Source: Alteromonas abrolhosensis
GTDB taxonomy: Bacteria; Pseudomonadota; Gammaproteobacteria; Enterobacterales; Alteromonadaceae
NCBI RefSeq assembly: GCF_001953635.1
Contig: NZ_MEJH01000009.1
Location: 147,674 to 211,673, forward strand
Length of the DNA stretch: 64,000 nucleotides
Reading direction: 5' to 3'
Shown: positions 1 through 64,000 of the stretch, in pieces
How positions within the stretch are numbered: position 1 is the first letter of the stretch
Layout: each line of letters begins with the position of its first letter
The notes under the pieces: model-generated
Told to the model about the DNA's origin: nothing
The model's database searches: none
The model's input: the letters and a program-made list of their open reading frames with translations, nothing else
Made by a program: the position numbers and the translations under genes

Positions 1-558
1 GAATTAGCCGAAGGTGAATTTACCGTTAACGCCAGCGTCACCGACGAAGCGGGCAACACAGCAACCACAGATGCTGCCGGCGAGATTGATACTACAGCAC
101 CTTCGATCACTATCGATACCATAGCGACAGGTAACGACACTACGCCTACTCTTTCCGGTACCACCGATGCCACACCGGGTAGTACAGTAACGTTGACCAT
201 TACCGACAGTGCGGGCGTTACTCAAACCGTGACTGCCACTGTGCAAGCAGACGGCACCTATAGCGTTGATGTACCTGCTGAATTAGCCGAAGGTGAATTT
301 ACCGTTAACGCCAGCGTCACCGACGAAGCGGGCAACACAGCAACCACAGATGCTGCCGGCGAGATTGATACTACAGCACCTTCGATCACTATCGATACCA
401 TAGCGACAGGTAACGACACTACGCCTACTCTTTCCGGTACCACCGATGCCACACCGGGTAGTACAGTAACGTTGACCATTACCGATAGTGCAGGCGTTAC
501 TCAAACCGTGACTGCCATTGTGCAAGCAGACGGCACCTATAGCGTTGACGTACCTGCT
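1..558 (+). repeat. Near-identical 279-bp tandem duplication
   Basis: Bases 1-279 and 280-558 are the same 93-residue repeat unit. I see no difference over about the first 205 bases and only a few substitutions afterwards (for example at about 486, 492 and 519). All other units of this type have diverged strongly at DNA level, so this copy pair is recent. The duplication probably continues to the left of the window. Confidence 0.9.
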
Positions 559-3500
559 GAACTGACTGAAGGTGAATTTACGGTTAACGCCAGCGTGACT
601 GATGAAGCAGGCAATACGGCCAATGCTGAAGCTCAGGGCGCAATTGACGTGACGGCGCCAACCATCTCATTAAACGACCCAGGAATAAATGGCGATGCTA
701 CACCCACACTCTCGGGTTTAACGGATGCCGTGCCCGGAAGCACGATAACTCTTACCGTTACCGATAGTGCTGGCGCTACTCAAACTTTTACCACTACTGT
801 GCTTGCCGATGGTACCTTTACCGTTGAAGTTCCAAATGCGGTGGCAGAGGGTACCTACAGCGTAACTGCCGAGGTGACAGATGGTGCGGGTAACACTGCA
901 CAAGCAACAGCAAGTGGCGATTATGATTCTACAAGTCCTTCGACGACCGTAAATCAACCTGCGCCAACTAACGATACTACGCCCAACGTCTCTGGTGAAA
1001 CCGATGCCCCTCCTGGCAGTGAAGTGGTCATTGTTGTTACAGATAGCGAGGGTAACGAACAAACAATCGTTACTACAGTGGGCGCTGACGGCACATTCAG
1101 CGAAGATGTTCCAACGGAACTTAGCGAAGGCGAGTACACGGTAGATGTTACTGTGACGGCACCAGCAGGTAACAGCTCGACTACTACAGTAACAGGCGAA
1201 ATTGACACCACGGCGCCGATAATCAGCCTTGATCCTATTGGCTCAACCAATGATGACACGCCAGTGATAAATGGCGACACCGACGCAGAACCGGGTGCAA
1301 TTGTAACGCTAGAAATCGTACATTCAGATGGCACTACGCAAACCCTTACTGCAACAGTGCAAGAAGACGGTAGCTTCAGTGCTGAGGTGCCGCAAGCACT
1401 CGCAAACGGCGACTTCACGGTAACCGCTACTGTGTCTGATGTGGCGGGCAATACCGCTTCAACCTCCATCGATGCAGTTATTAATACCCAAGGCCCTAAT
1501 GTTGTTATTGAAACCGGCTCTCCTACCAACGGTAGTGAAGGCATAGGGGGATCGTCAGACGCCCCTAATTCAGAGGTTGTGGTTGTTATCACCGATAGCG
1601 ACGGCAACAGCCAGACAATAACGGGGACAACCGATGAGAATGGCAACTTCAATGTAGCATTCCCTCCCGGCTCTGAAGAGGGCGAATACGAGATTGAAGT
1701 GACGGTGACAGACGGAAATGGCAATAGCTCTACCGCCACGGCCACTACTGTACTTGATACCACCCCACCGATTGTGAACATCGACCCGCAAACGGATACT
1801 AACGACACAACACCGACTATCTCAGGTGATACAGATTTACCCGCAGGCAGCGAGGTCGCTATTACCGTCACCGATAGTCAGGGTAATACGCAAACTGTTA
1901 CCGCCATTGTTGATGAAAATGGTAATTTCAGCGCCAATGTTGAAGAAGCGTTAGCACAAGGCAACTATGAGGTTTCTGTCGAAGCAACTGATGCAGCGGG
2001 TAATACAACTACCGTTGTCGACAACAGTGGCAACATAGACACTACCGCACCAGCGCTTTCTTTAGATCCGCAAACTGACGGTAGCGACACCACGCCAACG
2101 ATTTCAGGCTCTACCGATTTACCACCTGGTTCAACAGTAACCATTACGGTGACCGACAGCGCGGGCAACACACAAACTATCGATGCCATCGTTGATGAGA
2201 ACGGTGATTTTAGCGTCGACGTGCAAACGCCGCTTACTGAGGGTGAATATACCGTAGAGGCCAGTGCAACAGACGAGGCAGGCAATACAACGACTGTCAC
2301 TGAAAATGGCGGCAACATTGATACGCAAGCCCCCACCATTTCACTAGAGCCACTTGGCACAGGGAATGACACGACACCTTCAATTAGCGGCTCTACAAAC
2401 TTGGAAGCAGGCAGCACGGTTACACTTACCGTTACCGATAGTGCTGGAAACAGCCAAACTTTTACTGCCACAGTAGACGCGAACGGCGAATTTAGCGCAG
2501 ACGTGCCTGCTGAACTCGCTGACGGCGACTACACTGTTGAAGCAACAGCCACCGATGCTGCGGGAAATAGTGCTTCAACGTCACAAACTGGCACCGTGAA
2601 CAGCAATGCGCCAAGCTTAACCCTTGACCCACTGGGTGATGATAACGACACCACGCCTACTATCTCAGGTACTACCGATTTACCCGCTGGCAGCACTGTT
2701 ACACTGTCTGTTACCGATGCGCTTGGCAATACGCAAACATTTACGGCAACGGTAGACGGTTCTGGTAATTTCAGTGCCGATGTGCCCAATCCTTTAGCAG
2801 AAGGTGAATATAGCGTAACAGCTACAGCGACCGACGCGAACGGCAATACTGCAACGGCAACGGAAACTGGCGGTAATATCGATATTACATCGCCGCTGGT
2901 TAATCTAGATGCTCAAGGCAGTACTAATGATACTACGCCAACCATCTCAGGTAACACAGACCAGGCACCGGGTAGCAGTGTATCAATCACTGTTACAGAC
3001 AGTGCAGGCAATACGCAAACCTTTGACGCTATAGTCGAAAATGACGGTACTTTCTCTGTTGACGTGCTGGCAGAGCTTGCCGACGGCAACTTTACCGTTA
3101 CCGCCACTGTCACAGACGATGCGGGCAATCAAGATTCTGCAACAACACAGGGCAATATTGATACCGCAGCTCCAACGCTATCGCTTGACCCACAAGACAT
3201 TGGCAACGACACCACACCACTTATTAGTGGCACGACAGATTTGCCACAAGGTAGCACGGTAACACTGGTCGTCACCGATAGCTTAGGTAATCAGCAAACT
3301 ATTGAAGCCGTTGTTGATGAAAACGGAAACTTTAGCGCTGAAATACCTAGCGCATTAGCAGAAGGTAACTACTCCGTTACAGCAATCGCTGTCGATGAAA
3401 ATGGTAATACCGCTAGCGTGACAGAAAACGGCGGCATTGTAGATACAACCGCACCATCGCTATCTTTAAATCCAGTGGGTTCTGGTAACGATTCCACACC

Positions 3501-6500
3501 CACTTTATCGGGCAGCACCGATCTGCCTGAAGGAAGTGTTGTCTCGCTAACGGTCGTAGATAGCGCAGGTAACACGCAAACCATCAACATCTTAGTCGAT
3601 GCTAACGGTAATTTCTCTGTCGACGTACCGCAAGAACTGGCTGATGGAGACTATACGGTTACCGCCACGGCAGAAGACGAAGCAGGTAATGGAGTTACAG
3701 ACAACGCAACGGGTAATATTAATACCACTGCACCCACGTTAGTGCTAGATGGTCAAGGCGAGACGAATGACAGCACGCCCGTTATTTCAGGTACCACCAG
3801 CTTACCTGAAGGAAGTACGGTTACCTTAACCGTAACGGATAGCGCAGGTAACACGCAAACGATTACCGCGACTGTAGGCACAGGCGGAACATTTAGTGCG
3901 GATGTTACCACTCCACTCGCTGATGGCGCTTACACCGTTACCGCCAGCGCAACTGACGGCGATGGCAATACGACAACAGTAACCGACAATGGCGGCGTTG
4001 TAGATACCACCGCGCCTACGCTTACCCTAGAAAATCCTGGCAGCACGGGTGACACCACACCAACACTTTCAGGCACGACAGACCTTCCTGAAGGAAGCAC
4101 GGTTACGCTTGTCGTTACAGATAGCGCTGGAAACACGCAAACTATCAATGCCTTGGTCGATGCAAATGGTAGCTTCAGTGTAGATGTGCCAAACGCACTA
4201 GCTGACGGCGACTTTACTGTGACTGCCACTGCAACCGACACTGCAGGCAATACCGCGAATGCCAATACAACAGGTAGTGTAGATAGCGAAGCGCCGCTGT
4301 TAACCCTTGATACACAAGGCGCTACTAGCGATGTTACCCCTACTATCACAGGTACTACCGACGTGGCACCTGGCACGCTGGTTACCATTACTGTGGTAGA
4401 TGCCAATGGTAACTCGCAAAGTTTCCAAGCAGCCGTGCAAGCAGACGGCACATTCAGTGCCGATCTGCCTAGCGCCCTGGCTGAAGGTGACTTTACCGTT
4501 ACGGCAACAGTAAGCGATGCACAAGGCAACACCGCGACGGCAAACGAAACAAATGGAAGTATTGATACACAAGCGCCTATTGTTACCGTTAACCCGTTAG
4601 ATTCAGGTAATGACACTACGCCGGTTATTTCAGGTAATACAGATTTACCTGAAGGCTCTGTCGTTGTGATCACCGTAACTGACAGCAATGGTGACACGCA
4701 AACCATTAACGCATTGGTTGATGCTGACGGCAACTTTGCAACAGAGGTATTGTCTCCACTGCCTGAAGGAGATTACAGCGTCGAAGTTACTGCAACAGAT
4801 GATGCAGGTAATTCAACAACCTCAACTGAGGACGGTGGCAATATTGACACCACCGCCCCTGTACTTACGCTAAATCCGCAAGGCACAGGCAACGATGAAA
4901 CGCCTAGCATATCGGGCAGCACTGATTTAGCAACTGGAAGCACGGTAACGTTAACCGTCACAGATAGCGCAGGCAATACACAAACCTTTGACGCCATTGT
5001 GGACGCAAACGGTGACTTCAGCGCGGATGTTCCAAACGCTATACCAGACGGCAGCTACACGGTAACAGCAAGTGCCTCGGATGATGCAGGTAATACAACC
5101 ACCACTTCTGATACCGGTACGTTAGATACCAGCGCCCCTGCGTTGACATTAGATGCGCAAGTTACGGTTAGCGATACTACACCAACCATTTCAGGTACGA
5201 CTGACCTACCCGCGGGTTCAACCGTGACGCTTTTTGTCACTGATAGTGCAGGCAACACCCAAACCTTTACTGCACTTGTTGATGCGAGCGGTAACTTTAG
5301 TGCTGATGTCCCCGCGCCTCTTGCCGAAGGTGATTACTCAGTAACCGCTACCGCTACAGACAGCAACGGAAATAGTGCCTCTGTCACCGACAATAACGGT
5401 ATCGTCGATACTGTCGCCCCCGTTATTTCACTAGATGCGCTGGGTTCAAATAACGATACTACGCCGACCATTTCAGGCACTACGGACTTAGCAGCAGGTG
5501 AGAGCGTAACGCTGTCGATCACCGATAACGCTGGCAATACCCAAACTGTGACCGCAACGGTTGACGCAAACGGCAACTTTACTGTTGATGTGCCAGCCGC
5601 ACTGGCCGAAGGTGACTATACGGTTACTGCAACGGCGACCGACGATGCTGGCAACAGTGCGTCAGCCAATGCAACAGGTACCATAGACACCACAGCGCCT
5701 ACCCTAATCTTAGACCCTCAAGGATTAGGCAACGACACGACGCCAACCATTTCGGGAAGTACAGATCTAGCCGAAGGTAGCGTGGTCTCCTTGGTTATCA
5801 CAGATAGTGCTGGCAACATTCAAACGGTTGCAGCAACAGTTGATGCTGCAGGAAACTTTACGGTTGATGTACCCGCGGCACTTGCTGAAGGCTCATACAG
5901 TGTTGAAGCTACCGCCATTGATGAAGCAGGCAACAGCACGTCGGTTCTTGATAATTCAGGTGTTATCGACATCACGCCACCTGAGCTAAACCTTGACGAA
6001 CTAACGCCAGAGAATAACGCTACGCCAACTATTTCTGGCACCACAAACCTTCCAGCTGGCGCCATTGTCACACTAACGGTGGTCGATAGTGCGGGTAATA
6101 CGCAAACCTTTGCCGCTACGGTTCAAACCAACGGCAGTTTTTCAGCCAACGTACCTTCACCACTAGCTGAAGGTGACTATACGGTTACCGCAACGGCTCA
6201 AGACGCGGCAGGTAACCAAGGTTCTGATTCTGAAACGGGTGGCAGCGTAGATACCACAGCACCTGTTATCACTTTGGATCCGCTTGGTACAGGTAACGAT
6301 AACACGCCTACCATTAGCGGAAGTACCGACCTGGCCGCAGGAAGTACAGTAACGATTACAGTAACTGACAGTGTTGGCACTGTGCAGACGTTTACTGCAG
6401 CTGTTGATGCTAACGGCGACTTCAGTGCAGATGTGCCTAATCCTATGGCTGACGGAAACTTCGACGTTGCTGCAACGGCCACTGACGCTGCAGGCAATAC

Positions 6501-9500
6501 TGCTACAGATACAGTGAGCGGCGACATAAACTCTGCCGCGCCTACCCTATCCCTTGATCCTCTTGGTTCGGGCAACGACACGACGCCGACCATTTCAGGT
6601 AATACCGACTTAGCGCCAGGTAGCACTGTAACGCTGACTGTGACTGACAGTGCTGGAAACACGCAGACATTCAGTGCCATAGTTCAAGGTGATGGAAGCT
6701 TTACGGCTGATGTTCCTGCAAGCTTACCTGAAGGTGACTATGCTGTTACTGCCACCGCCATAGACGGCGCTGGCAACAGTGCATCGGTAACCGAAAATGG
6801 CGGTAACATTGATACCACAGCCCCATCGATAACCATCGATACACAAGGGCTTGGCAATGATGCAACGCCGTCTATCTCTGGCACCACAGACCTCAATGCT
6901 GGCGACACAGTTAGCATAAGCGTGACAGACAACGCTGGAAATACACAAACATTCACTGCAACCGTTCAAAACGATGGTACTTACAGTGCTGATGTTCCTG
7001 CCGATTTAGCTGAAGGCAGTTTCAGTGTGACCGTCACTGCGACTGACGATGCGGGTAATTCAGCAACGGCAATAGATAACAACGGTGTCATAGATACAGC
7101 AGCCCCCACCATAACGTTAGACGCACAAGGCCTAACCAACGACGCTACACCGACTATATCGGGAACCACCGACTTAGCTGCGGGCAGCACTGTAAGCATT
7201 AGCGTGACTGACAGCCAAGGCAATACGCAAACTTTCACTGCCACTGTTCAAGGGAACGGTAGCTTTAGCGCTGATGTGCCCCTTGACCTTGCAGAAGGCG
7301 ATTACACCGTAGAAGTGACGGCGACTGATGATGCAGGTAATCAAAACGCAGCGGTTGATAACAACGGTACAGTTGACACCACCCCACCTGTTATCAACTT
7401 AGATCCAGTGGCCAGCGGCAATGACTCAACGCCAATCTTGAGCGGTACTACCGACTTGCCAGAGGGAGCAACAATTACACTGGTTGTCACCGATGCAGGC
7501 GGCAATGTACAGAACCTTACAACTACGGTAAACGCGGATGGCACTTTCTCAGTTGAAGTACCCAGCGCGCTTGTTGATGGCGATTACGATGTAACAGTAA
7601 GTGCGAGCGATGCTGCGGGCAATAGCACGACAGTGACGGATAGCGGCAATATTAATGCAAGCGCCCCGGACATTACCCTAGATGCTCTTGGCCAGACAAA
7701 CGATGCTACCCCCCTTATTTCTGGCACAACTAACGCGCCAGTTGGTGCCACTGTCACCTTAACAGTGACAGATAGTGCTGGAGCAGTTCAAACCTTCACC
7801 GCAACAGTACAAGGAGATGGCACCTTCAGCGCAAGCGTACCGTCAGACTTGGCCGAAGGTAGTTACACAGTTGTCGCAGAAGTAACTGACGGTGCCGGAA
7901 ATACAGGCTCTGACTCTGAAACTGGCGGTGTGGTAGATACCACATCACCGGCTATTGATGTGGCAGAGCAAGGCATTGGCAATGATGCAACACCAACCAT
8001 TAGCGGCACGACAGACCAGCCAGTTGGAAGCACGGTTTCAATTACCGTCACCGATAACGCTGGTAATATACAAACCTTAACAGCAACCGTACAAGGTGAT
8101 GGCTCCTTCAGCGTAGACGTACCCGCCACCTTGGCTGAGGGTACCTACACAGTTCAGGCTACCGTTGTTGACGAAGCTGGTAATACAGCGTCCGACGCTG
8201 AAACCGGCGTAATCGACACAATTTCACCTGTTATTACGCTGGACGAGCCAGGTACAGTTAGCGACTCAACGCCAACCATAAGCGGTACTGTAGATTTACC
8301 GCAAGGTTCTACAGTGCAAATAACGGTTGTTGATAGTGCGGGTAATATCCAGGTGTTCTCTGCATTGGTTGCCGCAGGCGGCGTATTCTCTGCCGACGTA
8401 CCAACGGCAATGGCTGAAGGAAACTTCACTGTCTCAGCAACCGCCACTGATTCAGCAGGCAACAGTACAACCGATAACGAGGCAGGCGTAGTTGATACTC
8501 TAGTACCTACACTTACTATAGATGTTGCCGATGCCACTAACGACGCGACGCCACTCATTACCGGTACAACCGATGAGCCTGCGGGCTCTGTGGTAACTAT
8601 TTTGGTAACGGATAGCGCTGGTGCGACCCAGACCTTAAGTGCAGTGGTACAGGCCGATGGTTCTTTCTCTATCTCCCCAGGTACGAATTTAGCTGAAGGC
8701 GACTTCACGGTAAGCGCTACCATCAGTGATGAGGCAGGTAATACAGCGACAGCGAGTGATGCTGGAAGCATAGACACTACAGCACCATCACTAACCTTAA
8801 CGCCACTTGAGGAAGGCAATGACACAACGCCTACCCTATCTGGTAGCACAAACCTTGCGCAGGGTAGTGAAGTTACGCTTGTGGTAACTGACAGCGCAGG
8901 AAATGTTCAAACCCTCACAGCTACAGTTGATGTAAATGGAAACTTTACAGTGGATGTGCCTGCGCCTTTAGCTGAAGGTGCATACAGTGTTGAAGCCACG
9001 GCAAGTGATGAAGCGGGTAATAGCACTACCGTCATAGACAATACAGGCGTTATTGATACGACAGCCCCTACCCTATCGTTAGATACACTAGCCCCAGACA
9101 GCGACACAACGCCTACAATATCAGGGAATACTGACCTGCCTGCAGGTGCAACGGTAACGATTACGGTTACGGATAACGCAGGTGTAAGCCAAACCTTCGA
9201 TGCAATCGTTCAGGGAGACGGCAGTTTCTCGGCCGATGTGCCAAGCCCCATGGCTGAAGGAGGGTATACCGTTACCGCCGTTGCCCAAGACCCAGCAGGT
9301 AATGAGACGACTGCCACTGAAACAAACGGTAGCGTAGACACTACCGCGCCGACGATCAATTTAGATGCACAAGGCACAGGTAACGATACCACGCCAACGA
9401 TCACCGGTAGCACCGATTTAAGCGCAGGTAGTTCAGTGACCATAACCGTCACCGACAGCGCGGGAGCAGAACAGACATTTACGGCTATTGTCGATAGCCT

Positions 9501-9906
9501 TGGTAATTTTAGCGCCGCCGTGCCCAATGCAATGGCAGACGGAAACTTCGATGTTACTGCTACCGCCACTGATGCTGCTGGAAATTCAGCGTCTGATACT
9601 ACCAGCGGAATTATCAATACAGCCGTGCCAAACCTAACCTTGGACTCGCTTGGCACAGGAAACGACACAACACCGACCATTTCCGGTACTACAGATATTG
9701 CGCCAGGCAGCACCGTATCCATCAGCGTTACCGATAGTGCAGGAAACACCCAAACATTTGACGCCATTGTTCAAGCTAATGGCACCTTCTCTGTAGATGT
9801 GCCAGCAGCCTTATCTGAAGGTAATTATTCAGTCACCGCAAGTGCAACAGATGGCGCGGGTAATACGGCAACCGCAAACGAAAATGGCGGTGTTATCGAT
9901 ACTACT
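1..9906 (+). repeat. Array of about 35 Ig-like (type A) repeats
   Basis: Each unit of about 94 residues carries the same landmarks: N-D-T-T-P-T-I-S-G-T-T-D, then P-A-G-S-T-V-T-L, V-T-D-S-A-G-N-T-Q-T, G-x-F-S-A-D-V-P, L-A-E-G-x-Y-T-V, A-T-D-x-A-G-N and D-T-T-A-P. Counting the TP-x-x-SG landmark by eye gives 35 units, one of them degenerate (near 1530). This is the Big/Bap-type Ig-like fold of large bacterial adhesins. DNA divergence between most units indicates an old array. Confidence 0.88.
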
Positions 9907-12900
9907 GCGCCAGGTGCGCCTACTGTTGATGCAAGCAACGGTACCGAAATTACCGGCACAGCCGAAGCAGGAGCCATCGTAAACGTAGACGTTGACGGTG
10001 ATGGCACACCTGATTTCACAGTGATTGCTGATGGCGATGGTAACTGGTCAGTAACACCCACAACACCGCTAGCGGATGGCGTGGTTGTCACGGCAACAGC
10101 TACCGATGAAGCAGGCAATACGAGTAGCCCGGCGTCTGATACGGTAGACGCTGTTGCGCCAATCGTTGCCTTTGACGACCTAACGACTAACGACACCACG
10201 CCTGCACTTACCGGTTCGGTGGACGACCCAACCGCCATTGTGGTCATTACCATTAACGGTACGGACTATACCGCGACAAACAATGGTGATGGCAGCTGGA
10301 CACTGGCTGACGATATCGTTGCCGCGCTGGCTGAAGGTAGCTATACCGCTACGGTTACTGCCACTGATGCCGATGGTAACACCGGAACTAACTCTGGTAC
10401 TGTGGTGATTGATACCACTGCTCCGGCAGCGCCTACTGTCGATGCAGGTAACGGCACTGAAATTACTGGTACCGCTGAAGCAGGCGCAACTGTAAACGTG
10501 GACGTGGATGGCGACGGCACGCCAGACTTCACCGTCATTGCTGATGGCGATGGAAATTGGTCAATAACACCCACTACACCGCTAGCCGATGGCGTGGTCG
10601 TTACGGCAACAGCGGTTGATGAAGCTGGCAATGTCAGTGCACAAGCGTCAGATACAGTAGATGCTGTTGCGCCAGTCGTTGCAATCAATGACTTAACCAC
10701 TAATGACGCTACACCAGAGCTAACCGGAACGGTTGACGATCCAAGCGCTATCGTAGTAGTGACCATTGATGGCGTGGACTACACCGCAACTAACAATGGC
10801 GATGGAAGCTGGACCCTGGCTGACGATGCAGTGGCTGCACTTGCAGATGGTAGCTATACCGCTACCGTTACTGCCACGGATGCCGATGGCAATGTAGGTT
10901 CAAATTCAGGAACGGTAGTGATTGATACTACACCACCTGCCATACCTACTGTGGATGCGGGCAACGGTACCGAAATTACCGGTACCGCTGAAGCAGGCGC
11001 AACCGTAAATGTAGACGTGGATGGCGACGGCACACCCGATTTCACCGTCATTGCTGATGGCGACGGTAATTGGAGTATTACGCCTGATACACCGCTTGCC
11101 GATGGCGTAATTGTGACCGTAACGGCAACTGACGCAGCGGGTAACATTAGCAACCCAGTCTCAGACACGGTTGACGCGGCTGCACCAGTAGTTGCCTTCA
11201 ACGATTTAACAACAAATGATACAACGCCGGCACTTACTGGTTCGGTCGATGACCCCACAGCCACGGTGGTTGTTACCATCAATGGTGCCGACTATACCGC
11301 CACTAATAACGGTGATGGCACGTGGACACTGGCTGACGATGCTGTGGCGGGTCTTGCTGAAGGTAGTTATACCGCAACGGTGACTGCAACAGACCCAGAA
11401 GGTAATGTGGGTACGAATACTGGTACAGTGGTTATTGATACCACAGCACCAGCAGCGCCTACCGTGGAAGCGGGCAACGGCACTGAAATTACCGGCACAG
11501 CCGAAGCGGGCGCTACGGTAAATGTGGATGTAGACGGAGACGGCACGCCAGATTTCACCGTCATCGCTGATGGTGACGGCAATTGGAGCGTAACGCCAGA
11601 TACACAATTAGCAGATGGAGTTGTAGTAACGGCAACGGCTACCGATGAAGCGGGTAACACCAGTGGGCCTGCATCTGACACGGTAGACGCCGTGGCACCT
11701 GTCGTAACCATCAATGATGTAACGACCAACGACACTACGCCTGCACTAACGGGTACGGTTGATGACCCAACGGCTACTGTAGTAGTCACCATTGACGGCA
11801 ACGACTATACCGCTACCAATAACGGTGACGGTACGTGGACGCTGGCCGATGACGTAGTCGCTACACTCGCCGAAGGTAGTTACCCAACATCTGTTACTGC
11901 AACTGACGATGCGGGTAATACCGATACCGACACTGGTACTGTAGTAATTGATACCACCGCGCCTACCGTTGCAATAAACGATCTGACTACCAACGACACC
12001 ACGCCTGAGCTTACCGGTACGGTGAACGACCCCAATGCGGTTGTGGTGGTAACGATTGATGGCAACGACTATACCGCTACCAATAACGGTGACGGTACAT
12101 GGACACTGGCTGACAACGTCGTCGCAACGCTTGCAGAAGGCAGCTACCCTACATCGGTAAGCGCGACAGACGCTGCTGGCAACACGGTAACCAATACAGG
12201 TACAGTGGTAATTGATACCACAGCGCCTACCGTTGCAATAAACGATCTAACCACCAACGACACCACGCCTGAGCTTACCGGTACGGTAAACGACCACAAT
12301 GCGGTTGTGGTGGTAACGATTGACGGTAATGATTACACCGCTACCAATAACGGTGACGGCACATGGACACTGGCTGATAACATAGTCGCCACGCTCGCTG
12401 AAGGCAGCTATCCAACATCGGTAAGCGCGACAGACGCCGCGGGGAATACTGTCACCAACACGGGTACAGTGGTTATTGATACCACCGCGCCTACGGTTGC
12501 AATAAACAATCTTACCACCAACGACACCACGCCTGAGCTTACCGGTACGGTGAACGCCCCCAATGCGGTTGTGGTGGTAACGGTTGACGGCAACGACTAT
12601 ACCGCTACCAACAATGGTGACGGCACTTGGACGTTAGCTGATAACGCAGTTGCTACACTCGCTGAAGGTAGCTACCCCACTTCTGTTACTGCAACAGACG
12701 CCGCGGGCAACACGGTAACCAATACCGGCACGGTGGTTATTGATACCACCGCGCCTACCGTTGCAATAAACGATCTAACCACCAACGACACCACGCCAGA
12801 GCTTACCGGTTCGGTAAACGATCCCAATGCAGTTGTGGTGGTAACGATTGACGGCAATGATTACACCGCTACCAACAATGGTGATGGCACGTGGACGTTA

Positions 12901-15900
12901 GCTGATAACGTAGTCGCTACGCTCGCTGAAGGCAGCTATCCAACATCGGTAAGCGCGACAGACGCCGCGGGCAATACGGTGACCAACACAGGTACAGTGG
13001 TTATTGATACCACCGCGCCTACCGTTGCAATAAACGATCTAACCACCAACGATACTACGCCTGAGCTTACCGGTACGGTGAACGACCCGAATGCGGTTGT
13101 GGTGGTGACCATCGACGGTAATGACTATACCGCTACCAACAATGGTGACGGCACGTGGACGTTAGCTGACAATATCGTCGCACTGCTTGCTGAAGGAAAT
13201 TATACGGCTGTGGTTACCGCCACAGATGCGGTAGGCAATGTTGCTACTGACACAAGTACAGTTGTTATCGATACAAGTATTGATGAGAACAATAATGGTC
13301 AGACAGTTACGTTCGATAGTATCTCAAATGACTCCGGGGTGGCTGGAGACTTTATTACTAGCGATAGCACGCTAATCTTTAATGGAACGGTTGACCTTGG
13401 TGACAATACTACCCTAACCGTTACCGTTGATGGCACGTCCTATACCTTTGGCACTGACCCTGAACTTACCATTGATGGCAGCGGTAATTGGAGCCTTGAT
13501 TTAACAGGCACACCGCTACCAGCAGGTACCTACGCGGTGGTGGCAACAGTCACCGACGAAGCAGGTAACTCGGCGAGCACGGCAAGCCAAAATGTTGTCG
13601 TACAGGCTCTCGATGCGATAAACGACGGTAACGCTATTAATATGGGCGAACCTGTAGTTACTGTTAACCCACCGGAAACCACCAGCGACGTGCAGGTGAT
13701 TGGCTTAGCTGAATCTACAGGTGGCGTGGATGCAAGCGCCTCCTTTACGGTATCACCTGATAATGTGGGTGAAGTGCTCATAGAAGTCGAGCAAGTTGCA
13801 CTTGTTGCTGTTGCCGATGCCTACATAGTCGAGGTATACGACGAAAGTGGCCAGCTGGTCTATCAAGGGGTCAGTGCTAGCTCACAACTTACGGATGTCG
13901 GCGGACTTGAAATATTCAATGTCTCAGGGGATGAAACGATCTCTTTCTCGCTAGCAGGTCTAGCAGCAGGCACTTATAGCGTAGTTGTTCGCAACGACGA
14001 AAACTTGTTGGAAGACTTGTTAGATAACGACAACAGCAACGATATTGATCTTGATGAACTTGGCACAGCGGGTGTGGTCCTTGGACCTGAAAACCAGGAT
14101 GTCGTGCTTAATACGGTCGAAACAACACTGAACGGCGGTATCTTAAGTATTCCGTTAGGCACTGTAGGCACCCAGGTAAGAGGTATTTTAGAAACCATTT
14201 TAGATACCACTACTGTGATCGGTGCAGGAGACCTCGTAGGTGCAATTACGGGCCCACTTACCGATCTAGGATTACTTGGCTTCTTAGACGATATCGCTGC
14301 TGTTCTTGCAGACGTATTACTCAGCAATACATTAACCGTATTGCAGGATACTGACATTACCACCACATTGACAGAGTACACTTACACCGGCGAAATGGTT
14401 GCCCAAGGTAACCTAATCGACGGCGATTTAGGTGGCGTGGGTGCCGATACCATTTTAGACGGTGCTCAAGTGACGCTGGTTACTAACGCGTCTGGTGACA
14501 GTGTTGTGGTTCCTGCTTCAGGTACGGTTACTATTCAAGGTAACTATGGCGTATTGGAAATTGCTGCAGATGGTACCTACACCTATACCGCCGACGGCGA
14601 TCGCAATTCTATTGGCCAAAATGAAGTGTTTAACTACACGTTATCTGACGGTGAAACCTCTGATATTGCATCGCTTACCATTACTATTTCGGGAAGTGAC
14701 TTCCCGCCAGTTGTTGCACAAAACGACAGTAATGATATGGAGCTAGGCGCACAGACTGCTATCGTTAATGCGCCTGTTACCGACAGTGATTTACAAGTCA
14801 TTGGTTTAGCAGAAGGATCGCCTGCTGCTGGCTCCCCAACTGCAAGTACAACCCTCACGGTTGACCCTGGGTTCTTCGGAGAAATAGTGGTTGAAGTTAG
14901 CCAAGAGGCTCTCGTTGCCGTTGCCGATGCTTATATCATTGAAATTGTGGACTCAAGTGGCAATGTTGTCGCTACAGCAATGACTCCTGATAACCCATTA
15001 ATTGGAGATGTCGCTGGCGTCAATCTTATAGGGCTAACAGGTAACGATACACTGGTTGCTAAATTCTCTGGCCTACCAGCTGGCGACTATACGGTTGTTG
15101 TGCGCAATGATGAGAGCGCCCTAGAGAGTCTGTTTGACCAAAACAGCGACAGTTCAATTACGTTGACGGAATTGGGTAGCGGTGGCGTTGCTCTTGGTGA
15201 AGAAAACCAGGACGTTGTGCTAACTGCTGTAGAAGATGCGTTAAATGGTACGAACGCAAGTGTACTTAATGGACTTAGTTTGGGAACCGTTGTTCGGACA
15301 CTTATTCTCGAACCCGCCCTAAGTACAGCTGATTCTATTGGTGCTGCCGACCTTGTAAGCAGGATCACCACAGGCCTCAATGAATTTGGGCTAGCCGCGT
15401 TTGTGGACGCAGCCCTTGACGCCGTCGCAGACGCATTGTTAAGCAATACGCTTACCTTATTACAGCAAACGGACGTTACTTCAACGCTAACCGAATATGC
15501 ATTTGAGGGTAGCACCACCACTTCCGGTAATGTTATTGATGCTGCGAATACGGGCGATGTCAGCGATAGTATTGCCCAAGGTGGTGTGGTAACTCAGGTC
15601 ACTCACACTAACGGCGAGTCGGTTACAGTGCTTGGTAGCGGCGCGGGTGGCGTGACTATTTCGGGTGACTTTGGCGATCTGACCATATATGAAGATGGTA
15701 GCTACACCTACGTAGCCAACGGAGTTCGCGACGGATTAGGTGACACTGATAGCTTCAGCTATACCATTTCAGATGGAACCAATACGTCTACTGCAAACTT
15801 AAACTTTAATTTGTCTGGACAAGGTGTATCTGCTGACTCGGCACGTGCTGAATTGACCTACGACTTTGTTTCAGAAGCTGGTCCGACAGAGTTAGATGCG

Positions 15901-17271
15901 TTAACGCACTCTTATTTGCTGGGATTGGGCGGGAGCTTTACTGATACAAGCAGTACGTTCGCCGTCACTGCAAATACTACACAGGACATCACGTTAAACG
16001 TTGATAACGGCAGCCTACTGTCACTTGTTTCAAGCCTTACTGTTACCGTAGAAAAGTTTGAAAACGGCGCGTGGGAAGCGTACAGGGTTTTCCCTAATGG
16101 CGAGTTGATTAGCTTATTAGGCATTGATGGCGATACCGTGCTTACCGTCAACGGATTAACTGAAGGTTTGTACCGTCTGTCTATGAGCGGGACAACTGGC
16201 GTTGGCGTAGCCGGAAGTATTAGTGTAGACCTGTCTTCTACCATCAACTATCTTGACCAGTTTGAGGTGGATGGCGTGCAAACGGCCACCGGTAATTTAT
16301 TTGAAAACGACGTGCTGTTCGGTCCTACTTACGATGTAACCGTATCAACTGACGGCGTCATCTTCCAAGACGCTACTGGGGGGATAACGTTAATCGGTGA
16401 ATATGGCACGTTGCAAATTGACGAAACGGGTGCATACACTTACACCCCAGACAGCTCGTTAGCCGTATTTGGTGGAACCTTAACGGATACTTTTACTTAC
16501 CGTATTGAATATCCAGACGGTACTATTGAACAAGCAGAATTTAACGTGTTTATTACGGCGTCGGGTGAAGGTGTACCAGAGGTAGTGACGACCACTTCAT
16601 CTGAATCAGTAAGTGCTTCTGACAGCGGCGACACTGTCGTCACTGATGAACCTACAGCGCCTGATGTGATCGATTTAACAAGTCAAACGCTACAAACCGT
16701 TGAACTTAGCGCTGACACTCAACTGGTAACACCAGAAAGCGAGCCGACCGCTCCATTAATGAGTCCAGAGCCAGTAGAGAGTACGCCGGATATTATTAAG
16801 TTACCAGAAGACGAAGTGAGCACCACTGACACCACCGTAGGTGATGGTTTTGGCGGAGGTGACACCATCGACTTATCAGGTACTACGTTAGACACGGTTG
16901 ATATCGGCAACCCTATTTCAACTACTCCAGAAGAAACGAGTCCGCTTTCTCCTGAGGTGTCAACGCCTGAAAGCACGTTGCCTGATGACACCATCACGCT
17001 TCCTGAGGAAGGGGATATTGTTACCACCGGGCCGGTTACGGAATTGATGGTAGATGTGGTAGATATTGATCTTCCTCCAGAGGATTTAATACTCCCCTCT
17101 ACTGAGCCAACTTCGCCTGACTCTGGTAGCGAGAGTGCTTCCACTTCCAGTTCAAGCGACTTAGTAGGTGATACGTCTAAGGAAAGTGGAAGTGATGTAA
17201 GTGTGACGTCTCCAACGGAGTCAGAAGTACTGAAAACCGCAATTGATAAACTACCGCCAACGGATATTTAA
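1..17271 (+). CDS. Giant Ig-like repeat surface adhesin (Bap/BapA/LapF-like), 3' part
   Basis: The frame is open from base 1, so the start codon, N-terminus and any secretion-retention domain lie outside the window; 5,756 codons are visible. Probable role, inferred from family: cell-surface or biofilm adhesin. In order: about 35 Ig-like repeats of ~94 residues (to 9906), alternating ~80/88-residue repeats (9907-11694), six 88-residue repeats (11695-13278), one divergent Ig-like unit, two copies of a ~370-residue module (13606-15822) each ending in a VCBS-like strand (G-x-Y-G-x-L-x-I followed by G-x-Y-T-Y), a third related segment with another VCBS-like end (to about 16570), and a Ser/Thr/Glu/Asp/Pro-rich tail. 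Type I secretion is usual for such proteins, but I see no RTX nonapeptides at the C-terminus and no transporter genes nearby. Very low Cys and Lys content and acidic composition fit an extracellular marine protein. Confidence 0.9.
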   Translation, partial: ELAEGEFTVNASVTDEAGNTATTDAAGEIDTTAPSITIDTIATGNDTTPTLSGTTDATPGSTVTLTITDSAGVTQTVTATVQADGTYSVDVPAELAEGEFTVNASVTDEAGNTATTDAAGEIDTTAPSITIDTIATGNDTTPTLSGTTDATPGSTVTLTITDSAGVTQTVTAIVQADGTYSVDVPAELTEGEFTVNASVTDEAGNTANAEAQGAIDVTAPTISLNDPGINGDATPTLSGLTDAVPGSTITLTVTDSAGATQTFTTTVLADGTFTVEVPNAVAEGTYSVTAEVTDGAGNTAQATASGDYDSTSPSTTVNQPAPTNDTTPNVSGETDAPPGSEVVIVVTDSEGNEQTIVTTVGADGTFSEDVPTELSEGEYTVDVTVTAPAGNSSTTTVTGEIDTTAPIISLDPIGSTNDDTPVINGDTDAEPGAIVTLEIVHSDGTTQTLTATVQEDGSFSAEVPQALANGDFTVTATVSDVAGNTASTSIDAVINTQGPNVVIETGSPTNGSEGIGGSSDAPNSEVVVVITDSDGNSQTITGTTDENGNFNVAFPPGSEEGEYEIEVTVTDGNGNSSTATATTVLDTTPPIVNIDPQTDTNDTTPTISGDTDLPAGSEVAITVTDSQGNTQTVTAIVDENGNFSANVEEALAQGNYEVSVEATDAAGNTTTVVDNSGNIDTTAPALSLDPQTDGSDTTPTISGSTDLPPGSTVTITVTDSAGNTQTIDAIVDENGDFSVDVQTPLTEGEYTVEASATDEAGNTTTVTENGGNIDTQAPTISLEPLGTGNDTTPSISGSTNLEAGSTVTLTVTDSAGNSQTFTATVDANGEFSADVPAELADGDYTVEATATDAAGNSASTSQTGTVNSNAPSLTLDPLGDDNDTTPTISGTTDLPAGSTVTLSVTDALGNTQTFTATVDGSGNFSADVPNPLAEGEYSVTATATDANGNTATATETGGNIDITSPLVNLDAQGSTNDTTPTISGNTDQAPGSSVSITVTDSAGNTQTFDAIVENDGTFSVDVLAELADGNFTVTATVTDDAGNQDSATTQGNIDTAAPTLSLDPQDIGNDTTPLISGTTDLPQGSTVTLVVTDSLGNQQTIEAVVDENGNFSAEIPSALAEGNYSVTAIAVDENGNTASVTENGGIVDTTAPSLSLNPVGSGNDSTPTLSGSTDLPEGSVVSLTVVDSAGNTQTINILVDANGNFSVDVPQELADGDYTVTATAEDEAGNGVTDNATGNINTTAPTLVLDGQGETNDSTPVISGTTSLPEGSTVTLTVTDSAGNTQTITATVGTGGTFSADVTTPLADGAYTVTASATDGDGNTTTVTDNGGVVDTTAPTLTLENPGSTGDTTPTLSGTTDLPEGSTVTLVVTDSAGNTQTINALVDANGSFSVDVPNALADGDFTVTATATDTAGNTANANTTGSVDSEAPLLTLDTQGATSDVTPTITGTTDVAPGTLVTITVVDANGNSQSFQAAVQADGTFSADLPSALAEGDFTVTATVSDAQGNTATANETNGSIDTQAPIVTVNPLDSGNDTTPVISGNTDLPEGSVVVITVTDSNGDTQTINALVDADGNFATEVLSPLPEGDYSVEVTATDDAGNSTTSTEDGGNIDTTAPVLTLNPQGTGNDETPSISGSTDLATGSTVTLTVTDSAGNTQTFDAIVDANGDFSADVPNAIPDGSYTVTASASDDAGNTTTTSDTGTLDTSAPALTLDAQVTVSDTTPTISGTTDLPAGSTVTLFVTDSAGNTQTFTALVDASGNFSADVPAPLAEGDYSVTATATDSNGNSASVTDNNGIVDTVAPVISLDALGSNNDTTPTISGTTDLAAGESVTLSITDNAGNTQTVTATVDANGNFTVDVPAALAEGDYTVTATATDDAGNSASANATGTIDTTAPTLILDPQGLGNDTTPTISGSTDLAEGSVVSLVITDSAGNIQTVAATVDAAGNFTVDVPAALAEGSYSVEATAIDEAGNSTSVLDNSGVIDITPPELNLDELTPENNATPTISGTTNLPAGAIVTLTVVDSAGNTQTFAATVQTNGSFSANVPSPLAEGDYTVTATAQDAAGNQGSDSETGGSVDTTAPVITLDPLGTGNDNTPTISGSTDLAAGSTVTITVTDSVGTVQTFTAAVDANGDFSADVPNPMADGNFDVAATATDAAGNTATDTVSGDINSAAPTLSLDPLGSGNDTTPTISGNTDLAPGSTVTLTVTDSAGNTQTFSAIVQGDGSFTADVPASLPEGDYAVTATAIDGAGNSASVTENGGNIDTTAPSITIDTQGLGNDATPSISGTTDLNAGDTVSISVTDNAGNTQTFTATVQNDGTYSADVPADLAEGSFSVTVTATDDAGNSATAIDNNGVIDTAAPTITLDAQGLTNDATPTISGTTDLAAGSTVSISVTDSQGNTQTFTATVQGNGSFSADVPLDLAEGDYTVEVTATDDAGNQNAAVDNNGTVDTTPPVINLDPVASGNDSTPILSGTTDLPEGATITLVVTDAGGNVQNLTTTVNADGTFSVEVPSALVDGDYDVTVSASDAAGNSTTVTDSGNINASAPDITLDALGQTNDATPLISGTTNAPVGATVTLTVTDSAGAVQTFTATVQGDGTFSASVPSDLAEGSYTVVAEVTDGAGNTGSDSETGGVVDTTSPAIDVAEQGIGNDATPTISGTTDQPVGSTVSITVTDNAGNIQTLTATVQGDGSFSVDVPATLAEGTYTVQATVVDEAGNTASDAETGVIDTISPVITLDEPGTVSDSTPTISGTVDLPQGSTVQITVVDSAGNIQVFSALVAAGGVFSADVPTAMAEGNFTVSATATDSAGNSTTDNEAGVVDTLVPTLTIDVADATNDATPLITGTTDEPAGSVVTILVTDSAGATQTLSAVVQADGSFSISPGTNLAEGDFTVSATISDEAGNTATASDAGSIDTTAPSLTLTPLEEGNDTTPTLSGSTNLAQGSEVTLVVTDSAGNVQTLTATVDVNGNFTVDVPAPLAEGAYSVEATASDEAGNSTTVIDNTGVIDTTAPTLSLDTLAPDSDTTPTISGNTDLPAGATVTITVTDNAGVSQTFDAIVQGDGSFSADVPSPMAEGGYTVTAVAQDPAGNETTATETNGSVDTTAPTINLDAQGTGNDTTPTITGSTDLSAGSSVTITVTDSAGAEQTFTAIVDSLGNFSAAVPNAMADGNFDVTATATDAAGNSASDTTSGIINTAVPNLTLDSLGTGNDTTPTISGTTDIAPGSTVSISVTDSAGNTQTFDAIVQANGTFSVDVPAALSEGNYSVTASATDGAGNTATANENGGVIDTTAPGAPTVDASNGTEITGTAEAGAIVNVDVDGDGTPDFTVIADGDGNWSVTPTTPLADGVVVTATATDEAGNTSSPASDTVDAVAPIVAFDDLTTNDTTPALTGSVDDPTAIVVITINGTDYTATNNGDGSWTLADDIVAALAEGSYTATVTATDADGNTGTNSGTVVIDTTAPAAPTVDAGNGTEITGTAEAGATVNVDVDGDGTPDFTVIADGDGNWSITPTTPLADGVVVTATAVDEAGNVSAQASDTVDAVAPVVAINDLTTNDATPELTGTVDDPSAIVVVTIDGVDYTATNNGDGSWTLADDAVAALADGSYTATVTATDADGNVGSNSGTVVIDTTPPAIPTVDAGNGTEITGTAEAGATVNVDVDGDGTPDFTVIADGDGNWSITPDTPLADGVIVTVTATDAAGNISNPVSDTVDAAAPVVAFNDLTTNDTTPALTGSVDDPTATVVVTINGADYTATNNGDGTWTLADDAVAGLAEGSYTATVTATDPEGNVGTNTGTVVIDTTAPAAPTVEAGNGTEITGTAEAGATVNVDVDGDGTPDFTVIADGDGNWSVTPDTQLADGVVVTATATDEAGNTSGPASDTVDAVAPVVTINDVTTNDTTPALTGTVDDPTATVVVTIDGNDYTATNNGDGTWTLADDVVATLAEGSYPTSVTATDDAGNTDTDTGTVVIDTTAPTVAINDLTTNDTTPELTGTVNDPNAVVVVTIDGNDYTATNNGDGTWTLADNVVATLAEGSYPTSVSATDAAGNTVTNTGTVVIDTTAPTVAINDLTTNDTTPELTGTVNDHNAVVVVTIDGNDYTATNNGDGTWTLADNIVATLAEGSYPTSVSATDAAGNTVTNTGTVVIDTTAPTVAINNLTTNDTTPELTGTVNAPNAVVVVTVDGNDYTATNNGDGTWTLADNAVATLAEGSYPTSVTATDAAGNTVTNTGTVVIDTTAPTVAINDLTTNDTTPELTGSVNDPNAVVVVTIDGNDYTATNNGDGTWTLADNVVATLAEGSYPTSVSATDAAGNTVTNTGTVVIDTTAPTVAINDLTTNDTTPELTGTVNDPNAVVVVTIDGNDYTATNNGDGTWTLADNIVALLAEGNYTAVVTATDAVGNVATDTSTVVIDTSIDENNNGQTVTFDSISNDSGVAGDFITSDSTLIFNGTVDLGDNTTLTVTVDGTSYTFGTDPELTIDGSGNWSLDLTGTPLPAGTYAVVATVTDEAGNSASTASQNVVVQALDAINDGNAINMGEPVVTVNPPETTSDVQVIGLAESTGGVDASASFTVSPDNVGEVLIEVEQVALVAVADAYIVEVYDESGQLVYQGVSASSQLTDVGGLEIFNVSGDETISFSLAGLAAGTYSVVVRNDENLLEDLLDNDNSNDIDLDELGTAGVVLGPENQDVVLNTVETTLNGGILSIPLGTVGTQVRGILETILDTTTVIGAGDLVGAITGPLTDLGLLGFLDDIAAVLADVLLSNTLTVLQDTDITTTLTEYTYTGEMVAQGNLIDGDLGGVGADTILDGAQVTLVTNASGDSVVVPASGTVTIQGNYGVLEIAADGTYTYTADGDRNSIGQNEVFNYTLSDGETSDIASLTITISGSDFPPVVAQNDSNDMELGAQTAIVNAPVTDSDLQVIGLAEGSPAAGSPTASTTLTVDPGFFGEIVVEVSQEALVAVADAYIIEIVDSSGNVVATAMTPDNPLIGDVAGVNLIGLTGNDTLVAKFSGLPAGDYTVVVRNDESALESLFDQNSDSSITLTELGSGGVALGEENQDVVLTAVEDALNGTNASVLNGLSLGTVVRTLILEPALSTADSIGAADLVSRITTGLNEFGLAAFVDAALDAVADALLSNTLTLLQQTDVTSTLTEYAFEGSTTTSGNVIDAANTGDVSDSIAQGGVVTQVTHTNGESVTVLGSGAGGVTISGDFGDLTIYEDGSYTYVANGVRDGLGDTDSFSYTISDGTNTSTANLNFNLSGQGVSADSARAELTYDFVSEAGPTELDALTHSYLLGLGGSFTDTSSTFAVTANTTQDITLNVDNGSLLSLVSSLTVTVEKFENGAWEAYRVFPNGELISLLGIDGDTVLTVNGLTEGLYRLSMSGTTGVGVAGSISVDLSSTINYLDQFEVDGVQTATGNLFENDVLFGPTYDVTVSTDGVIFQDATGGITLIGEYGTLQIDETGAYTYTPDSSLAVFGGTLTDTFTYRIEYPDGTIEQAEFNVFITASGEGVPEVVTTTSSESVSASDSGDTVVTDEPTAPDVIDLTSQTLQTVELSADTQLVTPESEPTAPLMSPEPVESTPDIIKLPEDEVSTTDTTVGDGFGGGDTIDLSGTTLDTVDIGNPISTTPEETSPLSPEVSTPESTLPDDTITLPEEGDIVTTGPVTELMVDVVDIDLPPEDLILPSTEPTSPDSGSESASTSSSSDLVGDTSKESGSDVSVTSPTESEVLKTAIDKLPPTDI
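9907..11694 (+). repeat. Alternating Ig-like repeats with DxDxDGxxD calcium-loop-like motifs
   Basis: Two unit types alternate. One (about 80 residues) begins with G-N-G-T-E-I-T-G-T-A-E-A-G and contains V-D-V-D-G-D-G-T-P-D-F; the other (about 88 residues) contains T-N-D-T-T-P-A-L-T-G. Four copies of the first type are present; three are followed by the second type inside this interval, and the fourth leads into the 264-bp array. D-V-D-G-D-G-T-P-D fits the DxDxDGxxD pattern of calcium-binding loops, so this part may be stiffened by calcium in seawater. The calcium role is inference. Confidence 0.8.
11695..13278 (+). repeat. Six tandem 264-bp (88-residue) near-identical repeats
   Basis: Units start at 11695, 11959, 12223, 12487, 12751 and 13015, exactly 264 bp apart. 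The last five share long identical DNA stretches around the A-P-T-V-A-I-N-D-L-T-T-N-D coding segment, while the first differs more. Such homogeneity within a diverged gene implies recent unequal crossover or gene conversion. Confidence 0.92.
13606..15822 (+). repeat. Duplicated C-terminal adhesin module (two copies, ~368-371 residues)
   Basis: Copies at about 13606-14709 and 14710-15822 share D-L/V-Q-V-I-G-L-A-E, A-L-V-A-V-A-D-A-Y-I, Y-x-V-V-V-R-N-D-E, G-x-E-N-Q-D-V-V-L, L-L-S-N-T-L-T-x-L-Q-x-T-D-x-T-S/T-T-L-T-E-Y and a VCBS-like end. They are clearly homologous but diverged, so this duplication is older than the 264-bp array. Similar modules occur near the C-terminus of Bap/LapF-type adhesins, as far as I can recall. 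Confidence 0.8.
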
Positions 17272-17292
17272 CCCGTTAATTACCTAAGAAAG

Positions 17293-17318
17293 AGCCCTCG
17301 TCTTCACGGGGGCTTTTT
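17293..17318 (+). terminator. Rho-independent terminator of the adhesin gene
   Basis: An 8-bp stem (AGCCCTCG / CGGGGGCT, one G-U pair) with a 6-base loop is followed by a run of T, 22 bp after the adhesin stop codon. Confidence 0.85.
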
Positions 17319-17433
17319 ATATCTAGTACAAATATACCAACCAGTTATTGTCTTTCTTTTCAATCTTTTAAAGGCTTGGTAACCACTGCACATTGTTGAT
17401 TAATCTGAGGGTTCCGTATTTTTTGGAACTACG

Positions 17434-17439
17434 TATAAT
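17434..17439 (+). promoter_or_regulatory. -10 element of the tRNA-Arg promoter
   Basis: A perfect TATAAT lies 20 bp before the tRNA 5' end, a suitable distance for a short tRNA leader. I see no good -35 match 16-18 bp upstream, so only the -10 is called. Confidence 0.5.
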
Positions 17440-17458
17440 AAAGAATCTTACGCATTAG

Positions 17459-17533
17459 GTCCCCATAGTTTAATGGATAAAACAAGGCCCTCCTAAGGCT
17501 TAGATGTTGGTTCGATTCCAGCTGGGGACGCCA
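17459..17533 (+). tRNA. tRNA-Arg, anticodon CCU
   Basis: Cloverleaf folds by hand: acceptor GTCCCCA/TGGGGAC, D stem GTTT/AAAC, anticodon stem AGGCC/GGCTT with loop CTCCTAA (anticodon CCT, reads AGG), 4-base variable loop, T arm GTTGG-TTCGATT-CCAGC, discriminator G and encoded CCA. It is a lone tRNA gene. Genes for this tRNA are known integration sites for mobile elements in other bacteria, but no integrase or repeated 3' end is seen here. Confidence 0.95.
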
Positions 17534-17666
17534 TTAATTGCGCGATATTTCTGCTTTCCTAGTAAAGATGCTTATACAGCGCTTTGTCTGCTAATTTGAG
17601 CAATTCATTATACTTTGGTTGTAATTTAGCCAATTTAGGTAATACTCTTCAAAACAGGAGAGCATT

Positions 17667-17792
17667 ATGACCTTCGATTCCCCCCCACTTAATGACGCTG
17701 ATAGTCGTACCGAAACGGTAGAGGATAGCCCATTTTCTGAAGAAGAATGGGATGTCATCGAAGCTTTATCTGAACCCGGAGCTATCTTCTAA
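17667..17792 (+). CDS. Small acidic protein, 41 residues, unknown
   Basis: An ATG preceded by a good ribosome-binding site (CAGGAG, 6-base spacing) opens a 41-residue frame rich in Asp and Glu, starting M-T-F-D-S-P-P-L-N-D and containing S-E-E-E-W-D-V-I-E-A-L-S-E-P-G-A-I-F at the end. No membrane segment or known motif is seen. It lies between the tRNA-Arg and smrA genes, reading the same way. The strong ribosome-binding site and sensible composition support translation; function is unknown. Confidence 0.55.
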   Translation: MTFDSPPLNDADSRTETVEDSPFSEEEWDVIEALSEPGAIF

Positions 17793-17951
17793 AGGGTGAT
17801 TTTTAAAAATTAATCCCCATTTCGCTAAGACAGTTCTTTGGTAGTTTAGCGTTTCATAAGACCCCAATGTCACCGAGTTGCTAAGTACCATAGATCAACT
17901 GGACTTAAATAGCGTATAAAAGATGATGTAGTAGCTAGTACGGGGACGAAT

Positions 17952-18539
17952 ATGAGCCAATTTGAAAACGACGATATCGATTCGTTTTTTGCTGAAATGC
18001 AAGATGTAAAACCTATCGCTTCAGATGATAAGGCTTTGTTACACGATCCTGAAAAGGCGCTCGCAGAAAAGCAGAAACGTGCCGCCAGGCAGATGAGCAC
18101 CCGCGAAAAGCTTGCTAATCCACTGAGTATGGAAGGCGTTAAGCCGGTCCCACCTGATGAGTTTATTTGTTTTCAGCAGCCTGGTATACAAGATGGCGTA
18201 TTTAAAAAACTTCGCCTTGGAAAATACCCTTTAGAGGCCAACATAACACTTTCAGGAAAAACCTTAGAGCAAAGCCGAGACCTGATTTATAACACCATTA
18301 AATCTAGTCACGAAAGAGGAGTTCGTGCTCTGCTCATAAAACATGGAACAGGTGAAAATAGCAAACCCTTTCCCGCGTTGAAAAAAAGTTATGTTAACCA
18401 CTGGCTAAGAGAACTAGACGAAGTCATTGCCTACCATACGGCTCAACCGATGCACGGAGGCTTTGGTGCTACATATGTGCTTTTGAAAAAGCATCCGCAG
18501 CAGAAATTAATTAACAGAGAAAAAAATAAGAAAGGATAA
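17952..18539 (+). CDS. smrA: Smr-domain protein, SmrA-like
   Basis: 195 residues, close to the length of E. coli SmrA. The first ~75 residues are a charged linker; the Smr domain is about residues 90-185. Visible motifs are H-G-T-G (from L-L-I-K-H-G-T-G-E-N-S-K), followed by L-K-K-S-Y-V-N-H-W-L, and a C-terminal G-G-F-G-A-T-Y-V-L-L-K-K. The usual LDLHG motif is replaced by I-T-L-S-G, so that histidine is missing. Smr domains nick DNA or cleave RNA (for example SmrB on collided ribosomes); the substrate of SmrA-type proteins is less clear. ATG follows GGGG at good spacing. Symbol assigned by resemblance to the SmrA branch; moderate certainty. Confidence 0.8.
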   Translation: MSQFENDDIDSFFAEMQDVKPIASDDKALLHDPEKALAEKQKRAARQMSTREKLANPLSMEGVKPVPPDEFICFQQPGIQDGVFKKLRLGKYPLEANITLSGKTLEQSRDLIYNTIKSSHERGVRALLIKHGTGENSKPFPALKKSYVNHWLRELDEVIAYHTAQPMHGGFGATYVLLKKHPQQKLINREKNKKG

Positions 18540-18658
18540 AATGGGAGGCAAGAACTCGTTGAGTCAGCTTTGCTTTTTTGGGCTTGTCTTTAGGTATAGC
18601 TTTTAGGCTTTTCTCATAAAGCGCTATATGCTGAACGTTTTTATTGTCCCCTAATGAT

Positions 18659-18700
18659 TAACGCCCGTATCAAGCAACTTGATACGGGCGTTAGAATTTT
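18659..18700 (+). terminator. Strong terminator hairpin downstream of smrA
   Basis: A perfect 16-bp inverted repeat (TAACGCCCGTATCAAG, 3-base loop, complement) is followed on the plus strand by GAATTTTT. It would end smrA transcription. The convergent small gene at 18710-18850 reads into the same stem, though the minus strand lacks a downstream U-run. Confidence 0.8.
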
Positions 18701-18709
18701 TCTTTCAGA

Positions 18710-18850
18710 CTACTTAACTGAAGACTGCACACTTAGCGTTGTTGGAGCTTCGGCAGATTTCGCAGATGTGCTAAAAACAGCAGTTACGAACATCAGCACT
18801 ACAGCTACAGCCACTCCGGTTAAGCCAAACCCTTTTGAAGAACGATTCAT
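18710..18850 (-). CDS. Small membrane or secreted protein, 46 residues, unknown
   Basis: The minus-strand frame starts with ATG and gives a typical signal/anchor layout: basic start (M-N-R-S-S-K-G), hydrophobic core (about residues 9-27, G-L-T-G-V-A-V-A-V-V-L-M-F-V-T-A-V-F), then a polar tail containing S-A-K-S-A-E-A-P. There is an in-frame stop upstream, so this is the only ATG start; the ribosome-binding site is weak. It converges on smrA and lies downstream of the purL terminator. I do not recognise it. The layout makes a small inner-membrane or exported peptide likely. Confidence 0.45.
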   Translation of the reverse strand: MNRSSKGFGLTGVAVAVVLMFVTAVFSTSAKSAEAPTTLSVQSSVK

Positions 18851-19060
18851 CGGTCGTCTCTTATTATTAAGCCAGCTGGCACATGCCTTTCACTGGTACA
18901 ACCCTAACTCAACTCCTGTAACCTAATTGCATTCCTTGCTTGCACTACAATAGATCAGTGACAAACTGATGACAAGGGCAAAAATCAGATTTTTGACGCT
19001 TTGCCAAAGGTTTGACGTCATTCTAAAGTATGAACATTTATTAAACGGTATAAATCAGGC

Positions 19061-19088
19061 AAAAAAACAGGGGTCAGCCCCTGTTTTT
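19061..19088 (-). terminator. Bidirectional-looking terminator of purL
   Basis: AAAAACAGGGG, loop TCAG, CCCCTGTTTTT forms an 11-bp stem with A- and T-runs on both sides, 18 bp past the purL stop. It acts mainly for purL (minus strand) but is symmetrical. Confidence 0.85.
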
Positions 19089-19105
19089 CTGAATAGCCAA
19101 TTTAT

Positions 19106-22100
19106 TTAGCCAACGAATTTACGAGCATTTCTGAAGATACGCATCCACGCACCGTCTTCTTGCCAATCGTCTGGACGCCAAGAGTTTGCTACCGCTCTAA
19201 ATACACGTTCAGGGTGCGGCATCATGATGGTGCTGCGTCCGTCTAGTGAAGTTAGACCTGTGATCCCCTGTGGAGAGCCATTAGGGTTCGCCGGGTATTG
19301 CATGGTTGGCTTGCCGTAGTTATCTACGTAACGCATCGCCACCTGCGCGCCTACTTGTAATAGCGCGTTGTCATTAGCAAATTCAGCCTGACCTTCACCG
19401 TGCGACACCGCAATAGGCATACGCGAACCTGCCATGCCATCAAGCAGCACAGAGTTAGACTCCATAACCTCAACCATAGCAACACGAGCTTCAAATCGCG
19501 CCGACTGGTTGGTCACGAAATGTGGCCAATGCTCAGTACCTGGAATCAGTGATTTAAGGTTCGATAGCATCTGACAGCCGTTACACACACCTAAGCTGAA
19601 CGTATCGTTACGGTTGAAGAAGCCTTCAAACTGGTCGCGAGCTATACTGTTGAACAATATAGATTTCGCCCAACCTTCACCTGCGCCCAGCACGTCACCG
19701 TAAGAGAAACCGCCACAAGCAGCTAGACCCGCAAACTGTTCAAGGGTAATGCGACCCGCCAACACGTCACTCATGTGTACATCGATAGCATCAAAGCCTG
19801 CACGGGTAAATGCAGCCGCCATTTCTAGATGCGAGTTTACGCCCTGCTCTCTTAATATCGCAACTTTGGGCTTAACGCCTTTGGCAATATATGGCGCTGC
19901 TACGTCATCGTTTACATCATAAGACAACGCAGCATGCAAACCTGGGTCGGCAGCATCTTGCTTTGCAGCGTGTTCTTGTTCAGCACACTCAGGGTTATCA
20001 CGAAGTTTCTGCATTTCATACGTAGTTTGTGCCCACGTCGTACGCATTGATACGCGGCTATCTGCAAGTACAGCAACGCCGTTGCGACTAAACTCAATCA
20101 TGTCTGTGCTATTAAGCGTACCGATATCGTGAGTCAATTCAGTTAAACCGAATTCAGTCAGTACTGCGTTAACAGCATCCATATCGCTTTCAAGCACTTG
20201 GATGACGCCACCTAGTTCTTCATTGAACAATACGGCAATGTCGTTTCCAACAAGGCTATCAAGGTTAATGCTTACGCCTGTTTTACCGGCAAAGGCCATT
20301 TCAGCAACGGTGGTAAACAGGCCACCGTCTGAACGGTCGTGATAAGCACATACCAAACCTTTCTCGATAAGCGCCTGCATAGCGTCGAAGAAGGCTTTAA
20401 GGCGAGTTGCAGAAACCACATCTGCGGGGCTATCACCAAGCTGAGTATAGACTTGTGCCAGGCAGCTCGCGCCCAAGCGATTTTTACCTTCGCCCAAATC
20501 GAGTAGTAACAAGCGGCTTGCGCCTTTGTCTGTACGTAGCTGTGGCGTTAGGGTTTTGCGAATATCTTTTACTGCGCCAAAGGCTGAAATAACGAGTGAT
20601 AGCGGAGAAGTCACCGCTTTATCTTCACCGTTTTCATTCCATGCCGTTTTCATCGACATAGAGTCTTTACCCACAGGAATGGTTAGACCTAGCTCTGGGC
20701 AAAGCTCCTCACCCACAGCTTTAACCGCTTCATAAAGACCCGCATCTTCACCTGGGTGTCCAGCTGCTGCCATCCAGTTTGCAGACAGTTTAATGCGCTT
20801 AATATCGCCGATGTTTGCTGCGGCAATATTGGTTAACGCTTCACCCACAGCAAGACGTGCAGACGCGCCGTGCGATAGTAACGCAACAGGCGTACGCTCA
20901 CCCATCGACATCGCTTCACCGTGGTAGGTGTCAAACGCTGTTGCAGTAACCGCCACATCTGCCACTGGCACCTGCCATGGGCCTACCATTTGATCACGAC
21001 TAACAAGGCCGGTAACCGAGCGGTCGCCAATAGTGATAAGGAAGGTTTTCTCTGCCACAGTAGGCAAAGATAAAATGCGATTTGCTGCATCACTTAAGGT
21101 AATGCCTGCCTCGTCTAGTGCTGGCGAGCTTACCTTGGTCGAGCTTACGTCGCGGTGCATTTTAGGCGGTTTGCCTAAAAGTACATCAAGAGGCATATCG
21201 ATAGGTTTGTTGTCAAACTGGCTATCGTTCAGGTTGAGGTGCTGCTCGGCAGTGGCTTCACCAACCACAGCAAACGGCGCGCGTTCGCGGGCACAAATTG
21301 CTTCGAACACTGACATATTTTCTGGCGCGACAGATAAAACATAGCGTTCTTGGGATTCGTTACACCATAGCTCCAGCGGCGTCATGCCTGGCTCGTCAGA
21401 CAATACTTTTCTAAGCTCAAAGTTACCGCCACGGCCACCGTCATTAACCAGCTCAGGCAGTGCATTTGAAAGACCACCTGCGCCCACATCGTGGATAAAC
21501 TGGATAGGGTTGTTATCCCCTAACTGCCAACATGCATCAATCACTTCCTGACAGCGACGCTCCATTTCAGGGTTGTCTCGCTGTACTGAAGCAAAATCTA
21601 AGTCTTCGTTTGACTGGCCAGATGCCATTGATGAGGCTGCACCGCCGCCAAGCCCAATGTTCATTGCAGGGCCGCCAAGCACAATAAGCTTAGCGCCTAC
21701 CGTGATTTCGCCTTTTTCAATATGCTCGCGACGAATATTACCTAAACCACCAGCTAACATAATAGGTTTGTGATAGCCGCGCACTTCAACACCGTTGAAG
21801 CTATTTACTTCTTGCTCAAAGGTACGGAAATAACCCAGTAGCGCAGGACGACCAAACTCGTTGTTAAACGCAGCGCCACCTAGTGGACCTTCAAGCATAA
21901 TATCAAGGGCGCTTACAATACGCTGTGGCTTGCCGTATTCAAATTCCCACGGCTGCTCAGCACCAGGAATACGTAAGTTAGATACGGTAAAACCAACCAA
22001 ACCCGCTTTAGGTTTTGAACCACGACCAGTAGCACCTTCATCACGGATTTCACCACCAGAGCCAGTTGCCGCACCTGGGAAAGGTGAAATTGCCGTTGGG

Positions 22101-22993
22101 TGGTTATGGGTTTCTACCTTCATCAAAATATCAATATTTTCATGATGGTATTCGTATTGGTGTGACTGAGGGTTCGGGAAGAAACGACCAGCTTGCCATC
22201 CTTCCATTACCGCTGCGTTGTCTTTGTAAGCTGAATACACGTGATCAGGTAACAACTCGTAGGTGTTTTTGATCATTTTAAACAGCGACTTTTCTTGGTC
22301 CTCGCCGTCAATGGTCCAGCTAGCGTTAAAAATTTTGTGACGACAGTGTTCAGAGTTTGCTTGCGCAAACATGTAAAGTTCAACGTCAGTCGGGTTTCTG
22401 CCTAGCTTCGTAAAGCTATCAAACAGGTAGTCAATCTCATCATCAGCTAAAGCAAGGCCTAACGACACATTTGCATTAACTAGCGCGTCTTTGCCTTCGC
22501 CTAATACATCTACACTGGTAAAAGTATTAGCTTCGGTGTGAGCAAATAACACCGCCGCATCTTCAGTGTTCGTAAACACTGACTCTGTCATTCTGTCGTG
22601 TAAGAAGCTGGCAACAAGCGCAAAGTCATCTTCGCTCAGAGCGTTGTCTGTTTCGATATAAAACGCGCATCCACGCTCTATGCGATTAATACTTTTTAAA
22701 CTACAGTTGTGAGCGATGTCGGTGGCTTTAGAAGACCAGGGAGAGATAGTGCCGGGGCGAGGAGTGATGAGGAAGAAGGTTCCAGAAGGGGTTTGTGCTT
22801 GCCTCGCGGGGCCGTAAGTGAGCAGCTTCTCGAGTATCTCTATTTGCTGCTTAGACAAGTCACCTTGGGAATCGACTAGGTGAACATATTCGCTATATAG
22901 GTTTTTAACCCTAACGCCGGATTGACCCAGCTTTGCAATCAGTTTAGTTTGGTTAAACTCTGATAGTGCAGGAGCGCCTCGAAGGACCAACAT
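19106..22993 (-). CDS. purL: Phosphoribosylformylglycinamidine synthase
   Basis: 1,295 residues, the size of the fused proteobacterial PurL (E. coli 1,295). It converts FGAR plus glutamine and ATP to FGAM in step four of purine synthesis, in the cytoplasm. The N-terminal linker region and ATP-binding AIRS-like domains ([13 protein letters not shown] motif, G-G-x-I-R-D-E) precede the C-terminal class I glutamine amidotransferase domain, with nucleophile Cys in S-L-G-V-C-N-G-C-Q and the catalytic His in [10 protein letters not shown]. It is divergent from mltF, with a 176-bp intergenic region; I do not see a clear PurR operator there. The purL-mltF-tadA neighbourhood matches E. coli. Confidence 0.98.
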
Positions 22994-23169
22994 ATTGATT
23001 TACCTGGTTTGTTAGAAACAACGACCACCAATGCGACGCGTTGCCTCTTGGATTGATGAGTATTTCGGCGCGGATTATAGAGTAATTATGCGCAGTAAGT
23101 AACCTCATAACGCGCTTACATGAACTTTTTTTTAAACTTAAATAGTTTAATGACAACAAGTAAAGGTCT

Positions 23170-24573
23170 ATGCAGTCACAAGACTATAAAAAACGATTAA
23201 AACTACAATTAATAATCATATTATCTGTTGCTGTTATGAGCTGTGGCGTTCCTACAGTCCCCACTGCCTTGTCTTCATTACTGGAACGGGAGTCTATCCG
23301 CGTTGGAACGGTTTATGGCGCTGGTACTTTTTATAATGGTGCGGAAGGCCCACAGGGGTTTGAATATGAATTATTAGCTGGGTTTGCCGATTACCTTGGT
23401 GTGACGCTCGATCTGTACCCTTTTTACAGCTATGAAGTCATGCTGGAACAATTAGAAGAAGGTAATTTGGATATTGTCGCTACTGGCGATGCGGTTACAC
23501 CTTCACTTAAGAATAGGTTCGCTTACGGCCCCGCTTATCAACACGTTCAGCAAGAGCTTGTATTTCAGGCTGGTACGTCAAGGCCTAGAGACTTATTAGA
23601 ACTCGATGCCCCTATTGTTACGGTTGCAGGTAGTAGCCAAGCTCACCTGCTGTCTAGTTTGTTAGAGAGCTTAGGCGACAAAGCTAGTGATAGTGAAGCT
23701 GTTGAAATAAAAACCCAGCTTGTTACCACCGAAGATTCTGACTCTGAAGAACTGTTGCAACAAGTTGCCAATGGCGACATTGCTTACACAGTGGCAGACA
23801 GCAACCGCCTAGCTCTACAGCGTAGACGTTACCCTAATTTAGCCGTGGCAAAGACCCTTAACGAAGATATGCCTATGGCGTGGGCGTTGCCTTTGCATCA
23901 AGACGACTCTGTTAAAGCAGCATTGATTGAGTATTTCGGCACCGTGCATCAATCTGGCTGGTTTACGGTATTAGAAGACAAATATTTTGGTCACATTAGA
24001 CAATTTGATTACGTTGACAGTCGCGCATTTAACTATGCGGCCGAGTCTACGCTAGCCCAGTACAAGTCACTATTTCAGCAGTACGCGGGCGATCTAGACT
24101 GGCGACTGTTAGCCGCTATGAGTTATCAGGAAAGTCATTGGGATAGTGATGCTATTTCAAGAACTGGGGTTCGTGGCCTTATGATGCTTACCATGGATAC
24201 GGCGAGCGATTGGAATGTGGATGACAGAACCGACCCAGAGCAAAGTATTCGCGGAGGATCCCGTTATTTCGCCAGTTTGCTAAATCGCATCCCGGCAAGA
24301 ATTAGCGAGCCAGATAGAACTTGGATGGCTATGGCATCGTATAATATCGGTATGGGCCATTTGGAAGACGCCCGCATTCTTACCGAGCAACAGGGGGGCA
24401 ACCCAGATTTGTGGGTAGATGTGAAACGTCGCTTGCCACAACTAAGACAAAAGAAATACTATCGCACCACCCGTTACGGATATGCGCGAGGCGATGAAGC
24501 CTTGCAATACGTAGAAAATATTCGTCGTTACTATGACAGCCTAGTGTGGTTGGACGAACAAGGGAAAATTTAG
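23170..24573 (+). CDS. mltF: Membrane-bound lytic murein transglycosylase F
   Basis: 467 residues. An N-terminal hydrophobic segment (about residues 12-27) is followed by a periplasmic solute-binding-protein-like domain (about 40-270; I-R-V-G-T-V-Y-G start, F-E-Y-E-L-L-A-G-F-A) and a C-terminal SLT lysozyme-like domain (about 290-460). The catalytic Glu is E321 in M-S-Y-Q-E-S-H-W-D, followed by G-V-R-G-L-M-M-L-T and the A-S-Y-N-I-G-M-G-H motif. It cleaves peptidoglycan glycan strands to 1,6-anhydromuropeptides at the outer membrane; the regulatory domain binds muropeptides in the family. It is divergent from purL. ATG is preceded by AAAGG at short spacing. Confidence 0.95.
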   Translation: MQSQDYKKRLKLQLIIILSVAVMSCGVPTVPTALSSLLERESIRVGTVYGAGTFYNGAEGPQGFEYELLAGFADYLGVTLDLYPFYSYEVMLEQLEEGNLDIVATGDAVTPSLKNRFAYGPAYQHVQQELVFQAGTSRPRDLLELDAPIVTVAGSSQAHLLSSLLESLGDKASDSEAVEIKTQLVTTEDSDSEELLQQVANGDIAYTVADSNRLALQRRRYPNLAVAKTLNEDMPMAWALPLHQDDSVKAALIEYFGTVHQSGWFTVLEDKYFGHIRQFDYVDSRAFNYAAESTLAQYKSLFQQYAGDLDWRLLAAMSYQESHWDSDAISRTGVRGLMMLTMDTASDWNVDDRTDPEQSIRGGSRYFASLLNRIPARISEPDRTWMAMASYNIGMGHLEDARILTEQQGGNPDLWVDVKRRLPQLRQKKYYRTTRYGYARGDEALQYVENIRRYYDSLVWLDEQGKI

Positions 24574-24735
24574 AGTAACTCGTCTTTCACTGTCTTGAAA
24601 ATTGTCATTTCGATGTCATCTTTGTACCGTACCCTTAGAAACAGTTAGCCAAATGCTGGCTCACTTTCTCAAAGACAAAAAAGAGCACTCAACGTGAATA
24701 CGTGTCTACGACAGAAAAAAGAGAAAGGAGAATAA

Positions 24736-24891
24736 ATGAAAAAAAATCGTTTTATGAAAAAAGGAATAAAATTGAAAAACAATAACAGACGCAGACTGAT
24801 GCTTAAGCGTTGTCACCAAAAAGTACTTCAGCGCCGTAAGCTATTTGTCACCAGCGATATGTTCACTCAGTTAACCCGTACACCTAGCTAA
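24736..24891 (+). CDS. Small very basic protein, 51 residues, unknown
   Basis: An ATG with a strong ribosome-binding site (GAGAAAGGAG, 5 bases before it) opens a 51-residue frame with about 18 Lys/Arg residues, for example M-K-K-N-R-F-M-K-K-G and N-N-N-R-R-R-L-M-L-K-R. No hydrophobic segment is seen. The composition suggests binding to nucleic acid or the ribosome, but nothing specific can be named. It lies alone between mltF and the convergent tadA. A short hairpin (AGCCA-AATGC-TGGCT, 24647-24661) lies in its upstream region. Confidence 0.6.
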   Translation: MKKNRFMKKGIKLKNNNRRRLMLKRCHQKVLQRRKLFVTSDMFTQLTRTPS

Positions 24892-24992
24892 ATATCTATA
24901 AAGCTTTAGGGGTCACTGATTAAACCTGCAAGCGATAAATCAATTAGGCGAATTACTCTACTAAGCACATCTTCAAGCGGTACCATAAAACA

Positions 24993-25619
<627 letters not shown>

Positions 25620-25852
25620 TCAATTTTGCTACTTTACTTGGTGAAATTAGTTAACAATTATTTTGTGTTGACCTAAGTAAACATCCTAACTCTTTAGAAA
25701 GTAATGACTTTTGTCACTTGGCAACTTAATTGCAAACTCTCATTATAACACTGCTGAAGTGATGGACTTACCTGGTTACATTTTTTACTGAAAACCAAGT
25801 TAGATAACCGCTATAGTACCGTAAACTAGGCAGTAATTTTACCAATAAGTAT

Positions 25853-25881
25853 TTGACTAAATACTGGGTGAATTAGGTAAT
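25853..25881 (+). promoter_or_regulatory. Candidate sigma-70 promoter for the PspB-like gene
   Basis: TTGACT at 25853-25858 and GGTAAT at 25876-25881 are 17 bp apart, about 50 bp before the GTG start. The rest of the 317-bp gap after tadA (25617-25852) is AT-rich and shows no gene or clear hairpin to me; it must contain the tadA promoter. Confidence 0.4.
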
Positions 25882-25933
25882 AGGCCACATTTTCACCTAC
25901 ACTCTTTTAAAGCCATTTGTGAGGGATACCACC

Positions 25934-26167
25934 GTGAATATGACCGCGATTGCAATAGTAGCCATTTGTGCTTGGGCATTAGTTTCCATTGTCGATAGTG
26001 CAAAAGACAAAAGCAAAAAGAAATTGAACAGCAAAGAAACAGATGCTTACAAAGCGGAAATTGCAGAACTTAAGGAGCGAGTTTCCGTTTTAGAGAAAAT
26101 CGTGACAGACGAGCGTTACGACTTAAAAAAGCAATTTGCGGATTTGGAAAACGACCGCGTCGCTTAG
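25934..26167 (+). CDS. Small PspB-like membrane protein with coiled coil
   Basis: 77 residues from a GTG start placed 8 bases after GAGGG; a GTG 15 bp upstream and an ATG 6 bp downstream are alternatives. An N-terminal membrane helix (I-A-I-V-A-I-C-A-W-A-L-V-S-I-V) is followed by a charged coiled coil with E-L-K-E-R-V-S-V-L-E-K-I-V-T-D-E-R-Y-D-L. This layout and the R-V-x-x-L-E-x-I-x-T-D signature resemble PspB and its small relatives of the phage shock response. No pspA, pspC or pspF is nearby, so a true Psp role is unproven. Confidence 0.6.
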   Translation: MNMTAIAIVAICAWALVSIVDSAKDKSKKKLNSKETDAYKAEIAELKERVSVLEKIVTDERYDLKKQFADLENDRVA

Positions 26168-26221
26168 CGCTCGTTTCCCCGTCGGCGCGCTAGATTAGAT
26201 AACGCTACGTTTAACTGCGCG

Positions 26222-28189
26222 CTAGCTCCCTTCTAATAGTTTGCGTTCCGCCCGCTCTACGCGACGGGGCTTACCTGCAATTACCAGCACGTCGTGAGCT
26301 TGCAAAATAGCATCTTGGTCCGGGTCTTTTACTTCATTACCGTCGCGCCTCAAGCCTTTTATCGCTACTCGCATACGTGAGAAATCAATATCTTTGATAG
26401 CTTTGCCAATACACGATGCGTGTTCGGATAACACCACAGCATGAATAAACTCTAACTTGTCTTCTGTGCCGTAGGTGATTTCAGTTGTCTCTCCCGGGTA
26501 AAAGCCATGTAGGTGATCGTAGCGACCTTTTCGCTCCGCACGAACTCGTTTTAAAATACGTGACATTGGTACCCCTGCGTAGTGCAGCACTTGCGATACC
26601 AACATTAAGCTGCCCTCTTGTAATTCCGGCACGACTTGATTGGCGCCCGCGTTGTACAAGCTCTCAAGTTGATAATCACGTTTGGTGCGTACCATCACGT
26701 CAGTTGTATTCGTAATACTTCGGGTTTGGGTGATCACTTGCTTCGCTTTATCAACCTGGTCGAACGTTACAAGTACAAGCTTTGCGCCCTCTACATTGGC
26801 GTTGATTAATATATCTTTTTGGCTCGCATCTCCGAAGATAACTGGCTCTCCCGCATTTCGGCTTTCGTGCACTCTGACCGGGTCCATATCAATGGCAACA
26901 AAATGAATACCTTCCATTTTAAGCATGCGTGCTACTGACTGCCCCACTCGGCCAAAACCACAAATAATTACATGGTTAGTCAAGGGTTCCCCCTGACCTA
27001 AACTAGCATTGTCGTCGAACGAGATATCCTTGTTAACAATACGCCTTGCTATAGTGACGCTGTTGTTCATAAGCCATGGTGTTAATGCCATACTGATTAC
27101 ACCCATGCACACAATCAGCGATGATTGCTCTGACGTTAACACGCCGTGTGTGGTCGCAAGTGCCGCAATAACAAAACTAAACTCTCCAATCTGGCAAAGT
27201 TTTACCCCAGCAGACCAGCCATCTATTGCATCAGTTTTAACTAATAAAGACGCTGCCCTTACTAAGATGACTTTAACTATCATCAATGCAAAGACGCCAA
27301 AAACAATTTCAAACAAGCTGTTCCATAGCACGGTTAGCTCTAGCTGCATGCCAACCGTTACGAAGAATAAGCCCATCAAAATATCGCGAAACGGACGAAT
27401 ATCGGCTTCAAGTTGATATTTATACTGACTTTCTCCCAACATCATACCCGCCAAGAAAGCCCCTAGTGCCATAGACAGCCCGAAATAATAGGTAAGCCCT
27501 CCAGCCAATAGGGCTATTAAAATAGTGGTCAGAACAAACAGCTCGTCTGTTCTTGTTCTTGCGACCTCTCTAAACACCCAAGGTAGTAACCATTTACCCA
27601 CTGACATGAGAAACGCAATAACAAAAACGCCTTTTAACAATGCCTCACCCAAAGCAAGTGCAATACTTACTTCTCCGGTTTGCGCTAGCAAGGGTATGGC
27701 GATAAGAAAAGGAACCACCGCTAAGTCTTGAAACAGTAAGATACTCACCGCTAATTGTGTACGCCTGTTATTAAGAATGCCCATTTCGGTTGCTTGCTTA
27801 ATTACAATAGCGGTTGAGCTTAATGCCAGCGTGCCACCAATAATTATGGACGCGCTAATTGGGATCCCGAAAAACAATGGAACACAAGTAAAGACCGCAG
27901 TGGTAAATACCATTTGTCCTAGCCCTACGCCGAACACCAGTGAGCGCATAGCTAATAACTTCGGAAGCGAAAACTCCAGCCCTAACGAAAAGAGTAGAAA
28001 TACAATGCCCACTTCGGCCAGTAGGTGCATTTCTTCTGGATGCGCGAACACAGATAGCAGCTGTGGGCCGGCGAGTACCCCAGCGAAAAGATAAGCCAGA
28101 ATAGGAGGGAGATGGATACGTTTAAATAATGCAACTGCACAGACAGATATAAACATTAGTATCACGATATTTAAAAAACTCGTCCCCAC
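26222..28189 (-). CDS. CPA2-family cation/proton antiporter with RCK domain (KefB/KefC-like)
   Basis: 655 residues. An N-terminal Na+/H+-exchanger-type membrane domain of about 12 helices (residues 1-375) contains the Kef signature region Y-Q-L-E-A-D-I-R-P-F-R-D-I-L-M-G-L-F-F. Then come a TrkA-N (RCK-N) Rossmann domain (I-I-C-G-F-G-R-V-G-Q-S-V, about residue 410) ending in a nucleotide-binding acidic residue (A-I-D-M-D-P), and a TrkA-C domain at about 565-650. Expected role: K+ (or Na+) efflux coupled to H+ uptake, gated by nucleotide or glutathione adducts. No KefF/KefG ancillary gene is adjacent. Convergent with the PspB-like gene; divergent from the GGDEF gene. Confidence 0.88.
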   Translation of the reverse strand: MGTSFLNIVILMFISVCAVALFKRIHLPPILAYLFAGVLAGPQLLSVFAHPEEMHLLAEVGIVFLLFSLGLEFSLPKLLAMRSLVFGVGLGQMVFTTAVFTCVPLFFGIPISASIIIGGTLALSSTAIVIKQATEMGILNNRRTQLAVSILLFQDLAVVPFLIAIPLLAQTGEVSIALALGEALLKGVFVIAFLMSVGKWLLPWVFREVARTRTDELFVLTTILIALLAGGLTYYFGLSMALGAFLAGMMLGESQYKYQLEADIRPFRDILMGLFFVTVGMQLELTVLWNSLFEIVFGVFALMIVKVILVRAASLLVKTDAIDGWSAGVKLCQIGEFSFVIAALATTHGVLTSEQSSLIVCMGVISMALTPWLMNNSVTIARRIVNKDISFDDNASLGQGEPLTNHVIICGFGRVGQSVARMLKMEGIHFVAIDMDPVRVHESRNAGEPVIFGDASQKDILINANVEGAKLVLVTFDQVDKAKQVITQTRSITNTTDVMVRTKRDYQLESLYNAGANQVVPELQEGSLMLVSQVLHYAGVPMSRILKRVRAERKGRYDHLHGFYPGETTEITYGTEDKLEFIHAVVLSEHASCIGKAIKDIDFSRMRVAIKGLRRDGNEVKDPDQDAILQAHDVLVIAGKPRRVERAERKLLEGS

Positions 28190-28289
28190 ACTACCTCCAA
28201 AAGCTAAGTAAACTTACGTTCGAAAAACAGCTACAACGGTTCACACCTATTAACGCTTTAAACTAAAGACTAATGCTACAAATTATTTA

Positions 28290-29363
28290 TTGGCATTCAG
28301 TTTGCAAAATTACTCTACAGAAGACATTACAAATGCAGATCCGGCAAGTTTTGCCGCTGTGATCGCCATAAAACCCTCGAAAATGAGGTTATGGCCACAG
28401 AAACGTCAGGGCTTTGACACTTGTTTCTTTGCATATCAACGCATTTTGTATAGGGGCACTACTGTGGATTTTTCAACTTCAGTCTACGATAGCACACAAC
28501 ATAACAATTTTTATCCTGCTGAAAGCACGGGTAACTCGCTATCATTTAGTGAGCTATCAGGCTTCGTGACACAGCTGCTTTCTACGCTTGAGTTACAAGA
28601 ATTAGGTGGCGTTTACTTTCAGCAGCTAAACACGTTATTGCCAATTGTCGGATTCAGCTTATCCGATTTCGATTCGCGTTGGGTGTACGGCAATGCAAAA
28701 ATATCGTCAACCCTGATTGATTTACCACTGCAAGGTGCCACTTCGGTAAACGGTGATCAAGCCCATGTCTACTATTACATTAGTTCACCCTTGTCGTTAT
28801 CGCAACGAGAGAGTCTATTCCAACTACATGATTTATTTGGAAAACAAGTAAGACATGCCTTGTCTTTAATGCGTGTTCAGCAAATGGCAACTAAAGACGT
28901 ATTAACCAGCTTAGGTAACCGCGCGGGCTTTGAGCAGTCTATGACCAGACAGCTAGGTTGGGCGCAAAGGCACGACGACCCTTTCGCACTTTTGGTGATC
29001 GACTTAGACAACTTTAAATATGTGAATGACAATTTTGGGCATGGTGAAGGTGACAAAGTACTTGTCCATGTGGCATCGCATTTATCTAACGTCCTGCGAG
29101 ACGAAGACGAAGCATTTCGCTATGGCGGCGATGAGTTTTGCTGCTTGTTAGACTGTCAGACCCAGCAACAGTTAGCATGTGCAGCCCAGCGTATTCAGAT
29201 GAGTATCAATAGCTCGAGCTACTTATCTCGCTTAGGTGTATCAACCAGTCTTGGTGGCGCTATTTATCGCGATGGCGACACAATAAGCAGCCTATTTGAC
29301 CGTGCTGATAACGCACTATATCGGGTGAAAAACTCTGGTAAGAACAGCTATCACGCAGCGTAG
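28290..29363 (+). CDS. GGDEF-domain diguanylate cyclase
   Basis: 357 residues if the TTG at 28290 is used; this start is uncertain because no good ribosome-binding site is visible, and an ATG lies at 28383. The first ~195 residues show no domain I recognise (no membrane segments, possibly a sensory fold). The C-terminal domain (about 200-355) is complete: L-T-S-L-G-N-R, D-L-D-N-F-K-Y-V-N-D, and R-Y-G-G-D-E-F with intact GGDEF. R-D-E-D five residues before GGDEF is a canonical RxxD product-inhibition site. It should therefore make c-di-GMP with feedback inhibition. Monocistronic, with its own terminator. Confidence 0.9.
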   Translation: MAFSLQNYSTEDITNADPASFAAVIAIKPSKMRLWPQKRQGFDTCFFAYQRILYRGTTVDFSTSVYDSTQHNNFYPAESTGNSLSFSELSGFVTQLLSTLELQELGGVYFQQLNTLLPIVGFSLSDFDSRWVYGNAKISSTLIDLPLQGATSVNGDQAHVYYYISSPLSLSQRESLFQLHDLFGKQVRHALSLMRVQQMATKDVLTSLGNRAGFEQSMTRQLGWAQRHDDPFALLVIDLDNFKYVNDNFGHGEGDKVLVHVASHLSNVLRDEDEAFRYGGDEFCCLLDCQTQQQLACAAQRIQMSINSSSYLSRLGVSTSLGGAIYRDGDTISSLFDRADNALYRVKNSGKNSYHAA

Positions 29364-29389
29364 CGTCGAGACTTAAATTTATCAGGATG

Positions 29390-29411
29390 GCGGCAAAGCA
29401 ATGCCGCTTTT
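29390..29411 (+). terminator. Terminator of the GGDEF gene
   Basis: GCGGCA, loop AAGCAA, TGCCGC followed by TTTT, 26 bp after the stop codon. Confidence 0.75.
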
Positions 29412-29487
29412 GCATATTATTGCCATGGATACCATAAATAATAGTATCCAGGCTTTTCAAAAAAAGTACTTTCAGTGCTCCATAGCT

Positions 29488-30813
29488 TCAGTCGAGACTA
29501 AAGGTTATTTCCATATCTGGCGCTTTGGGTTGCAGATAAACACAACGGCCTTCAACAATCAGTGCGACAGGCTCATCGTTAATCAAGATTACGGGCACAC
29601 CATTTCGCTCCCATCGTGGCACGCGCCATACCTTAAACCATTCTTTCAGTAACTTAGATACATTCGCATTTTCTGGCTTTACTTTAAGGTTGCGAGCATT
29701 GGTTTGCAGAGAAACGGTATCTTCTTCTCGCGCTTTTGGCACTGCAATTCGAATATGGCCTCTAAGCCAAGGAAGCGCGATATCTTGGTTGGGCGCTAAT
29801 TCTAGGTTTTGCGGTACTTCATGAGTAGCGTTCACCACCCAATAAAGGTCTTGGTCAAACCGTATTACCCTGCCCCATTTAAAGTTCACTTCAGGAGTTG
29901 CGTCGTGCTTTGCCTTTAGCATTGCGAGAACTTGGTCTGTCTGTGCTTTTGACGGCGACAGCTGGCCTTGAGCTCGAAACCACGCGCGAATGACCATAGC
30001 CTGCCAAGGTAAAGACAATGTAGCGAGTTTTAGCCCGTCTAGTCTTAGTTCTGTGCGTTTACAATCTTTAAAATATTGCTGGGCTGAATCGCTAACTAAT
30101 GCACTTTGCTCGGCACAAAGCTCTGCGCTGCGCCCCACGGTTTTGGTTAACTTAGGCCACCGCTCCAGCAGGTGAGGTATAATTTCGTTCCTTAAAAAGT
30201 TCCTATCAAAGCTGTTTTGCTGATTAGATTCATCCTCGACCCACTGCAACATTTCCTCTTCGGCATAAGCCACAATTTCGGCTTTCTCTAGTGCTAGCAT
30301 AGGGCGCATTATCAAGGTGTCACCTCGGTACTGGACTTCTCCCATACCCGCTAAGCCTTGTGGACCAGCACCGCGTTTAAGCTGAAGCAATACGGTTTCA
30401 AGCTGATCTTCGGCATGTTGTCCTAAAAGCAATACACCGCCTATTTGGTTACACACTTCTAACAGTGCGTTGTATCTAACCTTACGCGCTTCTGCTTCCA
30501 GGCTTTTTCTCGACCCAGTATCAACATCAACTCGATACAAATGAAATGCTACGTCTTCAAGACGACACTGTAATTCGCAGTGCTTTGCCCACTGTTCGGC
30601 ATTATTGCTTAATCCGTGGTTTACGTGTACAGCGTGAATAGGACCGCCGAATTGCTCGCGAAAGGCGATAGCCGCTTGTAGTAATATTGTCGAATCAACA
30701 CCACCGCTGTAGGCAACCACCAAAGGCGTCTGAAGCGATAGTTGAATATCGGTAAGTGACGTAGCAATACGATTTACGATGTGTTCGATGGTGGGAGATT
30801 GTAGCGGGGTCAC
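29488..30813 (-). CDS. tilS: tRNA(Ile)-lysidine synthase
   Basis: 441 residues (E. coli 432). It attaches lysine to C34 of tRNA-Ile(CAU), changing both codon reading and charging; essential in bacteria. The N-terminal PP-loop ATPase motif is S-G-G-V-D-S at residues 36-41, followed by H-V-N-H-G-L-S, L-G-Q-H-A-E-D-Q and the family's middle and C-terminal domains. It follows accA as in E. coli, but a terminator separates them, so it likely has its own promoter. Convergent with the GGDEF gene. Confidence 0.96.
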   Translation of the reverse strand: MTPLQSPTIEHIVNRIATSLTDIQLSLQTPLVVAYSGGVDSTILLQAAIAFREQFGGPIHAVHVNHGLSNNAEQWAKHCELQCRLEDVAFHLYRVDVDTGSRKSLEAEARKVRYNALLEVCNQIGGVLLLGQHAEDQLETVLLQLKRGAGPQGLAGMGEVQYRGDTLIMRPMLALEKAEIVAYAEEEMLQWVEDESNQQNSFDRNFLRNEIIPHLLERWPKLTKTVGRSAELCAEQSALVSDSAQQYFKDCKRTELRLDGLKLATLSLPWQAMVIRAWFRAQGQLSPSKAQTDQVLAMLKAKHDATPEVNFKWGRVIRFDQDLYWVVNATHEVPQNLELAPNQDIALPWLRGHIRIAVPKAREEDTVSLQTNARNLKVKPENANVSKLLKEWFKVWRVPRWERNGVPVILINDEPVALIVEGRCVYLQPKAPDMEITFSLD

Positions 30814-30940
30814 TGACCTTGGATACCTTCTAATTTTAACCCAAGAACTGTTGTTCTTTGATGTACCAGTTTTGGTCTAGAGGGCACACAGGCCGCAGCA
30901 AAATTGTACCGCAAAGTTCAACAGGTCCTAGAGCGCGTTT

Positions 30941-30984
30941 AAAAACATTAAGGGGTTGGTTACCTATGGTAAACAACCCCTTAA
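30941..30984 (-). terminator. Terminator of the fabZ-lpxA-lpxB-rnhB-dnaE-accA unit
   Basis: On the minus strand an 11-bp stem (TTAAGGGGTTG / CAACCCCTTAA) with further inner pairing (TTACC/GGTAA) is followed by TGTTTTTAA. It lies 68 bp past the accA stop. Confidence 0.8.
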
Positions 30985-31052
30985 ATACTATGAGCTAATT
31001 ATCACCAGACCGTAAAGCAGCGAAATCTCACTGGCCGCTAAGGCCGACGAAT

Positions 31053-32009
31053 TTAGCAATAACCGAACGACATTAAGCGCTGGTAACGCTCTTCCAGCAA
31101 TTTGGTTTTATCTAGCTCTTTAAGTTGATTAAGCTGCTGCTTAATGACGGCCTTCAAATTAGCCGCCATGCCATTGTGATCGCGGTGCGCACCACCTAAT
31201 GGCTCTTCAACAATACTGTTAATCAGGCCTAGCTCTTTAATTTGTGGCGCACTTACGCCCATCGCTTCAGCAGCGAGTGGGGCTTTTTCTGCGCTTTTCC
31301 ACAGAATAGACGCACAACCTTCTGGTGAAATCACCGAGTACGTAGAATATTGAAGCATATTAACACGATCGCCAACACCAATCGCTAGTGCACCACCTGA
31401 ACCACCTTCACCGATAACGGTACACACGATTGGGACGGTAAGCTCAGCCATCTCGAATAGGTTCTTCGCGATTGCCTCACTCTGGCCACGCTCTTCAGCG
31501 CCAACACCAGGATACGCTCCCGGCGTATCGATAAAGGTGATGATAGGCATGTTAAAGCGCTCGGCCATCTTCATAAGACGCAGGGCTTTACGATAACCTT
31601 CTGGTTTAGGCATACCGAAGTTACGCTTAATTTTTTCGTTGGTGTCACGCCCTTTCTGATGACCAATAATCATCACCGGCTGATCATCCAGCATTGCTGG
31701 GCCACCAACAATCGCTTTATCGTCAGCAAACGCGCGGTCGCCAGCAAGCTCGTCGAATTCGGTAAAAATACGAGGAATGTAATCTAACGTGTATGGACGC
31801 ATTGGGTGACGAGCAAGTTGAGAAACTTGCCATGCGCCAAGATCAGAAAAGATCTTTTTAGTCAGCTCTGCGCTTTTACCGCGAAGCTTATTGATTTCTT
31901 CTTCAATACCAACGTCAAACTCGCCACCTTGATTCACCAACCTAAGCTCTTCAATTTTTGCTTCTAGTTCGGCTATTGGCTGTTCAAAGTCCAAAAACTG
32001 TATACTCAT
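31053..32009 (-). CDS. accA: Acetyl-CoA carboxylase carboxyltransferase, alpha subunit
   Basis: 318 residues (E. coli 319). With AccD it forms the carboxyltransferase that moves CO2 from biotin-BCCP to acetyl-CoA, making malonyl-CoA for fatty acids. Family landmarks seen include A-R-H-P-x-R-P-Y-T-L-D-Y, G-H-Q-K-G-R, F-G-M-P-x-P-E-G-Y-R-K-A and the oxyanion region [15 protein letters not shown] follows AGGA at good spacing. It is last in a compact lipid A/replication operon, 68 bp after dnaE. Confidence 0.97.
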
Positions 32010-32077
32010 TTCATGTCCTATTCGTACTACGCTCGTCTATGCAAACGCGAGATGTCCAATCTATCGAACTCTTACCC

Positions 32078-35000
32078 TTAATGGTAGAGAATTGAAACGG
32101 CTTTGTCTCCCAAACATTGTTTGAGATCGTGCAAAAGTTGGTCTTCAGGGGTAACGTACCATCTTGCACCACACGCTAGGGTTACTTCAGCGTCTGGATG
32201 GGTTACCGCTAACTGAACAGGACAACTTCCACCGTTAAATGCCTGCAGGATAGATTGCATCTGACTCATTTTCTTCGGTTCAAGCAGCTGGGTATCAATA
32301 TTAAGTGCCAGCGCTCTCGCGTTTTTCTCTCGTGCCTGAACAATGTCCATTACATCACGGGCGGTGATTGTATTGCCCCCAGAGAAATCATCAAAGCTGA
32401 CCTGTCCCTTTATAAGCAATATTCTGTCAGTTTCTAACACACTTTCGAACTGTTCGTACATATCGGGGAAGAAACGTACGTCTATTCTGGCACTCTTATC
32501 ATCCAGTGTCACTATGGCCCAGCGACGACCCCGCTTGTTCGTCATAACACGCACACCAAGCACCAATCCTACTGCGCTGGCCATTTGGTCCTTGTTCGTT
32601 GGTTTTAAATCAACTAAACGCCCGTCGGTGTAGTAACGCAGTTCTTCCGCGTACTGATTGATGGGGTGACCGGTTAAGTACAAGCCCAAGGTATCTTTTT
32701 CACCTTCTAGCCATACTTTCTCAGGCCATTCAGGGACGTCAGCAAACGCTTGCTTCACGTCTTCTGGCTCGGTAGTCAGTAACCCGAACATGTCTGACTG
32801 ACCAAAAGACTCGGCTTTTGCGTGCTGTCCAGCGGCGGCAAGGGCTTCGGGTAAACTCGCCATAAGACTAGCGCGATGCGGACCTAAGTTATCCATTGCC
32901 CCCGCTAATACTAGCTTTTCAAGTACCCGTTTGTTTACGCGTTTAATGTCTATCTTGGCGCAGAAATCAAAAAGATCTTTAAATGCCCCTTGGGTCTCCC
33001 GCGCTTCAATAATCGCCTCAATCGGGCCTTCACCTACCCCTTTAATCGCACCGATACCGTAAACAATGCGACCTTCGCTATCGACGGTAAATTTGTATTT
33101 ACCCGCATTTAAATCTGGCGGCAGTATTTCGATGCCCATGCGCTCACATTCATCGACAAGCGTCACGATTTTATCGGTGTTATCCATATCTGCCGACATT
33201 ACCGCAGCCATGAATTCCGCAGGATAATGCACTTTCAGCCACAGGGTTTGGTAAGACACCAACGCGTAAGCAGCAGAGTGAGATTTGTTAAACCCGTAAC
33301 CCGCGAACTTTTCTACCAAGTCGAAGATTTTCATCGCTAGATCTGGGTCAATATTATTGCCCTTCGCACCCTCAGCGAACGTGCCGCGCTGCTTGGCCAT
33401 TTCTTCTGGCTTTTTCTTACCCATAGCACGACGAAGCAAGTCAGCGCCGCCCAGCGAGTAGCCCGCCATTTCCTGGGCTATCTGCATTACCTGTTCCTGA
33501 TACAAGATAATGCCATAGGTAGGCTCTAGAATTTCTTTCAAGCACTCGTGCTGATATTCAGCATCGGGGTAGGAAATTTCTTCACGTCCGTGCTTACGAT
33601 CAATAAAGTTATCTACCATGCCTGATTGCAGCGGGCCCGGACGGAACAGGGCCACCAGTGCGATAATATCTTCGAAGCAGTCAGGTTTAAGGCGCTTAAT
33701 TAGTTCTTTCATACCGCGAGATTCCAGCTGGAATACCGCAGTTGTCTCGGCGTTTTGAAGGGTTCTGAAACTCTTAGGATCTTCAAGCGGAATGGCGCTG
33801 ATATCTACATCAACGTTTTTCCCTTCTTTGATCATATCTATTGCCCACTGAATAATAGTCAGCGTACGAAGACCTAAGAAGTCGAATTTTACCAAGCCCG
33901 CCGTTTCAACGTCGTTTTTGTCGAACTGGGTTACGGGGTTTTTACCTTCGTCATCACAATACAAAGGCGAGAAATCAGTAATTGTGGTTGGCGCAATAAC
34001 AACACCACCGGCGTGCTTACCGGCATTTCGGGTAACCCCTTCAAGTATTCGCGCCATATCGATAAGGTCTTTCACCTCCTCATCGCTTTCATACACTTCT
34101 GGTAGCTGTGGCTCAGCTTTAAACGCCTTCTCTAGCGTCATGCCAGGGTCAGGTGGAATCAGCTTCGAGATTCTGTCTACAAAGCCGTAAGGGTGACCAA
34201 GCACGCGGCCAACATCACGCACTACCGCTTTTGCCGCCATTGTTCCAAACGTAATGATTTGCGATACCGCCTGACGTCCGTAAAGCTCAGCAACGTGGTC
34301 GATTACCTCGTCTCGTCTATCCATACAGAAGTCGACGTCGAAGTCGGGCATGGATACACGCTCTGGGTTCAAGAAACGTTCGAATAGCAAGTCGAATTCA
34401 AGCGGGTCTAGGTCGGTAATTTTTAGGGCATAAGCCACCAGTGAACCCGCACCAGAACCCCGCCCTGGCCCTACCGGAATTCCGTTATCCTTACTCCACT
34501 GAATGAACTCCATTACAATAAGGAAGTAGCCTGGGAAACCCATTTGGTTGATAACTTCAAGCTCAATGCGAAGTCGGTCATCGTACTCTAACCGTTTCGC
34601 TTTGCGCACTTCTTCATCGGGAAATAGAAATTCTAGACGTTCTTCCAACCCCTCTTCAGACACCTTAACCAAGAAGTCTTCGGTGGTCATGCCGCCGGTT
34701 GGAAATTGCGGTAAGAAGTACTCGTTTAACCGTACGGTAACGTTACAGCGCTTGGCAATTTCAACCGTATTTTCTATGGCTTCAGGAATATCGCTAAATA
34801 ACTCCACCATTTCCTCTGCAGTGCGCAGATATTGCTGGTCGCTGTATCGTTTAGGTCGGCGGTTATCATCAAGCGTGTAGCCATCGTGAATACATACTCG
34901 AATTTCGTGAGCATCAAAACCTTCCCGGTCTATGAAGCACACTTCATTGGTGGCTACCACGGGTAAATCACGCTGCTCAGCAAGCTCCACGGCAAGGTGT

Positions 35001-35542
35001 AAGTAATCCTCTTCACCCTGTCTGCCGGTTCGAATAAGCTCTAAATAGAAACGGTCAGGAAAATGTGTTTGATAAAACTCAAGGGCACTATCGAGAATTT
35101 TGGCGTTGTTTTTCATTAAACCCACACCAACGTCACCGTGCTGTGCGCCTGACAACACAATCACACCTTCACTATGCTCTGCTAACCATTCTTGATCGAT
35201 AACCGCACGGTGTGCCAAGTGTCCACGAAGGTAGGCCTTGGAGATAAGAATAGTAATATTCTTATATCCCTCATTGTTCATTGCAATAAGGGTTAGTCTG
35301 AAAGGCTCATCGCCAAAGACTTCATTGGTAACCCAAAAATCGGTACCAATGATGGGTTTTATACCTAAGTTATGTGCTTCTGAATAAAATTTTACCAAGC
35401 CACACATATTCATTTGGTCGGTGATCGCCACGGCAGGCATGCCAAGCGCGGCCACTTTACCCAGAATAGGCTTAACCTTATTCAGGCCGTCCATCATCGA
35501 AAAGTCGCTGTGAACACGTAAATGAATAAATGGCGATGACAT
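32078..35542 (-). CDS. dnaE: DNA polymerase III alpha subunit
   Basis: 1,154 residues (E. coli 1,160). Replicative polymerase catalytic subunit. N-terminal PHP domain ([13 protein letters not shown]), then the palm with P-D-F-D-V-D-F-C, in which D400 and D402 correspond to the two catalytic Asp residues of E. coli, fingers, a helix-hairpin-helix region (I-K-G-V-G-E-G-P) and a C-terminal OB-fold and tau-binding region. It starts 4 bp after rnhB. Confidence 0.98.
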
Positions 35543-35546
35543 GATG

Positions 35547-36119
35547 TTATTTCTCTTCGAGTAGCGCTTTTACAGGTTTAAAACTTTTTCGATAGCAATC
35601 TAAGATGCCATATTCAGCGATGGCTTCAAAGTGTGCTTTTGTGGGGTAACCTTTGTGCCCGGCAAAGTTATATTGCGGGTAGGCCTCGTGAAGCGAAATC
35701 ATATCGTTGTCTCGCTCTACTTTGGCAATGATGGACGCAGCGGAAATTTCTGCGTGCAGGCTATCGCCTTTCACTACCGCTTCAGACTCAAAATTCCAAG
35801 CAGGAACGCGGTTGCCGTCTACGCGTACAAAGTCAGGTTTTACTGGCAAACCTTCCACTGCGCGGATCATTGCGAGCATGGTAGCGTGCAGTATATTGAG
35901 CTTGTCTATTTCTTCTGGGCTCGCTCTGCCGATATTCCAGTAGAGTGCTTTTTCACGAATTTCTTGGGCAAGCGCTACGCGCTTTTTTTCACTCAGTTTC
36001 TTAGAGTCGGTTAGCCCTTCAATGGGGTTTTCAGGGTCGAGAATGACCGCGGCAGTGACCACATCACCTACTAACGGGCCGCGACCCACTTCATCAACGC
36101 CGGCAATTAACTTATGCAA
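35547..36119 (-). CDS. rnhB: Ribonuclease HII
   Basis: 190 residues from a TTG at 36119, which has a perfect GGAGG six bases upstream and overlaps the lpxB stop by 8 bp; an ATG at 36161 would add 14 residues that do not look like the family. E. coli RnhB has 198. It removes RNA and single ribonucleotides from DNA-RNA hybrids. The signature [14 protein letters not shown] gives the first catalytic Asp and Glu; the third Asp is in V-D-G-N-R-V-P; D-S-K-K-L-S and S-I-I-A-K-V-x-R-D are also present. Confidence 0.95.
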
Positions 36120-37260
36120 ACAATTCCTCCACGACAGCTTTTGCTGCTGTTTTATCAGCATTGCATTTTAGCGTATGGTGGAGGTCGGTGAAACGGGAAA
36201 TCAGGGCAGAATTATCACTTTCGAAAAAGTTAAGTAACTGATTGCTCATATTCTCTGCGTTTACCTCTTCTTGAAGTAATTCAGGAATAATTGCCTCATC
36301 AGCCAATAAGTTTGGCAAAGTGAAAAACGGCGCTTTGTACAAGCGCTGCATAATTTTATACGTGAGCGGTGACAGTTTGTAGGCAGCTACCATAGGGCGC
36401 TTGCACAGCATCGCTTCTAAGGTAGCCGTGCCTGATGCGAGCAAGATAACATCGCTAGCTATCATCGCATCCCGCGATGTGCCTTGGGTTACCTGAATGG
36501 GTAAACGTTCCTCTGCATTATCAGCTTCAAGCAAAATCGCTTTTATTTGCGCAAGCCGATGCTCGTTAGCGGCAGGAATTAGAAATTGAATGTCGCTGCG
36601 TTTAGCATGAATAGCTTCTATGGTCTCAAGAAAAACTGGAAGTAGTGTATCCACTTCGCCGCGTCGCGAGCCGGGAAGTACTGCCAGTACGGGAGCATTA
36701 CCATCTATACCTAATGCGTCTCGTGATGCGCGTTGATCCGGCACAATGGCTATAGCATCAGCCATTGTATGCCCTACGAAGGTGTAGGGAACATTGTATT
36801 TGTCGTAAACCTGCTGCTCAAAAGGAAATAAACCTAATACGCGATTAGCTGCTTTCGCTATTTTATGTATGCGCTTTTCACGCCACGCCCATACAGTAGG
36901 ACTTACATAGTGCATGGTTTTGATGCCGCGGGCTTTAAGTGCTTTTTCTACTCTTAAGTTAAAATCAGGCGCATCTATACCCACAAAAATATCGGGTGGG
37001 TTTTGCTCGAAGTGTGCGAGCAGCTGCTTTTTAACTTTTAAGATGGCAGGTAGATGGGAAAGGACTTCAACAAGTCCCATAACTGACAAGGTTTCCATAT
37101 CGAACAGACTATGAAAACCCGCGTTTATCATATTTGGACCGCCAATACCTTCGATAACCGCATCGGGATATTGGCGTTTTAACTCTGCAACCATTCCGGC
37201 GGCAAGGACGTCACCAGAGGGCTCTCCGGCAACCATGCCGATACGAATTGGTTTAGACAT
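36112..37260 (-). CDS. lpxB: Lipid-A-disaccharide synthase
   Basis: 382 residues (E. coli 382). A peripheral inner-membrane glycosyltransferase joining UDP-diacylglucosamine and lipid X to make the lipid A disaccharide. The G-E-P-S-G-D-V-L-A start, [25 protein letters not shown] and P-G-S-R-R-G-E-V motifs are all present. It lies 2 bp after lpxA and overlaps rnhB. Confidence 0.97.
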
Positions 37261-37262
37261 AA

Positions 37263-38033
37263 TTAGCGAATAATGCCTCGCTTGGAGTCCTGTAAGAACT
37301 TCACCATAAGTGCTACACCGGGGAATTCCTGTGCAGGCTCGGCAAGCTTTTCAATGGCTTCGTCTACTGTGTTACCTTCGCGGTATATCGCTTTATAAGC
37401 GCGCTTAATAGCCATTACTTCTTCTTTGCTAAAACCACGGCGCTTAAGTCCTTCAGAGTTAATTCCCTGTGGAATATTCTTTTGGCCGCTGACCATAACA
37501 AAAGGAGGCACATCGCGCAGGATAATACCGCCAGCACCCAAGAACGAATGCGCACCAATCTTACAGAATTGGTGAATACCTGCAGCACCACCAACGATCA
37601 CGTGGTCGTCCATGTGGACATGACCAGCAATCGCAACACTGTTTGCAATAATGATGTCGTTGCCAAGAACACAATCATGGGCCACATGAGAGTTGGCCAT
37701 AAATAAACAGCGAGAACCGATTATAGTAATGCTGTTGTCTTGAATAGTGCCTCGGTGAACGGTTACCCCTTCCCTAAACTCATTATTATCACCAATAACA
37801 AGCTCAGTAGGTTCACCCGCATATTTTTTATCTTGGCAGTCTTCACCTATTGAAGAAAACTGATAAAACTTATTGTTTTTACCGATACGCGTTGGGCCGC
37901 GTACCACCACATGTGATTTCAGAATACAGCCATCGCCTATGGTGACGTTGTCGTCAACCACGCAAAATGGGCCAATGGTGACATTTTCACCAATCGTTGC
38001 ACTTTCTGAAATTACCGCAGTAGGATGGATCAC
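37263..38033 (-). CDS. lpxA: UDP-N-acetylglucosamine acyltransferase
   Basis: 256 residues (E. coli 262). First step of lipid A synthesis: transfers 3-hydroxyacyl from ACP to UDP-GlcNAc. A left-handed beta helix of hexapeptide repeats fills residues 1-185; the catalytic His is H119 in S-H-V-A-H-D-C; the C-terminal helical domain starts near G-L-K-R-R-G-F. One base separates it from fabZ and two from lpxB, so these are surely co-transcribed. Confidence 0.97.
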   Translation of the reverse strand: MIHPTAVISESATIGENVTIGPFCVVDDNVTIGDGCILKSHVVVRGPTRIGKNNKFYQFSSIGEDCQDKKYAGEPTELVIGDNNEFREGVTVHRGTIQDNSITIIGSRCLFMANSHVAHDCVLGNDIIIANSVAIAGHVHMDDHVIVGGAAGIHQFCKIGAHSFLGAGGIILRDVPPFVMVSGQKNIPQGINSEGLKRRGFSKEEVMAIKRAYKAIYREGNTVDEAIEKLAEPAQEFPGVALMVKFLQDSKRGIIR

Positions 38034-38034
38034 G

Positions 38035-38484
38035 TTACGCTATCTCTCTCATCGCACACATAAACTCTGCAACACAAGCGATGTCGCCATCGACGCTTGC
38101 AGTACCTTTAAATTTCCAAATCCCTCTGCGCTCTTTTACTAGAGCAACATCAAACTCAAGCCTGTCACCTGGAACGACAGGACGCTTAAAGCGTGCGTTA
38201 TCAATTCCTGCATACAAGTATAACTTATCATTGTTACCCATTGTCTTAAATCCTAGGACACCGGCAGCCTGTGCCATTGCTTCAAGAATTAATACACCTG
38301 GGAAAATTGGCTGTTCAGGGAAGTGCCCCATGAAACACGGCTCATTGATAGTGATATTTTTATAAGCCTTTACAGACTCACCCAGAACATAGTCTGTTAC
38401 ACGATCAACAAGTAGGAACGGATACCGATGTGGTAGTAATTCCAATATTTCCTGAATTTCGATGGTATTAAGTGAATTGGCCAA
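38035..38484 (-). CDS. fabZ: 3-hydroxyacyl-ACP dehydratase
   Basis: 149 residues from a TTG at 38484 that has CAGGAG seven bases upstream; an ATG at 38508 would overlap that ribosome-binding site and add eight atypical residues. E. coli FabZ has 151. The hot-dog-fold active site is [20 protein letters not shown] (His and Glu catalytic). It dehydrates 3-hydroxyacyl-ACP and competes with LpxA for 3-hydroxyacyl-ACP. It heads the fabZ-lpxA-lpxB-rnhB-dnaE-accA unit. Confidence 0.95.
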
Positions 38485-38603
38485 AAACTTTCTCCTGTAT
38501 ACAAGCATGACCTACAACTGTTTTATACCAATGTTTGTGATTGGTATTTTGGTCAAACTCGCCGTAAAAACTAAAAACGGCGGCAACCATACGCTGTTAA
38601 GCG

Positions 38604-38646
38604 CAAAAAACAAATCAGACCAACACCTTTGGGGAGTTGGCCTGAT
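38604..38646 (-). terminator. Terminator between skp and fabZ
   Basis: On the minus strand an 11-bp stem (ATCAGGCCAAC / GTTGGTCTGAT, one G-U) with an 11-base loop is followed by TTGTTTTTT. It lies 28 bp past the skp stop, in the position where lpxD would be expected. Confidence 0.8.
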
Positions 38647-38673
38647 AAATTTTACAACTACTCGTGTAGTTGA

Positions 38674-39189
38674 TTAGTTAGTTTTGCTTACTTGCTGAAG
38701 AACTTGCTCAGATAAGTCGTGCTCTTCTTTTGCAAACGCAACTGCACCAGCATTAAGCACTAGGTCGTAACCTTGCTTCGCTGCAACAGAGTCGATAGCT
38801 TGCTTGATAAGACCAAGAAGTTTGTTGCGCTCTTCGTTGCTACGACGTTGGATATTTTGCTGTAAAGGTTGACCCTTTTTAGCTAGCTCTTCACGTACTG
38901 ACAAGATTTTTTGTTCTAGTTCTTTCTTCTCTGCATCGCTCATTGTTGCCGCGTCGCGTTGAAGACGTTCTGCATAGAACTGACCATCGCGCTGCAGTTG
39001 ATTCACTTCTTCAAGCTGATCTTTAAACTCAGCCTGAATAGCGTTTTGAATTTCAGCCGCTTGAGGCATCGCTTGGAAAATACCTTGCACATCGACAACC
39101 GCAACTTTCTGCTCTGCCATTACAGATGTACTAACTAAAGCGCTACCCAACATTGCTCCTGCAACGATATGTTTAACCAACTGTTTCAA
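38674..39189 (-). CDS. skp: Periplasmic chaperone Skp (OmpH)
   Basis: 171 residues (E. coli 161). A signal peptide with cleavage likely after S-V-M-A precedes a trimeric coiled-coil chaperone body (about 45-135, rich in charged heptads) that holds unfolded outer-membrane proteins in the periplasm for BamA. It lies 61 bp after bamA, as is usual. A terminator follows, so the bamA-skp transcript ends here. Confidence 0.93.
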   Translation of the reverse strand: MKQLVKHIVAGAMLGSALVSTSVMAEQKVAVVDVQGIFQAMPQAAEIQNAIQAEFKDQLEEVNQLQRDGQFYAERLQRDAATMSDAEKKELEQKILSVREELAKKGQPLQQNIQRRSNEERNKLLGLIKQAIDSVAAKQGYDLVLNAGAVAFAKEEHDLSEQVLQQVSKTN

Positions 39190-39250
39190 AGGGAACTCCT
39201 TTTGTGAATCTTATTATAGAGCGCACCTTAGATGCGCTCGCTTTAATGTC

Positions 39251-41728
39251 TTAGAAAGTTTGACCAATATTGAAAGTGAAGAATCTTGAATCGTCACCAT
39301 CACGTTCTTGTATCGCTTTCGAGAAGCTGAATACCATTGGCCCCATTGGTGAAACCCACTGGACCGATATACCTGCCGAGCTACGATACAGGCTCCAGTC
39401 AGAATAGTCCAATAGCTCGCCGTTTTGAGATGGATCTATGTCAAACTGACGGTAATAGTCATAGTCGAACTCAGTATCCCATACGTTACCCACATCCACA
39501 AACAAACTTGTACGAACTGAGTTATCCATTTCTTCTTCAACAAATGGCGTAGGTACAATAAGCTCGATACCACCCAGAGCCATCGCGTTACCACCTAGGC
39601 TTCGTCTCGACCAAGACAGCAGTGCATCAGATGGATCGCCCGGGAACACTTCGCCATCTGGGCCAGTGATGCTTCCAGAGTTACCTAAGAATATACCGCG
39701 AGGACCGACTGTATTGTTCTCGAAACCACGTAGTGAGTCAGAACCACCCGCAGTGAAGTTCTCTGTGAACGGTAGAATTTGCTCGTTGCCGTTTATGTCA
39801 CCATATCCATTACCGTAACCAAGGCGCACGCGCGCTAGGAAAGACCAGCGCTGATTGCGAGATAATGGAAAGTACCATTTACCATCAAATACTGACTTGA
39901 AGTAGTTAACATCTGAGTTCGGTGTAGTAATACTAAGTGAAGCACGCTGAGAAGAACCCGCCGTTGGGAATAGACCACGGTTAAGTGTACTTCTGCTCCA
40001 GCTGACACTTGCTAAGTAGCTATCGTACTTAATGGCTGCATCTGGATCTTCACCATTAGTGAACTGATTGTAGAACTGTTCGGTTTGCTCGTAATAAGTA
40101 CGGTTAAAGAGCTCGACGTTACTGTAGGTCAAGCCAAAGTTGATACGGTTGAATTCGTTAATTGGGTAACCAATGTTCGCACCAATTGACCAACGTTTAG
40201 AGTTATACTGGATAACGTTAAAGTCAGAACCGTCGAATTCACTGTAGCCTATGCTTCCACCTAAGCTGATACCATCAATGGTAAAGTAAGGGTCGTTATA
40301 GGTGATTTGCGCACTACGCTGATAAGAAACCGTACTAAGGTTCAGGCCAACACGCTTACCTGTACCTAAGAAGTTATCTTGCTGGATACCCGCTTGTAAA
40401 CTTAGCTTCGTTCTATCACCGTAACCGATACCGGCGTTAAACGAGCCCGAAGGCTGTTCTTTGACGTTAAAGTTAACGTCTACTTTATCTTCCGACCCCG
40501 GAATACGTATGGTTTCAAACTCAACTTCTTCCATATAGGTAAGTCGAGAAAGCTGGTTCTTAGAAGACTCCAGTAAGTTATTCGACAGCCACGTGCCTTC
40601 CATCTGGCTTACGTTCTGACGTAGTACGCTATCCGCTGTTACCACGTTACCGTTAAATTTAATACGGTTGACGTATATACGCTTACCTGGGTCAACAGAC
40701 AGTGTCAGCTTAACCGTTTTGTCTTCGTCATTAATTTCAGGAACCGTAGTTACTGTTGGGTAAGCGTACCCAAAGCGACCAAGATACTTACTGATAAATT
40801 CTTCTGTATACGTCACTTCTGCTTGGTTATACAACTCACCCGTTGTAAGCGGAAGCACGCGCTCGATATATTCTTCATGGCCAAGTACATCGCCCACTAA
40901 TTCAACTTCAGAGATAGTGTACTGTTCACCCTCTGTCACGTTCATAGCAATGTAGATGCCTGACTTTTCAGGTGTCATTGAAACTTGGGTAGAGTCGACG
41001 TTAAAACGCAAGTAACCGCGGTTCAAGTAATGGTTACGCAGCGTTTCCATATCACCTTGCAAGGTTTGTTGCTGGTAGCGGGTTTCTGATAAGAAATCCC
41101 ACCAAGGTGTGTCATACTGCAGCTCGAAAGCCTCCATCAGCTCTTCGTCTGAGAAGATTTCGTTACCAACAATATTGATTTGCTCAATCTCAGCGGCATC
41201 GCCTTCTTCGAAAAGCAACTTCAAGTCTACGCGGTTACGCGGTAACGGTGTGATGATGGCTGTTACATCAGCATTGTATTTACCAATGCTATAAAAGAAG
41301 TCTTTTAGGCCATTCTCAATAGAAGTTAGTACTGTCTTATCAAGCGGTTCACCAATGCGAACACCGTTTCCGTCCAAGCTTTCCTGTAGCTGCTCATCTT
41401 TAATATCATCGTTGCCGTCAAAAATGATATTGCTGATGGTAGGACGTTCAGAAACACGTACAACAAGCGTGTTTCCATCGCGAAGAATTTCAACATTCTC
41501 AAAGTGAGTTGAAGAGTACAACGAGCGAATAAGCTGCGTTACCCTAAATGTATTAAGCTCGTCGCCAACTTGGACGGGCAAGTAGGTTAAGGCTGCACCA
41601 AGTGCAACGCGTTGCAAACCTTCCACGCGAATGTCTTCAACGACAAATTCACTGTCTTGCGCCGCAGCGTTGGCAAAGCTAGCACTGGAAAGAATGGCTC
41701 CGGCTGCTACTAACTGTTTTAACTTCAT
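39251..41728 (-). CDS. bamA: Outer-membrane protein assembly factor BamA
   Basis: 825 residues (E. coli 810). Signal peptide (M-K-L-K-Q-L-V-A-A-G-A, cleavage near A-N-A), five POTRA domains (about 24-425) and a 16-stranded beta barrel with the conserved loop motif L-R-G-F-E-N-N (usually V-R-G-F/Y) and a C-terminal aromatic residue (…N-I-G-Q-T-F). It inserts beta-barrel proteins in the outer membrane. It lies 58 bp after rseP, upstream of skp. Confidence 0.97.
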   Translation of the reverse strand: MKLKQLVAAGAILSSASFANAAAQDSEFVVEDIRVEGLQRVALGAALTYLPVQVGDELNTFRVTQLIRSLYSSTHFENVEILRDGNTLVVRVSERPTISNIIFDGNDDIKDEQLQESLDGNGVRIGEPLDKTVLTSIENGLKDFFYSIGKYNADVTAIITPLPRNRVDLKLLFEEGDAAEIEQINIVGNEIFSDEELMEAFELQYDTPWWDFLSETRYQQQTLQGDMETLRNHYLNRGYLRFNVDSTQVSMTPEKSGIYIAMNVTEGEQYTISEVELVGDVLGHEEYIERVLPLTTGELYNQAEVTYTEEFISKYLGRFGYAYPTVTTVPEINDEDKTVKLTLSVDPGKRIYVNRIKFNGNVVTADSVLRQNVSQMEGTWLSNNLLESSKNQLSRLTYMEEVEFETIRIPGSEDKVDVNFNVKEQPSGSFNAGIGYGDRTKLSLQAGIQQDNFLGTGKRVGLNLSTVSYQRSAQITYNDPYFTIDGISLGGSIGYSEFDGSDFNVIQYNSKRWSIGANIGYPINEFNRINFGLTYSNVELFNRTYYEQTEQFYNQFTNGEDPDAAIKYDSYLASVSWSRSTLNRGLFPTAGSSQRASLSITTPNSDVNYFKSVFDGKWYFPLSRNQRWSFLARVRLGYGNGYGDINGNEQILPFTENFTAGGSDSLRGFENNTVGPRGIFLGNSGSITGPDGEVFPGDPSDALLSWSRRSLGGNAMALGGIELIVPTPFVEEEMDNSVRTSLFVDVGNVWDTEFDYDYYRQFDIDPSQNGELLDYSDWSLYRSSAGISVQWVSPMGPMVFSFSKAIQERDGDDSRFFTFNIGQTF

Positions 41729-41786
41729 CTATTTTTCTTTTCCTGGCCGCGTTTTGTATTAGCTGTTTTGTACTTCCTGATTTGTA

Positions 41787-43139
41787 TCAGGTTATGCGAG
41801 CGATATCGTTAAAAATTGCGATACCCATGATCATAAACAGAAGCACGCCACCTATTCTGTAACCCCATTCCTGCACCGCTTCAGGCACAGGCTTGCCTGT
41901 GATCCACTCCACGATAAAAAACATGAGGTGACCACCGTCAAGCATGGGCAAGGGTAATAAATTTATTATGCCTAAATTTACGCTTATTAAGGCAAGAAAA
42001 CTCAAAAAGTACGCAAGTCCATACCCAGCACTTGTTCCCGCACCTTGAGCAATTGAGATAGGACCACTCAAATTCTTCACCGACACGTCGCCCGTGATGA
42101 GCTTACCTATCATTTCGACACTGAGTGTCATAAGACGCCAAGTTTTATCTAGCGCCTTCCCAATAGCCTCTATAATGCCATACTGATGCGTAAACACATA
42201 CCCTTCTGGCCAAGGCTCGAATGTTGGGCTTACACCTAGATACCCACTTTGCCCTTGTGGAGTATCGCGGCGCGCTATCGTGGCATCTAATGTCAGCTGT
42301 TGTCCATCCCTTTGTATTTCAAGTGAGATTTTCTCACCAGGACTTTCAACAATAACGTCAACTAAACGTTCCCACGACGACAACTTAGTGCCATTTAATG
42401 CAACGAGCTCATCGCCAGGCTTTAAGCCTGCTTGCTCAGCTGCACTCCCTTCACCTACAAACCCAACGGTTAACGTTGCATCTGGACGATAAGGGGTTAG
42501 TCCTAAGCTGCTTAAAGGAGACTCGCTATCTGGGTCAAAGTTCCAAGAACTCAGTGTAAAACTCAGTTCTTTTTCAACGTTTGCTGAATTTTTAACCGTA
42601 ACACTGGCATTTTCGGCACCAATGTTTGAGACAATTTCTAAGTTAACGGCTTCCCAATCAGGCGTATTTCTACTGCCAACTTTAATAATTTCATCACCAG
42701 GTTGCACACCTGCGATAGCTGCGATGCTTTCTGGCTCAACCTGTTTTACTACTGGTTTAACCGTTTCCAGCCCCACCAGATACATTAACCACAGTGCGAA
42801 AAATGCGAAGATAAAATTAACGCCAGGGCCAGCAGCAATAACTGCCATTCGTTGTAAAACCGGTTTGTTATTAAACGCTTTGTTTGCCAATTCAGGCGGT
42901 ACATCGTCAATCCGACCATCGAGCATGCGAACGTAGCCACCAAGCGGGATCATAGCGATGACATATTCAGTGCCCGACTTACTTGTCTTGCGCCAAATTG
43001 GCTTTCCAAAACCAATTGAAAAACGCTCTACTTGTACACCGCATTTACGAGCAACGTAAAAGTGCCCCCATTCATGTACAGCAACCAAAATACCTAAGGC
43101 TACAATGAATGCACCAAGGCTCCATAAAAATGCTAGCAC
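41787..43139 (-). CDS. rseP: Site-2 regulated intramembrane protease RseP
   Basis: 450 residues (E. coli 450) from a GTG that overlaps the dxr stop by 7 bp. The zinc site is H-E-W-G-H (residues 22-26) in the first membrane helix; two PDZ domains lie at about 125-300; the third zinc ligand region is L-P-L-P-M-L-D-G-G-H-L near 390. In the family it cleaves anti-sigma-E factor RseA and signal peptide remnants. Its place next to bamA and skp fits envelope stress control. Confidence 0.97.
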   Translation of the reverse strand: MLAFLWSLGAFIVALGILVAVHEWGHFYVARKCGVQVERFSIGFGKPIWRKTSKSGTEYVIAMIPLGGYVRMLDGRIDDVPPELANKAFNNKPVLQRMAVIAAGPGVNFIFAFFALWLMYLVGLETVKPVVKQVEPESIAAIAGVQPGDEIIKVGSRNTPDWEAVNLEIVSNIGAENASVTVKNSANVEKELSFTLSSWNFDPDSESPLSSLGLTPYRPDATLTVGFVGEGSAAEQAGLKPGDELVALNGTKLSSWERLVDVIVESPGEKISLEIQRDGQQLTLDATIARRDTPQGQSGYLGVSPTFEPWPEGYVFTHQYGIIEAIGKALDKTWRLMTLSVEMIGKLITGDVSVKNLSGPISIAQGAGTSAGYGLAYFLSFLALISVNLGIINLLPLPMLDGGHLMFFIVEWITGKPVPEAVQEWGYRIGGVLLFMIMGIAIFNDIARIT

Positions 43140-44320
43140 TGGAATTTACCTCGAATAATCTCGTTAGCTTTTGCTCTTGCTAAGCTGTCTTGCTCTAGTA
43201 TTTGCTGAATAGAACTTACTGAAACATAAGGCATGGCGTTAAGCGTGGCGTCGTTCACTTTTGCAATATCACAAAACTGAATCTTACCTTCTAAAAAAGC
43301 TTCAACAGCCACTTCATTTGATGCGTTCACTCGCGTTGTCGCACATTGCCCTTCTTTACAGGCATCCATAGCAAGCTTCAAATTTGGGTAACGCTCAAAA
43401 CAAGGCGTTTGAAAACTGAAATTTGAGATATCTGAAAAGTCGAGTGGCGTCACGCCCGCTTCGATGCGCTCAGGATGCGCCAAACCATAGGCAATCGGGG
43501 TACGCATATCAGGGTTGCCCATTTGTGCGATGACCGAACCGTCAACATATTGCACCATAGAATGAATAATACTTTGCGGGTGAATCACCACATCAATATC
43601 ATCAACCCCAGCGCCAAATAGCCAACAGGCTTCAATAAATTCCAGCCCCTTGTTCATCATGGTCGCCGAATCGATTGTAATTTTTCTGCCCATCGACCAG
43701 TTAGGGTGTGTGCTGGCTTCATCGATTGTAATTGCCGAAAAGCTATCTAGCGGCCTTTCCCTAAACGGACCACCTGAGCCCGTTAATAAAATTTTACGAA
43801 TGCCTGATGCCGCCAAATTACCGTATTCATAATCGTGCGGGAGGCACTGGAATATAGCATTGTGTTCGCTGTCGATAGGAAGGATTTCAGCGCCGCTTTG
43901 GTTCGCAGCCTCGATAAATAAAGCGCCAGACATGACCAAAGCTTCTTTATTCGCAAGCAAAACCCGTTTGCCCGCCTTTACCGCCGCCAGTGTAGGCAAA
44001 AGGCCGGCTGCACCAACAATTGCAGCCATTACAGCATCAACTTCAGGCGCACTTGATACTTCTTCCAGTGCCTTGGCTCCGGAGAGAATTTCTGCATCAA
44101 CACCGTACTGAGATGCTAACTCACAAGCTACTTTGTAGTTAGCGTCATCGGCAATTACCACATAGCGCGGTGCGCATTTCTGAGCCTGCTCCATAAGTAA
44201 TTCAAGCTGAGAGTTACCAGTAATGGCAAATACGCGGTATTTATCTGGGTGGCGATTTATTACATCAAGTGTATTGCAACCAATGGAGCCTGTGGCCCCT
44301 AACACTGTTACTGTTTGCAT
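43133..44320 (-). CDS. dxr: 1-deoxy-D-xylulose 5-phosphate reductoisomerase
   Basis: 395 residues (E. coli 398), starting at the ATG of a TAATG overlap with the cdsA stop. MEP pathway enzyme making 2-C-methylerythritol 4-phosphate with NADPH. G-A-T-G-S-I-G nucleotide motif near the start, L-A-N-K-E-A-L-V-M, P-I-D-S-E-H-N-A-I-F metal site, G-S-G-G-P-F-R and N-K-G-L-E-F-I-E-A-C-W-L-F are present. It supplies isoprenoid precursors for UppS in the same operon. Confidence 0.97.
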   Translation of the reverse strand: MQTVTVLGATGSIGCNTLDVINRHPDKYRVFAITGNSQLELLMEQAQKCAPRYVVIADDANYKVACELASQYGVDAEILSGAKALEEVSSAPEVDAVMAAIVGAAGLLPTLAAVKAGKRVLLANKEALVMSGALFIEAANQSGAEILPIDSEHNAIFQCLPHDYEYGNLAASGIRKILLTGSGGPFRERPLDSFSAITIDEASTHPNWSMGRKITIDSATMMNKGLEFIEACWLFGAGVDDIDVVIHPQSIIHSMVQYVDGSVIAQMGNPDMRTPIAYGLAHPERIEAGVTPLDFSDISNFSFQTPCFERYPNLKLAMDACKEGQCATTRVNASNEVAVEAFLEGKIQFCDIAKVNDATLNAMPYVSVSSIQQILEQDSLARAKANEIIRGKFQC

Positions 44321-45183
44321 TACGCCATCCAAGTTACATAGCAGAATGCGAAAACAGGGAACGCAGCCGTTAAGCTATCAATTCTGTCTAGTACACCACC
44401 GTGCCCTGGTAGAATTTTGCCACTATCTTTAATACCCGCACAGCGCTTAAGCATGCTTTCGTTTAAATCACCAAGCGCTGAAACAGCTACCGTGATACCG
44501 CCAATAGCGAGGTGGAGCCAAATACGTGAAGGCTCTACCTGATAGTGAAGGGCCGCAAAAGCAATAATAGCGAATGAAGCCGCAATACCGCCTAATAAGC
44601 CTTCTAAACTTTTACCCGGCGATACATTTGGACGTAGCTTATGGCGACCAAATTTCACGCCAACAAAGAAAGCCCCTATGTCTGCAGCCCAAACAATACC
44701 CAATACGTAAAAGATAAGTGATGCACCGTAAAACGGGTCTACATCGTGCAAGCTCGTTCGAAGCGCCACTACCGCTACCCACGTAGGTATTAGTGTAAGT
44801 GCACCGAATAGGGTTCTAACGCTGCGACTGTCTTTCCAGAATTTGGAGTATTTAGGATAGGCAAGCACCATAAACAAGGAGGCAATCCACCACAGAACGG
44901 CGATAGTTAATATAGCGCGATACAAACCATGTAACTGCCCCTGATACCAGATCGTGCTTGCATCGACAATTAATGAGAGCGCAATACATATGGCAAAAGC
45001 ACTCGCCATATAGATGAGCTTTTTGGGGCGTTCACACACACCCGACATATTCGCCCATTCATAGGCGCCAATGCCGACCACGCCAGCAATGGCTATTTCA
45101 AACCAAAAAATAGGAAGAAAAAGAATAGCGTAAAGCGCCAGTGGCGCGAGGATTAATGCAGTTATTATTCGTTGTTTTAGCAT
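44320..45183 (-). CDS. cdsA: Phosphatidate cytidylyltransferase
   Basis: 287 residues (E. coli 285). A polytopic inner-membrane enzyme with about eight helices that makes CDP-diacylglycerol from CTP and phosphatidic acid. The C-terminal family signature is S-M-L-K-R-C-A-G-I-K-D-S-G-K-I-L-P-G-H-G-G followed by L-D-R-I-D-S. It overlaps dxr by one base and starts 54 bp after uppS. Confidence 0.96.
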   Translation of the reverse strand: MLKQRIITALILAPLALYAILFLPIFWFEIAIAGVVGIGAYEWANMSGVCERPKKLIYMASAFAICIALSLIVDASTIWYQGQLHGLYRAILTIAVLWWIASLFMVLAYPKYSKFWKDSRSVRTLFGALTLIPTWVAVVALRTSLHDVDPFYGASLIFYVLGIVWAADIGAFFVGVKFGRHKLRPNVSPGKSLEGLLGGIAASFAIIAFAALHYQVEPSRIWLHLAIGGITVAVSALGDLNESMLKRCAGIKDSGKILPGHGGVLDRIDSLTAAFPVFAFCYVTWMA

Positions 45184-45237
45184 AATTTGCCCTTGGCGTT
45201 CGTTACCAGGGCTAGCCTGATAATTGCCTGTATGGTG

Positions 45238-46020
45238 TTAACCATCGGCTGTGACTACTTGTTCACCGGTTAGACCAAAGCGACGTTGGCGAACATTAAA
45301 ATCGTCTACGGCTAGTTGAAACACGTCTTCGTTAAAGTCGGGCCATAGTACGTCAGTAAAGTACAATTCAGCATAGGCACACTGCCAGAGCAAGAAATTG
45401 CTAATACGGTGCTCGCCACCTGTGCGAATGAGAAGGTCTAACTCAGGAAGGTTAGCCGTTGAAATATGCGCGTTAAGTGCGTCTTCAGAGATGTTTTCAA
45501 CATCAAGTTCACCGCTTTTCACTTGCGTTGCAAGTTGCTTAGCCGCGTTTACAATGTCCCATCTACCGCCATAATTTGCGGCGATATTTAAGACTAAATC
45601 TTTGTTGTCTTTGGTCATGTCTTCAGCTTTGCGAATTTTTTCGACTAGCTTAGCGTCAAACGCTTCAACATCACCAATAACCTGCAAACGTACACCATTT
45701 TTGTGTAACCGTTTTGCTTCACTATTGAGGACAAGATTGAACAGCTCCATCAAGACACTGACTTCTTCCTCAGGACGCTTCCAGTTTTCACTTGAAAACG
45801 CGAATAGCGTAAGTGATTCAATGCCGTTTTGACGTGCAAAGCGCACAACAGAACGCACAGACTCTACCCCGGCTTTGTGGCCGAAAGTACGAATTTTCCC
45901 TTTCTTTTGCGCCCATCGACCATTGCCATCCATAATGATTGCAACGTGCTTCGGGCCAGCAGTCACTGCCGGCGCCTCAGCTTTCGTCGATTTGGCTGCG
46001 CTTAAACGCTTTCCAATCAT
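45238..46020 (-). CDS. uppS: Undecaprenyl diphosphate synthase
   Basis: 260 residues (E. coli IspU/UppS 253). It condenses FPP with eight IPP to give the C55 carrier lipid used for peptidoglycan and LPS. The cis-prenyltransferase signature I-M-D-G-N-G-R-W-A has catalytic D31; F-S-S-E-N-W-x-R-P and the C-terminal [15 protein letters not shown] are intact. It starts 9 bp after the frr stop. The ~20-residue N-terminal extension is polar and unconserved. Confidence 0.97.
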
Positions 46021-46029
46021 AATACTTAC

Positions 46030-46587
46030 TTATACTTCCATTAGTTCTTTTTCTTTGTCAGCAAGCATGCTGTCAACTTTCTTAATGAAATCGTTAGTAA
46101 TAGATTGAATGTTCTCTTCAGCTGCACGGCTTTCATCTTCACTGATCTCTTTTTCTTTAAGAAGATCTTTGATGTCACCGTTAGCGTCGCGACGGATGTT
46201 GCGGATAGCTACACGACCACCTTCTGCTTCGTTGCGAACAACGCGAATAAGGTCTTTACGACGCTCTTCCGTTAGAGGAGGTAAAGGAATACGAATTGAA
46301 CCACCTGCACTCATTGGGTTTAAACCTAGGTCAGACTGCATAATGGCCTTTTCTACCGCTTGAATGGCGCTTTTATCAAACACAGTTAACGCTAGAGTAC
46401 GGCTGTCTTCTGCAACTACGTTAGCCACTTGCTTTAGCGGCGTGTCTACGCCGTAATAAGGTACCATGATGCCATCTAGAAGGCTTGGATGCGCACGACC
46501 AGTGCGGATTTTGCTGAATTGGCCCTTTAGAGAAACTAGGCTTTTTTCCATGCGCTCTTGCGCATCTAATTCAATTTCATCAATCAC
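46030..46587 (-). CDS. frr: Ribosome recycling factor
   Basis: 185 residues, exactly the E. coli length. With EF-G it splits the post-termination ribosome. Family landmarks: [19 protein letters not shown]-x-x-T-P-L, and [14 protein letters not shown]. It lies 23 bp after pyrH, transcribed with it. Confidence 0.97.
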
Positions 46588-46610
46588 GATTTGTATCCTA
46601 TTGTTCTTAA

Positions 46611-47348
46611 TTAATCGTTGTCAGCGTGGCGAATAACAGTACCTTCTTTTTCGCCCATCACAACACGTTTTAGGCAACCTGGCTTATTCATGTTGAATAC
46701 GCGAATTGGCAAGCTGTGATCGCGCGCCAAAGTAAACGCTGACAAGTCCATCACTTTAAGTTCTTTTTCTAGTACTTCTTGGTAAGTCAGTTCTTCATAC
46801 AGCGTAGCTTCTGGGTTTTTAACCGGATCATCACTATATACACCATCCACTTTGGTCGCTTTTAATACCGCATCGGCTTCAATTTCGATGCCGCGTAAGC
46901 AAGCCGCTGAGTCTGTAGTGAAGAAAGGATTGCCCGTACCCGCAGAGAAGATAACAACGCGGCCTGACTTAAGAAGGCTAATGGCTTCGGCCCAGTTGTA
47001 TGCATCGCACACGCCATTAAGTGGGATAGCTGACATCATACGAGCATTTACAAATGCACGATGAAGCGCGTCGCGCATGGCTAAGCCATTCATTACGGTA
47101 GCTAACATTCCCATGTGATCGCCAACAACGCGGTTCATTCCCGCTTTTGCTAAGCCTTCGCCACGGAACAAGTTACCACCACCGATAACAAGACCAACTT
47201 GAACACCAAGTTCAACCAGCTCTTTAATCTCTTGTGCCATTCTATCTAGCACTTTAGGGTCTATGCCAAAGCCTTCCGCCCCCATTAGGGCTTCACCACT
47301 AAGCTTTAACAAAATGCGTCGGTATGCTGATTTTGGTGTGATACTCAT
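46611..47348 (-). CDS. pyrH: UMP kinase
   Basis: 245 residues from the ATG at 47348 (M-S-I-T-P-K-S-A-Y); 25 more codons are open upstream but do not match the family (E. coli 241). It phosphorylates UMP to UDP; an amino-acid-kinase fold. [29 protein letters not shown] and the D-S-A-A-C-L-R region are present. A terminator upstream separates it from rpsB-tsf. Confidence 0.97.
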
Positions 47349-47513
47349 AGTTTGAATTGTCCTCGTAAACCCGTTTTGTCCTATGTCTTTCGTTAAATCA
47401 CTGGTGTAAAAAACATAGGACAAAGCGCTTTCGTTTGTCAGGCAGGCGCGTACGTATTTCGCCTAGCTTCACACTTACGCATTACATTGGCAACACTAAA
47501 GATGTTCAGCTAT

Positions 47514-47540
47514 AAAAAAGCACCTCCTAAGAGGTGCTTT
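47514..47540 (-). terminator. Terminator of rpsB-tsf
   Basis: AAAGCACCTC, loop TTAG, GAGGTGCTTT on the minus strand is a perfect 10-bp stem followed by T residues, 45 bp past the tsf stop and upstream of pyrH. Confidence 0.9.
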
Positions 47541-47584
47541 GTAGTTTATCTAACTATTGCTTAATGCAAAAGATAAACACTCAA

Positions 47585-48457
47585 TTATTTCTTAGCAGCA
47601 GCCATTTGAGCAGCTACTTCAGCAGCGAAGTCTTCAGTCTTCTTCTCGATACCTTCACCAACTTCGAAACGTACGAAGTTGATTACGTCTGCGCTGTTGT
47701 TCTTAAGAAGCTCAGCAACAGAGATTGAAGGATCTTTAACGAAAGGCTGACCAGTCAAGCTCACTTCGCCAGTGAACTTCTTCATGCGGCCTGCAACCAT
47801 TTTCTCAGCGATATCAGCCGGCTTACCAGACTGGATAGCGATTTCGATTTGGATTTCTTTCTCTTTCTCAACAACTTCTGCTGGAACGTTTTCAGGCTTA
47901 ACGAACTGCGGGCTTGCAGCTGCAACGTGCATTGCAACGTCTTTCGCTAGCTCTTCGTCACCGCCAGTAAGGATAGAGATAACACCAATACGGCCGCCGT
48001 GTACATACGCGCCTAGTGTATCGCCTTCAACGTTGATAACGCGACGAGGAGAGATGTTTTCGCCGATTTTAGCAACAAGTGCATCACGCGCTTCGCTAAC
48101 TTTAACGCCGTTCATGTCTGCGTCGTTAAGCGCTTCGATGTCGTTGATGTTGTTAGCAGCTGCTACTTCTAGAAGCTCGTTACCAAATTTAAGGAAACCT
48201 TCGTCACGTGCTACGAAGTCAGTTTCACAGTTAAGTTCAAGCATAGTCGCGCGACCTGCTTCAACCTTAGTAAGGATTACACCTTCAGCTGCGATACGGC
48301 CTGCTTTTTTAGCCGCTTTCGCTTGGCCTGATTTACGCATGTTTTCAATGGCTAACTCAATGTCACCATCCGTTTCAACCAGGGCTTTTTTACAATCCAG
48401 CATACCTGCGCCAGTACGTTCGCGCAGTTCTTTAACTAGTGCTGCAGTCACTGCCAT
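47585..48457 (-). CDS. tsf: Translation elongation factor Ts
   Basis: 290 residues (E. coli 283). Nucleotide exchange factor for EF-Tu. [16 protein letters not shown] near the N-terminus and the [11 protein letters not shown] signature are intact; two core subdomains follow. It follows rpsB after 121 bp that contain an attenuator-like hairpin. Confidence 0.97.
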
Positions 48458-48494
48458 TTTTCAATTCCTCAGCATTAAATATAAATTCGTTAGG

Positions 48495-48516
48495 TAAAAG
48501 GGGCGATGTCGCCCCT
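48495..48516 (-). terminator. Attenuator-like hairpin between rpsB and tsf
   Basis: On the minus strand AGGGGCGACATCGCCCCT is followed by TTTA; a second small hairpin (AATACG-AAA-CGTATT) precedes it. It likely causes partial termination that tunes the EF-Ts to S2 ratio, as is known for this operon in E. coli. Confidence 0.6.
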
Positions 48517-48578
48517 CTCAATACGTTTCGTATTGTAGTACTGCCATATTATTAAGATATGACAGTAAGCAATCAGAA

Positions 48579-49310
48579 TTACTCTGCTGCTTCTACGAAG
48601 TCGTCTTGCTCAGCTTGTACTTCAAGGTTGCTTTCGCGACCTGAGTTGATAGCGTTTGCAGCAGCATCCAAGTAAAGTTGGATAGCGCGGATAGCATCGT
48701 CGTTACCAGGGATGATGTAATCAACACCGTCTGGGTTAGAGTTAGTATCAACAACACCAACAACAGGAATACCTAGGTTACGAGCTTCTGTTACAGCAAT
48801 GTGCTCGTGATCTGCGTCGATAACAAAGATTGCGTCTGGAAGACCGCCCATATCTTTGATACCGCCAAGGCTGTTTTCAAGCTTGTCCATTTCGCGCTGA
48901 AGCATAAGTGCTTCTTTCTTAGTTAGCTTTTCAAACGTACCGTCTTGGCTTTGCTGCTCAAGATCTTTAAGACGCTTGATTGACTGACGTACTGTTTTCC
49001 AGTTAGTCAGCATACCACCTAACCAACGCTTGTTTACGTAGTACTGGTCGCACTTAAGAGCAGCATCTTTAACTGCTTCGCCAGCTGCGCGCTTAGTACC
49101 AACGAAAAGGATTTTACCTTTCTTAGACGCAACACCTGAAAGGTAGTTAAGTGCGTTGTTGAAAAGTGGAACCGTTTTTTCAAGGTTGATGATATGAACT
49201 TTGTTACGAGCGCCGAAGATGAAAGGCTTCATCTTTGGGTTCCAGTAACGAGTTTGGTGACCGAAATGCACACCTGCTTTCAGCATGTCACGCATAGAAA
49301 CATTAGCCAT
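48579..49310 (-). CDS. rpsB: 30S ribosomal protein S2
   Basis: 243 residues (E. coli 241). Starts [24 protein letters not shown] in pieces that match the family S2 signature; L-W-x-V-G-T-K-R-A-A and P-D-A-I-F-V-I-D follow. Head protein of the 30S subunit. First gene of the rpsB-tsf unit, with its own promoter and a ~170-nt leader. Confidence 0.98.
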
Positions 49311-49490
49311 TTTATTTTCCTCTTGGGGTTAGGCCTCCATATACCCCTTGTATCGATTCAGACCAACCTAAGTTGAACTGAACACCCCGATACGAAGTGT
49401 CGGTATATGTGTGTTTTAATAAAATAAATTTACCCTCTAAAACGGTGCCAAATACACATGGCAAAATGAGCTTTCCGTCAGGGCGCGCGC

Positions 49491-49519
49491 TTTATACCAC
49501 AATCCCACCTTAGCCTCAA
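49491..49519 (-). promoter_or_regulatory. rpsB promoter with GC-rich discriminator
   Basis: On the minus strand TTGAGG (49519-49514) and TATAAA (49496-49491) are exactly 17 bp apart, followed by GCGCGCGCCC. A GC-rich discriminator is typical of ppGpp-controlled ribosomal promoters. The ~170-nt leader down to rpsB may hold the S2 autoregulatory site known in E. coli. The remainder of 49311-49722 between rpsB and map shows no gene. Confidence 0.7.
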
Positions 49520-49658
49520 GTTTTGAGGGTAAAAAGCGACAATTTGAAGTATTTAAATTAAAGAAAGTATAGAACCTTTGATAAGGTCGCTTTACACCTC
49601 TGACTTTAGCAAATAAAAACCAGCAATATCATCACCTTACTAAGAATGACCTGAATAG

Positions 49659-49667
49659 TGTTATAAT
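49659..49667 (+). promoter_or_regulatory. Extended -10 promoter of map
   Basis: TGTTATAAT is a perfect extended -10 (TG, one base, TATAAT), 55 bp before the map start. No good -35 is visible, which fits an extended -10 promoter. Confidence 0.6.
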
Positions 49668-49722
49668 GCGTAAGTAATCAAAATTCTTCATCAAACTAGT
49701 TTCAAACGATTTGAGAGGCGCT

Positions 49723-50517
49723 GTGACAGCTATTATCAAAACCCCAGAAGAAATCGAAAAAATGCGCGTAGCCGGTAAACTGGCAGCCGAAGTGCTTACT
49801 ATGATAGGGCCTTACGTAAAGAAAGGCGTTACCACTGATGAGCTAAATACTATTTGCCACGACTACATCGTAAATGAGCAAAAAGCGGTACCCGCGCCTT
49901 TAAATTACGGCCATCCGCCTTTTCCTAAATCTATCTGCACGTCAGTAAACCACTGTATTTGCCACGGTATTCCTTCTGATAAGAAACTGAAAGACGGCGA
50001 CATCATTAATATCGACGTCACAGTTATTAAAGATGGCTATCATGGCGATACGTCAAAGATGTTTGTGGTGGGTAAGCCTTCTATCCTTGCAGAGCGCCTA
50101 ATTCGCGTTACCCAAGAATGCTTATATAAAGCTATTGAGCAAGTGAAACCGGGCATGCGCCTTGGCGATATCGGTCATATTTGTCAAACCCACGCAGAAG
50201 CGCATAACTATTCAATAGTTCGTGAATACTGCGGCCACGGTATTGGCGCTAGTTTCCACGAAGAACCACAAATTGTTCACTACGGTAAGCCAGGTACGGG
50301 TGATGTGTTAGAGCCAGGTATGTGCTTTACCATCGAGCCTATGGTAAACGCAGGCAAGCGCTACTCAAAAGTGCTGCCAGACCAATGGACTGTGGTAACT
50401 AAAGACAGAAGTTTAAGTGCTCAATGGGAGCACACCCTATTGGTCACTGAAACTGGCGTTGAGATTCTTACGCTTCGCGAGGAAGAAACCTTGGAACGCG
50501 TCATTTCTCACGGGTAA
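49723..50517 (+). CDS. map: Methionine aminopeptidase, type I
   Basis: 264 residues (E. coli 264) from a GTG four bases after GAGAGG; the result aligns with the E. coli start (x-x-I-x-I-K-T-P-E-x-I-E-K-M-R-V-A-G). Removes initiator Met from nascent proteins. Metal ligands are visible: D-V-T and D-T-S-K-M (two Asp), G-H-G-I-G-x-x-F-H (His), T-I-E-P-M (Glu) and W-E-H-T (Glu). Divergent from rpsB, as in E. coli. Confidence 0.96.
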   Translation: MTAIIKTPEEIEKMRVAGKLAAEVLTMIGPYVKKGVTTDELNTICHDYIVNEQKAVPAPLNYGHPPFPKSICTSVNHCICHGIPSDKKLKDGDIINIDVTVIKDGYHGDTSKMFVVGKPSILAERLIRVTQECLYKAIEQVKPGMRLGDIGHICQTHAEAHNYSIVREYCGHGIGASFHEEPQIVHYGKPGTGDVLEPGMCFTIEPMVNAGKRYSKVLPDQWTVVTKDRSLSAQWEHTLLVTETGVEILTLREEETLERVISHG

Positions 50518-50600
50518 ATCGACTTCGCCAATATTGGTAACGTCTTAATTTTGCGCGTTATTAATTGCTATTTGTAAAATAAAGTCCAATGGATTTTCAT

Positions 50601-50632
50601 AAAGCGGCTGTTGAGTAAACGGCCGCTTTTTT
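50601..50632 (+). terminator. Terminator of map
   Basis: AAAGCGGC...GCCGCTTT with inner pairing GTT/AAC, followed by TTT, 83 bp past the map stop. The rest of the 324-bp gap to glnD is AT-rich; it must hold the glnD promoter but I see no clear consensus. Confidence 0.85.
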
Positions 50633-50841
50633 ACATCGTTCGCAAGCTTCAGTCCGAACTCTCAAATCTCGACAGTATGCCCTCTGCTCCCCTTTCGTTT
50701 ATTGCGCTACACACCTATAACAAAAAACCATAAATATTCACAATTCAACCTAACTTATGCATTAATTTGCTACTGCGCACCGCTACCAATTCATGCTATT
50801 GTTCTTAGCGTCTAAAAAGAAGTCTATTTCAAAGGTGTATT

Positions 50842-53493
50842 TTGACGCTGCAATCACTGATAAAGAATATCGACACAATCAGCTCTGTTGACGAAATTCC
50901 CGCCATTAAGTCGTGCGTGGAAGCCAGTTATGCCTGGATAACAGAGTCCTTCGACGCTACACCGGTTAATCAACTCGTTACGGGGCGCGCCCAATTCGTC
51001 GATGCGTTACTTTGTCATCTTTGGCAGCTATATGGTTTAGATACTGTTGACGAATTATCGCTTTGCGCCGTTGGCGGTTATGGTCGTGGTCACTTACAAC
51101 CTCACTCAGACATCGATTTACTGATTGTTAGCAGAAAGAAGCTTAAGCCGGATGTGCAAGAAAAAATTGGCATGTTCATCACCCTTTTATGGGATATCAA
51201 ATTAGATGTTGGCCAATCAGTTCGCACTATTAAAGAAACGGTTAAGCTAGCAAAAGACGATATTACGATTGCAACCAATTTAGTTGAAAGCCGATTACTT
51301 TGTGGAAGCGAAGCCACCTTTGATAAATTGTGGGACGAAGTTAACGGTCGAAATTCATGGTCGAGCAAAGCGTTTTTCTCAGCCAAGTATGACGAGCAGA
51401 AAAAACGCCACGCCAAATTCAACGGTACCGCTTATAACCTTGAACCTAACATCAAAGAAAACCCGGGGTGTTTGCGAGATATTCAGTCTATTGGCTGGGT
51501 CGCGAAAAAGCATTTTAAAGAATACGACGGCTGGAACTTAGTTGGCCACGGCTACTTTACCGAGCAAGAGCACAGTGAGTTAATTGCCTGTCGCATGCAC
51601 CTTTGGAAAATGCGCTGTGCACTGCATCTGATTGCAGGCAGAAGCGAAAACCGACTGCTGTTTGATTACCAACCTGACGTCGCAAAAATGATGGGATATG
51701 GTGAAGAAGGCAAATCATCTGTCGAGAAAATGATGCGGGACTTTTTCCGCACCGTGGCGCGGGTGTCTGAGCTAAACCAAATGCTGCTTCAACGCTTCAA
51801 GTACGACATGCTGAATCAAAGTGTTCAGAAAAGCGTGATCATAAACGAAGATTTCGAACTGCTCGATAATATGATTTCGCCACGACACGAAACCGTATTT
51901 TCCTCACCCGAAGCTATCTTAGATTTTCTGCATTTGGTGGCTAACACACCAGAAGTACAAGGCCTCAGCACGATTTGTATTCGTCAGCTGCGCAACGCTC
52001 ACCGCGCTTTTGAAGCAGAATACTATGTAGAGCGCCCGCTGTGCCGTGAAAAATTCATGCACTTAATGAAACAGCCTGAGTTCTTTGATTTTGCATGGGA
52101 CATCATGCATCAGTACGGCATCTTACAAGCTTATCTTCCTGAATGGGATGCTATTGTAGGCATGATGCAGTTCGACCTGTTTCACGCCTATACGGTAGAC
52201 GAGCACACTCACCGGCTAGTGAAGCATGTAAACTACTTTTTCTCGAAAGCGAATAAAGATTTCCCGCGCTGCGGCAGAATTTGTAGAAATCTCGACAAAC
52301 CAGAAGTGCTTTATATCGCGGCTATTTTCCACGATATTGCCAAAGGAAGAAACGGCGACCATTCCACGTTGGGTGCCCAGGATGTGGCAAAGTTTTGTCA
52401 GCAGCACAATGTTCCTGGCGACGATGCTGAAATGATAGCTTGGCTAGTGGAAAATCACTTATTGATGTCAGTCGTGGCCCAACGCCGCGACATTTATGAC
52501 CCTGACGTTATAAGCGAGTTTGCGGGCGCAGTTAGAAGTCATAACCACCTCAACTTGCTTTATACGCTGACCCTTGCTGATATTCGCGCCACCAATGACA
52601 ACCTTTGGAACGATTGGAAAGCGTCTTTGCTTCGCGAATTATATTTGATGACGCAAAAGGCGTTGGACAACGGTCTTCAATGCCAAGTGACGCTTAACGA
52701 GCGAGTAACCACTCACAAACATCAGGCAAGACAGATATTACAGGAGCGTGCCATTGACCCCGTTGCCATAGACGCGCTGTGGGCCCGCCTTGACGACGAC
52801 TATTTTGTTCGGTTTAAGCCCACGCAAATTGCATGGCATACCGATGAAATTATTAAAGCTCAGAACGAATGGCTTACGCCAGAGCACAATGGCCTTTTAG
52901 TTAAGGCAAATGATAACAGTGCAAAAGGTGGCACAGAGGTATTTGTTTACGGTAAAGATAGAAAAGCGTTGTTTGCGCAGGTCGCTTCAGTGCTGGACAG
53001 TCGCAATTGTTCGATTCACGACGCACACGTTACCGTAACCAGAGACGGCTATGTTTTTGATAGTATGCTAATTCTGGAAAATGACGGTAGTCGTATAAGC
53101 TCAGAGTCTCGCATTACGTCTATTGAGAATGCCATTACTGCCCAACTTGAAAAGCCAGGTCGCTCGCACGAGAATAAGCGCAAGTTGCCTCGACAAATGA
53201 AACAACTAGACGTGCCTACCAAGGTTCGTTTTTTCAATATCAACGATGAAGCCACACTTATTGAGTTAGAAGCCCTAGACGCACCAGGCATTTTAGCTAA
53301 AATTGGTCACGCATTCGTTGATACTAATATGACGCTTAAGCTTGCGAAAATTGCCACTATTGGCGAGCGGGCCGAAGATATTTTTATCGTCAGCAATGAG
53401 GCTGGCAAAGCATTAACCCAAGAACAGCAGGTGAACCTTAAAAAGCGGATCCTGTTTAAACTCGATCAACTTGAAGATATCACAATACCATGA
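50842..53493 (+). CDS. glnD: Bifunctional uridylyltransferase/uridylyl-removing enzyme GlnD
   Basis: 883 residues (E. coli 890) from a TTG with AAGGTG five bases upstream. Nitrogen sensor that uridylylates PII proteins when glutamine is low and removes UMP when it is high. Nucleotidyltransferase motif G-G-Y-G-R-G-x(6)-D-I-D with D90 and D92; HD hydrolase domain with H497-D498 in F-H-D-I-A-K-G; two C-terminal ACT domains (about 700-880) for glutamine. It overlaps dapD by 4 bp. Confidence 0.97.
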
Positions 53494-54314
53494 ATGAATT
53501 GAAAGCCATTATTGAAGACGCCTTCGAAAATCGCGATAGCATTAGCCCTTCATCTGCACCTGATGAAGTAAGAGATGCAGTAGCACAAGCTATTGACCTT
53601 CTAAACACAGGTAAAGCGCGCGTTGCAGAAAAGATAGCTGGCGAATGGGTAGTACATCAATGGCTTAAAAAAGCTGTTCTACTTTTCTTCCGTCTTCACA
53701 ACAACGATGTGATTGAAGGCGCTGAAAGTAAGTTTTATGACAAAGTACCGCTTAAGTACACTAACTATACTGCTGAGCAGTTTGCAGCAGATGGCGCACG
53801 TATTGTTCCACCTGCCGCGGTACGTACGGGTACTTTCGTAGGTAAGAACGCGGTTGTTATGCCTTCTTATGTAAACATTGGTGCATTTGTTGACGAAGGC
53901 ACCATGGTTGATACGTGGGCAACGGTAGGCTCGTGTGCGCAAATTGGTAAGAATGTTCACTTATCAGGTGGCGTGGGCATTGGTGGCGTATTAGAACCGC
54001 TTCAAGCAAACCCTACCATTATTGAAGACAACTGCTTTATCGGCGCCCGTTCTGAAATTGTAGAAGGTGTGATTGTTGAAGAAGGCTCTGTTATTTCAAT
54101 GGGCGTCTACATCGGTCAGAGCACTCGTATTTATGACCGTGAAACCGGTGAAATTCATTACGGCCGTGTACCAGCAGGTTCAGTAGTAGTGGCGGGTAAC
54201 CTGCCAAGCGCCGATGGCAAATACAGCCTTTACGCCGCTATCATCGTGAAGAAAGTAGATGCGAAAACCCGCGCGAAAGTAGGTATCAACGCACTACTTC
54301 GCGGCGTAGAATAA
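53490..54314 (+). CDS. dapD: Tetrahydrodipicolinate N-succinyltransferase
   Basis: 274 residues, the E. coli length. Lysine/diaminopimelate pathway: succinylates tetrahydrodipicolinate. N-terminal helical domain, then a left-handed beta helix of hexapeptide repeats (about 100-225) with [10 protein letters not shown] and [14 protein letters not shown] overlaps the glnD stop (ATGA), so the genes are translationally coupled; map-glnD-dapD order is as in E. coli. Confidence 0.97.
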
Positions 54315-54392
54315 GCAGTATTTCTGTCTTATCGCTTACGGCTCGGGTTAATTTCAATTGGCCGAGCCACATGCTAAAAGGCTCACAAATTA

Positions 54393-54416
54393 AAAGAGGC
54401 GCTTATGCGCCTCTTT
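54393..54416. terminator. Bidirectional terminator between dapD and yqcA
   Basis: AAAGAGGCGC, loop TTAT, GCGCCTCTTT is a perfect 10-bp stem with T-rich sequence to the right and A-rich sequence to the left, between two convergent genes. Confidence 0.85.
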
Positions 54417-54444
54417 CTTTTCGTAATCAGAATATTTCTAAGAC

Positions 54445-54894
54445 TTAAGCCAACAGCTTATCTTTAATGGTGTTAACCCACTCTACAACGTCTTTTTCTG
54501 GCTCTAGAGTTTCAATTGCGTCAACTTCTAACATATCGGCAACTGCGTTACCTTGTAGTTCGGTCAGTAACGCATGAAACTGTTTACCAGCTCCACAGAA
54601 ACTATCGCCATAGCTGCTATCGCCTAGCGCTGCTACCGCGAATGGCTTGCCAGTTAACATAGGCGATTCGTCTTTCAAATCTGAAAACACAAACTCAAGG
54701 TTTGGTGGTACATCGCCCTGTCCTGTTGTAGAGGTGATGATCAAAAGTGCATCAGCATCAGTGAAATCTGCCACCGACGGGTCGCTTTCAAGTGAGCAGT
54801 CCACGCCCTGTTCAGCTAAGTTCTCTTCCACCTGCTCAGCTACGTGTTGCGCGTTGCCGTAAACTGTACCCGCAATAATTTTCAATGTTGCCAT
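54445..54894 (-). CDS. yqcA: Flavodoxin YqcA
   Basis: 149 residues, same as E. coli YqcA. Flavodoxin-like fold binding FMN: phosphate loop G-T-V-Y-G-N-A (usual T/S-x-T-G-x-T variant of this subfamily), I-T-S-T-T-G-Q-G-D-V-P and A-L-G-D-S-S-Y-G-D-S-F-C. Short-chain flavodoxin of unknown electron partners. The yqcA-truC-yqcC order is as in E. coli. Confidence 0.92.
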   Translation of the reverse strand: MATLKIIAGTVYGNAQHVAEQVEENLAEQGVDCSLESDPSVADFTDADALLIITSTTGQGDVPPNLEFVFSDLKDESPMLTGKPFAVAALGDSSYGDSFCGAGKQFHALLTELQGNAVADMLEVDAIETLEPEKDVVEWVNTIKDKLLA

Positions 54895-54960
54895 TTTTAC
54901 CTCTTAAACCAATGATCGTCGCCTTTCTCGACAGGCGGAAATTCTTACTATTTTATCAAC

Positions 54961-55809
54961 CTAAACGCAAAACGGCGCTAATTTTTCGAGCCATAGTCGC
55001 ATTTCACTGTGCATCTGTGAATTAATTGATAGCCACTTTCCAGTGACAGGATGAGAAAAGCCCATGTGAGTACAACTTAAGGCCAAATTGTTAAAATTAA
55101 AGTGCTGCTTGGCGAATTTGTTTTGTTTGCCATCGCCGTGGGTCGTGTCACCAATAATGGGATGACGAATATGTACCATGTGTCTACGAAGTTGATGTTT
55201 GCGCCCGGTACTAGGTGAAAGCTTCACTAGCGAATATCGTGCACTTTGGTATTTGCCCACAGGCTCAGGCACTTCAAATTTTGCTACTGACTGATACATA
55301 GTTGATGCAGGTTGTGGCGGCTGCTGCGGGCGCTTATGCTTGTCTGCAATTTTGTCGTAGCGGTATTTTAGGGCGTAATCGATATATCCGGTATGGTGCA
55401 CAAAACCGCGAACTATAGCGTGATACGTTTTTATTACCTGCTTGTCCATCATCTGCTGCCCAAGCTTTGCAGCAATTTCTGAGCTAAAGCTAAACACCAG
55501 CACACCTGACGTGGGTCGGTCTAATCGGTGAGCTGGGTATACGTGCTGGCCTATTTGATCTCTAAGTGTCTGCACCGCAAACACAGTTTCGTGTCTATCG
55601 ATCGGGCTTCTATGTACTAATAGGCCTGGCGGCTTCTCAATCGCAATGATGTGTTCATCTTGGTACAACACAGGTAAATGAAGAGCGTTAACACGACCGT
55701 CCTCACCAGCGCTTGCCTTTCCTATTATTTGCTCATCTGAATGCACAGTTAATTGGCCTTTTAAATCGTTCTTCATAGTGCGTTGTATTTGCTCACCCAA
55801 TGTCTCCAT
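54961..55809 (-). CDS. truC: tRNA pseudouridine synthase C
   Basis: 282 residues from the ATG at 55809, which overlaps the yqcC stop by 17 bp; the open frame extends 36 codons further upstream but that part lies wholly within yqcC. RluA-family fold; catalytic Asp in H-R-L-D-R-P-T-S-G; I-A-I-E-K-P-P-G-L-L-V-H-R-S and G-R-K-H-Q-L-R-R-H also present. Makes pseudouridine 65 in some tRNAs. It has an additional N-terminal ~35 residues before the core compared with E. coli TruC (260); Met at 55776 is an alternative start. Confidence 0.9.
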   Translation of the reverse strand: METLGEQIQRTMKNDLKGQLTVHSDEQIIGKASAGEDGRVNALHLPVLYQDEHIIAIEKPPGLLVHRSPIDRHETVFAVQTLRDQIGQHVYPAHRLDRPTSGVLVFSFSSEIAAKLGQQMMDKQVIKTYHAIVRGFVHHTGYIDYALKYRYDKIADKHKRPQQPPQPASTMYQSVAKFEVPEPVGKYQSARYSLVKLSPSTGRKHQLRRHMVHIRHPIIGDTTHGDGKQNKFAKQHFNFNNLALSCTHMGFSHPVTGKWLSINSQMHSEMRLWLEKLAPFCV

Positions 55810-56137
55810 TGGCAATGTTATCAATAATTTGAAGCTGAGACAGGGTGCGCTGATTCGCCGATGATAGGTATATTTGCGCTGCAGGCGTAATTTGCATAGG
55901 GGGAAGAGGTTGTTCATTCGTCAACAAGACGCGCATTTTGGGAATAAAAATAAAAGCCAACCAACTCTCAAACGCTAAACAATCGACCGCAAAAGGAACC
56001 GCACTTTCCATAGCATTTTTTAGGTCTTGTTCCGCAGGCTCTTCATTTGGCCAAATACCATCTTGATACATGTCTGTTTCTAATTGTATCAATGCTTTAC
56101 TTAATGCAATGTGATGAGTGCTATTCGTTTTAATCAC
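55793..56137 (-). CDS. yqcC: YqcC family protein (DUF446)
   Basis: 114 residues from a GTG at 56137 preceded by GGAGAGG; E. coli YqcC has 109. An ATG at 56290 is open but would add 51 residues foreign to the family. Recognisable core: W-P-N-E-E-P, P-F-A-V-D-C-L-A-F-E-S-W-L-A-F-I-F-I-P-R/K-M and L-P-P-M-Q-I-T-P. A small all-helical protein of unknown function. First gene of yqcC-truC(-yqcA). Confidence 0.82.
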   Translation of the reverse strand: MIKTNSTHHIALSKALIQLETDMYQDGIWPNEEPAEQDLKNAMESAVPFAVDCLAFESWLAFIFIPKMRVLLTNEQPLPPMQITPAAQIYLSSANQRTLSQLQIIDNIANGDIG

Positions 56138-56344
56138 ATCCTCTCCGCAATTCAAAAACGCTTTACTTTCGAAGCGCGCAGTATAGCAGGGGCTAAAGGT
56201 CAACATAAGTGTGCGTGTCTTATCGTTGAATTTCTTCTGCTGTGATACCATTACTCGTATTTGTTGGCGGTCACTCATAGAAGTCCCCATAGATAGATTT
56301 GCCCACTGACAAATTTTGATTAAAGCAGTATTTTGGAACGAGTT

Positions 56345-57394
56345 ATGAGCGCTAACAGTATTAATTCTATCAGCGAGTTTTTGTTACATGCAGGCACTGA
56401 ATACCAGGTTTTTGATTTAGGTCGTCGCCTTGAACCCACAGATAGTCAGACTTTTCTAGAAATAGAAAACGGCAGTGCTTACGCGCCTTACCCTCGTCAG
56501 CAGCACGCGTGGTTCGGCATCGTCTTTTGGAATAAAAATGCTTCTACTCAACACTATATTTGGTTTGTGAAACTGCCGCTTGATGAGCAAGGCTTAGTGG
56601 TTGCCGCTGCAAGGAATCATTTTCTAGAGATTATTGTTGATGCACTAGGCCAGTCTGTCGCTGAAGATACTGAAAAAGCACAAACACTGCCTGACAACCC
56701 TTATTCGTTTGTTCCCAATCAATCGCAACTTGCTCAATTTAACGCACTAGTTAAACGCACCCTAAACCAACCTTTAAGTGAAGAGGCGCAAAAAGTTGAG
56801 GCCTACATTCAAGCCCCGCAACTTGTTGATTGGCAGCATATATCCATGCAGAGCGTGGCAGACTTTGTACATAGCCTAAGCCATCACCCCAAACAAGATG
56901 TATTAGCGCAGGCGATTAAAACCAACACTTCACTTTACTCGGACGTTTTCCTTAACACTTTAATGGAAATGAGTGAAAGCGTTTCTCTGCCTGAAAATTT
57001 ATTAGCGGCGTATTTGGCTGAGATAGATAAAAGTACTGACATCAATTTAGCGGCGTTAAGAGGCACGTCAGAGGGTACCTTTAACCCGACCATTAACAAC
57101 AAACTACTCGAACTATTAAAAAGCGAAAAGTCGCAGAGACTTGATATTCTAAGCGTTATTGCAGCTCGTCATTTCGAGCAAATGGAGCCACTACTGCTTA
57201 GTGCCTTTCTAGAACAGGCGGCAAAAATGGACGAAAAAGAGGGTCATCAAGGTGCTTTATTCGCAGGGTTCTTTTCGGATTTAGTGCAAATCCCGAAATT
57301 ACGCAGACAAGTGCTAACCCTATTGCATTCAAACGCGAACTCACAGGTTCTCGGCAACGCATTTCAACAATTGTTTGCACAAGCGAGAAAGTAA
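56345..57394 (+). CDS. DUF3549 family protein
   Basis: 349 residues from an ATG seven bases after GGA (a TTG 12 bp upstream is open too). Opening S-I-N-S-I-S-E-F-L-L-H-A-G-T-E-Y and R-x-L-E-P, with F-W-x-K and I-W-F-V-K-L-P-L-D-E-Q-G-L, match what I recall of the DUF3549 family of marine gammaproteobacteria. The C-terminal half is helical and may be a HEAT-like repeat. No function is known. The next gene starts directly after its stop. Confidence 0.8.
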   Translation: MSANSINSISEFLLHAGTEYQVFDLGRRLEPTDSQTFLEIENGSAYAPYPRQQHAWFGIVFWNKNASTQHYIWFVKLPLDEQGLVVAAARNHFLEIIVDALGQSVAEDTEKAQTLPDNPYSFVPNQSQLAQFNALVKRTLNQPLSEEAQKVEAYIQAPQLVDWQHISMQSVADFVHSLSHHPKQDVLAQAIKTNTSLYSDVFLNTLMEMSESVSLPENLLAAYLAEIDKSTDINLAALRGTSEGTFNPTINNKLLELLKSEKSQRLDILSVIAARHFEQMEPLLLSAFLEQAAKMDEKEGHQGALFAGFFSDLVQIPKLRRQVLTLLHSNANSQVLGNAFQQLFAQARK

Positions 57395-57697
57395 ATGACG
57401 TTACTTGAGTTGGTGGTGTGGTTGGTTATTGGATTTACTGGCTATCAGTTTTGGCGCATTAGAGCCATTTCCGAGCAAACAAATACGTACCTAAGGCAAT
57501 ACTGCGATAAGCACAACTTACAGTTGCTTAGTGTGGCGAGAGCAAAAACACGATTTTCATTCAAATATGGTAAGCCAGACTGGCACAGCTTATTCAATTT
57601 TGAGTTTTCAAGTAATGGCGAAGACCGATATACCGGCGAAGTTGAATTGATAGGTGTAAGGGTTATGCGAACAGAAGTACCGCCCCATAGGGTATGA
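57395..57697 (+). CDS. DUF3301 family membrane-anchored protein
   Basis: 100 residues. One N-terminal membrane helix (L-L-E-L-V-V-W-L-V-I-G-F-T-G-Y), then F-W-R-I-R and a soluble domain with Y-C-D-K-H-N-L-Q-L-L and F-E-F-S-S-N-G-E-D-R-Y-x-G, the pattern of DUF3301. Unknown function. The ATG abuts the DUF3549 stop, so the pair is one operon. Both converge on the CsrB-like RNA. Confidence 0.82.
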   Translation: MTLLELVVWLVIGFTGYQFWRIRAISEQTNTYLRQYCDKHNLQLLSVARAKTRFSFKYGKPDWHSLFNFEFSSNGEDRYTGEVELIGVRVMRTEVPPHRV

Positions 57698-57744
57698 GCT
57701 AATATATCCAAATGCACTTAGGCTTTTAAACCACTCCAAAAATT

Positions 57745-57778
57745 CAAAAAAAAGGGGAACCTGTCGGCTCCCCTTTTT
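57745..57778 (-). terminator. Terminator of the CsrB-like RNA
   Basis: On the minus strand AAAAAGGGGAGCC, loop GACA, GGTTCCCCTTTTT forms a long stem (one mismatch) running into more T residues. It also faces the end of the DUF3301 gene and may serve both directions. Confidence 0.88.
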
Positions 57779-58380
57779 CCTGGAATTTTGAGTATCCTTC
57801 TCCGCGATCCTTTGCGACTAAAATCTTCCCGATTAAAATCCGTATACGCCCCTTTCCATCTACTCTCGCGCCTTCCTGTGCGAGCTACACTTCCATGCGT
57901 AGGTCCCTTTCCTTTTTTCCTAAATTACTACACATCCTACATGCAGTGTTCCTCATCCTGAGGCTGTCCTTGTCAGGCTCCGCTGACGATCCCTTCCTTC
58001 GTTCCATTTTTCGCTGCACATCCTGCTACAGCTTTGCTAATCCTTTAGCATGTCCTTCTTTCATCCTTGGTTTGCTCGTCCATGCAAACTAGAAATTCCT
58101 TGATGGCTCTCCTGCCGTTGGCTCCTTGCCTCTAGCTCCTTGCTAGCTTTAGTCCCTTTATCCCTGCAACGTCCTGTACGTGATGTCCTATCACGTCTCT
58201 CGTCCTTGAATTCCTTTATTCCCTATCAAATCCGTTTTCAACATCCGTTTAATGCAGCATCCTATCTGCTTTCCCTTCCCTTTACTCACTGCCTTGTGAG
58301 AGTCTCATCCTTAAGTTGTCCTAACTTATTCCGTTGATGATTCCTTACTCAATCCGTGACTCGTCGTGTTTCCTTGTGAC
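57745..58380 (-). ncRNA. csrB: CsrB/RsmZ-like CsrA-sequestering small RNA (about 636 nt)
   Basis: No credible protein is coded here, but the minus strand holds about 47 GGA triplets by my count, where roughly 10 are expected by chance. Many sit in loops of short perfect hairpins: CGTGAT-AGGAC-ATCACG (58179-58195), CTAGC-AAGGA-GCTAG (58132-58146), AAGTT-AGGAC-AACTT (58313-58327), GCTAA-AGGA-TTAGC (58036-58049), CCTCA-GGA-TGAGG (57951-57963), GTCAG-CGGAGC-CTGAC (57972-57987). Others lie between hairpins, several as AGGATG. This is the architecture of CsrB/CsrC/RsmX/Y/Z RNAs, which titrate CsrA/RsmA. A terminator, a -10 element and a GacA-type box frame it. It lies between yqcC and syd, as I recall for E. 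coli csrB, but is far longer than that ~370-nt RNA. The 5' end is inferred. Alternatively two sponge RNAs in tandem. Confidence 0.88.
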
Positions 58381-58386
58381 ATGTTT

Positions 58387-58392
58387 ATAGTA
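58387..58392 (-). promoter_or_regulatory. -10 element of the CsrB-like RNA promoter
   Basis: TACTAT on the minus strand would give a start near 58380, just before the first hairpin. The -35 region 17 bp upstream (ATGGCG) is poor, as expected for an activator-dependent promoter. Confidence 0.5.
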
Positions 58393-58549
58393 TCCCTTCC
58401 AATTATTACCGCCATATTGAATTACAAGGATTTAAGAAAGTTTTTTGTACGACTTTCGACTACTTTTTAAAATATTCAATAGAATCAAAGACTTTATACT
58501 TTAGTATAATTTTTTCTTTCAGAATTTAGGTAAGATCACTCACAGCGTT

Positions 58550-58567
58550 TGTAGGAAATGTCTTACA
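58550..58567. promoter_or_regulatory. GacA/UvrY-type upstream activating box
   Basis: Read on the minus strand: TGTAAG-ACATTT-CCTACA, which differs from the consensus TGTAAG-N6-CTTACA at one position. Its centre is about 178 bp upstream of the inferred RNA start, similar to the distance known for rsmZ/csrB genes in Pseudomonas and enterics. It implies control by a BarA-UvrY (GacS-GacA) two-component system encoded elsewhere. Confidence 0.75.
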
Positions 58568-58974
58568 AGCGAATGAGGCAAAAATGCATTTTTGTAAATA
58601 TGCTAGGAAGCGAGGGGACAACCAAGAAAGCGTTAAGAAAGTTCACCTACATCTTGAGTTACTTTGAAAGCTAAGCTAGTGACTACAAGTTTAATGAACG
58701 GTACTTTTCCTCAATGACATAGCAGTGCTGACGACATATTAGTTATAAGTATATAAGAGCGAATATCTAATCGTGCTCCGTTTACGCTTGTCTAAAGCGC
58801 GGTGAAAATTTGCAATACCTTTTCCACTATCGATTAAAAAATAAACTATTCTTATATTGACTGGGATCAATATCATTAGCGATTAAATCTTGTTAACTAT
58901 TAGCAGCTGATAAGTCAAAGCTTAGGTAGTTCGGCTCACCATAATCTACTTATTATTGCGATAGGAGACTTATT
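58568..58974. other. Non-coding gap upstream of the Hsp20 gene
   Basis: AT-rich, with no ORF or strong hairpin that I can support. It must contain the Hsp20 promoter; TTGACT near 58857 is a possible -35 but its -10 is poor, and I find no clear heat-shock sigma-32 match (CTTGAAA ... CCCCAT). Confidence 0.4.
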
Positions 58975-59472
58975 ATGAGTAATTTACCCATAACTAATCG
59001 TTCCAGTGACAGTAAATCAAACAGCTTCTTGTCTAGCTTCTTTGGACAAAAGGCCCTTGATAACTTCTTTCAAGATTTTTCTAGTCATTTTCCCTTTTCA
59101 AAAGAGTCCTCCGGTCTTATAGACACCAAACTAGATTTCGTTACGCCCAAGGTCGATATTGTTGAGCGTAAAAAAAGCTATGAATTGACTGCGGAATTAC
59201 CGGGGTTAGAGAGTAAGGACATAAAACTATCGCTGTCAGACGACATTCTCACTATAAGCGGGGAGAAGAAGTATGAAAGTGATGAAGATAAAGAAGACAA
59301 CATACACGTGATGGAACGTAGTTACGGCAGTTTTCAGCGTAGTTTCAGGTTACCTGTGAGCGTAGAGCAGGATGCTATTAACGCAAATTTTAAGAAAGGA
59401 GTACTCAAGATACTTCTTCCTAAATCGGCTAAAGCACAGGAATTACAGCGTAAGATTGAGATAACAGACTAG
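58975..59472 (+). CDS. Small heat-shock protein, Hsp20 family
   Basis: 165 residues. A Ser/Phe-rich N-terminal arm (1-50; S-F-L-S-S-F-F-G) precedes an alpha-crystallin domain (about 54-150) with P-K-V-D-I-V-E-R, L-T-A-E-L-P-G-L, I-S-G-E-K-K, E-R-S-Y-G-S-F-Q-R-S-F-R-L-P and A-N-F-K-K-G-V-L-K-I-L-L-P-K. An ATP-independent holdase. This is the HspA/Hsp16.5-type group rather than IbpA/B. Start follows TAGGAG at good spacing. The next gene, glgC, starts 40 bp later and may be co-transcribed. Confidence 0.93.
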   Translation: MSNLPITNRSSDSKSNSFLSSFFGQKALDNFFQDFSSHFPFSKESSGLIDTKLDFVTPKVDIVERKKSYELTAELPGLESKDIKLSLSDDILTISGEKKYESDEDKEDNIHVMERSYGSFQRSFRLPVSVEQDAINANFKKGVLKILLPKSAKAQELQRKIEITD

Positions 59473-59512
59473 ATACAAATAGCGCCAGGGACGGCTGAAT
59501 TCGGAGCCTGAT

Positions 59513-60886
59513 ATGAATGCTGAAACAGATATTTACCAGATAATGAAAGATACCTTAGTTTTAGTCTTGGCCGGTGGCCAGGGCTCAAGGTTGAAAGAAT
59601 TAACCAAAATGCGCGCTAAGCCTGTATTAGAGTTTGGGAGCCATTGTCGTATTATAGATTTTCCACTGTCGAACTGTGTTAATTCAGGCCTAAAGCAAAT
59701 TGCCGTGCTGACTCAGTATAAGTCACAGTGTTTAATTCGCCATTTGATGCAGCATTGGAGCCCGTTGAACAACAGCTTTGGCGGTCGATTGGATATTTTA
59801 GCGGCATCACAACAACGGTCTGAAAGCTGGTATCAGGGAACGGCAGACGCGTGCTATCAGAACATGGGTTATATTAAGTCGGTGGCTCCGAAATACGTTT
59901 TGATTCTTTCAGGAGATCATGTCTATAACATGGACTACCGTAAACTATTAACTACCCATGTGAAGAGTAATGCTGAAATGACAGTGTCATGCATCGAGGT
60001 GCCTACTGAGTTAGCCGCGAATCAGTTGGGGGTGTTAAAGGTTGATTGCAATAGTCACATTACCGCCTTTGATGAGAAGCCCCGCGTTCCCCATGCACTG
60101 GTCGATGCTCCTGACTATTGTTTGGCTTCCATGGGTAATTATGTAGTTAACGCTGATGTATTGTTCAAATTACTCACCGAAGATGCTGGCTCGCTTAACT
60201 CTGAGCATGATTTTGGCAAAGACGTGATCCCTTCAATTATTGCTCAGCATCGAGTTTTCGCTCATCGCTTTCGTAGCCCCAATGGTGCGCAAATTCCCTA
60301 TTGGCGAGATGTGGGCACCTTGGACAGCTATTGGCAAGCTCACATGGACTTGCTGAATAACTCGAGTTTATTAAACCTATCCGATCCCACGTGGCCTATT
60401 TGGGGAAGCTCTTTTTCACGGGCGCCCACCGAAATTACTAATGGTAGCCACTCGGCCTGCTGTGAACTTAAACAAGTATTGGTGGGTTCAGGCTGTAAGT
60501 TAAACAGTTGCTCTGTGAGTCAGTCAGTTTTGTCATCAAATGTTAGTATTGGCACAGGGTCAATAATTGATAAAAGCGTGTTGCTACCCGAGGTAAATGT
60601 AGGCAGTGAAGCCAGGTTAGCTAATGTGATTGTCGATAAAGGGGTAAACATCCCGCCTAACTTCGTAATTGCTGATACCGCTATAGCAAAACAACAAGGC
60701 TTCACAGTTACCCGAGAAGGTGTCATTTTAGTCACTCAAAAAGTTATCGATCGAATCAACGGCTCGTTAGCGGATATCGATAATATACAAAGATTTATGA
60801 AATCGAGTTATACCGGCCCTTTACCGGCGAGAATTGTGACTCCGAAAAGTCATGAGTACCGCGATTACGTACTGTCCGAAAGGTAA
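59513..60886 (+). CDS. glgC: Glucose-1-phosphate adenylyltransferase
   Basis: 457 residues. Makes ADP-glucose for glycogen. N-terminal nucleotidyltransferase domain with V-L-A-G-G-Q-G-S-R-L-K-E-L-T and R-A-K-P-V-L-E-F-G, then Y-Q-G-T-A-D-A-C-Y-Q-N, S-G-D-H-V-Y-N-M-D-Y, and Y-W-R-D-V-G-T-L-D-S-Y-W; a C-terminal left-handed beta helix (about 310-420) as in allosteric GlgC. No glgA, glgB or glgP is adjacent. The 40-nt leader after hsp20 has two GGA triplets (59489-59491 and 59503-59505), the second inside the ribosome-binding site CGGAG; GlgC translation is a classical CsrA target in E. coli. Confidence 0.95.
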   Translation: MNAETDIYQIMKDTLVLVLAGGQGSRLKELTKMRAKPVLEFGSHCRIIDFPLSNCVNSGLKQIAVLTQYKSQCLIRHLMQHWSPLNNSFGGRLDILAASQQRSESWYQGTADACYQNMGYIKSVAPKYVLILSGDHVYNMDYRKLLTTHVKSNAEMTVSCIEVPTELAANQLGVLKVDCNSHITAFDEKPRVPHALVDAPDYCLASMGNYVVNADVLFKLLTEDAGSLNSEHDFGKDVIPSIIAQHRVFAHRFRSPNGAQIPYWRDVGTLDSYWQAHMDLLNNSSLLNLSDPTWPIWGSSFSRAPTEITNGSHSACCELKQVLVGSGCKLNSCSVSQSVLSSNVSIGTGSIIDKSVLLPEVNVGSEARLANVIVDKGVNIPPNFVIADTAIAKQQGFTVTREGVILVTQKVIDRINGSLADIDNIQRFMKSSYTGPLPARIVTPKSHEYRDYVLSER

Positions 60887-60897
60887 ACAGTGTTTCA

Positions 60898-60927
60898 TTT
60901 AATGCGTTCAATTCTGAACGCATTAAA
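60898..60927 (+). terminator. Inverted repeat after glgC, probable terminator
   Basis: TTTAATGCGTTCA, loop ATTC, TGAACGCATTAAA is a perfect 13-bp stem 11 bp after the glgC stop. A T-run does not follow at once (TTAACCTCCTTTTT), so termination strength is uncertain. It also faces the convergent GNAT gene. Confidence 0.6.
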
Positions 60928-60972
60928 TTAACCTCCTTTTTAGAACCTCAGTATAGGTGCCCTGGCAACATA

Positions 60973-61626
60973 CTAGTTTTGTTTTTTCCTAAACATTATA
61001 TCGCCGTCTATATGTGACAAATGAAGTTGACTAACGATTTGATAATTGTCGTCGTTAAAGAAGTGACGATGGGAAGGCACGGTGACAAAAACCGCGATGC
61101 CTTCGCTTTTGGCGTCCTCTTCTACAACGCTGTCAATTGCACCTAATAAAATATGTCCAAGACCATGGTGCTGATAATCAGGATGTACTGCGATAAAGCT
61201 CAACATATGGAAATTGTCGGCGGGTACTAAGGCGCGTACTTTTTCTTCTTTTTCTAACATTTGCTTAGTACCAAATAATCCGGCCGTCAAAAGCATTCGC
61301 AATCTCCAATGCCAATAACGCCCTGAACCAAATGCCGCATCGGGTGCGGTTAAACACGCCACAGCGATAAGCCTGTCGTCATCAAACAGACCTATCATGG
61401 GTTGTTCTGCAACCCAGAATGCGTTGAGTTCTTCGCGAATAGCGGAACGAAGGCGGCTTTCATAGCCTTCTTTCTCTGCTTGAAAAATGTCGATGAAAAG
61501 GGGGTCGTCTACGTATGCATTGTAAAGAATAGAGGCAGCAACTTTCAGGTCATCTACAGATAAGTAGATGGCTTTAACCGTGTCTTGCAAGGGGGCTATT
61601 GCGTTATTAATCGCATCGGTATTCAT
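60973..61626 (-). CDS. GNAT family N-acetyltransferase
   Basis: 217 residues from the ATG at 61626, preceded by AAGGAG at good spacing; the open frame runs 34 codons further but lacks such a site. GNAT fold: acceptor-side motif M-I-G-L-F-D-D-D-R-L-I-A-V-A near 90, then acetyl-CoA site L-S-F-I-A-V-H-P-D-Y-Q-H-H-G-L-G-H-I-L-L (about 150-170), and a C-terminal V-F-V-T-V-P-S-H-R-H-F-F-N-D-D-N-Y. Substrate unknown; resembles small-molecule acetyltransferases of the type annotated near stress genes. Confidence 0.85.
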   Translation of the reverse strand: MNTDAINNAIAPLQDTVKAIYLSVDDLKVAASILYNAYVDDPLFIDIFQAEKEGYESRLRSAIREELNAFWVAEQPMIGLFDDDRLIAVACLTAPDAAFGSGRYWHWRLRMLLTAGLFGTKQMLEKEEKVRALVPADNFHMLSFIAVHPDYQHHGLGHILLGAIDSVVEEDAKSEGIAVFVTVPSHRHFFNDDNYQIVSQLHLSHIDGDIMFRKKQN

Positions 61627-61847
61627 CAGGGGCTCCTTGTACGCAAAGTTGTTAGTTGCAAATACCCATTCAAATAAGATGGGCAAGGTGGATGAAAATG
61701 CGGCCGCATTTAACATTGCGCCAACCACCTAACAAGCTGTTCAAACTTTAGCCTACTCGAAAACCCCTCACATGTTAACTTTTTATTAACATTTAAAAGT
61801 GAAGATTAATTCAGCTTTTATATTTAATCACTAAAATTGAAGCGTGT

Positions 61848-62213
61848 TTAGTGCATCAAGCTATAGGCGCTGTCACCCCAACCTACCAAATTGCCGTTTC
61901 TGAAAACTAATGGGGTGCACTCATCTTTTGTAGTTATACCGTCGCCCATTGTTTTTTGGGTACGGTAGTAAAGTACGCGATAAGTGCCGTCTTGCTTTTC
62001 GAACAATTCATTAAAGTCAGCAACACCCATTTTTCTCAGCACAGTTTCGTAGCTTGTCCCTGTCTCAAGATTCGCAATGTGTTTGCGATTATTAAACTCT
62101 CTATCTTCCCAATCGGCACCATAGTGACTATCTGACCCTCCACCTACAGATACCACACAGCCTGAAAGTAAAACTGAAGATGCTAAAGCTACAAAAAGAA
62201 GAACCGTTTTCAT
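61848..62213 (-). CDS. DUF3192 family lipoprotein
   Basis: 121 residues. Lipoprotein signal peptide with lipobox L-S-G-C at residues 17-20, followed by a Gly/Ser linker. The DUF3192 body contains R-K-H-I-A-N-L-E-x-G-T-S-Y-E-x-V-x-x-K-M-G and T-K-D-E-C-T-P-L-V-F-R-N-G-x-L-V-G-W-G, typical of that BamE/SmpA-like small lipoprotein family. Likely in the outer membrane, facing the periplasm; role unknown. Confidence 0.85.
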   Translation of the reverse strand: MKTVLLFVALASSVLLSGCVVSVGGGSDSHYGADWEDREFNNRKHIANLETGTSYETVLRKMGVADFNELFEKQDGTYRVLYYRTQKTMGDGITTKDECTPLVFRNGNLVGWGDSAYSLMH

Positions 62214-62513
62214 GTGTATTCCTTAAATTGTGTGTGTTGTTTTTATTTGATACTACGTCTACTTTGTGAACCGACACTGAATAGACATAAATACGCGAAA
62301 ATAGTAACCACTGTATGCACAAGTGATAACGTAGTTTAGGACTGAATAAACAAGAATAAGGCCAAAATATAAGATACTGATATTTATATAAATTATAGTT
62401 TCACCAGTATTGAACTTTTAAAAAAAGTAGTGAGATAAGTAACTTATTAGTGAAATTGACTATACACACAAGCTACACTGCTAACTTTGACGACATTGAA
62501 TCATTTCCGAATT

Positions 62514-62825
62514 ATGAGTAATTCTAATTTACAGCAGCTCCATATTTTATGCCTTCAAATGCATAAAGAAGGTAAAACACCGTCGGTGGGGATTTTACGT
62601 GCTAGGGCTCCTTTTAAAGTATCGGTAACCGAAGCCATTGAGGCAATTAAACGATTTAACGCGCATAAACCTAAATTAGATGTGCCAAGCAAAAAAGAAG
62701 ACTCGCAACAAAATTCAACTAATAGCGCGGGGCAAGTTAGTAGTCTGCAAGCACGAGTAGAGACGTTAGAAAAAGAAGTGGCAGAACTAAAACGTGTGCT
62801 AAATGAGGTAATTAGCGCAAAGTAG
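62514..62825 (+). CDS. Small coiled-coil protein, unknown
   Basis: 103 residues from the ATG at 62514 (a TTG at 62487 is also open; neither has a strong ribosome-binding site). Residues 1-50 are helical with H-K-E-G-K-T-P-S-V-G-I-L-R-A-R-A-P-F, which looks like a small helix-turn-helix or KfrA-like start; residues 75-100 form a leucine-zipper coiled coil (V-E-T-L-E-K-E-V-A-E-L-K-R-V-L). A DNA-binding role is possible but is inference. A G+C-rich hairpin (GGCAGGC/GCCTGCC, 62840-62861) lies between it and syd. Confidence 0.6.
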   Translation: MSNSNLQQLHILCLQMHKEGKTPSVGILRARAPFKVSVTEAIEAIKRFNAHKPKLDVPSKKEDSQQNSTNSAGQVSSLQARVETLEKEVAELKRVLNEVISAK

Positions 62826-62885
62826 TAATGACTTTTGCCGGCAGGCTACTTTATGCCTGCCAGACAATGTAATTAAATAGACAGC

Positions 62886-63428
62886 TTACATAGTGGGCGT
62901 AAGTTGCTCCAAAAATGCCGCAAGAGACGGAGCAAGAATTTGAGAGGGCTCTTTACCTACCTGCTCGAGTGCAACTTCACCACTTTCATTGACAACCGTT
63001 AAGATAAAATCTTCTTCATCAGTCAACCCAAAGAACAACGTTGGCGCTTGCCCCAGCCTCTGCTTCATTAGCAAATGGCCAATCAAGTTCTGTTGTAGTC
63101 GCTCAAAGTCTTCGCTATTGAAAACTTGTAGAAGTTCGCAGCGACCTTGAGGGGCGGCAGCCCTTAAATTATCGCTGTAGTAACGAGTGAAGTATTCACA
63201 GTATTCTGGATTTAGCTTTAGCGATAGCGCCTCTTCAACGTTATTGAAAGACTGTGGGGGCGACTGCAGTGTTGGTGTCCATCTAACAAACTCCCCATCT
63301 TGTGCCGTCTTTTCATAGCACGGCGAGGGCCACTCGCTATCATATGCGATCTTTAACCCTTCCCCCTTGGTGTGTTCGACATAAGATGATACAAATTTAT
63401 CTAATTGTGCGGAAATTGTTAGAGCCAT
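62886..63428 (-). CDS. syd: SecY-interacting protein Syd
   Basis: 180 residues (E. coli 181) from the ATG at 63428; 13 more codons are open upstream. Landmarks E-W-P-S-P-C, W-x-P, E-D-F-E-R-L-Q-Q-N-L-I-G-H-L-L-M-K-Q-R-L, P-T-L-F-F-G and the C-terminal L-A-A-F-L-E-Q-L-T-P match the family. Binds SecY at the inner membrane and is thought to check faulty translocons. Divergent from queF; the syd-queF pair is as in E. coli. Confidence 0.93.
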   Translation of the reverse strand: MALTISAQLDKFVSSYVEHTKGEGLKIAYDSEWPSPCYEKTAQDGEFVRWTPTLQSPPQSFNNVEEALSLKLNPEYCEYFTRYYSDNLRAAAPQGRCELLQVFNSEDFERLQQNLIGHLLMKQRLGQAPTLFFGLTDEEDFILTVVNESGEVALEQVGKEPSQILAPSLAAFLEQLTPTM

Positions 63429-63574
63429 TATGACGTTACCTGCGTATTTTTGGGGTACACTATACAACTAAACAGTTAAGTCAATACTGGGGTTGTTTCG
63501 ACTATACTGCACGACATTAGTTCGCCACTGCAGTTCTCTTATTCAAACCCCACGTAGATGGATAAAAGGTTCAC

Positions 63575-64000
63575 ATGTCGACTGACAATTCACCTCAAAA
63601 AATTACTATCACTGCACCTGATGACCTCTCTTTGGGTAAACAGGTTGACTACGAATTTGAATATAACCCCGGCTTGTTGCAAGGTGTCCCGCGTAATTTA
63701 AGCCGCGACACATTGGAATTGGCTAATTCTAGTCTACCCTTCGACGGTATAGATACCTGGACTGGATACGAACTTTCTTGGCTTAATTTAAAAGGTAAGC
63801 CCAATGTTGCTATTTTAGAATGCCATGTCCCTATCACCTCAGAAAACTTAATTGAATCAAAATCATTTAAGCTCTATTTAAATAGCTTCAATCAGACAAA
63901 GTTTGCCTCGGCAGAGGAGGTACGACAGGTGCTACAGGCTGATTTATCAGCATGTGCAGGCGAGCCTGTGGAGGTAAAGCTAATTCTTCCCGATCAGTTT
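63575..64000 (+). CDS. queF: NADPH-dependent preQ0 reductase, 5' part
   Basis: 142 codons are present; the gene runs off the window. ATG follows AAAGG. The N-terminal T-fold half of the long (YqgN-like, ~280-residue) QueF form is recognisable: [24 protein letters not shown], and [18 protein letters not shown]. It reduces 7-cyano-7-deazaguanine to preQ1 in queuosine synthesis. The catalytic Cys lies in the missing part. Confidence 0.93.

Follow-up and report, generated by a model that had tools for sequence, protein, structure and literature searches.

Does the 636-nt stretch at 57745-58380 of the window (the whole 64,000-nt segment of the Alteromonas abrolhosensis genome that was analysed) encode a regulatory RNA on its minus strand and, if so, of which kind and size? 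The original prediction proposed a very large RNA of the CsrB type. Our analysis indicates that the RNA at 57746..58380 is very likely the Alteromonas csrB, a noncoding RNA that would be placed under BarA/UvrY-type control and would sequester many CsrA dimers. This assignment draws on an excess of GGA motifs, conservation above the neutral expectation, covarying hairpins, a terminator, an upstream promoter box, synteny, and the presence of csrA and uvrY in the genome (Table 1).

Table 1. Features of the csrB locus and its neighbourhood, in window coordinates
Feature	Position	Strand	Remarks
csrB-type RNA	57746..58380	minus	635 nt, 48 GGA (32 ANGGA, 28 AGGA); homologue in 54/54 genus genomes examined
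3' core with covarying GGA hairpins	57746..58015	minus	e.g. 57963-57951, 57947-57927, 57902-57885, 57884-57865
Middle section, variable in length and sequence among species	58033..58275 (approximate limits)	minus	from pairwise blocks
Intrinsic terminator, hairpin and T-run	57745..57782	minus	both-side changes at several pairs, 29 sequences
Putative -10 element TACTAT	58387..58392	minus	
UvrY/GacA-type inverted repeat TGTAAGACATTTCCTACA	58550..58567	minus	187 nt upstream of the RNA start
Second, weaker box-like sequence TGTGAGTGATCTTACC	58529..58544	minus	in some relatives only
DUF3301 gene	57395..57697	plus	adjoins the RNA 3' end
DUF3549 gene	56333..57394	plus	
yqcC (DUF446)	55793..56290	minus	csrB neighbour in E. 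coli
truC-like RNA pseudouridine synthase	54961..55917	minus	
yqcA-like flavodoxin	54445..54894	minus	

Motif content and predicted fold

The minus strand of 57745-58380 carries 48 GGA motifs, one more than the approximate number predicted, with a mean spacing of 13 nt, just as had been anticipated, versus two (as TCC) on the plus strand. In 2000 dinucleotide shuffles of the same stretch the mean was 25.1 GGA (sd 3.3) and the maximum 36, which places the observed count about 7 sd above chance. When every 636-base stretch not overlapping the RNA was counted over the whole window, on both strands and at every start, at most 15 GGA were found; the same scan at every tenth start gave 14 as the top count. 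In the predicted ensemble, 38 of the 48 motifs are mostly unpaired. The prediction that motifs would be presented in the loops of 5-6-bp hairpins is borne out for 11 of the 48 with uninterrupted stems of at least 5 bp (G-U pairs allowed) and for 9 with stems of at least 6 bp. In controls in which the GGA were held fixed and the other bases shuffled 300 times, the former count averaged 4.6 with a maximum of 11, so that it was equalled at least once by chance, and the latter averaged 1.7 with a maximum of 7 and was never equalled.

In the mechanism that we propose, transcription would run from about G58380 to the terminator at 57745 under BarA/UvrY-type control, and the RNA would fold into a series of small hairpins and linkers presenting the GGA motifs. 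The folded RNA would then probably sequester many CsrA dimers and relieve the effect of CsrA on its target mRNAs. The middle of the gene may have grown in this lineage by the addition of GGA units, which would account for the presence of 48 motifs in one RNA.

Genomic neighbourhood

In the window, yqcA, truC and yqcC on the minus strand are followed by DUF3549 and DUF3301 on the plus strand and then by the RNA on the minus strand; in E. coli MG1655, yqcA, truC, yqcC and csrB are all on one strand. Because these gene orders correspond, the RNA stands at the position of E. coli csrB and has the same orientation relative to yqcC, so that neighbourhood and orientation both agree with orthology, although in the window yqcC and the RNA are separated by DUF3549 and DUF3301, which is not so for E. 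coli csrB. Among named records, the neighbouring DUF3549 protein is closest to those of A. marina (96%) and A. portus (93%).

On the promoter side, genes for an HSP20 protein and a GlgC-like nucleotidyl transferase (58975-60886) separate the RNA promoter from a GNAT gene (60973-61728). In G330, which we take to be A. macleodii ATCC 27126, and in the five nearest named records that were tested (A. marina, A. portus, ALT199, A. gracilis and KUL106), the GNAT gene is about 0.3 kb or less from the RNA start, and the HSP20 and GlgC-like pair therefore looks like an insertion in the window genome; the distance in the loci L113 and L120 is about 1 kb. In E. coli, glgC is a classic CsrA target. A t44 RNA (RF00127, 75.3 bits), a leader of rpsB, is present at 49328-49431 on the minus strand of the window.

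Transcript ends and promoter

The transcript would span 58380 to 57746, or 635 nt. In line with the strong intrinsic terminator that had been predicted, the minus strand has a single terminator-like site (57782-57745), although the scan alone is weak, as shuffled versions of that 1.8-kb region give an expectation of 1.5 such sites. The terminator hairpin covaries at several pairs among relatives, with some pairs broken in up to 7 of 29 sequences. We infer that transcription starts at G58380, the first base of the conserved 5' end GTCACARGGA. This end recurs across the genus as GTCACARGGA...CACGAYGAGTCA, and so does a TAnTAT-like element about 6-7 bases before it.

The box TGTAAGACATTTCCTACA matches the E. 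coli csrB box in 14 of 18 letters, and begins at -187 compared to -191 from the annotated csrB start in E. coli. Of 41 genus RNAs, 40, that of the window included, have a UvrY/GacA-type box with 13-16 of 18 letters matching E. coli at -175 to -189; the box is missing only in L136, where the upstream sequence is too short; 1.3% of shuffled promoters reach 13 matching letters. Moreover, the genome has one copy of csrA (88.8 bits) and one intact UvrY of 214 aa over the NCBIfam cut-off (299.7 bits), and the co-occurrence of box and UvrY, as a match at the level of sequence, is consistent with control of the RNA by UvrY. As a separate observation, two matches to csrA exceed the Pfam cut-off in the relative G025 (G025:C1:1699221-1699376 and 2722813-2722968), and the other nine genomes of the same csrA comparison have one match each.

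Relation to published Alteromonas RNAs

The available part of a 2018 paper on A. macleodii Te101 describes three sRNAs, Aln1a-c, which are A(N)GGA-rich, are called CsrB-C analogues and make up most of the primary reads, with three start sites mapped in a 404-nt gap (PMC5864184). AltRNa1 of AltDE1, reported in 2014 with a length of 424 nt and an RPKM of 143,798, is given no class in the available part of that paper (PMC4223743), and the accessible Te101 text states that the earlier AltDE1 study saw high expression of the Aln1 region (PMC5864184). By locus tags, the distance to csrA in Te101 is 127 genes, and the Te101 paper gives an identity of 77% on average between its two species (PMC5864184). 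In G330, the csrB locus lies 130-135 called genes away from csrA, and no other gap of at least 280 nt in 180 kb is GGA-rich. Between G330 and G013, identity at aligned positions is 77.2% (72.4% with gaps) over the initial 404 nt of the RNA, 74.3% over the first 300 nt and 82.2% over the whole RNA.

Nevertheless, the 404-nt gap of Aln1a-c and the 424 nt of AltRNa1, as stated in the available parts of these papers, differ from the gap of about 1.0-1.3 kb in G330 and the window. The AltDE1 coordinates neither prove nor exclude that AltRNa1 comes from the csrB locus because, relative to G013, the TPP/RNase P anchors shift by +4696, +30121 and +16884, which disagrees with the -4045 that the csrB locus would need. 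A 400-nt gap in G330, which we take to be map-rpsB, was considered as a rival place for Aln1; its length agrees with the 404 nt, as does its distance of 123 called genes from csrA with the gene count, but it holds only 4 GGA and is rated less likely. The window gap at 24574-24992, flanked by genes that we take to be mltF and tadA, has few GGA, and the flagellin landmark gave no match in G330 to the motif used. In our judgement, Aln1a-c and AltRNa1 quite likely represent the present locus, and the description of the RNA as previously unlabelled is therefore doubtful and probably wrong. In the open-licence literature searched, no paper ties this RNA to the enteric csrB locus. We count the very high published expression at this probably identical locus in favour of csrB.

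The three RNAs reported from a 404-nt region weigh, as far as the accessible text of that paper goes, against csrB as a single transcript, and would be expected if the locus yielded several shorter CsrA-binding sRNAs from internal starts, with the same function and a smaller unit; the mapped length of AltRNa1 fits this as well. The minus strand, however, has one terminator-like site and one upstream box whose distance hardly varies, and conservation falls in blocks at the extreme 5' end and in the 3' core, as one transcript predicts. In addition, the identity of the published RNAs with this locus is itself only probable. We therefore regard production of several sRNAs as possible but rather unlikely, and prefer a csrB that would be made as a single full-length transcript.

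Conservation and covariation

Eleven close relatives, which are 82-93% identical to the window RNA, keep 38-45 of its 48 GGA exactly, and each has 44-49 GGA, whereas random change at equal divergence leaves 31-41 on average, although in four of the 11 comparisons the top count among 300 simulations was as high as the real one or higher. Among these relatives, invariant letters make up 76% within GGA, 57% outside and 66% for G outside. Random drift of the motifs in related Alteromonas, named by the original prediction as grounds for abandoning it, is thus not what the 11 relatives display. Five GGA-loop hairpins in the 3' core, compared over 29 sequences, are paired in 99.2% of cells, and 16 of their 22 pairs have changed on both sides, with the structure having been derived from the same alignment, which favours the pairing score somewhat; none of 500 shuffles scored as high, and slid controls fall to 30-50%.

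These changes preserve hairpins, which argues against the plus strand encoding a protein with the GGA as a by-product of TCC codons. A 114-aa antisense open stretch, present in four of the 12 RNAs compared (that of the window included), is in favour of such a protein, but the longest antisense open stretch varies across the 12 in both position and size (46-172 aa for the longest or near-longest) and the lengths of 603-635 differ by non-multiples of three. A conserved antisense frame was looked for among these 12 RNAs and was not seen, and we consider a protein highly improbable. Functionless purine-rich low-complexity drift, to which the 67% A+G of the minus strand would lend itself, has even less to commend it, is contradicted by the relatives, and is close to negligible in view of the GGA excess over dinucleotide shuffles, the conservation of GGA letters above other positions, the covarying hairpins and the conserved promoter box.

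The Rfam model and genomes outside the genus

The suggested Rfam search of the minus strand does find a match to the CsrB model RF00018, at 26.9 bits (E 2.3e-5 over 1001 bases), which is below the gathering threshold of 71 bits and to that extent counts against csrB. Whole-genome searches with RF00018 do not report the window RNA, and none of the 59 genus genomes has a match over the cut-off, in keeping with the earlier warning that models built on enteric or Vibrio sequences may miss it. Eighteen loci were scanned with the model: E. coli scores 380 bits, four of the five family f21 RNAs (L034, L040, L045 and L049) are over threshold at 74.9-95 bits, and the best match at nine further loci is 36-67 bits. 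The other four (L091, L075, L063 and L005), each of which has a GGA cluster, were without an RF00018 match down to an E value of 0.01, which is a second point against csrB. Of the f21 RNAs over threshold, L034 is 42 nt from DUF3301, and the other three are 540-610 nt away with one gene between. Because these RNAs at, or one gene from, the locus pass the RF00018 threshold, they serve as intermediates, in or beside the same place, that connect the window RNA to Rfam CsrB. The proposed CsrB type is upheld by synteny, the upstream box, the covarying GGA hairpins and the sub-threshold match. In family f6, L060 (G272) has two tandem RF00018 matches near DUF3301 (80-462 and 929-1345; 67.4 and 41.6 bits, both sub-threshold), suggesting a duplicated csrB.

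The DUF3301 neighbourhood was inspected in 58 genomes outside the genus, chosen from 185 with DUF3301, seven of which belong to the genus. A GGA cluster is present in 25 of the 58, namely 13 of 17 in f21, five of seven in f6, both in f16, and five of 11 in other genera of the same family; the 33 genomes with none, which include all 21 remaining ones, count against csrB. An exact 45-mer search of genome contigs and a plasmid search gave no match, and a 27-nt DNA match at G000:C4:114943 was set aside, there being no GGA cluster around it.

Length variation in the genus

All 54 of the 59 genus genomes that were examined (G025, G030, G328, G329 and G343 are not among them) have a homologous RNA: 41 genomes with a complete RNA, 12 more, and G022, in which it is split by contig ends; the first set comprised 42 loci. 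The 41 complete RNAs range from 332 to 835 nt and from 20 to 53 GGA, and length and GGA number are strongly correlated (r = 0.96). Comparison of nine RNAs with that of the window gives a conserved 5' end of 24-105 nt, a conserved 3' core of 138-285 nt and a variable middle, and the 835-nt form contains an internal 102-nt repeat at 70%. In a tree of DUF3301 and DUF3549, a well-supported group of 27 contains all RNAs of 554-654 nt plus one of 495, and the 440-nt forms branch off outside it; this position suggests growth of the RNA, in a tree that has long deep branches, several open forks and a midpoint root, and from which four RNAs of 332-342 nt are absent, their loci being without DUF3301.

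A short csrB copy is present in 11 genomes, nine of which carry one or two further Csr-type RNAs with their own box; in G339 and G345, which also have the short copy, one Csr-type RNA was found. In G002, locus L153 (G002:C14:762300-765300) has two tandem Csr-type RNAs besides csrB (1115-1367 and 1774-2026), with 19 GGA and a box each, which are identical at 240 of 253 bases. The nine genomes with two or three RNAs have 39-62 GGA in total (median 46; counted on GGA-rich segments or full RNAs), and those in which one RNA was found, in a search that used strict filters, have 23 to 53. It is conceivable, though doubtful, that CsrA-sponge capacity is selected as a genome-wide dose, reached via one growing RNA or two to three short ones. 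The hypothesis of a constant dose across the genus gains from the window RNA and its 11 close relatives, with 44-49 GGA in one RNA, and loses from the wide spread of the one-RNA genomes. An ANGGA-triple pattern finds no other dense cluster in the genome of the window, where a second Csr RNA is unlikely, although this pattern is not sensitive and missed the 24-GGA csrB of G002.

Comparison with known systems

The RNA is a csrB orthologue of unusual size whose function class is already known, and its long architecture and the evolutionary series are, as far as seen in the literature covered, new. The Csr RNA of Alteromonas would thus be not an analogue of enteric csrB but its direct orthologue, and a top-expressed RNA of the genus if the Aln1/AltRNa1 identification holds. 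Within one genus, the length and the number of binding sites of a protein-sponge RNA can differ 2.5-fold, and this natural series (20 to 53 GGA per RNA, and one to three RNAs found per genome) could be used to relate sponge size to CsrA activity.

E. coli CsrB (RF00018) resembles the window RNA in lying beside yqcC-truC-yqcA, in orientation, in a box at about -190, in GGA hairpins and in its terminator. The unusual size that had been proposed is confirmed by the difference between 369 nt with 22 GGA in E. coli and 635 nt with 48 GGA here; the length of about 370 nt originally quoted for E. coli CsrB stands, and its 18 repeats do not agree with the 22 GGA of MG1655. To judge from GGA number, the window RNA might hold roughly twice as much CsrA as E. 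coli CsrB. E. coli additionally has CsrC with 14 GGA, according to the available part of the source (PMC11882849). Pseudoalteromonas fuliginea, in the accessible parts of two papers, likewise has GGA-rich RNAs with a promoter box, but three of them, Pf1, Pf2 and Pf3, with 25, 21 and 9 GGA (the earlier paper gives about 21 for Pf1); Pf2 and Pf3 bind CsrA in gel shifts, and Pf1 and Pf2 are described there as confined to Pseudoalteromonas (PMC11882849, PMC9927453). It may be that Pf1 and other RNAs regarded as restricted to one genus descend from csrB and are hidden by fast sequence change.
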